DNA from: an uncultured Bacteroidales bacterium
GTDB taxonomy: Bacteria > Bacteroidota > Bacteroidia > Bacteroidales > UBA932
NCBI GenBank assembly: GCA_900320185.1
Contig: ONRD01000025.1
Location: 1 to 34,374 of the forward strand
Direction of reading: 5' to 3'
Length of the DNA stretch: 34,374 bases
In this document: one piece after another, positions 1-34,374 of the stretch
Numbering within the stretch: the first letter of the stretch is position 1
How the letters are laid out: each line of letters begins with the position of its first letter
Notes under the pieces: model-generated
Told to the model about the DNA's origin: nothing
Seen by the model: the letters and a program-made list of their open reading frames with translations, nothing else
Databases searched by the model: none
Made by a program: the position numbers and the translations under genes

Positions 1-123
1 GGGAGCTGGAGAATATATTATAGCGAACCAGGAAGAGAGTATGAAAAAACTTTATTTTTGAGTAATAACGAGAGCGAGGCTTGCGAAGAATTTCTGCGTT
101 TGATCAAGGAAAGAATCCACTAG
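1..123 (+). CDS. C-terminal fragment of a hypothetical protein
   Basis: An open frame runs from base 1 to the TAG at 121-123 and gives 40 residues beginning GSWRIYYSEPG and ending LIKERIH. Its start lies outside the window. The composition looks protein-like (aromatic W-x-I-YYSE-x-G, then an acidic SEACEEFLRLI helix). I have a vague recollection of similar YYSE-x-G...EAC tails on small proteins linked to polymorphic toxins, but I cannot support a family. It converges on the dehydrogenase that ends at 127, with only 3 bp between the two stops. Confidence 0.5.
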   Translation, partial: GSWRIYYSEPGREYEKTLFLSNNESEACEEFLRLIKERIH

Positions 124-126
124 CCC

Positions 127-1053
127 CTACCAGCCTTTACGGATGTTCAGGGCCATCTCGTGGGCGAGGCGGGCCCTGGCCTCCTTGCTGTACCAGGCTA
201 TATGCGGAGAGAGCAGGATGCGCTCGGGATGCCTGGAATGGAGGTATGGGTGATTCTTCTGCAGAGGTTCCTTCTCATAGACGTCGATCCCGATGCCGGC
301 GATGAGTTCCTCGTCGATCGCGCGGACAAGGTCCGCTTCGACGGCAATCCCGCCGCGGCCCGTGTTGACCAGGAAGGCGGTGGGCTTCATCTTCTTGAGT
401 TCCTCATAGCCGATCAGGCCAGCCGTGCGGGCGTTGTAGGGTGCGTGTATCGAGATCACGTCCGACTCCTGAAGCAGGCGGTCCAGGGAGACGGATTCAT
501 ATTCCTTGCAGTGAGAGGTGCCGGAAGTGGAGAAGTAGATGACCTTCATCCCGAAGGCTTCCGCGATCCGGGCCACCTTCGTGCCGATGGCGCCCATCCC
601 CACGATGCCGAGCGTCTTGCGGGCGAGTTCGGTGAAGGGATGTCCGGCATCGACATGTATGCTGCCCGAACTGTAGCGGCCGTCTTTCACATATTCATTG
701 TAGTGGAAGGCGAGTCCTGCGAGGTTGAGGATGTGCATCCACGCGATCTGCGCTACTGAATCGGTTGAATATCCAGCCACGTTGCGTACTGCCACGCCGC
801 GGCGGGCACAGAGCACCGTGTCGATGTTGTTGATGCCAGTCCCCGCCTCGCATATCAGTTTCAGGGAAGGCGCCGCGTCGAGGAACGCCTTGTCCACGAT
901 CACCTTGTTGAGGATGACCACGTCCGCGCCGGCGATGCGCTCCCGGGCCTCTTCGGCCGTGGAAGACGGGTAGCAGATGAAATCTCCAAGGGCGGCTATT
1001 TCAGCCATTGACGCGTCGCCCATCGTGGCGGCGTCGAGGAACACTATTCTCAT
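127..1053 (-). CDS. D-2-hydroxyacid dehydrogenase (NAD-dependent)
   Basis: 308 residues, a normal length for the family. These cytosolic enzymes reversibly reduce 2-oxoacids (hydroxypyruvate, glyoxylate, phenylpyruvate and others) to D-2-hydroxyacids. The Rossmann dinucleotide motif VGMGAIG is at residues 151-157. The catalytic set is visible: Arg233 in NTGRGG, Glu262 in DVYEKEP and His284 in LSPHIAW. An AGTGINNID segment near residue 70 fits the substrate-binding domain. The substrate cannot be told; length and motifs resemble the glycerate dehydrogenase/hydroxypyruvate reductase branch. The ATG at 1053 is supported by a TATATTTG box 35 bp upstream on this strand. The gene is divergent from the SGNH hydrolase, sharing a 87-bp promoter region. 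Confidence 0.9.
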   Translation of the reverse strand: MRIVFLDAATMGDASMAEIAALGDFICYPSSTAEEARERIAGADVVILNKVIVDKAFLDAAPSLKLICEAGTGINNIDTVLCARRGVAVRNVAGYSTDSVAQIAWMHILNLAGLAFHYNEYVKDGRYSSGSIHVDAGHPFTELARKTLGIVGMGAIGTKVARIAEAFGMKVIYFSTSGTSHCKEYESVSLDRLLQESDVISIHAPYNARTAGLIGYEELKKMKPTAFLVNTGRGGIAVEADLVRAIDEELIAGIGIDVYEKEPLQKNHPYLHSRHPERILLSPHIAWYSKEARARLAHEMALNIRKGW

Positions 1054-1087
1054 TGCTGGTTCTGCGAGGCTTGTTCTTCCCGCTTTG

Positions 1088-1095
1088 CAAATATA
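1088..1095 (-). promoter_or_regulatory. -7 box of the dehydrogenase gene
   Basis: TATATTTG on the minus strand matches the Bacteroidetes sigma-ABfr -7 consensus TAnnTTTG and lies 35 bp before the ATG at 1053. Confidence 0.7.
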
Positions 1096-1115
1096 GCTAT
1101 TTCGCTAAAAAAAGT

Positions 1116-1123
1116 TATATTTG
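1116..1123 (+). promoter_or_regulatory. -7 box of the SGNH hydrolase gene
   Basis: TATATTTG, a perfect TAnnTTTG, ends 17 bp before the ATG at 1141, predicting a leader of roughly a dozen bases. It is back to back with the divergent promoter at 1088-1095. Confidence 0.75.
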
Positions 1124-1140
1124 CGTAAAACCACGCTGAC

Positions 1141-1950
1141 ATGAAAAAGACATTGACCATTGCCGCCCTGCTTCTCGCACTTGCGGTTCCGTCCAAGGCT
1201 CAGGAAAACCCTATCGCCCAGATATCCCGCCAGCCGGGCTGGTGCAGCATCTTCCACAAGTGGGGATTCATCGGAGATTCCCTCTGCAGCGGCGAGCATG
1301 AGTACATCCGCACGGACGGAGGTACCGGCTACAACGACAACTATGCATATTCGTGGGGGCAGAGGATCGTGGCCGCCATCGGAGGAGCCACCGGTGAGAA
1401 CTATTCACAGGGAGGCGAGACGGCGAAAGGCTGGATCGACCATTTCTGGGAGAATCCCTGCAACCGCAACGCCGACGTCGATGCCAAGGTCAATCCCAAG
1501 CAGGCCTACATCATCGCCCTGGGCGAGAATGACATCAACACCGGGATCGCACCCGGCGATGCAGCGAAGGACATAGATTTCGAAGATTACCACAGGAACG
1601 CGGACACTTTCGCCGGCAACTACGCCGGGATAATCCAGCGGATCAAGAGCATCCAGCCCGGCGCCCGCTTCTTCGTGGTGACGATGCCCAAGGCATATCC
1701 CGGGAAGGCCAAGACCGCCCTCAACGAGCAGATCCGGAAGATGCCCGAAGTGTTCGAAAAAGTCTATCTGATCGACCTCGAGAAGTTCGGTCCGGACTAT
1801 TCCACCAAGGAATTCCAGTCCCGCTACTTCGTCATGGGTCACATGAACGCCGCCGGGTACCAGTGGTCGGCATGGATGTTCATGACCTACATCGACTGGA
1901 TCATCGAGCACGACATCGAGGCGTTTGCCGACATCGCTTTCGTCAGGTAG
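1141..1950 (+). CDS. Secreted SGNH/GDSL-type hydrolase
   Basis: 269 residues with a clear Sec signal peptide (MKKTLTIAALLLALAVPSKA, then Q21). The SGNH-fold blocks are present: GDSL with nucleophile Ser47 (block I), GENDIN at 128-133 (block III, oxyanion Asn130), and GHMNAAGY with His234 (block V). Block II is probably the Gly/Asn around YSQGGETA at 89-96. Such exported enzymes in Bacteroidales usually deacetylate or de-esterify glycans, but the substrate is not evident here. A strong TAnnTTTG promoter sits directly upstream. The rubredoxin gene follows 62 bp downstream on the same strand; whether they share a transcript is unclear. Confidence 0.82.
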   Translation: MKKTLTIAALLLALAVPSKAQENPIAQISRQPGWCSIFHKWGFIGDSLCSGEHEYIRTDGGTGYNDNYAYSWGQRIVAAIGGATGENYSQGGETAKGWIDHFWENPCNRNADVDAKVNPKQAYIIALGENDINTGIAPGDAAKDIDFEDYHRNADTFAGNYAGIIQRIKSIQPGARFFVVTMPKAYPGKAKTALNEQIRKMPEVFEKVYLIDLEKFGPDYSTKEFQSRYFVMGHMNAAGYQWSAWMFMTYIDWIIEHDIEAFADIAFVR

Positions 1951-2012
1951 CGGGTCCGCCGGCAGTGCAGTGCCCTTAAGGCTTTTGTTTCACCCAAGAA
2001 TAATCTGATAGA

Positions 2013-2171
2013 ATGGAAAAGTACGTTTGCAATGTGTGCGGGTATGAATATGATCCCGCCGCCGGAGATCCGGACAATGGAATCGCCCCTGGAACAGCCT
2101 TCGAGGATATTCCCGAGGACTGGGTGTGCCCGCTCTGCGGAGTAGGGAAGGAAGACTTCTCTCCTGCGTGA
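2013..2171 (+). CDS. Rubredoxin
   Basis: A 52-residue protein with the textbook rubredoxin layout: CxxCGY at Cys6/Cys9 ([10 protein letters not shown]) and CPLCG at Cys39/Cys42, with [18 protein letters not shown] between. The four cysteines bind one iron. It carries single electrons in the cytosol, typically to rubrerythrin, superoxide reductase or other oxygen-defence partners in anaerobes. No such partner lies next to it, so its partner is unknown. Length is exactly that of the family. It starts 62 bp after the SGNH hydrolase, and a GC-rich hairpin follows its stop. Confidence 0.96.
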
Positions 2172-2180
2172 CAGACATTG

Positions 2181-2209
2181 CCGGCCAGGAGGGGATGCCT
2201 CCCGGCCGG
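2181..2209 (+). terminator. Hairpin downstream of rubredoxin
   Basis: CCGGCC-A-GGAGG, a five-base loop, then CCTCC-C-GGCCGG gives an 11-bp stem with one A/C mismatch, starting 9 bp after the rubredoxin stop. The U tract is weak (TTTC), so it may be a terminator or an mRNA-stabilising 3' end. Confidence 0.55.
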
Positions 2210-2259
2210 TTTCAGGATATCGTAGCTTCGCGGAATAATAATTGCAGTAAACTGCAGTG

Positions 2260-2544
2260 ATGAAAATCCTGACGCTTTTCCTCGCCCTGTTCCTGACCTT
2301 GTGGCCGGAAAGTGCTCCTGTCGTCAACTGTACGCAGGGGCAGGAGGTCTGCATCGAGGTCGTGGACGATGTCGAGGAGGAGGCTGTGATCCGCACGCCT
2401 CAGCGTACCAGGGAAATCATCCTTTCCTTTACGGGTATCCATCCGGTGGTATCCCGGCCCGTTTCCGGGCAGACCCTTACATTCCAACCCATCCGTTTCT
2501 GTCTTGAAAGGCAGTGGCTTGCCATACGCAGGCTGCTGTTGTAG
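2260..2544 (+). CDS. Small hypothetical protein with a signal peptide or membrane anchor
   Basis: 94 residues from ATG 2260 (a GTG just before it is less likely). The N-terminus MKILTLFLALFLTLWPESA is a strong hydrophobic segment, so the product is probably exported or anchored. The rest has an acidic patch (EVVDDVEEE) and a basic C-terminus, and contains three cysteines. I recognise no family. It lies alone between rubredoxin and the Na/Pi transporter, 51 bp before the latter. The case for a real gene is the signal-like N-terminus and the otherwise empty space. Confidence 0.45.
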   Translation: MKILTLFLALFLTLWPESAPVVNCTQGQEVCIEVVDDVEEEAVIRTPQRTREIILSFTGIHPVVSRPVSGQTLTFQPIRFCLERQWLAIRRLLL

Positions 2545-2595
2545 GCAGGGATCCTTTACCAAAGGGATTCCTGGCTCACTTTCAAAACACAGAAT

Positions 2596-4278
2596 ATGGA
2601 TGTATCGGCAATAATCACATCTTTGCTGACGCTTCTCTCGGGAATAGGAGTATTCCTGATTGCGTGTCAGATGATGAGCTCGAACCTGGAAGCGGCGAGC
2701 TCCGAAAGGCTTAAAAAACTGTTTTCAAAAGCTTCCGACAACAAACTCCTGGGAGTCGGCATCGGTGCCCTCGGCACTGCCGCCATACAGAGTTCCGGCG
2801 CCACGACGGTCATGACGATCGGCTTCGTCAATGCCGGGATCATTTCTCTCTCCCAGGCCGCCACCATCATCTACGGTGCCAACATAGGTACCACAGTGAC
2901 GGCCCAGATAGTCGCTCTGGGCCTGTCCGGAGGCAGTTCCGTCTCCACCAGCGTGATATTCTCCGCCCTCGCGGGACTCGGAGCCTTCATGGGCATATTC
3001 GCAAAGAAAAGCGGCCCGCGTACCCTTGGCGGCATCCTTGCGGGCTTCGGCCTCCTGTTCGTGGGGCTTGAGCTCATGAGCGGCTCAATGGAAAGCTTTG
3101 CTGCACTCCCCGGAGTCAGGACCTTCCTTTCCGGGATAGGGAATCCTTTGCTCCTGGTCCTGCTCGGAGCCGTCCTGACGGCGATCATCCAGAGTTCGTC
3201 GGTCATGACCTCCATCGCGCTCACCATGGTCGTCACCGGACTGATCGGCATCGACCAGGGCATCTATCTCACCCTCGGGTCCAACATCGGCTCGTGCGTC
3301 GTCGCGCTCATAGCCGGCCTCACCAGCGGTACCAATGCCAGGCGGACCGCGTTGATCCACCTGCTGTTCAACTGCTCCGGCGTTGCCGTCTTCATGCTGG
3401 CGGCCCTCGGGCTCGGTGCCTTCGGCTTATCGTACGGCGACATCTTTGAAATGGCTTTCCCGGCTGCCCCTCAGCTGCAGCTGGCCATGTTCCACACCTT
3501 CTTCAACATCGTGACCGTGGCCATCATGCTGCCTTTGACGGGAGCACTGGTCGCGCTGGTCAGGAAGATGATACCGGAAAGGCATGTAGTGCAGGACTCG
3601 GAATTCAGTCTGCAGTTCGTCGATGACAACATGCTCCGTACGCCGCCCCTTGCCGTGTCGCAAGTCAAGCGGGAGATACTCCGCATGGCGGACCTTGCCA
3701 TAGGGAACGTCGACCGCAGCATAGAGATGGCCACGGACCTTGATTTCACCGCCAAAAACATGTTCGAGAGGGATGAGCGGGAGTTGAATTTCATAAACCG
3801 CGAGCTTATCGCCTACGTAGTCCGCCTGAACGGGAGGAGCGGCCTCGGGGAGAAGGATAGGGACTACCTTTCAGGCACTTACCGCAGCGTCAGGGATCTC
3901 GAGCGGATCGGCGACTATGCCGAGAACATAGTCGAATATGCCATGGCCCTCCAAGGCTCCGGCCAGCAGTTCTCAGACGACGCGAAATACGAAATCAGCC
4001 AGCTGAAGACCCTTCTGCACCGTTTGTTCTCACTGGCCATGGACGCTTACCGCAATGAGGACCTCGCCTCCCTGGACAGGGCCAACGAGGTCGAGGAGGA
4101 AATCGACGACTACACCAGAAGGATGGAAGAAGGCCATATCGCCCGGATGGAAAAGGGAATATGCACTCCTTCAGTAGGGGCGCAGTACCTTGAACTGTCT
4201 TCCAATGCCGAGCGCATAGCCGACCACATGATAAACGTAGCCAAGACAATCAAGACACTTAACCATCAAAATATATAA
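2596..4278 (+). CDS. Na+/phosphate cotransporter (NptA family) with C-terminal PhoU-like domain
   Basis: 560 residues, the usual length for bacterial Na/Pi cotransporters (SLC34-like) with a PhoU tail. The inverted-repeat core carries two QSS signatures: QSSGATTVMT at about residue 65 and QSSSVMTSIA at about 200, each followed by a helix. GANIGTTVTAQI and GSNIGSCVVAL are the matching second motifs. Residues from about 345 to 560 are charged helices (RDLERIGDYAENI, SSNAERIADHMINV), typical of PhoU-like repeats. It imports phosphate with sodium at the inner membrane. The stop TAA overlaps the ATG of the PepSY-like lipoprotein by one base, implying coupled translation. A second paralogue at 25957 has an extra DNA-binding domain; this one does not. 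Confidence 0.93.
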   Translation: MDVSAIITSLLTLLSGIGVFLIACQMMSSNLEAASSERLKKLFSKASDNKLLGVGIGALGTAAIQSSGATTVMTIGFVNAGIISLSQAATIIYGANIGTTVTAQIVALGLSGGSSVSTSVIFSALAGLGAFMGIFAKKSGPRTLGGILAGFGLLFVGLELMSGSMESFAALPGVRTFLSGIGNPLLLVLLGAVLTAIIQSSSVMTSIALTMVVTGLIGIDQGIYLTLGSNIGSCVVALIAGLTSGTNARRTALIHLLFNCSGVAVFMLAALGLGAFGLSYGDIFEMAFPAAPQLQLAMFHTFFNIVTVAIMLPLTGALVALVRKMIPERHVVQDSEFSLQFVDDNMLRTPPLAVSQVKREILRMADLAIGNVDRSIEMATDLDFTAKNMFERDERELNFINRELIAYVVRLNGRSGLGEKDRDYLSGTYRSVRDLERIGDYAENIVEYAMALQGSGQQFSDDAKYEISQLKTLLHRLFSLAMDAYRNEDLASLDRANEVEEEIDDYTRRMEEGHIARMEKGICTPSVGAQYLELSSNAERIADHMINVAKTIKTLNHQNI

Positions 4279-4736
4279 TGATCATGTCAACATCAACCAA
4301 TGTGAAGGTGGCCGTGGCCACCATGCTCGTACTCGCCTGCGCGAGTCTGGTTTCATGCAGGAATGAAACCGTCATTACAGCAGGGCAGCTTCCCGAAGCG
4401 GCCCAGAATTTCCTCAGGGAGTACTTCCCCGAGTCCCCGGTATCCTATGTCAAGAAAGAGAAGGAACTGAAGGGATCCACTTACGAAGCCGTGCTTCAGG
4501 ACGGTACCGAAATCGACTTTGATTCAAAGGGGGAGTGGGACAATGTGGATTGCAAGTCCGCAACCGTGCCCGCTGCCATCGTCCCTTCCGCGGTCGCCGG
4601 ACATGTCCAGGCCAACTTCCCGGGCCAGTCCATCTCCAAGATCGACAGGGAGCATTACGGCTTCGAAGTCGAGCTGGCCGGCGGACTGGAACTCAGGTTT
4701 GACAAGGACGGCAAGTTCGTAAGGATCGACGACTGA
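4278..4736 (+). CDS. PepSY-like periplasmic lipoprotein
   Basis: 152 residues. Lys10, a hydrophobic stretch, then LVSC gives a lipobox with lipidation at Cys27. The mature part is a tandem of two PepSY-like units: LPEAAQNFLREYFPESPVSYVKKE...DGTEIDFDSKGEWDNV, and VPSAVAGHVQANFPGQSISKIDRE...GLELRFDKDGKFVRI. This matches the small Bacteroidetes PepSY-like family (PF11396-type). Function is not established; these proteins may bind ligands or inhibit envelope proteases. The start is chosen because ATG 4278 overlaps the transporter stop (TAATG); ATG 4284 is an alternative. The coupling suggests a role linked to phosphate uptake, which is inference. Confidence 0.85.
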   Translation: MIMSTSTNVKVAVATMLVLACASLVSCRNETVITAGQLPEAAQNFLREYFPESPVSYVKKEKELKGSTYEAVLQDGTEIDFDSKGEWDNVDCKSATVPAAIVPSAVAGHVQANFPGQSISKIDREHYGFEVELAGGLELRFDKDGKFVRIDD

Positions 4737-4764
4737 AACTATCCTGCCTTGATTTGATGCCGAT

Positions 4765-4838
4765 CCCTAGGCCCTGTGGATGATGGACCGGAGACGGCCC
4801 CGCCGCCGTTGCCGGCATGATGAGACCAGGGCCTTGGG
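4765..4838. terminator. Long-loop inverted repeat between convergent genes
   Basis: CCC-T-AGGCCCTG at 4765-4776 pairs with CAGGGCCT-T-GGG at 4827-4838 (8 bp, T/T mismatch, 3 bp) across a 50-base loop. It fills the gap between the convergent PepSY-like gene and the deoxyribosyltransferase-like gene. A bidirectional terminator is likely, though no U tract is visible. Confidence 0.4.
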
Positions 4839-4844
4839 GTGGTG

Positions 4845-5267
4845 TCAGAGGATGCGGGTCAGTTCGTCGAGGCTCCCGACTACTGCATCGAAGAGCTTGT
4901 ACATCAGTTCAGGCTCCTGCTTTTCGGGCATATAGACGATGGTCTTGAGGCCCCTTCCTGCGAACCAGCCGGCTTCGGTGTGGGCACTGCGGCCGCATGG
5001 AAGCACCAGGACGCAGGTATCGGCCCAGAGCATGGCGTCAAAGTCGGCCTTGAAGCCTTTCTCTGCAACCGGATGGGTGAGGTTCCGGATGTACTCTTCG
5101 GGCTGCCAGTCCTGCCAGTCTGCGTCCACGTCGGCCCAATGAAAGCCGCCCGGGTTGTCTTCGGGGTTGCGGAAATCATAGACTTCGTGTCCGGCGGCCC
5201 TGAGGGCTGCCACCACTTCTGGTTGGTAGTTGTTCCTCCAGCTGGAGGCGACGTAGATTCTGGCCAT
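4845..5267 (-). CDS. Nucleoside 2-deoxyribosyltransferase-like protein
   Basis: 140 residues, a typical length. The N-terminal MARIYVASSWRN strand, the FDAMLWADTCVLVLPCGRSAHTEAGW segment (residues 76-101) and the flavodoxin-like alternation fit the nucleoside deoxyribosyltransferase-like fold. Glu98 in HTEAG is at the place of the nucleophile that attacks the deoxyribose C1'. True NDTs exchange bases on deoxynucleosides; related proteins hydrolyse deoxynucleoside monophosphates (DNPH1-like) or belong to phage defence. Which applies here cannot be told. A TAAATTAG promoter lies 22 bp upstream. It stands alone and faces the PepSY-like gene. Confidence 0.75.
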   Translation of the reverse strand: MARIYVASSWRNNYQPEVVAALRAAGHEVYDFRNPEDNPGGFHWADVDADWQDWQPEEYIRNLTHPVAEKGFKADFDAMLWADTCVLVLPCGRSAHTEAGWFAGRGLKTIVYMPEKQEPELMYKLFDAVVGSLDELTRIL

Positions 5268-5288
5268 GGGGTTGATGATTGTTTGCCG

Positions 5289-5296
5289 CTAATTTA
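5289..5296 (-). promoter_or_regulatory. Variant -7 box TAAATTAG
   Basis: TAAATTAG on the minus strand ends 22 bp before the ATG at 5267. It differs from TAnnTTTG by one base, the same change seen before the genes starting at 10452 and 15540. Confidence 0.5.
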
Positions 5297-5298
5297 TC

Positions 5299-5955
5299 TT
5301 ACATCCGCAGATACCCGTGCCGTACCAAGTCTTCCCTGTTTCTGACGGGGTTTGTATAGCCATCGGCAATGACGAATAGATTATCGGCCACTGTGGAGAT
5401 GGCGTCGTAGTTGTGGTCGGTAATGATGACACCGTGATCCTTGGCTCGTTCGCGAATCATAGCCTTCACGTCTTCAATGTTCACCTGGTCAACCTGCGTG
5501 AATGGTTCATCCAAGATGTAGAAAGGAACGTCGCTATGCAGCACCATATATAGCTCGGCCAGACGGGCTTCGCCGCCGGAGAGATCATAGATGGGCGAAT
5601 CATAATGCCTTGAGAACTTCGGGAAGCGGTTGACAAAGGTCCAATAGTTCACCCCGTACAATTCAAAGGCACGGTGCAACTTCATACCATCCGGTATTAG
5701 TCGCCCTTGCGGTAAATACTTGATGGATTTGCCGATAATCTGCCGGTTGACAGGCTTCTCGTCAATGCTCACCATCACATTCTCCACGCGGAGGCCACCC
5801 ATCAGGGCACGGAACAGGCAGGATTTCCCTGCACCGTTTCGCCCAAGCAGGCCTGTAACCACCCCCGTTTCCGATGTGATATATCCTCCGCTCAGGACCG
5901 TTTTCTGACCAAAACGGACCACAACGCTGTCCACTATGAGCCTATGCTTATCCAT
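5299..5955 (-). CDS. ABC transporter ATP-binding protein
   Basis: 218 residues with a complete ATPase set: Walker A GRNGAGKS at 38-45, Q-loop Gln83, signature LSGGE at 125-129, Walker B FYILDE at 145-150 and switch His181 in ITDHNYD. The single-domain form and the 8-bp overlap with the small membrane protein upstream suggest a minimal exporter made of the two. LptB-like single ATPases look similar, but the partner is unlike LptFG. The DNA of this pair is visibly less GC-rich and its codons more AT-ending than its neighbours, so horizontal acquisition is possible. The substrate is unknown. Confidence 0.85.
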   Translation of the reverse strand: MDKHRLIVDSVVVRFGQKTVLSGGYITSETGVVTGLLGRNGAGKSCLFRALMGGLRVENVMVSIDEKPVNRQIIGKSIKYLPQGRLIPDGMKLHRAFELYGVNYWTFVNRFPKFSRHYDSPIYDLSGGEARLAELYMVLHSDVPFYILDEPFTQVDQVNIEDVKAMIRERAKDHGVIITDHNYDAISTVADNLFVIADGYTNPVRNREDLVRHGYLRM

Positions 5956-6265
5956 GGAAGATCAAGACAAAGGCTAGCAATATGACCAGCATCAGGAAAT
6001 CGGCCAAAATCACGCTGAATTGCAGTTTCCTGCGCGATAGACCCAGATTGATATAGAAGAAGATAGCATCCCGGTCCCGGAATTTACTTGCCAGATACAT
6101 GGTGAGAGCCGTTACCAACACCTTCACAATGAAACAATCCACAAAGAACGTGTAGGATATCCCGCGCAAAAGGAAACTCATACACACCAGATTATACACA
6201 GCACCGATAAGCAGCTGTGCTTTTCCGTAACGCCAGGTAAGAGATATGCGGTCGTGAAGGGTCAT
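5948..6265 (-). CDS. Small integral membrane protein, likely partner of the ABC ATPase
   Basis: 105 residues from ATG 6265; an in-frame GTG at 6277 is the alternative start. Three or four hydrophobic segments are visible: around LIGAVYNLVCMSFLL, FFVDCFIVKVLVTALTMYLA, an amphipathic FFYINLGLSRRKLQ stretch, and FSVILADFLMLVILLAFVLIF. Its end overlaps the ATPase gene by 8 bp. The FYINLGLSRR-type segment resembles the coupling region of ABC-2-type permeases, but the protein is far too short to be a normal permease. It is probably a reduced membrane subunit. An AT-rich stretch with TATTTTTTG lies about 25 bp upstream and may be its promoter. Confidence 0.65.
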   Translation of the reverse strand: MTLHDRISLTWRYGKAQLLIGAVYNLVCMSFLLRGISYTFFVDCFIVKVLVTALTMYLASKFRDRDAIFFYINLGLSRRKLQFSVILADFLMLVILLAFVLIFHG

Positions 6266-6460
6266 GATACAGGGCACTCCCTATTCCGAGCAAAAAATAA
6301 GAAAATTATTTTTAACAACAAATAAATCTACTGTAGGGGTGACAATGTCTTCCCAAAACGTATCTCAACCTAAGTATATTTGCAGCAGAAATAGCAGAAA
6401 TAACTTGCTGTTTCCAGACTATAATGCCATATTTGTCCCTGAAGGGATGAAACAAAATAA

Positions 6461-6479
6461 GCCGCTGATTATCAGCGGC
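6461..6479 (-). terminator. Rho-independent terminator of tRNA-Ala
   Basis: GCCGCTGA-TAA-TCAGCGGC on the minus strand is a perfect 8-bp stem with a 3-base loop. It is followed by TTATTTTGTTT and begins 8 bp past the tRNA 3' end. Confidence 0.85.
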
Positions 6480-6486
6480 CTGGGAG

Positions 6487-6559
6487 TGGAGCATAGGAGG
6501 ATCGAACTCCTGACCTCAAGATTGCGAACCTTGCGCTCTACCAGCTGAGCTAATACCCC
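6487..6559 (-). tRNA. tRNA-Ala (anticodon CGC)
   Basis: A 73-nt cloverleaf folds on the minus strand. The acceptor stem is GGGGTAT/ATGCTCC with discriminator A, and contains the G3:U70 wobble that is the alanine identity element. The D-arm is GCTC...GAGC, the anticodon stem CAAGG/TCTTG, the loop TTCGCAA (anticodon CGC at 6524-6526), and the T-arm AGGAG-TTCGATC-CTCCT. CCA is not encoded. It decodes GCG, a common alanine codon in this GC-rich genome. A TATCTTTG box lies 10 bp upstream and a strong terminator just downstream. Confidence 0.96.
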
Positions 6560-6569
6560 GTTTGCGTGG

Positions 6570-6577
6570 CAAAGATA
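6570..6577 (-). promoter_or_regulatory. -7 box of tRNA-Ala
   Basis: TATCTTTG on the minus strand matches TAnnTTTG and lies 10 bp before the first base of the mature tRNA. Confidence 0.75.
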
Positions 6578-6607
6578 TCAATTTTGCATCAATAACCCAA
6601 AAAATCT

Positions 6608-6615
6608 TAAATTTG
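6608..6615 (+). promoter_or_regulatory. -7 box of metX
   Basis: TAAATTTG matches TAnnTTTG. It rules out starts upstream of about 6622, leaving ATG 6646 or ATG 6697 for metX. Confidence 0.7.
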
Positions 6616-6696
6616 CAGTCGCCCGGGCCGGGCCTTTCCTGCCATATGCAGTGTTTACCCATACCGGCGGCTTTGACGGCCGGGCCTCTCCAGGAG

Positions 6697-7725
6697 ATGA
6701 TAGCAGATTCCATAATACTGAATGATACGTTCCGCTTCGAAGCAGGCGGGGCTCTTGATGGCATGACGGTAGTCTTCCACAAGTCGATGGATGAATATGA
6801 CGGCAAGACCCGCGTCCTGTGGATCTGCCATGCCCTGACAGCCAATTCGGATGCCGAGGAATGGTGGCCCCAGCTGGTGGGTCCGGGGAAGCTTTTCGAC
6901 ACCCGGAAGTATTTCGTCGTCTGCGTCAACGTGCCTGGTTCGCCTTATGGTACGACGGGCCCTTCCTCCATCGACCCGTCGACCGGGAAGCCCTATTTCC
7001 TCACCTTCCCCAAAATCACCGTAAGGGACATGGTGAGGGCCATGATTGAGGTGCGGAAGCACTTGGGAATCCGTCAGATAGACCTTTTGATCGGTAGTTC
7101 CATCGGTGGCTTCCAGGCCGTTGAGTGGGCTGTGATGGAACCTGGGACGGTCAGGAATCTGGTTCTCATGGCTACCGACGTCCGCGTCTCCCCGTGGATG
7201 ACAGCATGGTGCGAGTCGCAGAGGATGGCCCTCGAGGCGGACCAGACTTTCAGGGAGGCTGCCAGCCTGGAGGGAGGAGACGCCGGGATGAGGTGCGCCC
7301 GTGCCCAGGCCCTTATCTCGTACCGGAGCTACGAGGGATACTGCCGGACGCAGTCCGAACCTGATCCGGACACCCTGTTCGCGGAGCGGGCGGCTTCGTA
7401 CCAGCGCTACCAGGGAGAGAAACTCTCCAGGCGTTTCGACGCATATTCCTACTATTATCTCTGCAACGCACTGGACAGCCACAATGTCGGAAGGGGAAGG
7501 GGAGGCGTCGGAAAGGCGCTTTCGGCGATAACCGCGCAGACAACGGTCATAACGATAGATTCGGACTTCCTTTTCCCGGCTGCGGCGATGCAGCGCTGGG
7601 CTCCTCTCATTCCTGGGGCTCGCTGCACAGGCATATCTTCGGCTTTCGGGCACGATGGCTTCCTGCTCGAGAAGGAGCAGGTCGAGGATATCATAGGGCC
7701 GGTTATTGCCGGGCTGTCCCTTTGA
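6697..7725 (+). CDS. metX: Homoserine O-acetyltransferase-like alpha/beta hydrolase
   Basis: 342 residues from ATG 6697, where homology with the family starts (IILNDTFRFEAGGALDGM). The frame is open upstream, but the promoter at 6608 lies inside that extension; ATG 6646 is the alternative. The catalytic triad is visible: nucleophile Ser135 in GSSIGGFQAVEW, Asp290 in IDSDFLFP and His319 in FGHDGFL. Family members acylate L-homoserine with acetyl-CoA (or succinyl-CoA) for methionine synthesis by direct sulfhydrylation. The nucleophile elbow reads GSSIGG rather than the common GGSMGG, so substrate may differ slightly. It is monocistronic and overlaps the convergent acyltransferase gene by 23 bp at the 3' end. 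Confidence 0.85.
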   Translation: MIADSIILNDTFRFEAGGALDGMTVVFHKSMDEYDGKTRVLWICHALTANSDAEEWWPQLVGPGKLFDTRKYFVVCVNVPGSPYGTTGPSSIDPSTGKPYFLTFPKITVRDMVRAMIEVRKHLGIRQIDLLIGSSIGGFQAVEWAVMEPGTVRNLVLMATDVRVSPWMTAWCESQRMALEADQTFREAASLEGGDAGMRCARAQALISYRSYEGYCRTQSEPDPDTLFAERAASYQRYQGEKLSRRFDAYSYYYLCNALDSHNVGRGRGGVGKALSAITAQTTVITIDSDFLFPAAAMQRWAPLIPGARCTGISSAFGHDGFLLEKEQVEDIIGPVIAGLSL

Positions 7726-8581
7726 GGAATTCGCTGTAACGGACCAGCTCCCGGTCTTGTTCCATCCCGTACACGGAGTCCCGGAGCATCTGCCCGTACT
7801 CATTTATGTCCGTGAACTCCTTCTGTTTATCGACAGGAATCGTTTCTCCTATCCCGACCACGATGCCATTACCCTTGCCTTTCTGGTTGGCGAGCTCGCG
7901 CGGAAGCCTGAGCACCCTGACTCTCCAGTCTATGAGGCCGAGGAGGTAGAAAAACATGGAATTGCGGCCGAAGAAGCGGACCGGGACCACAGGAACCCTG
8001 GCTTTCTTTATCAGGCGGATCACCGGTTCCTGCCACTGTCGGTCGTAGATCTTCCTGTCCCGCAGGTGGAGGTCGGAGACGGCGCCAGAGGGGAAGAAGC
8101 CGATGGGATGACCTTCATTGATGCGCGAGATGACCTCGCGTACCCCGTTGAGGTTGAGACTTGTGACCTTATTGTTCGAATCGTTCTTCGGGTTGACTTG
8201 GATCATGCTGGGGGTGAGGCCGTCGACTACTGCGAGGAACTCGTTGACCATTACCTTGAATTCAGGCCTCAGGTGTCCGAAGATGTCTATGAGCATGATC
8301 CCGTCTATCGCCCCGTAAGGGTGGTTGGACACCGTGATGAAAGGCCCTTCCGGGAGATTCCGCAGCCTCTGCGCCCCTGAGATCATGAAATCGACGTCCA
8401 TCTCGCGGAGGAGTGCCCCGGCGAAATCGGCGCCTTTGTTGTCATCTATGATTTTGTCGTTGTACTTCTCCAGTTCCCGTACGCCCAGCGCTTTCCTGAG
8501 AAGTTCAATGAAAGCAAGGCCGGCCCTGCTGTTCAAGGCTGGGACGAAACCGGCTATCTGTTCGGCTGGGAGAAGGGGCAT
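7703..8581 (-). CDS. PlsC/OlsA-like lysophospholipid (or lipoamino acid) acyltransferase
   Basis: 292 residues. The acyltransferase motif reads NHPYGAIDG with His87 and Asp93, the NHP-G-x-D-G form of the HX4-5D motif seen in hemolysin/OlsA-type acyltransferases. GFFPSGAVSD at about 165-174 is in the place of the EGT-like motif, and VPVVPVRFFGRNS follows as block IV. It should transfer an acyl chain from acyl-ACP or acyl-CoA to a hydroxyl of a lysolipid at the inner membrane. It is last in a tight minus-strand operon, 3 bp after the CDP-alcohol phosphatidyltransferase. In Bacteroides, relatives make glycine lipids (GlsA-type) or phosphatidic acid; the sequence does not decide. Confidence 0.8.
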   Translation of the reverse strand: MPLLPAEQIAGFVPALNSRAGLAFIELLRKALGVRELEKYNDKIIDDNKGADFAGALLREMDVDFMISGAQRLRNLPEGPFITVSNHPYGAIDGIMLIDIFGHLRPEFKVMVNEFLAVVDGLTPSMIQVNPKNDSNNKVTSLNLNGVREVISRINEGHPIGFFPSGAVSDLHLRDRKIYDRQWQEPVIRLIKKARVPVVPVRFFGRNSMFFYLLGLIDWRVRVLRLPRELANQKGKGNGIVVGIGETIPVDKQKEFTDINEYGQMLRDSVYGMEQDRELVRYSEFLKGTARQ

Positions 8582-8584
8582 CCG

Positions 8585-9295
8585 TCAATCCTTTCTTTTG
8601 GGCATCGGATCGGCTTTGGAGTACCCTGCCGCATCGTTGAAGACGGTCACGGCGTAGATGATGAGAAGGACTGCGAGGACTACAATTCCGAACAGGTCGA
8701 GAGCATGGAACTGGACGTCCCTGCCAAGCATGTGGAATGAAGTCGTGAAATCCCTGAGCGGCTTGATGAATATGAACAGCATCGTGACGATCATCGCGAT
8801 GAGGCGGAATTCAGTGGGCCCGAGCTTGGCGTAGGTGAGCTTGAATTCACTCTTGAGGTGGGCGTTGATGCTGACGTTGAGCGTGAGGCAGAGGTAGACG
8901 GCGAATATCATCATCGCCAGGTCCAGGCGCATCAGCGACGAAAGGCCGAGTCCGCCGAAAATCAGGGCTTCGTTCACGCAGTCGACGGTGTGGTCGAGGT
9001 AGTAGCCGTAGATCGGCCTCTGGGTCTTGCGCACCCTCGCGAGAGTCCCGTCAAGGGAATCTCCGTACCAGTTGACGATGAAGCCGGCTACGGCGAGCCA
9101 CAGCCAGCAGTAGCATTTGTCGGAGAGCATGTAGCCAAGGCCCGTCATCAAGGCTCCGGCTATGCCGATGAATGTCAGTGTGTCGGACACCACCCACCTG
9201 GGCTGCCTTTCGGCCAGCCATGCCAGACATTTTTTCTCCAGTCCGTTGAGGATGGAGGTCTGTATCCTTTCTGCTTTCTTTATTCCTTCAGACAT
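8585..9295 (-). CDS. CDP-alcohol phosphatidyltransferase family membrane protein
   Basis: 236 residues. The family signature is complete: D79-x2-D82-G83-x2-A86-R87-x9-G97-x3-D101-x3-D105, which binds Mg2+ and CDP. Several membrane segments surround it (about residues 38-56, 62-78, 110-130, 150-170, 195-220). These enzymes move a phosphatidyl (or comparable) group from CDP-diacylglycerol to an alcohol such as glycerol phosphate, serine, inositol phosphate or, in some cases, another lipid. The acceptor cannot be inferred from motifs alone. It is the middle gene of three: the BcerS/YghO-like gene ends 26 bp before it and the acyltransferase starts 3 bp after it, which implies one lipid pathway. 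Confidence 0.87.
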   Translation of the reverse strand: MSEGIKKAERIQTSILNGLEKKCLAWLAERQPRWVVSDTLTFIGIAGALMTGLGYMLSDKCYCWLWLAVAGFIVNWYGDSLDGTLARVRKTQRPIYGYYLDHTVDCVNEALIFGGLGLSSLMRLDLAMMIFAVYLCLTLNVSINAHLKSEFKLTYAKLGPTEFRLIAMIVTMLFIFIKPLRDFTTSFHMLGRDVQFHALDLFGIVVLAVLLIIYAVTVFNDAAGYSKADPMPKRKD

Positions 9296-9321
9296 ATTCT
9301 TTCGATTAGAGGTTTTTCATT

Positions 9322-10452
9322 TTAGTGCTGTATGGTTTTCTTGTAGATCCTGGCCCTCTTGTCAAGCGTACGCTCGAGCCTCGACCACATGTTCTGGACG
9401 CTCTGGTTTTCCTCCAGTTCCCTGGTGCTCTCGAGCCATTTGATGCCCTTCCTGTGGAACGTCTCGCCTAATTTGAGGTTGATTATGGCGTTTACACCCT
9501 TGTCCCTGTATTCTGGAAGCACTCCGATCAGGAGAGCGTCCGCGACGTCATTGTGCCTGAGGGCGCGGAGAATGTGGAACCATCCGAACGGGAAGAGGGA
9601 TCCCTTGGCCTTCTGTAGCGCCTTCGAAAGGGAGGGCATCGTCACGCTGAAGGCCACGACCTTGTCGTCCTTGTCCACGATGACCGAAATGAAATCAGTG
9701 CTCAGGTTGCCGAGGAACTGCTTCTTGAGGTCGTCGCACTGGGCGGGGGACAGCTCCGAGAAGCCATGGAGGCCCGAGTAGCAGACGTTCATCACATGGA
9801 AGAGGCCGTCAGCGTACTTCCTGACCAGCTCCTTCTTCGATGAATATGTGCCTTCCCTGACTCCGTAGCGCTCAGAGACAAGGGCTGCGAACCTCTTGTA
9901 CCTTCCAAGGTCCTGGGGAACGGCGATCCTGTACTCCACGTAGTCGGTCACCCTTTCGAGCGACTCCTTCAGGAGCATCGGCTCGTAGTAGGGAGCGTTG
10001 TATTTCCCGTAGGCGGTAGGCAGCTTGTCGAATCCGTCCACCAGCACGCCCGAGACGTCGAACTCGAGGAAGCCGACGGGACCTTCCAATATGTCCATGC
10101 CTTTGCCGCGGCCCCATTCCGTGACAGTCTCGATGAGGGCATGCACTACCTCCTGGGACTCTATGAAATCGATCCAGCCGAAGCGGCAGATATTCTCGCC
10201 GACCTTCTTGTTGTACTTGTGGTTGATGATCCCGGCTATCCTTCCGACGGTCCTTCCGGACTCATCCAGGGCGAGCCAGTAGGTTCCTTCGCAGACTTCG
10301 AACGCCTTGTTCTTCTTCGGGTCGAAGGTGTCCATGTCCATTGAAACTATCTGCGGAACGAAGAACTTGTTGTCCGCATAGAGTTCGTTGGGGAAAGAAG
10401 CGAATCGCCTCAGTTCCTTCCTGGTGGTTACTTCCTTGATGGTAACAGCCAT
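9322..10452 (-). CDS. YghO/BcerS-like GNAT-fold acyltransferase (candidate ceramide synthase family)
   Basis: 376 residues. The N-terminus (TRKELRRFASFPNELYADNKFFVPQI, then DPKKNKAFE, then GRTVGRIAGIINHKYN) has the characteristic pattern of the YghO-like family, to which bacterial ceramide synthases (bCerS) belong. GRGKGMDILEGPVGF near 130-145 and GVLPEYRDKGVNAIINLKLGETF near 315-335 resemble GNAT acyl-CoA-binding segments. By family it should acylate an amine, possibly a 3-ketosphinganine-type base, but no serine palmitoyltransferase is in the window. It is first in the lipid operon, with promoter-like TATATTAG 22 bp upstream. Family placement is from memory of the pattern; exact substrate is inference. 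Confidence 0.75.
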   Translation of the reverse strand: MAVTIKEVTTRKELRRFASFPNELYADNKFFVPQIVSMDMDTFDPKKNKAFEVCEGTYWLALDESGRTVGRIAGIINHKYNKKVGENICRFGWIDFIESQEVVHALIETVTEWGRGKGMDILEGPVGFLEFDVSGVLVDGFDKLPTAYGKYNAPYYEPMLLKESLERVTDYVEYRIAVPQDLGRYKRFAALVSERYGVREGTYSSKKELVRKYADGLFHVMNVCYSGLHGFSELSPAQCDDLKKQFLGNLSTDFISVIVDKDDKVVAFSVTMPSLSKALQKAKGSLFPFGWFHILRALRHNDVADALLIGVLPEYRDKGVNAIINLKLGETFHRKGIKWLESTRELEENQSVQNMWSRLERTLDKRARIYKKTIQH

Positions 10453-10474
10453 ATTTCTTCAGTCTAACAGTCCG

Positions 10475-10482
10475 CTAATATA
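10475..10482 (-). promoter_or_regulatory. Variant -7 box of the lipid operon
   Basis: TATATTAG on the minus strand ends 22 bp before the ATG at 10452. It is one base off TAnnTTTG and identical to the box before the SDR gene. Confidence 0.5.
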
Positions 10483-10548
10483 CGAAAAAATCGGGAAATG
10501 CTCCAAAATGCCGGCTTCCGGCGGAAAAATGCCGCCGCCCTCCCAGGA

Positions 10549-10668
10549 CCTTTCCTATGAGGCGGAACGGCCTCCGTGCGGTTCCGCGCCTTGCACTGCG
10601 GGCGGTGCCGGAAGCCTTTCCCATGAGGCGGGGCGGCCTCCGTGCGGTTCCGCGCCTTGCACTGCGGG
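10549..10668. repeat. Two tandem 66-bp GC-rich repeats with hairpins
   Basis: Copies begin at 10549 and 10615. The first 54 bases differ at three positions only. Each copy contains a 7-bp inverted repeat: GCGGAAC/GTTCCGC in copy 1 and GCGGGGC/GTTCCGC in copy 2. The two A-to-G changes turn A-U pairs into G-U pairs, so an RNA hairpin would survive. The array fills the gap between the divergent lipid operon and the phosphoribosyltransferase gene. No gene is seen in 10453-10834. Confidence 0.8.
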
Positions 10669-10796
10669 AGCAGCCTTGCCCATGGAACTGTCCCGCAGCA
10701 TCTTCGGCCGTTGCCCTGGAGCGATGACTCCGGCCGGCGGTTGATAATTTTTTTACAAGTTATCCGGGAAGGTAGTGCATTTAATCCAAAAATTGC

Positions 10797-10804
10797 TAAA
10801 TTTG
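10797..10804 (+). promoter_or_regulatory. -7 box of the phosphoribosyltransferase operon
   Basis: TAAATTTG matches TAnnTTTG and ends 30 bp before the ATG at 10835; the predicted leader contains the hairpin at 10805-10830. Confidence 0.7.
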
Positions 10805-10830
10805 AATCCCGGTTAATACTAATCGGGATT
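10805..10830 (+). promoter_or_regulatory. Leader inverted repeat just before the phosphoribosyltransferase start codon
   Basis: AATCCCG, a 12-base AT-rich loop, then CGGGATT is a perfect 7-bp inverted repeat. It begins directly after the -7 box and ends four bases before the start codon. It could be a repressor operator over the transcription start, or an mRNA hairpin that controls ribosome access. Confidence 0.5.
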
Positions 10831-10834
10831 ACCA

Positions 10835-11911
10835 ATGAAACATAATCTGGACGACGCTGTTCTTCATAAGACCAGTCATCGAAGCGTGTACGAGCTTGAA
10901 GCGCCCGGAACGGTCAACCGGTACCTCATAGTCAGTGCCGGCGGCACCAGGAGGCTGATGGGGTCTCCTGAAGTGGTCGGATTCGGCTCTTACCAAAGCA
11001 TGGTCCCCGCTACGATGAAGGGGATGCAGTATCTTGTGGACAACGGGATAGGCGAGGAGGTCAACATCCTGACGATCCTCCGCGGAGGGCTGAACTATCC
11101 GATCGAGGAGTGCGCATTCAGGGCCGGGCTCCGCGTTACCAACATGGACTTCCTCTCATGCGAGCGCATCATAGAAGACGACGTCATCAAGGGACTCGAC
11201 GTGCGCTACCAGAAGGTAAGGACATGCAAGGACTGCATCCTGATGGTGGGGGACATAATTGCGTCGGGAGCCACCCTGAAGATGTGCATGGACCATGTGA
11301 TCAGCTGGTTCCACAGCCACGGCGGCACTTTCCGCCGCATTGTGTTCTTCACCATCGGCGGATCGAACGCCATCGACCTGATGGAGGAGCTGACGGCCAA
11401 GATCCGCAGGGAAGGGTCTCCCGGCTTCGAAGGGTTCACCTGCTTCTTCTACGAGGGAATATTCAATGTCTACCAGGACAGGGGGATCCTCGGTTTCCAG
11501 GTGCCTGACATCGACTTCTACTGGGGAGGCGGGATCATCTCCCCGGAGTTCCGGGAATATGTCGTGTCCCACTCGTATTCCCTCTTCGAGAAATGCATAA
11601 TCTATGACGGCGGAGCGCGCCGCTACGAGATACCGGACCACTACAAGGAGGTGACCGCCTACTGGAACGAGTTCCTCGAAGCCTCATCGAGGGTGGGCGT
11701 ACTCGACCTTGCCTTCGAGAGGCTCGGCTACAGTGCTCCGATCCGTTACGAAGACTGGCTGGAGGTCACCCGCTTCACCCGCCTTGGGGACCTCAGCGTA
11801 CTTTACCGCGACGAGATGACCTTCATCGGAAAGCTCGGAGGACTGACCCTGGAGGATATCGCCAGGACGCGGCTGCAGGAAATCACACAAACTCTAAAGG
11901 GATATGAGTAA
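10835..11911 (+). CDS. Phosphoribosyltransferase-fold protein of unassigned specificity
   Basis: 358 residues. A type I PRTase PRPP-binding loop is clear: VGDIIASGAT at 138-147, preceded by a hydrophobic strand. ILRGGLNYPIEE at 81-92 is in the place of the pyrophosphate loop. The domain occupies about residues 30-240. The remaining 120 residues form a C-terminal extension ending in helices (EDIARTRLQEITQTL). This is longer than, and unlike, uracil PRTase (about 210 residues), Apt, Hpt or OrotatePRT. Its 3' end overlaps codB by 8 bp, so a nucleobase salvage role is likely. It may alternatively use a PRTase fold without catalysis. Expression starts at TAAATTTG 10797 through a hairpin leader. 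Confidence 0.75.
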   Translation: MKHNLDDAVLHKTSHRSVYELEAPGTVNRYLIVSAGGTRRLMGSPEVVGFGSYQSMVPATMKGMQYLVDNGIGEEVNILTILRGGLNYPIEECAFRAGLRVTNMDFLSCERIIEDDVIKGLDVRYQKVRTCKDCILMVGDIIASGATLKMCMDHVISWFHSHGGTFRRIVFFTIGGSNAIDLMEELTAKIRREGSPGFEGFTCFFYEGIFNVYQDRGILGFQVPDIDFYWGGGIISPEFREYVVSHSYSLFEKCIIYDGGARRYEIPDHYKEVTAYWNEFLEASSRVGVLDLAFERLGYSAPIRYEDWLEVTRFTRLGDLSVLYRDEMTFIGKLGGLTLEDIARTRLQEITQTLKGYE

Positions 11912-13169
11912 ACAAAATCAGAAGGTCGACTTCGACTACACAAATGGTCCTGTCGATGCTGCAGGTCGCAAGAGCAACCTCAGCATGTTCATGGTGATGC
12001 TAGGCTTCACCTTCTTCTCCGCTTCAATGTGGGCCGGCCAGAAACTGGCCGAAGGACTTGACTTCTCCGGTTTTATCTGGGCCATCCTCCTCGGAGGCCT
12101 CATCCTCGGAGCCTACACGGGCACTTTGGGCTGGATCGGAGCTGAGAGCGGACTGACCCTCGACATGCTTGCCCGCAGAAGCTTCGGCGAGAAGGGAAGC
12201 TACCTCCCCAGCGCGATGATCTCCTTCACCCAGATCGGCTGGTTCGGCGTAGGACTTGCCATGTTCGCGATTCCTGTCGCGCAGCAGATCATGCACCTCC
12301 CCGTCACCCCTGACTACATGCCCTGGCAGGGCTACCTCCTGGTTCTTGTCGCAGGCATCCTGATGACGTGCAGCGCCTATTTCGGCATCAAGAGCCTTAC
12401 CATCGTAAGCTACATCGCCGTCCCGGCGGTCGCCATACTCGGCACTGTGGCCATGATCATGGCGGTGCATAACGGCGATTCGACCCTGGTGGAACAGTTC
12501 TCGAAGGGGACCAAGGACCTGGGCGTCATCGCCGGAGCGGGCCTCGTGATCGGTAGTTTCGTGTCCGGAGGAACGGCGACACCCAATTTCACCAGGTTCG
12601 CCAAGAGTGCAAAGGTGGGCCTGATCGTAACCGTCATCGCCTTCTTCCTCGGCAACTCCCTGATGTTCTTCTTCGGCGCCGTGTCCTCCATCTACGTCGG
12701 CGGAAACGACATATTCGAAGTGATGCTCAACCTCAACCTCTTCTATGTCGCGATACTGGTGCTCGGCCTCAACATCTGGACTACCAACGACAACGCCCTT
12801 TATTCTTCGGGCCTCGGGCTTTCCAACATATTCGGTACATCGAAGAAACTGATGGTCCTCATCGCCGGTGTCATCGGCACCATTGCGGCAGTGTGGCTCT
12901 ACTGGAATTTCTGCGGCTGGCTCAACTACCTGAACTGCACCCTTCCTCCTATCGGTATTGTACTCATCCTCAGTTATTTCTGCCATAGGAAAGAGTACCT
13001 CTCGGACACCATGCCCCGCCGTTCGGTGAACTGGGCCGCGGTGCTGGGAGTGGTAGTGGGCGCGGTGGTCGCCAACCTGGTCCAGTGGGGTATCCCTTCC
13101 ATCAACGGAATGGCCGTCGCCGCAGTCTGCTTCCTCCTTGGGGAACTGTACTACGGAAAGAAGAAATGA
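11904..13169 (+). CDS. codB: Cytosine permease-like NCS1 transporter
   Basis: 421 residues with about 12 hydrophobic segments. The N-terminal MVMLGFTFFSASMWAGQKLAEGL and GWIGAESGLTLDMLARRSFGEKGSYLPS stretches match the CodB branch of nucleobase:cation symporters. SGGTATPNFTRFAKS and GLNIWTTNDNALYSSGLGLSN fit the substrate-site helices. It imports cytosine or a related base with a cation. It overlaps the phosphoribosyltransferase gene upstream (8 bp) and the lipoprotein gene downstream (ATGA). No cytosine deaminase (CodA) accompanies it, which is unusual and may mean the imported base is used differently. Confidence 0.88.
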   Translation: MSKQNQKVDFDYTNGPVDAAGRKSNLSMFMVMLGFTFFSASMWAGQKLAEGLDFSGFIWAILLGGLILGAYTGTLGWIGAESGLTLDMLARRSFGEKGSYLPSAMISFTQIGWFGVGLAMFAIPVAQQIMHLPVTPDYMPWQGYLLVLVAGILMTCSAYFGIKSLTIVSYIAVPAVAILGTVAMIMAVHNGDSTLVEQFSKGTKDLGVIAGAGLVIGSFVSGGTATPNFTRFAKSAKVGLIVTVIAFFLGNSLMFFFGAVSSIYVGGNDIFEVMLNLNLFYVAILVLGLNIWTTNDNALYSSGLGLSNIFGTSKKLMVLIAGVIGTIAAVWLYWNFCGWLNYLNCTLPPIGIVLILSYFCHRKEYLSDTMPRRSVNWAAVLGVVVGAVVANLVQWGIPSINGMAVAAVCFLLGELYYGKKK

Positions 13170-14026
13170 GACATCTTCCAATCAAGGCGGCGGTTGCACT
13201 TGCCACCGCCGCTTTTTTGTTTTCCTGCGGCGGCGGTCCGGGAAAGAAGGCTCCTGCAGGGGACGCCCTGCTCTCCCGTTTTGAAGCGGAGCAGGGAAGC
13301 GGCCCCAGGCTCAGGCTGGTCCTCGGGCAGGGCGAGCCTGTCTGCAGCCTGCTGGTGGTCTTCCCCGGTGAGGAAACGCCTGCCGTAGAGGGAGAGGTCG
13401 CCAGCCTGTGCCACATGCTTGACGCCGCCCACATCGGCTACGGGATCGAGAGAGAGGCGCGGTTCGACAGCCTTGCCGTATTCGAAGGAAAGGAAGGCGG
13501 TCCGTCCGTCGTGTTGCACGGCTTGCATTTCAAGGCCCTCCTCGGGGTCAACCTGGCCGACCCTTCTGCTGAGACTCTGGCCAGGTTCTCTGATTTCGTC
13601 GGCATGGGAGGGAAGGCCGTCCTCGCCGGTGACGCTCCCGTGGGGATGGCTGCGACTCAGAGGGTCCCTCTCGACCCGCCGGTCCTGCTGCGTTCCCTCT
13701 TCGACAATGCCGGGACGCTCGCCAACGTCCTCGACGATGTAGGCAATGAGCTTGGCAGCGTCGCCTGCCAGGTCCGTAAGGACGGGGACCGCCGGTTCTA
13801 CGTCTTTGCCAACACCTCTGCCGACACGCTCGACCGGATCAAGATCCTCATACCCCAGACCGAAGGCTTCTTCACCGAATGGAACTGCGAAGATGGGAGG
13901 GCATATTCGTTACAGCCCGCTTCCGTCGGGCCGAAAAGCCTGGTCGTAAAGACATTCGAGCCCTTCCAGCCATTCATCGTCTGCGTGTCCGGAGAGCCCG
14001 TTGCAGGAAGCATTATTTTGAAATAA
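13166..14026 (+). CDS. Lipoprotein with glycoside-hydrolase-accessory-like domains
   Basis: 286 residues from ATG 13166, which overlaps the codB stop as ATGA; a longer upstream reading is rejected for that reason. The lipobox AAFLFSC places lipidation at about Cys20. The mature part has a class I glutamine-amidotransferase-like stretch (LLVVFPGEE...CHMLDAAHIGYG...VVLHGLHFKALL...LARFSDFVGMGGKAVLAGD). A beta-rich tail follows (RRFYVFANTSADTLDRIKILIPQTEGFFTEWNCEDGRAY). The two together resemble the C-terminal half of large rhamnosidase-type hydrolases (GH106-like), without the catalytic barrel. It could be a remnant or a binding protein. Its place behind codB is unexplained. Confidence 0.6.
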   Translation: MRHLPIKAAVALATAAFLFSCGGGPGKKAPAGDALLSRFEAEQGSGPRLRLVLGQGEPVCSLLVVFPGEETPAVEGEVASLCHMLDAAHIGYGIEREARFDSLAVFEGKEGGPSVVLHGLHFKALLGVNLADPSAETLARFSDFVGMGGKAVLAGDAPVGMAATQRVPLDPPVLLRSLFDNAGTLANVLDDVGNELGSVACQVRKDGDRRFYVFANTSADTLDRIKILIPQTEGFFTEWNCEDGRAYSLQPASVGPKSLVVKTFEPFQPFIVCVSGEPVAGSIILK

Positions 14027-14069
14027 GCGGGAAAAATGCTATATTGCACTTCCCCAAACATTAATTGAG

Positions 14070-14684
14070 ATGAAGAATAGAATCCTGAATCGACTGACAG
14101 ACATCACCAGGGTGCGCCACCGCGCAGCTTTCGCAGATGTCGAGCACCTGATCAAGAAGCACAAATACGGTTCCGATGCCTTCATGAAGATCCTTGAAGA
14201 AAGGTATTCCTGCCATGCATTCACCCAGGCCCACGTCTCTGCCTCCAAACTCGAGATGATCCTCGATGCCGCCAGGATGGCGCCTACCGCCTACAACAGG
14301 CAGCCTTTCCACATATGGATGGTCAAGAGCCCGGAGGCCATTGGACGATTGCAGGAAGTCCATTCCTGCTACGGGGCACCTGTGGTGTTCGTGGTAGGAT
14401 GCAGGAGGGAGGACGCATGGGAGCGCGGGGACGGAAGGAACTCCGCCTTCACGGACGCTGCGATCGTGATAACCCACATGATGCTTACCGCCACTGACGC
14501 CGGTCTGGCGAACTCATGGATCTTCGATTTCGATTCGGCCAGGATGAAGGCCTTGTTCCCCGAGACTGAGGGTTACGAGATCGCCGGCCTGCTGGCCGTC
14601 GGACATCCTGCCGCCGACGAGGGCAAGCCTTTGGACCTCCACGTAGTGCGGAAGACGACCGAAGAGCTCGTGACGGAGATCTGA
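14070..14684 (+). CDS. Nitroreductase-family flavoprotein
   Basis: 204 residues. After a 30-residue leader helix, EERYSCHAFTQAHVSASKLEMILDAARMAPTAYNRQPFHIWMV is the FMN-binding start of the nitroreductase fold; the usual R-S-x-R reads E-R-Y-S-C-H. APVVFVVGCRR, the central helix DAAIVITHMMLTATDAGLANSWI and the GYEIAGLLAVGHPA tail complete the family pattern. These FMN enzymes reduce nitroaromatics, quinones or enones with NAD(P)H in the cytosol. The second nitroreductase-like gene at 29946 is exported, this one is not. A TATATTGC box (near TAnnTTTG) lies about 30 bp upstream. A stop-spanning hairpin separates it from the convergent SDR gene. Confidence 0.85.
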   Translation: MKNRILNRLTDITRVRHRAAFADVEHLIKKHKYGSDAFMKILEERYSCHAFTQAHVSASKLEMILDAARMAPTAYNRQPFHIWMVKSPEAIGRLQEVHSCYGAPVVFVVGCRREDAWERGDGRNSAFTDAAIVITHMMLTATDAGLANSWIFDFDSARMKALFPETEGYEIAGLLAVGHPAADEGKPLDLHVVRKTTEELVTEI

Positions 14685-14716
14685 CCGGCCGATGCGTGTC
14701 CGGAGCCGCCGGTCAG
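14681..14716. terminator. Bidirectional hairpin spanning both stop codons
   Basis: CTGACCGGC at 14681-14689 and GCCGGTCAG at 14708-14716 form a perfect 9-bp stem with an 18-base loop. The left arm contains the TGA of the nitroreductase and the right arm that of the convergent SDR gene. There is no U tract. Confidence 0.55.
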
Positions 14717-15540
14717 GAGTACATCTTCCAGATGACCTTGAGAACGATGCTCTGGGGGAATCTCCTTATCGCCCAGACGAGAACGCTGTACAGGAAGGAT
14801 GGAGTCACTTCTGGCTTCATCCTTTTCTTTTTCAACTGCCGCAGGACCGCATCGGCGATGACCTTGGGCGGCATCCCTTCCTTCTGCTCGTCTTTTTCCA
14901 TGTGCTTGATTCCACGGACGGTCATTCCGTGGTACGGGGAAGAAGGGTCCTGCGCCTTCAGGGCCACCTTGCGGGCTTTGGTGAATCCCGTCTTGACGTC
15001 TCCCGGCAATATGCAGCAGGTCTGTACCCCGAACGGTCCGGCTTCCATCGCCACGACCTTGGTGAGCTGGAGGATGCCTGCCTTCGCGCATGAATAGAAT
15101 CCCTGGAAGGGAAGGGGAGCGACGGCTGCGACGGAGGATATCGTCACGATCCTTCCGTGGCCCTGCTCCCTGAATCCCGGGAGGCAGGCCTGGATGGTCT
15201 TGACCACTCCGTAGAAAGTGGTGGAGAACTGGGATTCCACCTCTTCGACCGAAGTCTCTTCCACCGGACCGGCGATTCCGTTGCCGGCATTGCAGACCAC
15301 AGCGTCGAGGCTTCCGCGTTCGGCGACGATCCGCTCGATGACAGCCTTGATGGCAGCCTCGTCGTTGACATCCATCACCACCGGGACAAGGTTTTCCCTG
15401 CCTTCGTATCCTTCCGGGGCCTTGCCGCTCCGGGAAGCTGCATAAACCGTCATGCCGGAGTCACAGAGGATGGCGGCCGTCGCCGCTCCGATACCGCTGC
15501 TTCCGCCGGTAAGCAGCACTGTCCTGACTGAATCACTCAT
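14713..15540 (-). CDS. Short-chain dehydrogenase/reductase (SDR)
   Basis: 275 residues from ATG 15540. A longer reading from 15573 is rejected because the TATATTAG promoter box lies inside it. The cofactor motif TGGSSGIG is at residues 11-18, NAGNG at about 84-88, and the active site Ser136 region (TISSVAA) with Tyr149 and Lys153 (FYSCAKAG). The Arg/Ser after the second strand (ASRSG) suggests NADP(H). The C-terminus is basic (RQLKKKRMKPEVTPSFLYSVLVWAIRRFPQ), with a hydrophobic part that may sit at a membrane. This is common in SDRs acting on lipids or retinol-like substrates. Substrate unknown. Confidence 0.88.
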   Translation of the reverse strand: MSDSVRTVLLTGGSSGIGAATAAILCDSGMTVYAASRSGKAPEGYEGRENLVPVVMDVNDEAAIKAVIERIVAERGSLDAVVCNAGNGIAGPVEETSVEEVESQFSTTFYGVVKTIQACLPGFREQGHGRIVTISSVAAVAPLPFQGFYSCAKAGILQLTKVVAMEAGPFGVQTCCILPGDVKTGFTKARKVALKAQDPSSPYHGMTVRGIKHMEKDEQKEGMPPKVIADAVLRQLKKKRMKPEVTPSFLYSVLVWAIRRFPQSIVLKVIWKMYS

Positions 15541-15560
15541 CTTGGAAAGGTTTGACTTTG

Positions 15561-15568
15561 CTAATATA
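15561..15568 (-). promoter_or_regulatory. Variant -7 box of the SDR gene
   Basis: TATATTAG on the minus strand, 20 bp before ATG 15540. Same variant sequence and nearly the same spacing as the box at 10475-10482. Confidence 0.55.
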
Positions 15569-15605
15569 GTCATTTTTTACAAGATGGATTTTCCGGGATT
15601 TTTCC

Positions 15606-15613
15606 TATATTTG
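15606..15613 (+). promoter_or_regulatory. -7 box of the amidohydrolase gene
   Basis: TATATTTG ends only 7 bp before ATG 15621 and 16 bp before ATG 15630. This predicts a leaderless or very short-leader mRNA. Confidence 0.7.
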
Positions 15614-15629
15614 AAAAATTATGCATCTG

Positions 15630-16907
15630 ATGGACTCTATCTTACTGAAGAATATTTCCCTACCCGAACCTTCCGGCGGCCTCCGCCAGGCTGACATCAC
15701 GATCGGCGACGGCCGGATAACCGGCATCCTGCCTCCCTCTTCAGGGCACGTGGCCGGGGAAGGATGCGAGGTTGTCGACTGTACCGGAAAGGTAGCCCTT
15801 CCCGGGTTCGTGAACATGCACACCCATGCCGCGATGTCCCTGATGCGGGGCGTCGGAGAAGACATGATGCTCGGCGACTGGCTTGACCACATCTGGAAGA
15901 TCGAGTCCAGGCTCGACGGCGGGTTCGTATTCAATGGCACAAGGGTGGCCGCCCTCGAAATGGTCAAGACCGGCACCACTGCCATGAACGACATGTACTG
16001 GTATCCTGAAGATGCGTGGAGGGCGGTCCATGGCATGGGCCTGTCAGGAGCTGTGTCATACGTCCTGCTCGACGGGATGGATCCAGTGCAGGCCAAGGTG
16101 CAGAGGGATGCCTGCATGGCGTTCTTCGAGAAGATGGCCGGAGTCCCCGGGGTACGTCCGATGCTCTCGGTCCACACTGTCTTTACAGTCCTGGAAGAGC
16201 AGATCCTCTGGGGATTCGACTATGCGAGGAAACACGGACTGAGGATCCACATCCACCTCTGCGAGACCCGCAAGGAGGTAGAAGACTGCCGCAAGGCCCA
16301 TGGAGGCCTTTCTCCCGTGGAATATCTGGACTCGTTGGGCCTGCTTGGCCCGGACGTAGTCGCCGCCCACTCCCTGTGGCTTTCGGATAATGACATAGAG
16401 ATACTTGGACGCAACCATGTCAACTGCGTCCACAACATCAACTCGAACCTCAAGCTCGCTTCCGGCTACATGTTCCGATGGAAGGAACTGTCCGAGGCGG
16501 GAGCCAACGTCTGCCTTGGCACCGACGGTTGCGCCTCCTCCAACAACCTTGACATGCTGGAAGCCATGAAGACGACCGCCCTCCTGCAGAAGGCGTGGAG
16601 GGAGGACCCGTCGGCGCTGCCCCTCCACGACCTCCTGGACATGGCCACTGTGAACGGGGCACGCGCTCTGGGCATCGACTCCGGGGCGATCGAAGTGGGG
16701 AAGGCGGCCGACATCCAGATAATCGACACCGACAGCACCTTCTTCCTGTCGCCCGGACCGTTCCTTGCCAATTTCATCTACTCCGCCCACAGCGACTGCA
16801 TCTCTTCCGTGATTGCCGGCGGGAAGTTCGTCATGCGCGACCGCAAGGTGGAAGGCGAGGAGGAGATCCTCCGACAGGCACGGAAAGTGCTCGACAGAAT
16901 AAAGTGA
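15630..16907 (+). CDS. Amidohydrolase, SAH/MTA (or related) deaminase family
   Basis: 425 residues from ATG 15630; ATG 15621 is possible but would be leaderless. The metal site is visible: HTH in VNMHTHAAMSLMRG (about 64-66), His in HIHLCETRKEVEDC, His in VAAHSLWLSD and Asp in LGTDGCASSNNLDM. NCVHNINSNLKLASG is the signature of the MtaD/chlorohydrolase group. These enzymes deaminate S-adenosylhomocysteine, methylthioadenosine, adenosine or guanine-like compounds in the cytosol. It is followed by purine nucleoside phosphorylase, which would accept the inosine-type products, so purine salvage is the best reading. Exact substrate is inference. Confidence 0.85.
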   Translation: MDSILLKNISLPEPSGGLRQADITIGDGRITGILPPSSGHVAGEGCEVVDCTGKVALPGFVNMHTHAAMSLMRGVGEDMMLGDWLDHIWKIESRLDGGFVFNGTRVAALEMVKTGTTAMNDMYWYPEDAWRAVHGMGLSGAVSYVLLDGMDPVQAKVQRDACMAFFEKMAGVPGVRPMLSVHTVFTVLEEQILWGFDYARKHGLRIHIHLCETRKEVEDCRKAHGGLSPVEYLDSLGLLGPDVVAAHSLWLSDNDIEILGRNHVNCVHNINSNLKLASGYMFRWKELSEAGANVCLGTDGCASSNNLDMLEAMKTTALLQKAWREDPSALPLHDLLDMATVNGARALGIDSGAIEVGKAADIQIIDTDSTFFLSPGPFLANFIYSAHSDCISSVIAGGKFVMRDRKVEGEEEILRQARKVLDRIK

Positions 16908-16993
16908 GTGCCCTGCACGAGGCTGCGGGAAGCCTGGCCGGAAGGGGACTGCCTCCGGCAGAGGCGGGCATGGAAAGATAAACCGTAAAGACA

Positions 16994-17827
16994 ATGAATA
17001 TGGATCCAAGAATTGAAAGAATAGAAAACGCAGCATCCTTCGTCGAGGAGCAGCTCTCGGGCCTTCGTCCCGAAGTCGGGATCATCCTCGGAAGCGGACT
17101 CGGAAGGCTCGTGGACGACATCGCAGTCGAGAAGACGATCCCCTACAGGGACATCCCGGGGTTCCCGGTCTCGACCGCCCTCGGCCACAAGGGCAACTTC
17201 ATAGTCGGCACCCTTGGCGGCAAGACCGTCATCGCGATGCAGGGCCGCATACATTACTATGAGGGTTACCCGATGGACCTTGTCACCCTTCCTACGAGGG
17301 TGATGATAGAGGCGGGGATCAAGTACCTGTTCGTCTCCAATGCTGCCGGAGGGGTCAACTACGACTACAAGATCGGGGACCTGATGATCATCAAGGACCA
17401 CATCAACCAGATGCCCAACCCCTTGATCGGACCGAACATGGACAAGTACGGCCCCCGTTTCCCCGACATGACAAGGCCCTATGACCCGGACCTGATCGCC
17501 CGCGCGGAGAAGATCGCCGGCGAACTCGGGATACCTGTCCACAAGGGAGTTTACTACGGCGGTACCGGCCCTACCTACGAGACTCCTTCCGAGTACAAGT
17601 ACATTCGCATAATAGGGGGCGACGTGACCGGGATGTCGACCATCCCGGAGGTAATTACCGCCCGCCACAGCGGCATCCCCGTGTTCGGGATGTCCGTTGT
17701 GACCAATGAGGCCCATGACGACTATTCTCCCGACTATTTCAACGACGGCGACGCAGTCGTCAAGGCGGCCGATGCCGCTGCGGGTAAGCTCTGCAGCATA
17801 TTCAAGAAACTCATAGAATCACTGTAA
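16994..17827 (+). CDS. punA: Purine nucleoside phosphorylase (trimeric type)
   Basis: 277 residues, the trimeric PNP length. Phosphate-binding GSGLG at 33-37 and GRIHYYEGYP at 84-93, VSNAAGGVN at 114-122, the base-site GPTYETPSEYK at 192-202 and GMSTIPEVITARH at 213-225 all match the human/PunA-type enzyme. Asn238 in VVTNEA is at the base-specificity position and fits 6-oxopurines. It cleaves inosine and guanosine with phosphate to the free base and ribose-1-phosphate. It lies 86 bp after the amidohydrolase and 13 bp before the small membrane protein, in one probable transcription unit that also contains nadE. Confidence 0.94.
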   Translation: MNMDPRIERIENAASFVEEQLSGLRPEVGIILGSGLGRLVDDIAVEKTIPYRDIPGFPVSTALGHKGNFIVGTLGGKTVIAMQGRIHYYEGYPMDLVTLPTRVMIEAGIKYLFVSNAAGGVNYDYKIGDLMIIKDHINQMPNPLIGPNMDKYGPRFPDMTRPYDPDLIARAEKIAGELGIPVHKGVYYGGTGPTYETPSEYKYIRIIGGDVTGMSTIPEVITARHSGIPVFGMSVVTNEAHDDYSPDYFNDGDAVVKAADAAAGKLCSIFKKLIESL

Positions 17828-17840
17828 ACCATAGTCCGAG

Positions 17841-18068
17841 ATGAAATTCATCAACATCATCTATTTCGTCCTCGCGGTATTCATCCTGGCCTTCGGCATC
17901 GCTGCAATGGTGAGCGGCCAGGGCAAGACCTGGGCGAACATATGTATCCTGCTCATCGGCCTGTACTTCATGTACAGGGGATTTGCCGTCACCTGGAACA
18001 ACCGTCTCAGACGGGAGGAGGAGCAGAGGCGTCTTGACGGTGGAAACGACGATCCTGCAAATGCTTAG
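17841..18068 (+). CDS. Small two-helix membrane protein
   Basis: 75 residues. Two transmembrane segments are clear (IIYFVLAVFILAFGIAAMV at 6-24 and ANICILLIGLYFMYRGFAV at 32-50), followed by a highly charged cytosolic tail (NNRLRREEEQRRLDGG). I recognise no family. It sits between the phosphorylase and nadE with 13 and 7 bp spacing, so it is co-transcribed with purine and NAD genes. Confidence 0.7.
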   Translation: MKFINIIYFVLAVFILAFGIAAMVSGQGKTWANICILLIGLYFMYRGFAVTWNNRLRREEEQRRLDGGNDDPANA

Positions 18069-18075
18069 CCCTGCC

Positions 18076-20148
18076 ATGGAGACTTTTGGACTGTTCAGGG
18101 TGGCCGCCTGCGTACCGCGGGTCAAGGTCGCCGACGTGAAGCACAACTGTGAAGGAATATGCCGCATGATAGACAAGGCCGAGGCCTCCGGGGTCTCCCT
18201 TGCCGTGTTCCCGGAGCTTTCGGTCACCGGCTACACCTGCCTCGACCTTTTCGGCCAGGACCTCCTGCTCACCAAGTCCGAGGAAGCCGTCGGGGTGATT
18301 GCGGACCACACCCGGGGCAGGCACTGTACCGTCGTGGTCGGTGCTCCTGTCCGTTTCAGGGGACGGCTCTACAACTGTGCCGTGGTCATCCGCAACGGCG
18401 GCATCAAAGGCATAGTCCCGAAAATATACCTCCCTACCTACGCAGAGTTCGACGAGAGCCGCTGGTTCGCTTCCGGCTCGGATTTCCTTTCCACTGCCAA
18501 CTCTTCCTGCGGAAGGTTCGTCGATGACGGCAAGAATTACTACCGCGACGGTTTCGATTCGGTCGTGAGGTTCTGCTCCCAGCAGTGCAACATATCCCCG
18601 AACCTGCTCTTCACGGTCGGGAAGGCGACTTTCGGGATAGAGATATGCGAGGATTTCTGGACTCCCATCCCTCCGTCCTCGTTCCTTGCCCCTTCCGGTG
18701 CCCAGGTGATCGTCAACATCTCGGCTTCCAACGAAGTGATGCATAAGAACAAGGCCCGCAGGAGCCTGGTGGCCAACCAGTCCGGCAGGATTGTGGCGGG
18801 CTATGTCTACTGTTCGGCAGGCTACGGCGAATCCACCATGGACACGGTCTACGGCGGGTCTTCCATGATCTGCGAGGCAGGGGACATCCTCTGTGAGGGC
18901 GAACGTTTCCTGATGGAAGATTCGATGATAACCGCCGACCTCGACATCGAACGGCTCAACATCCTCAGGCAGAAGAAGAACTCCTTCCGTGGAATGGCTC
19001 CCGACGGAACCAGCGCCTGTGAATATTCAGGACTGTACTCCACCCTCGACCTCGGCCCTTCTGCACCTACCGCTTTCGCCGACAAGCTGCTCCGCCCCGT
19101 AGACCCTCATCCCTTCATCCCGAAGGGGAGCAAGGAGGAGCGCGATGCGGAGTACCGCGAGATATTCTCCATCCAGTCCACCGGCCTGGCTGCGAGAATC
19201 TCCCACATCGGTTGCAGGAAGGCCGTCCTGGGCATATCCGGAGGACTGGACAGTACCCTTGCCCTCCTAGTCACGGCCATGGCTTTCGACCGCCTCGGGA
19301 TGTCCAGGAAGGACATCATCGGCATCACGATGCCAGGTCTCGGCACCACGAAGCGTACCAGGTCGAATGCCGTGGACCTCATGGAAGCGCTCGGGATCTC
19401 TTCCCGCGAAATATCGGTCGTCCCGGCCGTGGAGCAGCATTTCAAGGACATTGGCCACGACCCGGCAGTGATGGATTCCACCTATGAGAACGCCCAGGCC
19501 AGGGAGAGGACACAGATTCTCATGGATATCTCCAACCAGGAGAACGGGCTTGTCGTCGGGACCGGCGACCTCTCGGAGCTTGCCCTCGGCTGGTGTACCT
19601 ACAACGGTGACCACATGTCGATGTACGGGGTGAACGCTTCCGTACCCAAGACCCTTATCAGGCATCTTGTGAGATGGGCGGCCGCCAATGTGTTCACGGG
19701 GCCTGCCAAGGATGGTGGGAGAAGCGTTGCCGAAATTCTTTTAGATGTCACGGAAACTCCTATTTCTCCGGAGCTTATGCCAGCTGACTTGAATGGGGAG
19801 ATTAAGCAAAGGACAGAGGACCTTATCGGGCCTTATGAGCTTCATGACTTCTTCATCTACAACTTCATGATGAACGGCTATTCACCCAGGAAGATCTTCT
19901 TCCTCGCGCGTCATGCCTTCGGTGCCGATGCCGGTGCCGATGCCGGGAAGCCAATGTATTCGGATGCGGAGATCCTGAAATGGCTGAAGAAGTTTTTCTG
20001 GAGGTTCTTCACCCAGCAGTTCAAGCGTTCGTGCATGCCGGACGGACCGAAGATCAGTCCTGTAAGTTTCTCGCCTCGCGGGGACTTCCGGATGGTTTCC
20101 GATGCTCAAGTAAAGCTTTGGATGGATGAGCTTGAAGAGTTGGGATAG
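18076..20148 (+). CDS. nadE: Glutamine-dependent NAD+ synthetase
   Basis: 690 residues from ATG 18076, where METFGLFRVAACVPRVKVAD aligns with the family start; ATG 18061 would overlap the gene upstream. The N-terminal nitrilase-like glutaminase has Glu47 (FPELSVTGY), Lys116 (VPKIYLPTYAEF) and Cys191 (EICEDFW). The C-terminal synthetase has the ATP pyrophosphatase loop SGGLDST at 388-394 and the GTGDLSELALGWCTYNGDHMS stretch. It converts nicotinic acid adenine dinucleotide, ATP and glutamine to NAD+, the last step of NAD synthesis. It ends the purine block and is followed by a strong terminator. Codons in the last 400 bases look slightly more AT-rich. Confidence 0.96.
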   Translation: METFGLFRVAACVPRVKVADVKHNCEGICRMIDKAEASGVSLAVFPELSVTGYTCLDLFGQDLLLTKSEEAVGVIADHTRGRHCTVVVGAPVRFRGRLYNCAVVIRNGGIKGIVPKIYLPTYAEFDESRWFASGSDFLSTANSSCGRFVDDGKNYYRDGFDSVVRFCSQQCNISPNLLFTVGKATFGIEICEDFWTPIPPSSFLAPSGAQVIVNISASNEVMHKNKARRSLVANQSGRIVAGYVYCSAGYGESTMDTVYGGSSMICEAGDILCEGERFLMEDSMITADLDIERLNILRQKKNSFRGMAPDGTSACEYSGLYSTLDLGPSAPTAFADKLLRPVDPHPFIPKGSKEERDAEYREIFSIQSTGLAARISHIGCRKAVLGISGGLDSTLALLVTAMAFDRLGMSRKDIIGITMPGLGTTKRTRSNAVDLMEALGISSREISVVPAVEQHFKDIGHDPAVMDSTYENAQARERTQILMDISNQENGLVVGTGDLSELALGWCTYNGDHMSMYGVNASVPKTLIRHLVRWAAANVFTGPAKDGGRSVAEILLDVTETPISPELMPADLNGEIKQRTEDLIGPYELHDFFIYNFMMNGYSPRKIFFLARHAFGADAGADAGKPMYSDAEILKWLKKFFWRFFTQQFKRSCMPDGPKISPVSFSPRGDFRMVSDAQVKLWMDELEELG

Positions 20149-20180
20149 AGGATATTGTATTTAGCTCTTTTGTGAAGAAT

Positions 20181-20220
20181 GGGGGGTGACTGTTATAGCG
20201 GTCACCCCCTTACTTTATTG
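20181..20220 (+). terminator. Rho-independent terminator of nadE
   Basis: GGGGGTGAC at 20181-20189 pairs with GTCACCCCC at 20200-20208 (9 bp, 10-base loop). TTACTTTATTG follows. Confidence 0.8.
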
Positions 20221-20226
20221 TCGATG

Positions 20227-20358
20227 GTGTTGTCGCGAGCGATATTGCCGCAAGCGTATTGTCCTTCGGACCTTCCGCTCCGCTCCATCCCCCCCGCTTC
20301 GCTGCGCTTGCGGGTACCCGCTTACGGCCGCGGGTGGCCAGGGTCCTCAGGACAACAC
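20227..20358 (+). repeat. Dispersed palindromic element, copy R1
   Basis: The segment is bounded by GTGTTGTC (20227-20234) and GACAACAC (20351-20358), a terminal inverted repeat. Inside are GTCCTTCGGAC (a small hairpin), a conserved CCGCTCCGCTCCATCCC block, a variable hairpin CCCGC...GCGGG, and CCCGCTTACGGCCGCGGG. Bases 20317-20358 match 28692-28733 perfectly on the other strand (42 bp). No coding sense. Together with R2 it explains most of the gene-free gap 20221-20547. Confidence 0.85.
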
Positions 20359-20435
20359 TGCTTGCGCCCATGAGCATATTCGTTATTTCTTCGCGTTTCC
20401 TTCATCCCCACGCCGAGGCGGCGCTGGTGGGATCT

Positions 20436-20540
20436 CGAGCGGTATTGCCGCAAGCCTATTGTCCTTCGGACCTTCCGCTCCGCTCCATCCCTCCCACTGC
20501 GCTTCGCTTGTGGGTCCAGCCCGCTTACGGCCTCGGGTGG
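20436..20540 (+). repeat. Dispersed palindromic element, copy R2
   Basis: A second copy 200 bp after R1, sharing CGAGCGxTATTGCCGCAAGC, the GTCCTTCGGAC hairpin, the CCGCTCCGCTCCATCCC block and GCTTACGGCC-CGGGTGG. The variable hairpin reads CCCAC...GTGGG where R1 has CCCGC...GCGGG, a paired change. It lacks the GACAACAC end and runs to the 3' end of the GH78-like gene. Confidence 0.8.
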
Positions 20541-20547
20541 CGCTGGT

Positions 20548-22185
20548 TTATTTCTGGAATATTCCCGGATATTCGTGTATGAACCAGACGGGGGTGCAGC
20601 TCCATGCGTGGCACGCGCTGTTGAGGGGAGTGAACCCGTAGGGGGAGTACATGTCGTCTTCGGGGTCGTAGGCCTCCCAGAACGTGTCCGCTCCCTTCTT
20701 GACCATCCCCCCCCAGTAGTCCTCCATCGTCCGGCGCGCCTCGGTCTCCATGCCGCAGCGGAGCATGGCGTACAGCAGGTAGTGCATGGCGTAAGGCGTT
20801 CCCGGCATGACGCACCCTTCATGATCCAGGGCTGTCCTGATAGCCTTCGCCCCTTCGGCAGGGCTCAGGACCGATGCGATTGAAAGCCACGACTGGCTCA
20901 TGATGCTGACCTGTTTCCCGGGCCCGCTGAGGACGAGTCCCGACTTCTTGTCATACAAGTATTTCCTGGCCGCCCTTGTCATCTTCTTGATGAGGGCTGG
21001 ATATTCATGGACTTCATTTTCCCGGCCCAGCTTCCTTGCGAGCTCGTAGGTTTTCTGGAGGGCGAAGACCATCACTCCCTGCATCGATGCCGAGACGTCC
21101 AGTCCGGCACGGTGGTCGATGAAAAGCCATGACGGTTTCTTCGCAACGTCGAACAGGCCGTCTTCACCGACGAAGGACAATCCCTCCGCTATCTGGACTT
21201 TGGCGACCGGGAACAGGTCCTCGGCCGTCTCGCGGTCGCCTGTGTCGTCGAGGTAGTCCAGCAGGGCGACGTTCCAAAGGAGGGCGTAAGGAGTTATGTA
21301 GGTGCCGTATTGCGGGTGGGGGACAGGGTCCTCGATGATGTCCGCGAACAGTACCCCGTCTTCACGGGCTAGTGCGGCGAAGAGGTAGAGGCAGCGTTTG
21401 GTGAGGGCGAAGTTCTTGAAGGAATGCTTGTTGGCCAGGGCTTCAAGGTACATGTCCCCGATCCACAGGCGCTGGTCGCGCTTGGGACCGTCCTCATAGA
21501 CGGTCTGCATGCATTCGCGGAGGGTCTCCACCCCGACGTCATTGATCCTGCGGATCAGATCGGGGCAGTCCTGCTCCAGGCTGGTCTTTACTTCGCCGGC
21601 TGTGCTCTGTGCAGTGAAGCGCACCCCGTCTATCGCGAATGAATATCCGGCCCCGGGCCATCCCAGCATCTCTATCTTTACATAGCGGAACGCTATCCTG
21701 CGGGGAATCCTCACCCATTCGTCGAGCCTGGTGAGGGTGATGGTCTCATCCTGCATCCACGCTCTTCCGAGCCTGTCTTTGCTCCAAGGGTCGAAGGGGG
21801 TGTTGAGTTCGGCAGGCATCTCGGCGAAGGTCAGCTTGAACCGGACCGGGGCGTCCATGCAGTTAGAGAGAGTCTTCGTGTGGAACTGGAAATACCCCAC
21901 GAGATGCTTCCCGAAATCCAGGGTTACTGAGCCGACGTCCTTGAAGTTCTTCCCGTAAAGGGCTTCGGGGGTTCCTTCCTCTTCGAATCTCCACCCTTGG
22001 AAGGAGCCTGCGTCCTGTACGGTCCTGACTGTAGCTACCGGGGCGGCTTCGGTGTAGTTGAGCGCAGGCTTGGCCTCTTCCGCCTTCTTGAGCCAGCTTT
22101 CGCGCAGGCCTTCGTAAGGGTCCTGGGCAAAGGTCACTGCCGCAACGAACATTGCGGCAGCCGAAAGTTTCAGTTTCAGACCCAT
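20548..22185 (-). CDS. GH78-like (alpha-L-rhamnosidase-related) exported hydrolase
   Basis: 545 residues with a signal peptide (MGLKLKLSAAAMFVAAVTFA, then Q). A beta-sandwich N-terminal region (about 50-195, with TLDFGKHLVGYFQFH and RYVKIEMLGWPG) precedes an (alpha/alpha)6-type domain. The motif EDGPKRDQRLWIGDM at 231-245 corresponds to the acidic catalytic region of GH78, and the C-terminal SACHAWSCTPVWFIHEYP is also typical. It is shorter than most GH78 enzymes. It should act on a plant-type glycan in the periplasm, but the substrate sugar is not certain. It ends the minus-strand carbohydrate cluster and is the last gene before the R1/R2 repeats. Confidence 0.78.
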   Translation of the reverse strand: MGLKLKLSAAAMFVAAVTFAQDPYEGLRESWLKKAEEAKPALNYTEAAPVATVRTVQDAGSFQGWRFEEEGTPEALYGKNFKDVGSVTLDFGKHLVGYFQFHTKTLSNCMDAPVRFKLTFAEMPAELNTPFDPWSKDRLGRAWMQDETITLTRLDEWVRIPRRIAFRYVKIEMLGWPGAGYSFAIDGVRFTAQSTAGEVKTSLEQDCPDLIRRINDVGVETLRECMQTVYEDGPKRDQRLWIGDMYLEALANKHSFKNFALTKRCLYLFAALAREDGVLFADIIEDPVPHPQYGTYITPYALLWNVALLDYLDDTGDRETAEDLFPVAKVQIAEGLSFVGEDGLFDVAKKPSWLFIDHRAGLDVSASMQGVMVFALQKTYELARKLGRENEVHEYPALIKKMTRAARKYLYDKKSGLVLSGPGKQVSIMSQSWLSIASVLSPAEGAKAIRTALDHEGCVMPGTPYAMHYLLYAMLRCGMETEARRTMEDYWGGMVKKGADTFWEAYDPEDDMYSPYGFTPLNSACHAWSCTPVWFIHEYPGIFQK

Positions 22186-22267
22186 CTCTAGAGTTGCCTT
22201 GTTTTATTAATTGATTGTCAATATGTGCAACATAAAAGTTCCTTATGCTAACATTTTTGTTAACACA

Positions 22268-23137
22268 TTAAATCTCCCCAAAATTGCGGGATGCGAAGGG
22301 GAGTGCGTCGCGAAGGGCGAGGTGCCAGTATTCCCAGTTGTGGACTCCGTTGTGCACCCTCAGTTCGCTCTTCACCTTTGCGTTGCGCATCTTGACGTGG
22401 AGGCCTACGGAGAGTTCCATCAGGTAGTCGTCGTCGCCGCAGTCGAAGAACCATTTGACAGTCCTCAGCCTGGCGAGCGTCTCTTCGTCTGCATTGTCGA
22501 TGAACTTCAGTGCAGAATGGTCGGCGACCGACTTGCTCACGATGTGAAGTTTGTCGTCAGGTTCCTCTTCGAGTTTGACACCTCTCATGTCGTTGTCGAG
22601 CCATGCGCTCATCGCGTAGCAGCTCGAGAACATGTCGGGATGGCGCTGGCAGTAGACGGTGCTGCCGCCTCCGCCCATGGACAGGCCCATTACGGCCCTG
22701 TGCGCCTTGTCGCCGATGCAGCGGTACTTGGACTCCACTGTCGGGATGAGTTCGTTGAAGAAGAAATCTTCATAGCTCCAGCCCGGCATGTTGAAGTAGC
22801 CGTTCCATTCGTGATGGACGTCCGGATGGCCTGCGTTGGGCATCACGATGACCATTTTCTTCGCTTCTCCCGAAGAGATCAGTTCGTCTGCGACGAGTTT
22901 CATCCTGCCGAGGTTCTCCCAGTCCTGCCATGTACCGTAGAGCCCGTGCAGCAGGTAGACTACGGGATATTTGGCGTCGGACTTGTCGAATCCGTCGGGG
23001 AGATAGACGTTGATTTTCACGGTAGCTCCGAGAATCTTGCTGCTGAGGCTGTCGGCGACAAGCTTGCCGGCAAATGCCTGTGAAGCGCCCAGCACAAGAA
23101 GCAGGAGCGCGATAACTGTTCTTTTCATGATATTCAT
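22268..23137 (-). CDS. Secreted CE1-like esterase (esterase D/feruloyl esterase type)
   Basis: 289 residues; ATG 23128 is an equally good start. Signal peptide MKRTVIALLLLVLGASQAFA. The alpha/beta hydrolase features are visible: VYLLHGLYGT (oxyanion strand), nucleophile Ser153 in GLSMGGGGS, an acidic residue in DCGDDDYL at 232-237 and His266 in GVHNWEYW. This pattern is the esterase D/XynZ group, which often removes feruloyl or acetyl esters from plant glycans or acts on mycolyl-like esters. In this cluster, deacylation of a side-chain-bearing polysaccharide before GH attack is likely. It lies between the GH88-DUF2264 fusion (165 bp upstream) and the GH78-like gene. Confidence 0.84.
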   Translation of the reverse strand: MNIMKRTVIALLLLVLGASQAFAGKLVADSLSSKILGATVKINVYLPDGFDKSDAKYPVVYLLHGLYGTWQDWENLGRMKLVADELISSGEAKKMVIVMPNAGHPDVHHEWNGYFNMPGWSYEDFFFNELIPTVESKYRCIGDKAHRAVMGLSMGGGGSTVYCQRHPDMFSSCYAMSAWLDNDMRGVKLEEEPDDKLHIVSKSVADHSALKFIDNADEETLARLRTVKWFFDCGDDDYLMELSVGLHVKMRNAKVKSELRVHNGVHNWEYWHLALRDALPFASRNFGEI

Positions 23138-23258
23138 TGTTTTATGTTAGTTCATTCCTTGTTGGCCTTTGACTTCCGGCGACAGCCGCGCGGCCTGTCT
23201 GCCGTGTTTTACGTCCTGCATGGACTGACGTCGGGCACCGGACCGTGCCCTTCCGGGG

Positions 23259-23334
23259 CAAGGGTCAGATGCAGAGGTTCTCGTCGACGTCCACGACAAG
23301 GGTCAGATGCAGTGGTCGGCGCCGACGTCCACTC
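23259..23334. repeat. Two 38-bp tandem repeats that include the 3' end of a gene
   Basis: Copies start at 23259 and 23297. The right copy contains the last codons and stop of the GH88-DUF2264 gene (VDVGADHCI-stop); the left copy is a diverged duplicate that would read VDVDENLCI-stop. The period is not a multiple of three, so it lies outside the reading frame. Confidence 0.7.
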
Positions 23335-25642
23335 CGTTCCATGCCTTGCGCGACGTCCAGTCACGTGCCGGGGCACTCCAGAACGGGTCGTCGGCGGGAA
23401 GCCCGAGCGGCAGGAAAGCAGCACAGCAGAGGTAGAGGCTGCCGGTGTTGATGTAGGTCTCTCCCATCCTGGACTGACGGCCGGCGTAGCCGACGCGCAG
23501 CCAACCGTCAGGGTCGAAGGTCCCGGGGGCCGCCAGCTGCCTTTCGATCACTGCAGTGAGGGCGCAACGCACCTGTGCGGGACTCAGGTCTTCGGGAAGT
23601 ATGTGAAGCAGGGCGGCATCGGCCAGGGCGTGGAAGGAGCCGAACCTGTAGGTGATCGACCGTCCGATGACCGGGTAGGTCCCTTCCGGGGATATCATCC
23701 TTTCCAGTTCTGCTGCGAACCGTGAGTGCCTCTTCGCCTGGACCTCCAGGAAGCCTCCGTCGTCGATTCCGTGCTTCCTCATTATGCAGAGGACTTCGGT
23801 CAGCATCGGGTGGATGACCAGGCTGTTGTAGTAGTCCAGGTGCATGTCGTTCCCGTCGCCGTACCAGCCGTCTCCCTTGTACCAGTTGTCGCGGAAGCGC
23901 TTCACGCCGTAAAGGAGCCTTTCGGGATCATATTCCCCGGCGAACTCCAGGATGGCGGCTTCGACGGTCGAGGCGAACAGGAGCCAGTTGCTTTCGGGTG
24001 CCTTGATCTCGCGGGAGCGTTTCCACTCCTTGATGAACCTGTCCCTGGTCTTCCTGTCAAGCTTTTTCCAGATGGAGGGAGCCCTGAGGAGCCCTTCCGC
24101 GAGGAAGGCCGCGTCCACCAGCGGCTGGCCCCCATGTTCGCCGCCGAAAACCAGATAGTCGGGGGAGGAGGGGTCTACGGCGTTCTTCAACCCTTTCACC
24201 GTCAGGTCGATGAAGCGTGCCCTGAGGCGCCCCTCCTCGGTGTCGTCGGCTCCAAGTTCCAGCCAGGGGGCTATACCGCAGACAGTACGCCCAACCGCTT
24301 CAAGGTAGGAGACGCTTCTGTGGTAAGGATTGGAGTTGAGGGTTTCGTAGGGCATGTTCTTCTTCAGCGTCCCCGCGGCCAGGTTCTCGATGACGGGCGA
24401 GGCGGTCTTGACCAGCGCATCCACCCAGGCCTTCCTGTCGGCCGCGCCGTCACTGCGTTCCAGAAGTTTCTTCAGCCTTATGAGCGCTTCAAGGTAGTAG
24501 TAGTCGCAGTAGGTGAGCGGAACGTCGACTTCCGCCTTGGCGGGGAAATGGCCGACTCCATGCTTGATTATGAAGCCTCCCTGTTCTCCGGGAGCGGCCA
24601 GGTACTCCGGTGAACTCAGGGTGCGGAGCTGCCGGATTGCGAGGTCCAGCCAGGCGGCCGATTCATTCCCGGGATCGAGCTGGCTCAGTTCGATGAAGGC
24701 TGACGCCATGATAGCCGCGGCTGATGCATCCCTGAGGGCGGTCCCGGGAGCGCCAGGGGCATTGAAATCCCAGCAAGGGACCTTGTCCTCCGGGAGGTTG
24801 GGGTGGTCCTTTATGAAGCGCCCGATCTTCCTTGCCTGCTCGAGGAAGTTCCTGTCAAGGGTCTCGCGGTACATCATGGTGTAGCCGTAGAGCCCCCAGG
24901 CCTGGCCGCGCGCCCATGCGCTGTCGTCCGAATATCCCTGCGCCGTGTTCTTGGCATGCGGCTGCCCTGTCGCAGGGTCGTAGGAGACCACGTGCCAGGT
25001 GGAGTTGTCCGCCCGGAAATGGTTCTTTATGGTGGTGTAGGCATGTGTGATGGCCGCCAGTTCGTAGCCTCGCTCCGAGAAAGTCTGTGCGCAGAAGCAG
25101 AGCATTTCCAGGTTCATCATGTTGTCGATGATGACGGGATACTTCCACCGGCTGTTCTCGTTCCATGACTTCATCACGCCGATCTTGTGGTTCCATCTGG
25201 TCATTAGGCTGTCCGTGCCTTCGTGGATGACTTCCAGGTAGTGGGGATCACCGGTGATCCTGTAGCCCTGGCCGAAGCTGGACATGAGCATGAAGCCGAG
25301 GTCGTGGGTGTTGGTAAGCTTCTTCGCCGGTTCGACCCTGCGGGTGTACTCTTTCGCATATTCAAGGAACTTCTCCTGCCCGGTCTGTTCGTACAGCATC
25401 CAAAGCACGCCGGGGAAGAATCCCGACACCCATCCCGAATATGTGGTCAGTTTAAGTTCTCCGTCTTCCCAGGTCCTGGGCAGCGCCGTCGGGTTCCCCA
25501 GCATGCTTTCAGCCAGGATTTCGGACTGTCCGGCGGCCCTTGTGATGCCGCGCTCGATCATTGATTCGAGGGATTCCTGGGCCATAAGGCAGGCCGTTGC
25601 GAGCAGGATGCCGCTGATAGCGGCGGCTATTCTTTTGTTCAT
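23303..25642 (-). CDS. Exported GH88 (unsaturated glucuronyl hydrolase)-DUF2264 fusion
   Basis: 779 residues with a signal peptide (MNKRIAAAISGILLATACLMA). Residues about 25-390 are a GH88/GH105-type (alpha/alpha)6 barrel. Asp114 (NTHDLGFM) and Asp173 (IIDNMMNLEML) are in the catalytic positions, and SDDSAWARGQAWGLYGYTMMY is a strong signature. Residues about 405-779 are DUF2264-like (NPYHRSVSYLEAVGRTVCGIAPWLELG, GGEHGGQPLVDAAFLAEGLLR, GWYGDGNDMHLDYYNSLVIHPML). GH88 removes unsaturated uronic acids left by lyases; DUF2264 is also an (alpha/alpha)6-like putative glycan enzyme. The two are normally separate proteins. It is first in the three-gene cluster. Confidence 0.87.
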   Translation of the reverse strand: MNKRIAAAISGILLATACLMAQESLESMIERGITRAAGQSEILAESMLGNPTALPRTWEDGELKLTTYSGWVSGFFPGVLWMLYEQTGQEKFLEYAKEYTRRVEPAKKLTNTHDLGFMLMSSFGQGYRITGDPHYLEVIHEGTDSLMTRWNHKIGVMKSWNENSRWKYPVIIDNMMNLEMLCFCAQTFSERGYELAAITHAYTTIKNHFRADNSTWHVVSYDPATGQPHAKNTAQGYSDDSAWARGQAWGLYGYTMMYRETLDRNFLEQARKIGRFIKDHPNLPEDKVPCWDFNAPGAPGTALRDASAAAIMASAFIELSQLDPGNESAAWLDLAIRQLRTLSSPEYLAAPGEQGGFIIKHGVGHFPAKAEVDVPLTYCDYYYLEALIRLKKLLERSDGAADRKAWVDALVKTASPVIENLAAGTLKKNMPYETLNSNPYHRSVSYLEAVGRTVCGIAPWLELGADDTEEGRLRARFIDLTVKGLKNAVDPSSPDYLVFGGEHGGQPLVDAAFLAEGLLRAPSIWKKLDRKTRDRFIKEWKRSREIKAPESNWLLFASTVEAAILEFAGEYDPERLLYGVKRFRDNWYKGDGWYGDGNDMHLDYYNSLVIHPMLTEVLCIMRKHGIDDGGFLEVQAKRHSRFAAELERMISPEGTYPVIGRSITYRFGSFHALADAALLHILPEDLSPAQVRCALTAVIERQLAAPGTFDPDGWLRVGYAGRQSRMGETYINTGSLYLCCAAFLPLGLPADDPFWSAPARDWTSRKAWNGVDVGADHCI

Positions 25643-25727
25643 TCTCTGATATGTGTTTTGTTCCTTCGTAGTGATGAGAGTGTCTATGTCCGTCCGTCAT
25701 GGGGTTTTTGGACCTCCCTAGCCGCTG

Positions 25728-25803
25728 CGGTGTCTTTGCCGAGCTGCTGTGCCTTTGCCGCGGTGCGGAGCCTTTGCTGCGCTGCGGAGTCTTTGCCGAG
25801 CTG
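25728..25803. repeat. Four tandem 19-bp repeats
   Basis: Units begin at 25728, 25747, 25766 and 25785 around a core CTTTGC(C/T)G. They lie in the divergent gap between the GH88-DUF2264 gene and the Na/Pi-wHTH gene (25643-25956). Apart from the promoter at 25909 I see nothing else there. Confidence 0.8.
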
Positions 25804-25908
25804 CTGCCGGTCACCGTCGAACGGCCTCCATTCCCTCAAATATAGTGTTTTTTAGTGAAAGGAAAGCATTTTGAGGGGCAAGCTCTTGCCTGAAAGACTG
25901 ATTTAGGC

Positions 25909-25916
25909 TATTTTTG
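25909..25916 (+). promoter_or_regulatory. -7 box of the Na/Pi-wHTH gene
   Basis: TATTTTTG fits TAnnTTTG. It ends 1 bp before ATG 25918, which therefore cannot be within the transcript's translated part; the start at 25957 is preferred. Confidence 0.6.
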
Positions 25917-25956
25917 CATGAGTGTTTTTCCGGACTGGAAAATTGGTTACATATCT

Positions 25957-27927
25957 ATGCTTATTGCCCTTAAACTACTAGGATCCATCGCCTTGCTCAT
26001 TTACGGCATGAAGGTGATGAGCGAAGCCCTCCAGAAGATGGCGGGTCCGCAGTTGCGCCACCTCCTGGGTGCCATGACAACCAACCGCTTTTCCGGAGTG
26101 GCTACCGGAGCCCTCGTGACGGTGGCGGTGCAGTCGTCGGCTGCTACGACGGTCATGACCGTGTCATTCGTGAATGCCGCCCTGCTCACCCTTGCACAGG
26201 CAATCTCCATCATCATGGGCGCCAACATAGGTACGACCATCAGCGCATGGATCATGTCTGCGGGGTTCTCCTTCAACATAGCGACCATGGTCTGGCCGGC
26301 GTTCCTTGTCGGAATCATCCTGATCCAGCTCGGCAAGCACCGCTATGTAGGCGATTTCCTTTTCGGACTTGCCTTCCTCCTTTTCGCCCTGGCGATGCTC
26401 AAGGAAGCCGGCGGCGAGATGGACCTGGCCGGCAACCAGAAGGTAGTCGATTTCTTCGCGAGCTTCAAGACAAACTACGGCACCATCCTGCTCTTCCTAC
26501 TCATAGGTTCCGTCCTGACTGCGATGGTCCAGAGTTCCGCGGCGCTGATGGCCATCACGATGGTGCTCTGCTCTACGGGAGCCATAACCATCTACCAGGG
26601 CATCGCACTGGTCATGGGTGAGAACATCGGTACCACCCTTACCGCCAACTTCGCTGCACTAGGAGCCAGCACCCAGGCCCGCCGGGCTGCACTTGCCCAC
26701 TTGGTATTCAATGTCTTCGGTGTCATCTGGGTCCTCATACTCTTTTTCCCCTTCGTCAGGATGGTCTGTTCTTTCGTCGGGCTTGACCCTTCGGCAGAAT
26801 CCCAGGACCCCACACGGCTCTCCTTTGCGCTGGCTGCCTTCCACACGTCTTTCAATGTGATCAACACGGCCATCCTCATATGGTTCATTCCTCAGATCGA
26901 GAAGATAGTCTGCGGCCTCATCCAGCCTAAGAAGAGCGACACGGAGGATGAATTCAGGCTCCAGTACATCCGCGCCGGTATCATGAAGACCCCGGAAATC
27001 TCCGTCCTCCAGGCGCAGAAAGAAATAGTCGTGTTCGGAGAGCGGATGGAGAAGATGTATTCCCTCCTGAAGGAACTCTTCTATGCCAAGGATGACGAGT
27101 CGTTCCAGAAACTGTTCGACAGGATCCAGCATTTCGAGGAGATGAGCGACAAGATGGAGAACGAGATCGGCCGTTACCTCGGTGAGGTCGCGGATTCGCA
27201 TCTTTCGGACGAGACCAAGCTGAAGATACGCTCGATGCTGCGCCAGATCGGCGAGCTGGAGAGTATCGGAGACAGTTTCTTCAACCTGGCCCGTATCCTA
27301 AGGCGCGGGCGGGAGTACAAGATTGAATATACCCCCGAACAGGTCGAGGGCGGAAAGGAAATGTACTCCTTGGTGTCGGAGGCTCTCCATCAGATGAACG
27401 TGGTCCTTTCGGTAAGGAAGGAAGAAGCCCGTCTCTCAGTCTCCGAAGGGATTGAGTCCCGGATCAACGAGTGCCGCAACATGTGGCGCAGGCGCAACGT
27501 CGAGAACGTGGACAACCATGTCTACGGCTATGACAACGGGACCGTGTTCATGGACCTCATCAATGAGTGCGAAAAGACCGGAGACTACATAATCAATGTT
27601 GTCGAGGCTCGTCTCGGAGCTCCCAGGAACGGTGTCCGCGTGAGGGGGATCCAGCTGGATTCCGATGCGAGGACCGTTTCCGTGGACAATTCGCCCGTCC
27701 AGTTCACCAGGGTCGAGTTCGACCTGCTGAAGCTCCTGCTGGAAAATCCCGGAAAGGTTTTCTCCGGAGAGGAACTCCTGCAGTCAGTGAAGTTTGACGA
27801 CGAGTCTGCTACCGTCCGTTCGGTAGATGCCGCCATCGGCAGGATACGCCGCAAGATCGGGCAATATGCCTCATTGCTGGTGACCCGCCCTGATTCCGGC
27901 TACTGCTGCGTGGAGGACCAGGAATAA
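25957..27927 (+). CDS. Na+/phosphate cotransporter-PhoU-winged-helix fusion (candidate membrane-bound regulator)
   Basis: 656 residues from ATG 25957; a reading from 25918 is 13 residues longer but starts next to the promoter box. The NptA core has QSSAATTVMTVSFVNA and QSSAALMAITMV with GANIGTTISAW and GENIGTTLTANF. A PhoU-like helical part follows, up to about residue 560 (RQIGELESIGDSFFNLARI, NECEKTGDYIINVVEA). The last 95 residues (27641-27924) are an OmpR/PhoB-type DNA-binding domain. Its features are a beta-strand lead IQLDSDARTVSVDN, FTRVEFDLLKLLLENPGKVFSGEELL, the recognition helix VRSVDAAIGRIRRKIG, and the wing TRPDSGYCC. No receiver domain or stop separates them. It may sense phosphate flux and bind DNA from the membrane; this is inference. 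Transport itself is well supported. Confidence 0.9.
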   Translation: MLIALKLLGSIALLIYGMKVMSEALQKMAGPQLRHLLGAMTTNRFSGVATGALVTVAVQSSAATTVMTVSFVNAALLTLAQAISIIMGANIGTTISAWIMSAGFSFNIATMVWPAFLVGIILIQLGKHRYVGDFLFGLAFLLFALAMLKEAGGEMDLAGNQKVVDFFASFKTNYGTILLFLLIGSVLTAMVQSSAALMAITMVLCSTGAITIYQGIALVMGENIGTTLTANFAALGASTQARRAALAHLVFNVFGVIWVLILFFPFVRMVCSFVGLDPSAESQDPTRLSFALAAFHTSFNVINTAILIWFIPQIEKIVCGLIQPKKSDTEDEFRLQYIRAGIMKTPEISVLQAQKEIVVFGERMEKMYSLLKELFYAKDDESFQKLFDRIQHFEEMSDKMENEIGRYLGEVADSHLSDETKLKIRSMLRQIGELESIGDSFFNLARILRRGREYKIEYTPEQVEGGKEMYSLVSEALHQMNVVLSVRKEEARLSVSEGIESRINECRNMWRRRNVENVDNHVYGYDNGTVFMDLINECEKTGDYIINVVEARLGAPRNGVRVRGIQLDSDARTVSVDNSPVQFTRVEFDLLKLLLENPGKVFSGEELLQSVKFDDESATVRSVDAAIGRIRRKIGQYASLLVTRPDSGYCCVEDQE

Positions 27928-27963
27928 CCGGCCAGCCTGCTGGCCCGCTACACACTCGCCAGA

Positions 27964-28011
27964 GCTTTTCCCTGCACCTTCACCATTGCTTTTCCCTGCA
28001 CCTTCACCATT
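27964..28011. repeat. Two perfect 24-bp tandem repeats
   Basis: GCTTTTCCCTGCACCTTCAC plus CATT occurs at 27964-27987 and again at 27988-28011, with a partial third start (GCTTTTGCCCC). Intergenic. Confidence 0.85.
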
Positions 28012-28043
28012 GCTTTTGCCCCATCCTCCCATTTGGAGCCCAA

Positions 28044-28078
28044 GCCATCCACGCTGAGGGCCTGTTTTTGTGGATGGC
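28044..28078. repeat. 9-bp inverted repeat with T-rich loop
   Basis: GCCATCCAC at 28044-28052 and GTGGATGGC at 28070-28078, 17-base loop ending in five T. It is about 120 bp after the Na/Pi-wHTH stop and may be its terminator, although the T run lies in the loop. Confidence 0.4.
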
Positions 28079-28243
28079 CCCCGTCGGAAGCTCGAGCCTT
28101 CCACGCTGGTACCGCAATAAAATAGTCACGAAAACGTTGTATTTCCACAACATCATCGTAAACCTATATCAGGACAATCTACTCCTAACTCTTCAACTAG
28201 CAAATCCGATGAGCCTATCTCAGGATAAAACTGAACCCTTCGG

Positions 28244-28415
28244 TTTTCAAATAGCTAACACGCTTGGTTTTTATTATGCTCTGTAAATCAATGTGTTAGG
28301 TTTTGATGGCGTGTTAAGTGGACGTTTTTTGGGGGTACCTTAACACGCCGCCGTTTTGTAATATATTAATAATGAGGATCTTATCTTTTTTTAGAGCGTG
28401 TTAGCTATTTGAAAA
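28244..28415. repeat. AT-rich element with nested inverted repeats
   Basis: A perfect 21-bp inverted repeat (28244-28264 against 28395-28415, core CAAATAGCTAACACGC) encloses a second perfect 11-bp one (GGCGTGTTAAG at 28308-28318 against CTTAACACGCC at 28339-28349). The octamer-like GTGTTA word occurs five times in 170 bp, in both orientations. The segment and its left flank from about 28110 are far more AT-rich than the surroundings. No convincing gene. It could be a MITE-like insertion, a cluster of regulator sites or the end of a lost element. Confidence 0.75.
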
Positions 28416-28422
28416 AGACTAT

Positions 28423-28546
28423 CCGTGCGATAGCCGATGGTCCCAAACCGTACGATCGTCAATGGTCCCATACCGCACGATGGTATATGGCCCATGCCGT
28501 ATGATGGTAGATAATCCCATGCCGTATGATGGTAGATAATCCCATG
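28423..28546. repeat. Five tandem 25-bp repeats (CCGTatGATgGT...CCCATG)
   Basis: Units begin at 28423, 28448, 28473, 28497 and 28522. The last two are identical and the first ones increasingly diverged, so the array grew by recent duplication at its right end. There are no spacers. It adjoins the inverted-repeat element. Confidence 0.85.
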
Positions 28547-28564
28547 CAGGAAGATAGATTAGTT

Positions 28565-28612
28565 GTACCCGCAAGCGAAGTGAGGGGGAGCGGAGCGAAC
28601 TGTTTGCGGGTG
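28565..28612 (-). repeat. Dispersed palindromic element, partial copy R4
   Basis: Read on the minus strand it contains CGCTCCGCTCC...CTTCGCTTGCGGGTAC, matching the middle of R1 with a deletion. It has its own flanking pair ACCCGCAA (28567-28574) and TTGCGGGT (28604-28611). Confidence 0.6.
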
Positions 28613-28691
28613 GACTGATTGAAAGTTTGCGTGTGGACCGTGCTGGCAGGCATGGGATGGCTACTGTGGATTTATGCATGGGTCGTAAGCG

Positions 28692-28793
28692 GTGTTGTCC
28701 TGAGGACCCTGGCCACCCGCGGCCGTAAGCGGGAGGCACCACGCCGTCAGGCGTGGGGGGATGGAGCGAAGCGGAAGGTCCGAAGGACAACAC
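28692..28793 (-). repeat. Dispersed palindromic element, copy R3
   Basis: On the minus strand it begins GTGTTGTCC (28785-28793) and ends GGACAACAC (28692-28700), a 9-bp terminal inverted repeat. 28692-28733 is identical to 20317-20358 on the other strand. 28755-28788 matches 20261-20294 with one mismatch. The variable hairpin is CCACGCC-TGAC-GGCGTGG, so the stem is kept while its sequence differs from R1 and R2. Confidence 0.85.
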
Positions 28794-28798
28794 CGATT

Positions 28799-28854
28799 AC
28801 AGCCTATCGACAGCCTATCGACCGGCCCATCGACCAGCCCATCGACAGCCCATC
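28799..28854. repeat. Short 11-12-bp tandem repeats
   Basis: About five units of the form ACAGCC(T/C)ATCG/ACCxGCCCATCG directly beside copy R3. With the arrays to the left, they fill the gene-free stretch 27928-28978. Confidence 0.75.
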
Positions 28855-28907
28855 ACCGACAACCCAACATCCTACAGCCCCAGACAACTATAAAAACAAA
28901 CAACTAT

Positions 28908-28952
28908 AAAAAAAGAGGATGACCTCCAAGTCGACGGACTTGTCAGTCATCC
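28908..28952 (-). terminator. Rho-independent terminator of the redox lipoprotein genes
   Basis: On the minus strand, GGATGAC (28946-28952) pairs with GTCATCC (28917-28923), with an inner AAGTC/GACTT stem. CTCTTTTTTT follows. It lies 27 bp past the rhodanese-flavodoxin stop. Confidence 0.85.
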
Positions 28953-28978
28953 CCATATGTCAGGAATCCTTCCTGCGT

Positions 28979-29830
28979 TTATCGTAGGAGGGACTCGGCC
29001 CAGGCCTTGATATCTTCCTTGGATTCTCCGTTGAGGGTCTTGCCGTCTTTCCAGTCGATCTTGGGATATGCGGCCTTGAAGTCGGCATTGGCCTTCTTGA
29101 GGTCGCTGCCGCCGGAGGTTGCGAAGAAGATGACGGTCTTGCCTTCGAAGCCGTAAGCCTCCACGAAAGTGTTGATGACCGTCGGCGCGGTGTACCACCA
29201 GACAGGGAATCCAATGAATATGGTATCGTAGCTGCCTGCGTCCTCGAGGTCCTTGACTATCTCAGGCCGTGATTCCTTGTCCTTCATCTCGACGCTGCTG
29301 CGTGAGTTCTCGTTCCTCCAGTCCAGGTCGGCGTCGGTGTACTTGACGGCCGGCTTGATCTCGTAGAGTGTGGCTCCGGTCGCTTCCGCCAGGTCAGCGG
29401 CTACGGCAGCCGTGGTCCCGGTGGCTGAGAAATATGCTACAAGGATGCCGTCGCCGTCCTTGGCGATGCCTTTCCCTGCTTCCGTCCACGCGTTGATGCC
29501 TCCGAGCATGTTGAACACCGTGTAGCCAGCCTTGGTGAGCTTCTTTGCGGCCGCAGCGCTCCGTTTGCCGCTCCGGCAGTAGATTGCAAGGGGAGTCTCC
29601 TTTGGATATGCGGCCTCGATCTTCCCGAGGAAGCCGTCTTCCTGGCAGTCGATGTTGGCGGCACCCTTGAGGTGACCTTCTGCATATTCCCCGGCGGTCC
29701 TGACGTCCACCAGGGCGGTCCCTTCTTCAGCTGCCTTCTTTTCGAAGGCGTCGGTGTCGAGGTTGGTGTAAGCCTGCCCTCCGCAGGATAAGAACGCCAT
29801 GAGCGAGGTCGCCATGGCCATGATTTTCAT
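28979..29830 (-). CDS. Exported rhodanese-flavodoxin fusion lipoprotein
   Basis: 283 residues from ATG 29830 (MKIMAMATSLMAFLSC), which gives a clean lipoprotein signal with lipidation at Cys16; ATG 29848 adds six residues. The first domain is a rhodanese: ALVDVRTAGEYAEGHLKGAANID, then active-site CRSGKRS (Cys85) and MLGGINAWTEAGK. The second is a flavodoxin: ILVAYFSATGTTAAVA (FMN phosphate loop), FIGFPVWWYTAPTVINTFVEAYGFEGKTVIFFATSGGS. It should combine sulfur transfer and FMN electron transfer outside the cytosol. The nitroreductase lipoprotein gene is 98-115 bp upstream on the same strand; a 47-bp duplication lies between. Partner proteins are unknown. Confidence 0.86.
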   Translation of the reverse strand: MKIMAMATSLMAFLSCGGQAYTNLDTDAFEKKAAEEGTALVDVRTAGEYAEGHLKGAANIDCQEDGFLGKIEAAYPKETPLAIYCRSGKRSAAAAKKLTKAGYTVFNMLGGINAWTEAGKGIAKDGDGILVAYFSATGTTAAVAADLAEATGATLYEIKPAVKYTDADLDWRNENSRSSVEMKDKESRPEIVKDLEDAGSYDTIFIGFPVWWYTAPTVINTFVEAYGFEGKTVIFFATSGGSDLKKANADFKAAYPKIDWKDGKTLNGESKEDIKAWAESLLR

Positions 29831-29843
29831 CGTTGTCCCTTTT

Positions 29844-29937
29844 TTCATCGTGTTTGTTATTTATGATTCAAATGATTTCGCGTTTCAGATTTCATCGTGT
29901 TTGTTATTTATGGTTCAAATGATTCAGCGTTTCAGAG
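29844..29937. repeat. Two 47-bp tandem repeats between the redox lipoprotein genes
   Basis: Copies span 29844-29890 and 29891-29937, nearly identical. The left copy includes the upstream ATG (29848) of the rhodanese-flavodoxin gene, so the duplication created two equivalent start contexts. The right one leads only into a 12-codon frame. Confidence 0.75.
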
Positions 29938-29945
29938 CTTCCAGG

Positions 29946-30587
29946 TCAGTCGACGAACTTGATCTTCCCAAGGTCCCTGGGCTTGGCTTCCGGCTCTTCG
30001 TCCGGATAGCCGATCCCTACGACTATGCGGAGTTTATAGCCGTCGCTGAAACCAAGCTTGTCCAGATAGGTGGCGGCAGCGGGATTGTTCGCAAGGACGG
30101 CGGCCGGACCTCCCATCACCACCGTACCGAGGCCGAGAGATTCCGCCGCCAGGCAGATATTCTCGCAGAGCAGCCCGACGTTGATCAGGTTCATCCCCGA
30201 CCGGTCGTCCGGGCAGGCCACCGCTATGGCTGCGGTAGCATTGCGGAACGCGTTGCGGAACCCGGGTTCATCTTCTTTCACCATCATGGGCATGGCCTCT
30301 TTCATCACCGCGGTCACCCCGTCGAAATATTCCTTGGAGTCGATGATGCGGAGCTCCCATTCCTGCCTGTTCATGGCATTGGGTGCATTCACGCCGCATT
30401 CCGCTATCTTCTGGAGCAGGTCCCTTGGGACTGCCTGGTCCGTGTACCGGCGCACCGACCTGCGCGCCATGATGTTCTCGATGACGGGATTCTCCTGCCC
30501 GGTGCCGGTATCGACGGCCTTGTCGCAGCAACCGGCTGCAAGGAATATGATTGCAAATGCTGCAAGCACGTTGATGGTTGTTTTCAT
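29946..30587 (-). CDS. Exported nitroreductase-family lipoprotein
   Basis: 213 residues. MKTTINVLAAFAIIFLAAGC is a lipoprotein signal with Cys20 lipidated. ENIMARRSVRRYTDQAVPRDLLQKIAECGVNAPNAMNRQEWELRII is the FMN-binding start of the nitroreductase fold. NLINVGLLCENICLAAESLGLGTVVMGG is the long central helix, and KLRIVVGIGYPDEEP the last strand. Nitroreductases are normally cytosolic and use NAD(P)H, which is absent outside. An exported one must take electrons from elsewhere, plausibly from the flavodoxin lipoprotein encoded next. The gene lies divergent from the nuclease gene. No perfect promoter box is seen. Confidence 0.84.
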   Translation of the reverse strand: MKTTINVLAAFAIIFLAAGCCDKAVDTGTGQENPVIENIMARRSVRRYTDQAVPRDLLQKIAECGVNAPNAMNRQEWELRIIDSKEYFDGVTAVMKEAMPMMVKEDEPGFRNAFRNATAAIAVACPDDRSGMNLINVGLLCENICLAAESLGLGTVVMGGPAAVLANNPAAATYLDKLGFSDGYKLRIVVGIGYPDEEPEAKPRDLGKIKFVD

Positions 30588-30665
30588 GTCTGTTGGTGGT
30601 TTTAAGGGCGTGTGTTTACTAAACGTGCAATTTACTCATTTTCTCCCTTTCTGCAAATTTTGGAG

Positions 30666-30673
30666 TATATTTG
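30666..30673 (+). promoter_or_regulatory. -7 box of the nuclease gene
   Basis: TATATTTG lies 42 bp before ATG 30716 and excludes any start upstream of it. Confidence 0.7.
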
Positions 30674-30715
30674 CAGGAGACCCTCACGCGAGCAGAGTTC
30701 AGTTTTGCCTCCATC

Positions 30716-31555
30716 ATGAAAACAAAGTCCCTTCTCCTGTCGGCGTTCCTTTCCCTGGCGGTGTCCCTTCCCCTGTCGACGTCCCTTCTCTTGTCGGCGT
30801 TCCTTTCCCTGGCGGTGTCCCTTTCCCTCCAGGCCCAGGGGCATCGCGGCATCGGAGAGCCTCCTTTGGACACTCGTCTTATGGAACTTCCGGCCGTGCG
30901 GAAGACCGACGTCATCCTGGTCTATCATGGTTTCGTGGTCTGCTACAACACCACCAGGCTCATCCCTGACTGGGTCGCCTATGAACTTACGGCCGAGGAA
31001 CTTTCGGGAGAGGTCCCAAGGGCCAGGGGATTCAGCATGGACCTGGACTACAAGGCCCCTCAGGCAATGCGGGAAGACTACAGCTATTCAGGATGGGACA
31101 AAGGGCACATGGCTCCTTCTGCGGACATGAAGTGGTCCCAGGTGGCGATGAACGAGAGTTTCTACCTTACCAACATATGCCCGCAGGATCCTGTCCTGAA
31201 CGGCCGCGACTGGCACACTCTTGAGAAATATGTGCGAGGCTGGGCTTCGAAGTACGGCTCGGTCTGGGTGGTCTGCGGTCCCTACGTCACGGTCAATGCA
31301 TCGGGTACGATAGGGGAGCGCAAGGTCACGGTTCCGGACGGCTTCTTCAAGGCGGTCCTCCGCCGTGAAGGGAAGGAATGGCACTCGATAGCCTTCCTTT
31401 TCACCAATGACTCCAGCAAGCAGCCGGTAAGGGATGCCGTAGTTTCCGTCAATGAAGTGGAGGCCTTTACCGGCCTCGACCTTTTCACCAACCTGAAAAG
31501 AAGGATAGAGGAGAAGGTGGAGTCCCAGGCCGACTGGGAAGACTGGGGCAGATAG
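30716..31555 (+). CDS. Secreted DNA/RNA non-specific endonuclease with duplicated signal peptide
   Basis: 279 residues from ATG 30716. The NUC (beta-beta-alpha metal) domain has the motif WDKGHMAPSADM with general base His131 (DRGH in most relatives), TNICPQ, the metal-binding Asn162 in LNGRDWHTLE and Glu170. GFFKAVLRREG and the DLFTNL tail are typical as well. It should degrade DNA and RNA outside the cell, for nutrition or defence. The signal peptide is doubled: LLLSAFLSLAVSL occurs at 6-18 and again at 24-36, giving a hydrophobic region about twice the usual length before the QAQG cleavage area. Confidence 0.92.
   Translation: MKTKSLLLSAFLSLAVSLPLSTSLLLSAFLSLAVSLSLQAQGHRGIGEPPLDTRLMELPAVRKTDVILVYHGFVVCYNTTRLIPDWVAYELTAEELSGEVPRARGFSMDLDYKAPQAMREDYSYSGWDKGHMAPSADMKWSQVAMNESFYLTNICPQDPVLNGRDWHTLEKYVRGWASKYGSVWVVCGPYVTVNASGTIGERKVTVPDGFFKAVLRREGKEWHSIAFLFTNDSSKQPVRDAVVSVNEVEAFTGLDLFTNLKRRIEEKVESQADWEDWGR
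30728..30829 (+). repeat. In-frame 54-bp tandem duplication inside the signal peptide
   Basis: Copy 1 is 30728-30781 and copy 2 starts at 30782. The period is exactly 18 codons, and the copies differ at a few bases, so the duplication is not an assembly slip alone. Confidence 0.85.
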
Positions 31556-31565
31556 TCCGCCGCCG

Positions 31566-31913
31566 TCAAGCTTCGGCTCCAGTGGCCGCCTTCTTGCGGG
31601 TGAGGGCGTAGATAGCCCATATTCCCGTAAGGACCAGCGACGTGGGCACGCCTACCGAAAGCATTTCTTGAAGCATCGTCTCGAATCCTCCGGTCTGGCC
31701 CAAGGCCGTGAAGAATGGGAAACGCCAGGTCAGTTCACCATTTATTACGTGGTCCACCACGAGCATGATCGTGCCGCCCCAGAGCATTTTCTCAAGTGCG
31801 GGGATGTGCCGGTTGAGGGCGGATGCCTCGGGGGATGCTATCGACTTGGAAGCGGCTTTGCGGTAGATGCTGGTCGCAATCGCTTGCACCATGGGTACTA
31901 TGAAACAGGCCAT
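31566..31913 (-). CDS. Small membrane protein, function unknown
   Basis: 115 residues from ATG 31913, chosen because a TACATTTG box lies at 31931-31938, inside the longer reading from 31970. Two transmembrane helices are visible (LEKMLWGGTIMLVVDHVIN and VGVPTSLVLTGIWAIYALT). The N-terminal part is amphipathic (MACFIVPMVQAIATSIYRKAA) and could enter the membrane as well. The C-terminus is basic then acidic (RKKAATGAEA). I recognise no family. It converges on the nuclease with 10 bp between the stops. Confidence 0.65.
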   Translation of the reverse strand: MACFIVPMVQAIATSIYRKAASKSIASPEASALNRHIPALEKMLWGGTIMLVVDHVINGELTWRFPFFTALGQTGGFETMLQEMLSVGVPTSLVLTGIWAIYALTRKKAATGAEA

Positions 31914-31930
31914 ATTCTTTCTGGTTTTTG

Positions 31931-31938
31931 CAAATGTA
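31931..31938 (-). promoter_or_regulatory. -7 box of the small membrane protein gene
   Basis: TACATTTG on the minus strand, 17 bp before ATG 31913. Confidence 0.7.
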
Positions 31939-31970
31939 AGCATTTTTTCCTTCACCGCCTTGACTTTCAT

Positions 31971-32227
31971 GCCATCATTCCCATGAGGGCAGTCTTAGCC
32001 CCCGCTGGGGTGGCCTCCCATCCCTTGAAGGCGGTATCGCCCCGCCGGGAAGGAGGTTTCCGAAAGCAAGGTGACGGCGCCCGACAGGGTGGACTCCCTT
32101 GCCATCATTCCCATGAGGGCAGTCATCTCCCTGGCGGGAACTAGGTTTCCGAAAGCAAGGTGACGGCGCCCGACAGGGTGGACTCCCTTGCCATCATTCC
32201 CATGAGGGCAGTCATCTCCCTGGCGGG
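31971..32227. repeat. Tandem repeat array, 89-bp unit
   Basis: GCCATCATTCCCATGAGGGC occurs at 31971, 32101 and 32190. The full unit (32101-32189) is 89 bp. The first unit is 130 bp because it holds about 41 extra bases. The third is cut off at about 32227. Copies are almost identical. The array lies between the divergent membrane-protein gene and the peroxidase promoter and has no convincing gene. Confidence 0.85.
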
Positions 32228-32252
32228 TAACCATTTGTTGGTATTTTAAAAA

Positions 32253-32268
32253 ATATCGCTTGCGATAT
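32253..32268 (+). promoter_or_regulatory. Palindromic operator, probable OhrR site
   Basis: ATATCGC-TT-GCGATAT is a perfect 7+7 inverted repeat. It is centred about 22-30 bp upstream of the -7 box at 32283, so it covers the -33 region of the peroxidase-ohrR promoter. Repression and autoregulation by the OhrR encoded in the same operon are the obvious reading, though inferred. Confidence 0.6.
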
Positions 32269-32282
32269 AATTTTATTGTGCT

Positions 32283-32290
32283 TATATTTG
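32283..32290 (+). promoter_or_regulatory. -7 box of the peroxidase-ohrR operon
   Basis: TATATTTG, perfect TAnnTTTG, 43 bp before ATG 32334. Confidence 0.75.
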
Positions 32291-32333
32291 CAGCAACGAA
32301 AGCAATTTGCCGAACATCAAACAATTAAAGAAT

Positions 32334-32876
32334 ATGACACACATTTATGATTTCAAGGCTCTTACCGGAAGGGGAGCGGAACTGGATTTCACCCAGTTCG
32401 AAGGCAAGGTCCTTCTTATTGTCAACACTGCCTCCAAGTGCGGATTCACACCTCAGTACGACGGCCTCGAGGCCCTCTATCAGAAGTACAAGGACCGCGG
32501 CCTGGTAGTCCTCGGTTTTCCCTGCGACCAGTTCGCGCACCAGGAGCCCGGCTCCGACCAGGAGATTGAGGAGTTCTGCCGTCTCAACCACGGGGTTACC
32601 TTTACCCTGATGAAGAAGGTCGATGTGAACGGCCCGGCAGAGGAACCCATCTTCACCTACCTCAAGTTTGTAGCTCCGTCGGAGGAGTACAAAGGCCTCA
32701 AGGCCAAGGCCACCCATAAGATGTTGAAGGCCCTGAGCACCAGCGCTACGAAGGAGGGGGATATCCTCTGGAACTTCACCAAGTTCCTTATCAGCAGGGA
32801 CGGCACCACCATCAAGCGCTTCGCCCCGACTGCCGAGCCTGCCTCTTTCGAGAAAGACATTGAGAAAATGCTTTGA
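32334..32876 (+). CDS. Glutathione peroxidase-family thiol peroxidase
   Basis: 180 residues from ATG 32334; the frame is open upstream to a TTG but without need. The peroxidatic Cys36 lies in NTASKCGFTPQYDGLE. FPCDQFAHQEPG (Cys64, Gln70) is the second signature, with Asp for the usual Asn, and LWNFTKFLI holds the catalytic Trp and Asn. It is a Cys-type enzyme that reduces hydroperoxides, in bacteria generally with thioredoxin rather than glutathione. The stop TGA overlaps the ohrR start (TGATG). The palindrome over its promoter and the OhrR behind it point to induction by organic peroxides. Confidence 0.94.
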   Translation: MTHIYDFKALTGRGAELDFTQFEGKVLLIVNTASKCGFTPQYDGLEALYQKYKDRGLVVLGFPCDQFAHQEPGSDQEIEEFCRLNHGVTFTLMKKVDVNGPAEEPIFTYLKFVAPSEEYKGLKAKATHKMLKALSTSATKEGDILWNFTKFLISRDGTTIKRFAPTAEPASFEKDIEKML

Positions 32877-33310
32877 TGGAAGAAAAGTTCAAGCTTGACA
32901 ACCAGCTCTGCTTCAGGCTGTACACGGCTTCCCGCCTCCTGACCAAGGCCTACCGTCCTTTGCTTTCCGAACACGGTTTGACCTATCCCCAGTACCTTGT
33001 CCTCATGGTACTGTGGGAGCGGGACGGGCAGCCGGTTAACGATATCGCCAAGAGGCTGATGCTCGAAACTAACACGGTGACTCCGCTCCTCAAGCGGATG
33101 GAAGCCGAGGGAATCATCGTCCGCGCTCCCGGAAAGGTGGATGCTCGGCAGATGATAGTCAGCCTGACCGTGAAGGGTCGCGGCCTGCGCAGGAAACTGT
33201 CTGACGTCCCTGAAAGGATCGGTGGCGCCGTCCTTTGCAAGAGTGTCACCCCTGAGACGGTCCCGTCCCTTTTCGAGATGCTGGACGACATGATCGACAA
33301 GCTTGGCTGA
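32876..33310 (+). CDS. ohrR: OhrR-type MarR family peroxide sensor
   Basis: 144 residues. KLDNQLCFRLYTASR at 6-20 is the OhrR hallmark, with Cys12 at the position of the redox-sensing cysteine (Cys15 in Bacillus). TKAYRPLLSEHGLTYPQYLVLMVLWE follows closely the known family. The winged helix is at about 48-100 (VNDIAKRLMLETNTVTPLLKRMEAEGIIVRAPGKVDARQ). The protein represses as a dimer and lets go when Cys12 is oxidised. It is translated by coupling from the peroxidase gene. The likely target is the palindrome at 32253. Unlike the usual case, the partner is a GPx and not Ohr. Confidence 0.9.
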   Translation: MEEKFKLDNQLCFRLYTASRLLTKAYRPLLSEHGLTYPQYLVLMVLWERDGQPVNDIAKRLMLETNTVTPLLKRMEAEGIIVRAPGKVDARQMIVSLTVKGRGLRRKLSDVPERIGGAVLCKSVTPETVPSLFEMLDDMIDKLG

Positions 33311-33442
33311 CTGGCGTGGGGCAACGTCATAGGCGGGAGCCACTTCGGTTTTTGTGCCGATGTTCCCAAGATGGGCTGACTGGCGTGGGCTTCGTCATGC
33401 GAGGGAGCCACTTCGGTCCTTGTGGCGATGTTCCCAAGATGG
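33305..33442. repeat. Two 69-bp tandem repeats starting in the ohrR stop region
   Basis: Copy A (33305-33373) begins at the last codon of ohrR and includes its TGA. Copy B (33374-33442) follows directly with a few differences. Like the array at 23259, it duplicated the end of a gene with its stop. Confidence 0.8.
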
Positions 33443-33480
33443 GTTGCCCCTAGGCACAGGGCGGTGAATATGCTTATATA

Positions 33481-33511
33481 GAGGCCGACTAAAAAGGGTC
33501 GGCCTCTTTTT
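33481..33511 (+). terminator. Rho-independent terminator of the peroxidase-ohrR operon
   Basis: GAGGCCGAC (33481-33489) pairs with GTCGGCCTC (33498-33506), 9 bp, 8-base loop, followed by TTTTT. Confidence 0.9.
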
Positions 33512-34246
33512 CTTGTGGGAGGAAACTCAGCTTCGCTCCCGCCTGCCCGAGTCATCCACGTATTCGGTATCAAAATGGACTCGAAATGTCTCACGTAATG
33601 TCTTCTGCGAGATCTCCTCGACGACTTCTAACATACGAAAAATAGCCGAATTTGACAATCGAAATACCCTGTTTCTGGTCAAAGGAAAAACAAGAGTATA
33701 AGCGGCTACTACCGAACCCGTCTGTTCACATCTGTTAATGCCTGTCGAGACAGGATTTCATTATATAAAACCGTATAGTTAGTATGGTATGCTTAATACA
33801 TTGGGCTATACTATACGGTTCCGGTTCCCGTCTTTTTCTTTTAACCCGAGTCCCTTTTACAATCGTCGCCTTTCGGGACGAGGTCTCTTCTGAAGGGTAT
33901 CATGCACTCGCGGAGTCTCTGCCAGCATGTCGCTCAGGACCTCTATCCGGCCATGGAATGTGGTACCGGACAAACCTCTGACTCCATTACTGCCGAACAG
34001 GTCTCCGTAATTATTTCGGATACGTCCCGATAGCGTCTGCCGGAAGACCGGATGGGGAGTCTGCTCCGTATGGCTGCCTCTTCCGCTTCGGTCAGGTGAC
34101 ATCTCACTTTTACGCCGCAAAGTTGTGACACCCGGACATCCCGACAAGGTCCACGGTGTTCTCCACCTTGACTTGCCGATGTCCTGCAGGGGTATCACGT
34201 TTTCTGCAGCGCAAAGAAAGATGTTTCACCTTAAAACCGCAGCAAA
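33512..34246. other. Gene-poor stretch before the right edge
   Basis: I find no gene I can support here. The left part (33600-33850) is AT-rich and holds an inverted repeat. A 62-residue minus-strand frame from a GTG at 34131 (VKVRCHLTEAEEAAIRS...) has a helix-like part but loses sense after about 40 residues. The change of composition may mark the edge of an acquired region that begins with the gene at 34247. Confidence 0.5.
33771..33818. repeat. 9-bp inverted repeat, AT-rich
   Basis: CCGTATAGT at 33771-33779 and ACTATACGG at 33810-33818, extended by TAG/CTAT with a bulge, around a 30-base loop. It could be a terminator, a regulator site or an attachment-type site; nothing decides. Confidence 0.5.
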
Positions 34247-34374
34247 ATGAAGAAGCAAGCACACTACACACTGGGCACCCCGATCAAAGGATCGGCCCAG
34301 GCAGCCGGATTCCTCCGGGAAGACCTCCGAGCCCTCGATCACGAGGAGTCCTGGATCCTCCTTCTCAACTCGGC
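34247..34374 (+). CDS. N-terminal fragment, possible RadC/JAB-domain protein
   Basis: An open frame from ATG 34247 to the end of the window gives 42 residues: MKKQAHYTLGTPIKGSAQAA, then GFLREDLRALDHEESWILLLNS. The pattern helix-LRALDHEESWILLLNS resembles the RadC start (segments like L-x-LDREEFWVLLLDTKN) just before its JAB metalloprotease-like motif, which would lie outside. In Bacteroidales, such short RadC-like genes are frequent on conjugative elements. The call rests on this one segment only. Confidence 0.45.
   Translation, partial: MKKQAHYTLGTPIKGSAQAAGFLREDLRALDHEESWILLLNS

Follow-up and report, generated by a model that had tools for sequence, protein, structure and literature searches.

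The window, by which we mean the whole 34,374-nucleotide stretch of Bacteroidales DNA analysed here, contains on its forward strand an open reading frame (ORF; positions 25957 to 27927) that encodes a protein of 656 aa in a single frame, open throughout; an alternative in-frame ATG at 25918 would give a product of 669 aa. Pfam matches, all above their curated cut-offs, place two Na_Pi_cotrans repeats, a PhoU domain and a Trans_reg_C domain in this order, so that, by Pfam and the structure model, the gene joins an NptA-type transporter and PhoU to an OmpR/PhoB winged helix. The transporter core (residues 1–325; 25957 to 26931) matches Na_Pi_cotrans (PF02690) over two stretches at 1.1e-53, scores 181.7 bits against a cut-off of 50 with the NCBIfam Na_Pi_symport model and matches the sequence of SLC34A2 in the PDB (9z64, 5.8e-16); sodium-dependent phosphate transport is predicted for it. 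The PhoU domain (residues 361–447; 27037 to 27297; 8.5e-08) lies inside a helical region of the model (residues 346–553). A short linker (residues 554–564; 27616 to 27648), placed from the model and from the fusion point relative to unfused relatives, leads from the last helix of the PhoU region to the winged helix (residues 565–651; 27649 to 27909), within which Trans_reg_C (PF00486) matches residues 579–650 at 1.4e-15, with 57.5 bits against a cut-off of 26.2. The best NCBIfam match of the tail (residues 558–650) is the Bacteroidetes PhoB model, at a score far under the whole-protein cut-off of that model, as expected since the receiver domain is absent. Indeed, no match to Response_reg, the receiver domain with its phospho-acceptor Asp, nor to HisKA or HATPase was found by Pfam in the fused protein.

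A model of the full protein was built from 39 aligned rows (mean pLDDT 78, pTM 0.45), with low confidence in the first half of the transporter part. Its winged helix occupies approximately the residues given above, and a second model, of the tail alone, has an identical order of strands and helices. In Foldseek comparisons the domain resembled the PhoB effector domains 1gxq and 1gxp (TM-score by target 0.82–0.84), and the DNA-binding domains of PhoB, VicR, YycF and PhoP matched it at TM-scores by target of about 0.8–0.9. The recognition helix, located from the model and the alignment, spans residues 620–640 (27814 to 27876) and contains the sequence VDAAI. By Pfam and the structure model, one chain combines membrane segments with a DNA-binding domain and a transporter domain with a signalling output. 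The preliminary description of this DNA, made from its letters alone, had read an uninterrupted frame from NptA through PhoU into a winged helix; the open ORF and the Pfam matches bear this out, the family databases identify its tail as Trans_reg_C (Pfam) and as closest to the Bacteroidetes PhoB model (NCBIfam), and the modelled fold, matching 1gxq and 1gxp, agrees that the tail is a winged helix. Ahead of the gene, on the same strand, lies TATTTTTG (25909 to 25916), which we take to be a −7-like element of the Bacteroidetes type from the consensus TAnnTTTG, so short a motif being weak evidence.

Elsewhere in the window, a second, ordinary Na/Pi cotransporter with PhoU (2596 to 4278, forward strand) is 30% identical to the fused protein and has no winged helix; a gene for a PepSY-like protein (4278 to 4736) follows it directly. 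Beside the fused gene, on the reverse strand (20548 to 25642), are carbohydrate-active genes with alpha-rhamnosidase-like and putative esterase products, along with a 779-aa protein combining GH88-like and DUF2264 domains. After the fused gene, at 28420 to 28545, short repeated words of the type atggtccca or ccgtatgatggta can be recognised by eye.

Distribution and origin of the fusion

The same architecture occurs in many relatives, at about 55–80% identity, and the fusion is found in gut and rumen Bacteroidales. Among 400 genus genomes sampled, no fewer than 59 had matches covering both the PhoU region and the winged helix (E ≤ 1e-30), a number counted by eye from the match listing and including two interrupted by a contig end; that the fusion is the oddity of a single species was rejected on this count. 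A sample of 393 genomes of the order held one full fusion outside the genus, in a member of another family (G467; E ≤ 1e-15; Pfam), a sample of 395 genomes of the phylum held none besides the window's (E ≤ 1e-22), and the fusion is present as well at a locus from a record titled Prevotellaceae (L109). Many full architectures were among the best 80 loci of the genome collection, which, with loci from related genomes, brought the number examined to 111. Leaving out the window's paralogue (L002) gave 110 rows, 48 fused and 62 unfused, comprising 102 different sequences. The unfused relatives examined stop after PhoU, at 552–576 aa.

Fusions were present in 14 of 81 genomes of the genus, one of the 14 having its copy cut by a contig end; G025, whose broken copy sits at the edge of a contig, was left out of this number. 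Ten of these 14 carry no other Trans_reg_C, and four also have a separate OmpR-type domain. Trans_reg_C was missing altogether from 34 of the 67 remaining genomes, showing that PhoB is often absent in this genus, whether or not a genome carries the fusion; such absences are provisional, as the genomes are mostly incomplete drafts. The lack of an OmpR-type DNA-binding domain in 34 of 81 genomes, many of them incomplete, is in itself a striking poverty. In the window's genome (92.8% complete) the fused protein contains the one Trans_reg_C found; two receiver domains occur in other ORFs, there is one weak HisKA, and the 28 candidates scored out of 37 included no PstB at 1e-60.

The likely source of the domain is visible next to some unfused genes. 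In three of the 62 unfused rows (L025, L029, L031) a full PhoB, with receiver and winged helix, and then a PhoR-like kinase directly follow nptA; the domains, the receiver of PhoB included, were checked in two of the three, and some other rows had little downstream DNA. In seven further congeners (L161–L166, L175) phoB and nptA lie head to head. When placed among PhoBs of the genus, the 33 rows of clade A make up a single clade by their fused winged helices (support 94/88), and the 14 rows of clade B a separate one (support 100/99); a single origin of both was not rejected (AU p = 0.48). An origin of the fusion partner as the PhoB DNA-binding domain of a neighbouring gene is well supported by these sequence comparisons.

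Fused and unfused rows are intermixed in the transporter tree. With a single gain in clade A, the tree as built requires the domain to have been lost about 15 times; all three settings for collapsing weak branches returned 15 again, the collapse seemingly having no effect, and when well-supported branches alone are counted the fused label has to change at least 12 times over the whole tree. Losses on this scale indicate that the winged helix is dispensable. Remnants of it past the stop codons of unfused relatives were mostly not found. L017 and L073 end in EAR-IRRKLSPTAEAF, apparently the end of the recognition helix placed right after PhoU, an arrangement that resembles the outcome of an internal deletion within the domain and thus a footprint of loss.

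The Pho box and the recognition helix

Alignment of the regions upstream of fused genes revealed a tandem repeat, GTTAAAATTCT GTTACAATTG. A scan with a matrix made from these sites located the same 11-bp repeat, within the genus, ahead of separate phoB genes and of divergent nptA genes; with a looser pattern it was found in 10 of 16 separate phoB promoters. In G050 and G052, where a separate PhoB is present, it also precedes the gene of a PHO4-family phosphate transporter. Because it is shared with these promoters, the repeat is called a Pho box here. A box was scored as GTTAA-N5-TGTTAM with at most one mismatch in the last 150 nt before the gene, a consensus not blind to the fused promoters, as the earlier scan matrix had been built from them. 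By this rule it was present in 22 of 48 fused rows and in none of 56 unfused rows (the 62 minus the three operon rows and minus L019, L060 and L080, which have no usable upstream DNA, the contig of L019 starting inside the gene); shuffled upstream regions satisfied the rule in 22 of 5400 cases. Counting different sequences only, the figures were 21 of 47 and 0 of 49. The three nptA-phoB-phoR operon rows, counted apart, had no box at one mismatch or fewer.

Presence of the box follows the recognition helix. It precedes 22 of the 26 fused genes whose helix is PhoB-like and reads VDVNI (the exceptions being L004, L024, L037 and L044) and none of the 22 others (p = 5.7e-10); when each of 23 clusters counts once, six of eight VDVNI clusters have it against 0 of 15 (p = 2.8e-4), the rows being related, so that both p-values overstate independence. 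The VDVNI criterion had been picked after inspection of this first data set. In a hold-out set with the rule fixed beforehand, the box was present in 9/9 VDVNI rows, 0/19 other fused rows and 0/8 unfused rows (p = 1.4e-7, VDVNI against other fused). The set comprised 60 newly fetched regions and three earlier ones, 63 in total, of which 25 were dropped because they duplicated earlier rows or one another; two of the remaining 38, one of them VDVNI, had too little upstream DNA. The helix is thus the part that covaries with the box, in agreement with the DNA contacts of the OmpR/PhoB class, which are made by recognition helix and wing (PMC3960148). Helix and operator would then evolve together, the old box being gone where the helix has changed.

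Several other arrangements were seen. One hold-out row classed as other (L278; helix RTIDVNI) has a box with two mismatches at the usual spacing. Two fused copies each are present in G003, G057 and G064: in the first two genomes one copy has both VDVNI and the box and the other copy neither, while in G064 one copy has VDVNI but no box and the other lacks both. In a branch of clade B (L020, L022, L090, L096, L098, L303, L304, L310) the helix reads VDxxI[RK][DE]IR, with Asp or Glu replacing Arg at residue 629, and a word TGTTGATAAA (AGTTGATAAA in L096) stands upstream at about the usual position of the Pho box; L309 shares the helix and lacks the word. A joint switch of helix and operator is possible in this branch, whose rows are close relatives. 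The fusion of the other family (L160, from G467) has no GTTAA box upstream; by eye, TTGTAACCGAA TTGTAGCCGTT resembles another 11-bp tandem repeat.

The position of the box is nearly constant. Twenty of the 22 box-bearing rows have it 38 nt upstream of a −7-like element, L008 has it at 37 nt and L095 at 39 nt, and the hold-out set gives 37–39 nt; the −7 element itself starts some 15 to 30 nt ahead of the ATG in box-bearing rows. Two of the three nptA-phoB-phoR operons show exactly 38 nt with a looser box, the third being boxless; separate phoB promoters do not show the 38-nt spacing, and six of them show 57 nt. Box and spacing of 37–39 nt persist although the intervening sequence changes. A spacing near-fixed in fused and operon genes indicates that the site is fixed to the promoter and not to the start codon, as would be the case for a regulator site, and a position upstream of the core promoter suggests activation.

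Genome-wide counts gave 15 sites against 9 in the control for the long motif (at most three mismatches, 18 genomes) and 30 sites against 42 for the reversed control with the short exact motif (40 genomes). Most sites away from promoters are therefore due to chance, since the short motif does not outnumber its control, and a larger regulon was rejected on these counts. The fused genomes contain ten exact sites, four of which have a −7-like element at 37–39 nt, and each of these four precedes the fused gene. The fused genomes scanned showed no other exact box so spaced, the short motif ending in TGTTAC and so missing the clade-B boxes, which end in TGTTAA, as well as weaker sites. At this level of exact sites, the fused gene itself is the sole target seen. 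The co-occurrence of helix and box, together with the lack of a correctly spaced exact box elsewhere in these genomes, makes it probable that the protein is a direct regulator of its own gene. In G028 an exact second long-motif box (G028:C55:25619; L117, L219) overlaps the end of a permease-like ORF at 2.85 kb upstream of the fused gene and has no −7-like element at the usual distance.

The window copy

The copy in the window departs from this pattern. Residue 612 is Trp in 47 of 48 aligned fused rows and Lys in the window, the lone exception, and P613, G578, G646 and F651, the predominant residues at their positions, each shared by 41 to 44 of the 48 rows, are lost as well. Box scans found no Pho box at 25855 to 25870, where relatives have it. 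The frame of the winged helix is still open and the domain still recognised. Against the nearest relative (L003), dN/dS reaches 0.21 in the winged helix, compared with 0.10 in the PhoU region and 0.05 in the transporter core, all with dS near saturation. Across pairs of rows, the winged helix has dN/dS of 0.01–0.10 in nine pairs with the box in both rows, a tenth such pair being undefined, and of 0.03–0.45 in 14 other pairs, the window pair included. In simulations of neutral decay by point changes only, 129 of 4000 runs remained stop-free at half the L001/L003 synonymous distance and 756 of 4000 at 0.2 changes per site; such stop-free runs mean that the winged helix of the window may be in recent decay.

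The loss of the Trp, the helix VDAAI and the absence of the box together imply that the switch of the window copy may be decaying or retargeted. To judge from these features, the copy is probably a late member of the family whose switch has been weakened, lost or retargeted. The preliminary description has to be amended in this light. The motifs of the winged helix, which it held to be all kept, include a near-invariant Trp and four other common residues that the window has lost. The one-protein transporter-regulator that it proposed as a bypass of the PhoU-PhoR-PhoB chain gains support at the level of the family, from the PhoB origin and the covariation of helix and box, but not from the window copy, which ranks with the least canonical members and has no box. 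It had also named, as a finding that would speak against it, homologues all ending before the winged helix; fused relatives proved abundant, though many others do lack the domain.

A model for the family, its rivals and its parallels

The data presented above have led us to propose, as the likelier account, a family of self-regulating phosphate transporters derived from nptA-phoB-phoR, acting through box binding and a direct relay from PhoU, with the switch of the window weakened, lost or retargeted. In an ancestral operon of this type, the receiver of PhoB would have been lost and its DNA-binding domain joined to the PhoU tail of the transporter, a step well supported by the comparisons described. 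Where a member's recognition helix is intact, its membrane-held winged helix would bind the Pho box at its own promoter, as the co-occurrence of the two strongly supports, and from the position of the box this most likely activates the gene when phosphate is scarce. Transporter and PhoU would pass the transport state, or the occupancy by phosphate, straight to the DNA-binding domain, and so direct a relay would need neither kinase nor phosphotransfer; phosphate or transport as the driver of the switch is suggested by analogy. Many relatives would later have lost the domain, and the window copy, which keeps it without key residues and without the ancestral box, would probably have a switch weakened, lost or retargeted. 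The broadest form of the proposal, which we hold to be quite possible while stopping short of calling it probable, is that a two-component system collapsed to a one-protein switch working from the membrane, with the transporter as transcription factor of its own gene, transport or phosphate occupancy as the signal, and helix and operator coevolving. As the own gene is the only target found, such a protein could act from the membrane, its nascent chain tethering that gene there.

The winged helix might instead be a passenger, the relic of a PhoB swallowed by read-through, with no DNA-binding function in any member and only the transporter mattering. Repeated loss of the domain, its relaxed sequence in the window and other members, and the absence of the box from all 22 non-VDVNI members fit such a relic; the low dN/dS in the nine pairs where both rows are boxed, the persistence of box and spacing while the sequence between them changes, and the nine boxed VDVNI rows out of nine in the hold-out set do not, and we consider it unlikely. 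We give the same low probability to a reading in which a separate PhoB occupies the box, leaving the fused domain some other role, such as competition with PhoB or anchoring of the gene at the membrane. It draws on the four fused genomes of 14 with a separate OmpR-type domain and on the similar box at many separate phoB genes, yet the box is present in G003, G027 and G028 without any further Trans_reg_C (at 92, 78 and 87% completeness), and presence of the box tracks the helix of the fused protein itself.

Somewhat more improbable still is that the domain works only as a soluble factor, after proteolysis or from an internal start. A membrane-held factor has limited reach, and release would ease binding; however, all four correctly spaced exact boxes, among the ten exact sites in fused genomes, precede the fused gene, which a membrane-held factor would be able to reach during insertion of the nascent protein. 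An assembly chimera or annotation artefact, conceivable for a window from a draft genome of 49 contigs, is refuted by the identical junction in dozens of other assemblies and has next to no chance of being correct.

The systems nearest to this protein each have some features in common with it. It shares with NptA, the SLC34-type Na/Pi cotransporter with a PhoU tail, the two Na_Pi_cotrans repeats and PhoU, and adds a winged helix where the unfused relatives examined end. ToxR and CadC have a membrane part that is a short anchor with a periplasmic sensor, whereas the membrane part of the fused protein is a whole transporter. Like these two transmembrane transcription regulators, it is one membrane protein with a DNA-binding domain, which is C-terminal as in Rsp (PMC10269533); control of transcription while held in the membrane is predicted for it. 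PhoB, which in the PhoRB system of Bacteroides fragilis is described as binding the pst promoter (PMC3547664), has a DNA-binding domain of the same family, and in canonical relatives a tandem 11-bp box precedes the fused gene. Unlike PhoB, the fused protein has no receiver domain, hence no phosphorylation site, is joined to a transporter, and has no target found beyond its own gene. Transporter and signalling output are also combined in CbrA, a transporter domain fused to a histidine kinase output (PMC13022988), and in the ammonium transporter-histidine kinase fusion of Kuenenia (PMC5764959); in both of these the output is a histidine kinase, whereas here it is the DNA-binding domain itself. 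No description of a transporter joined to a DNA-binding domain was found in the open literature, subscription journals being mostly outside the search.

From sequence alone, fused genes are readily mistaken for plain Na/Pi symporters in annotation. If the proposal is true, they would encode a transporter acting as its own transcription factor and would represent a natural case of a two-component system cut to one component with the promoter site retained. One small system would then allow tests of the link by which PhoU signals transport to gene control, of the way in which a membrane-held factor gets to DNA, and of the joint change of operators and recognition helices.
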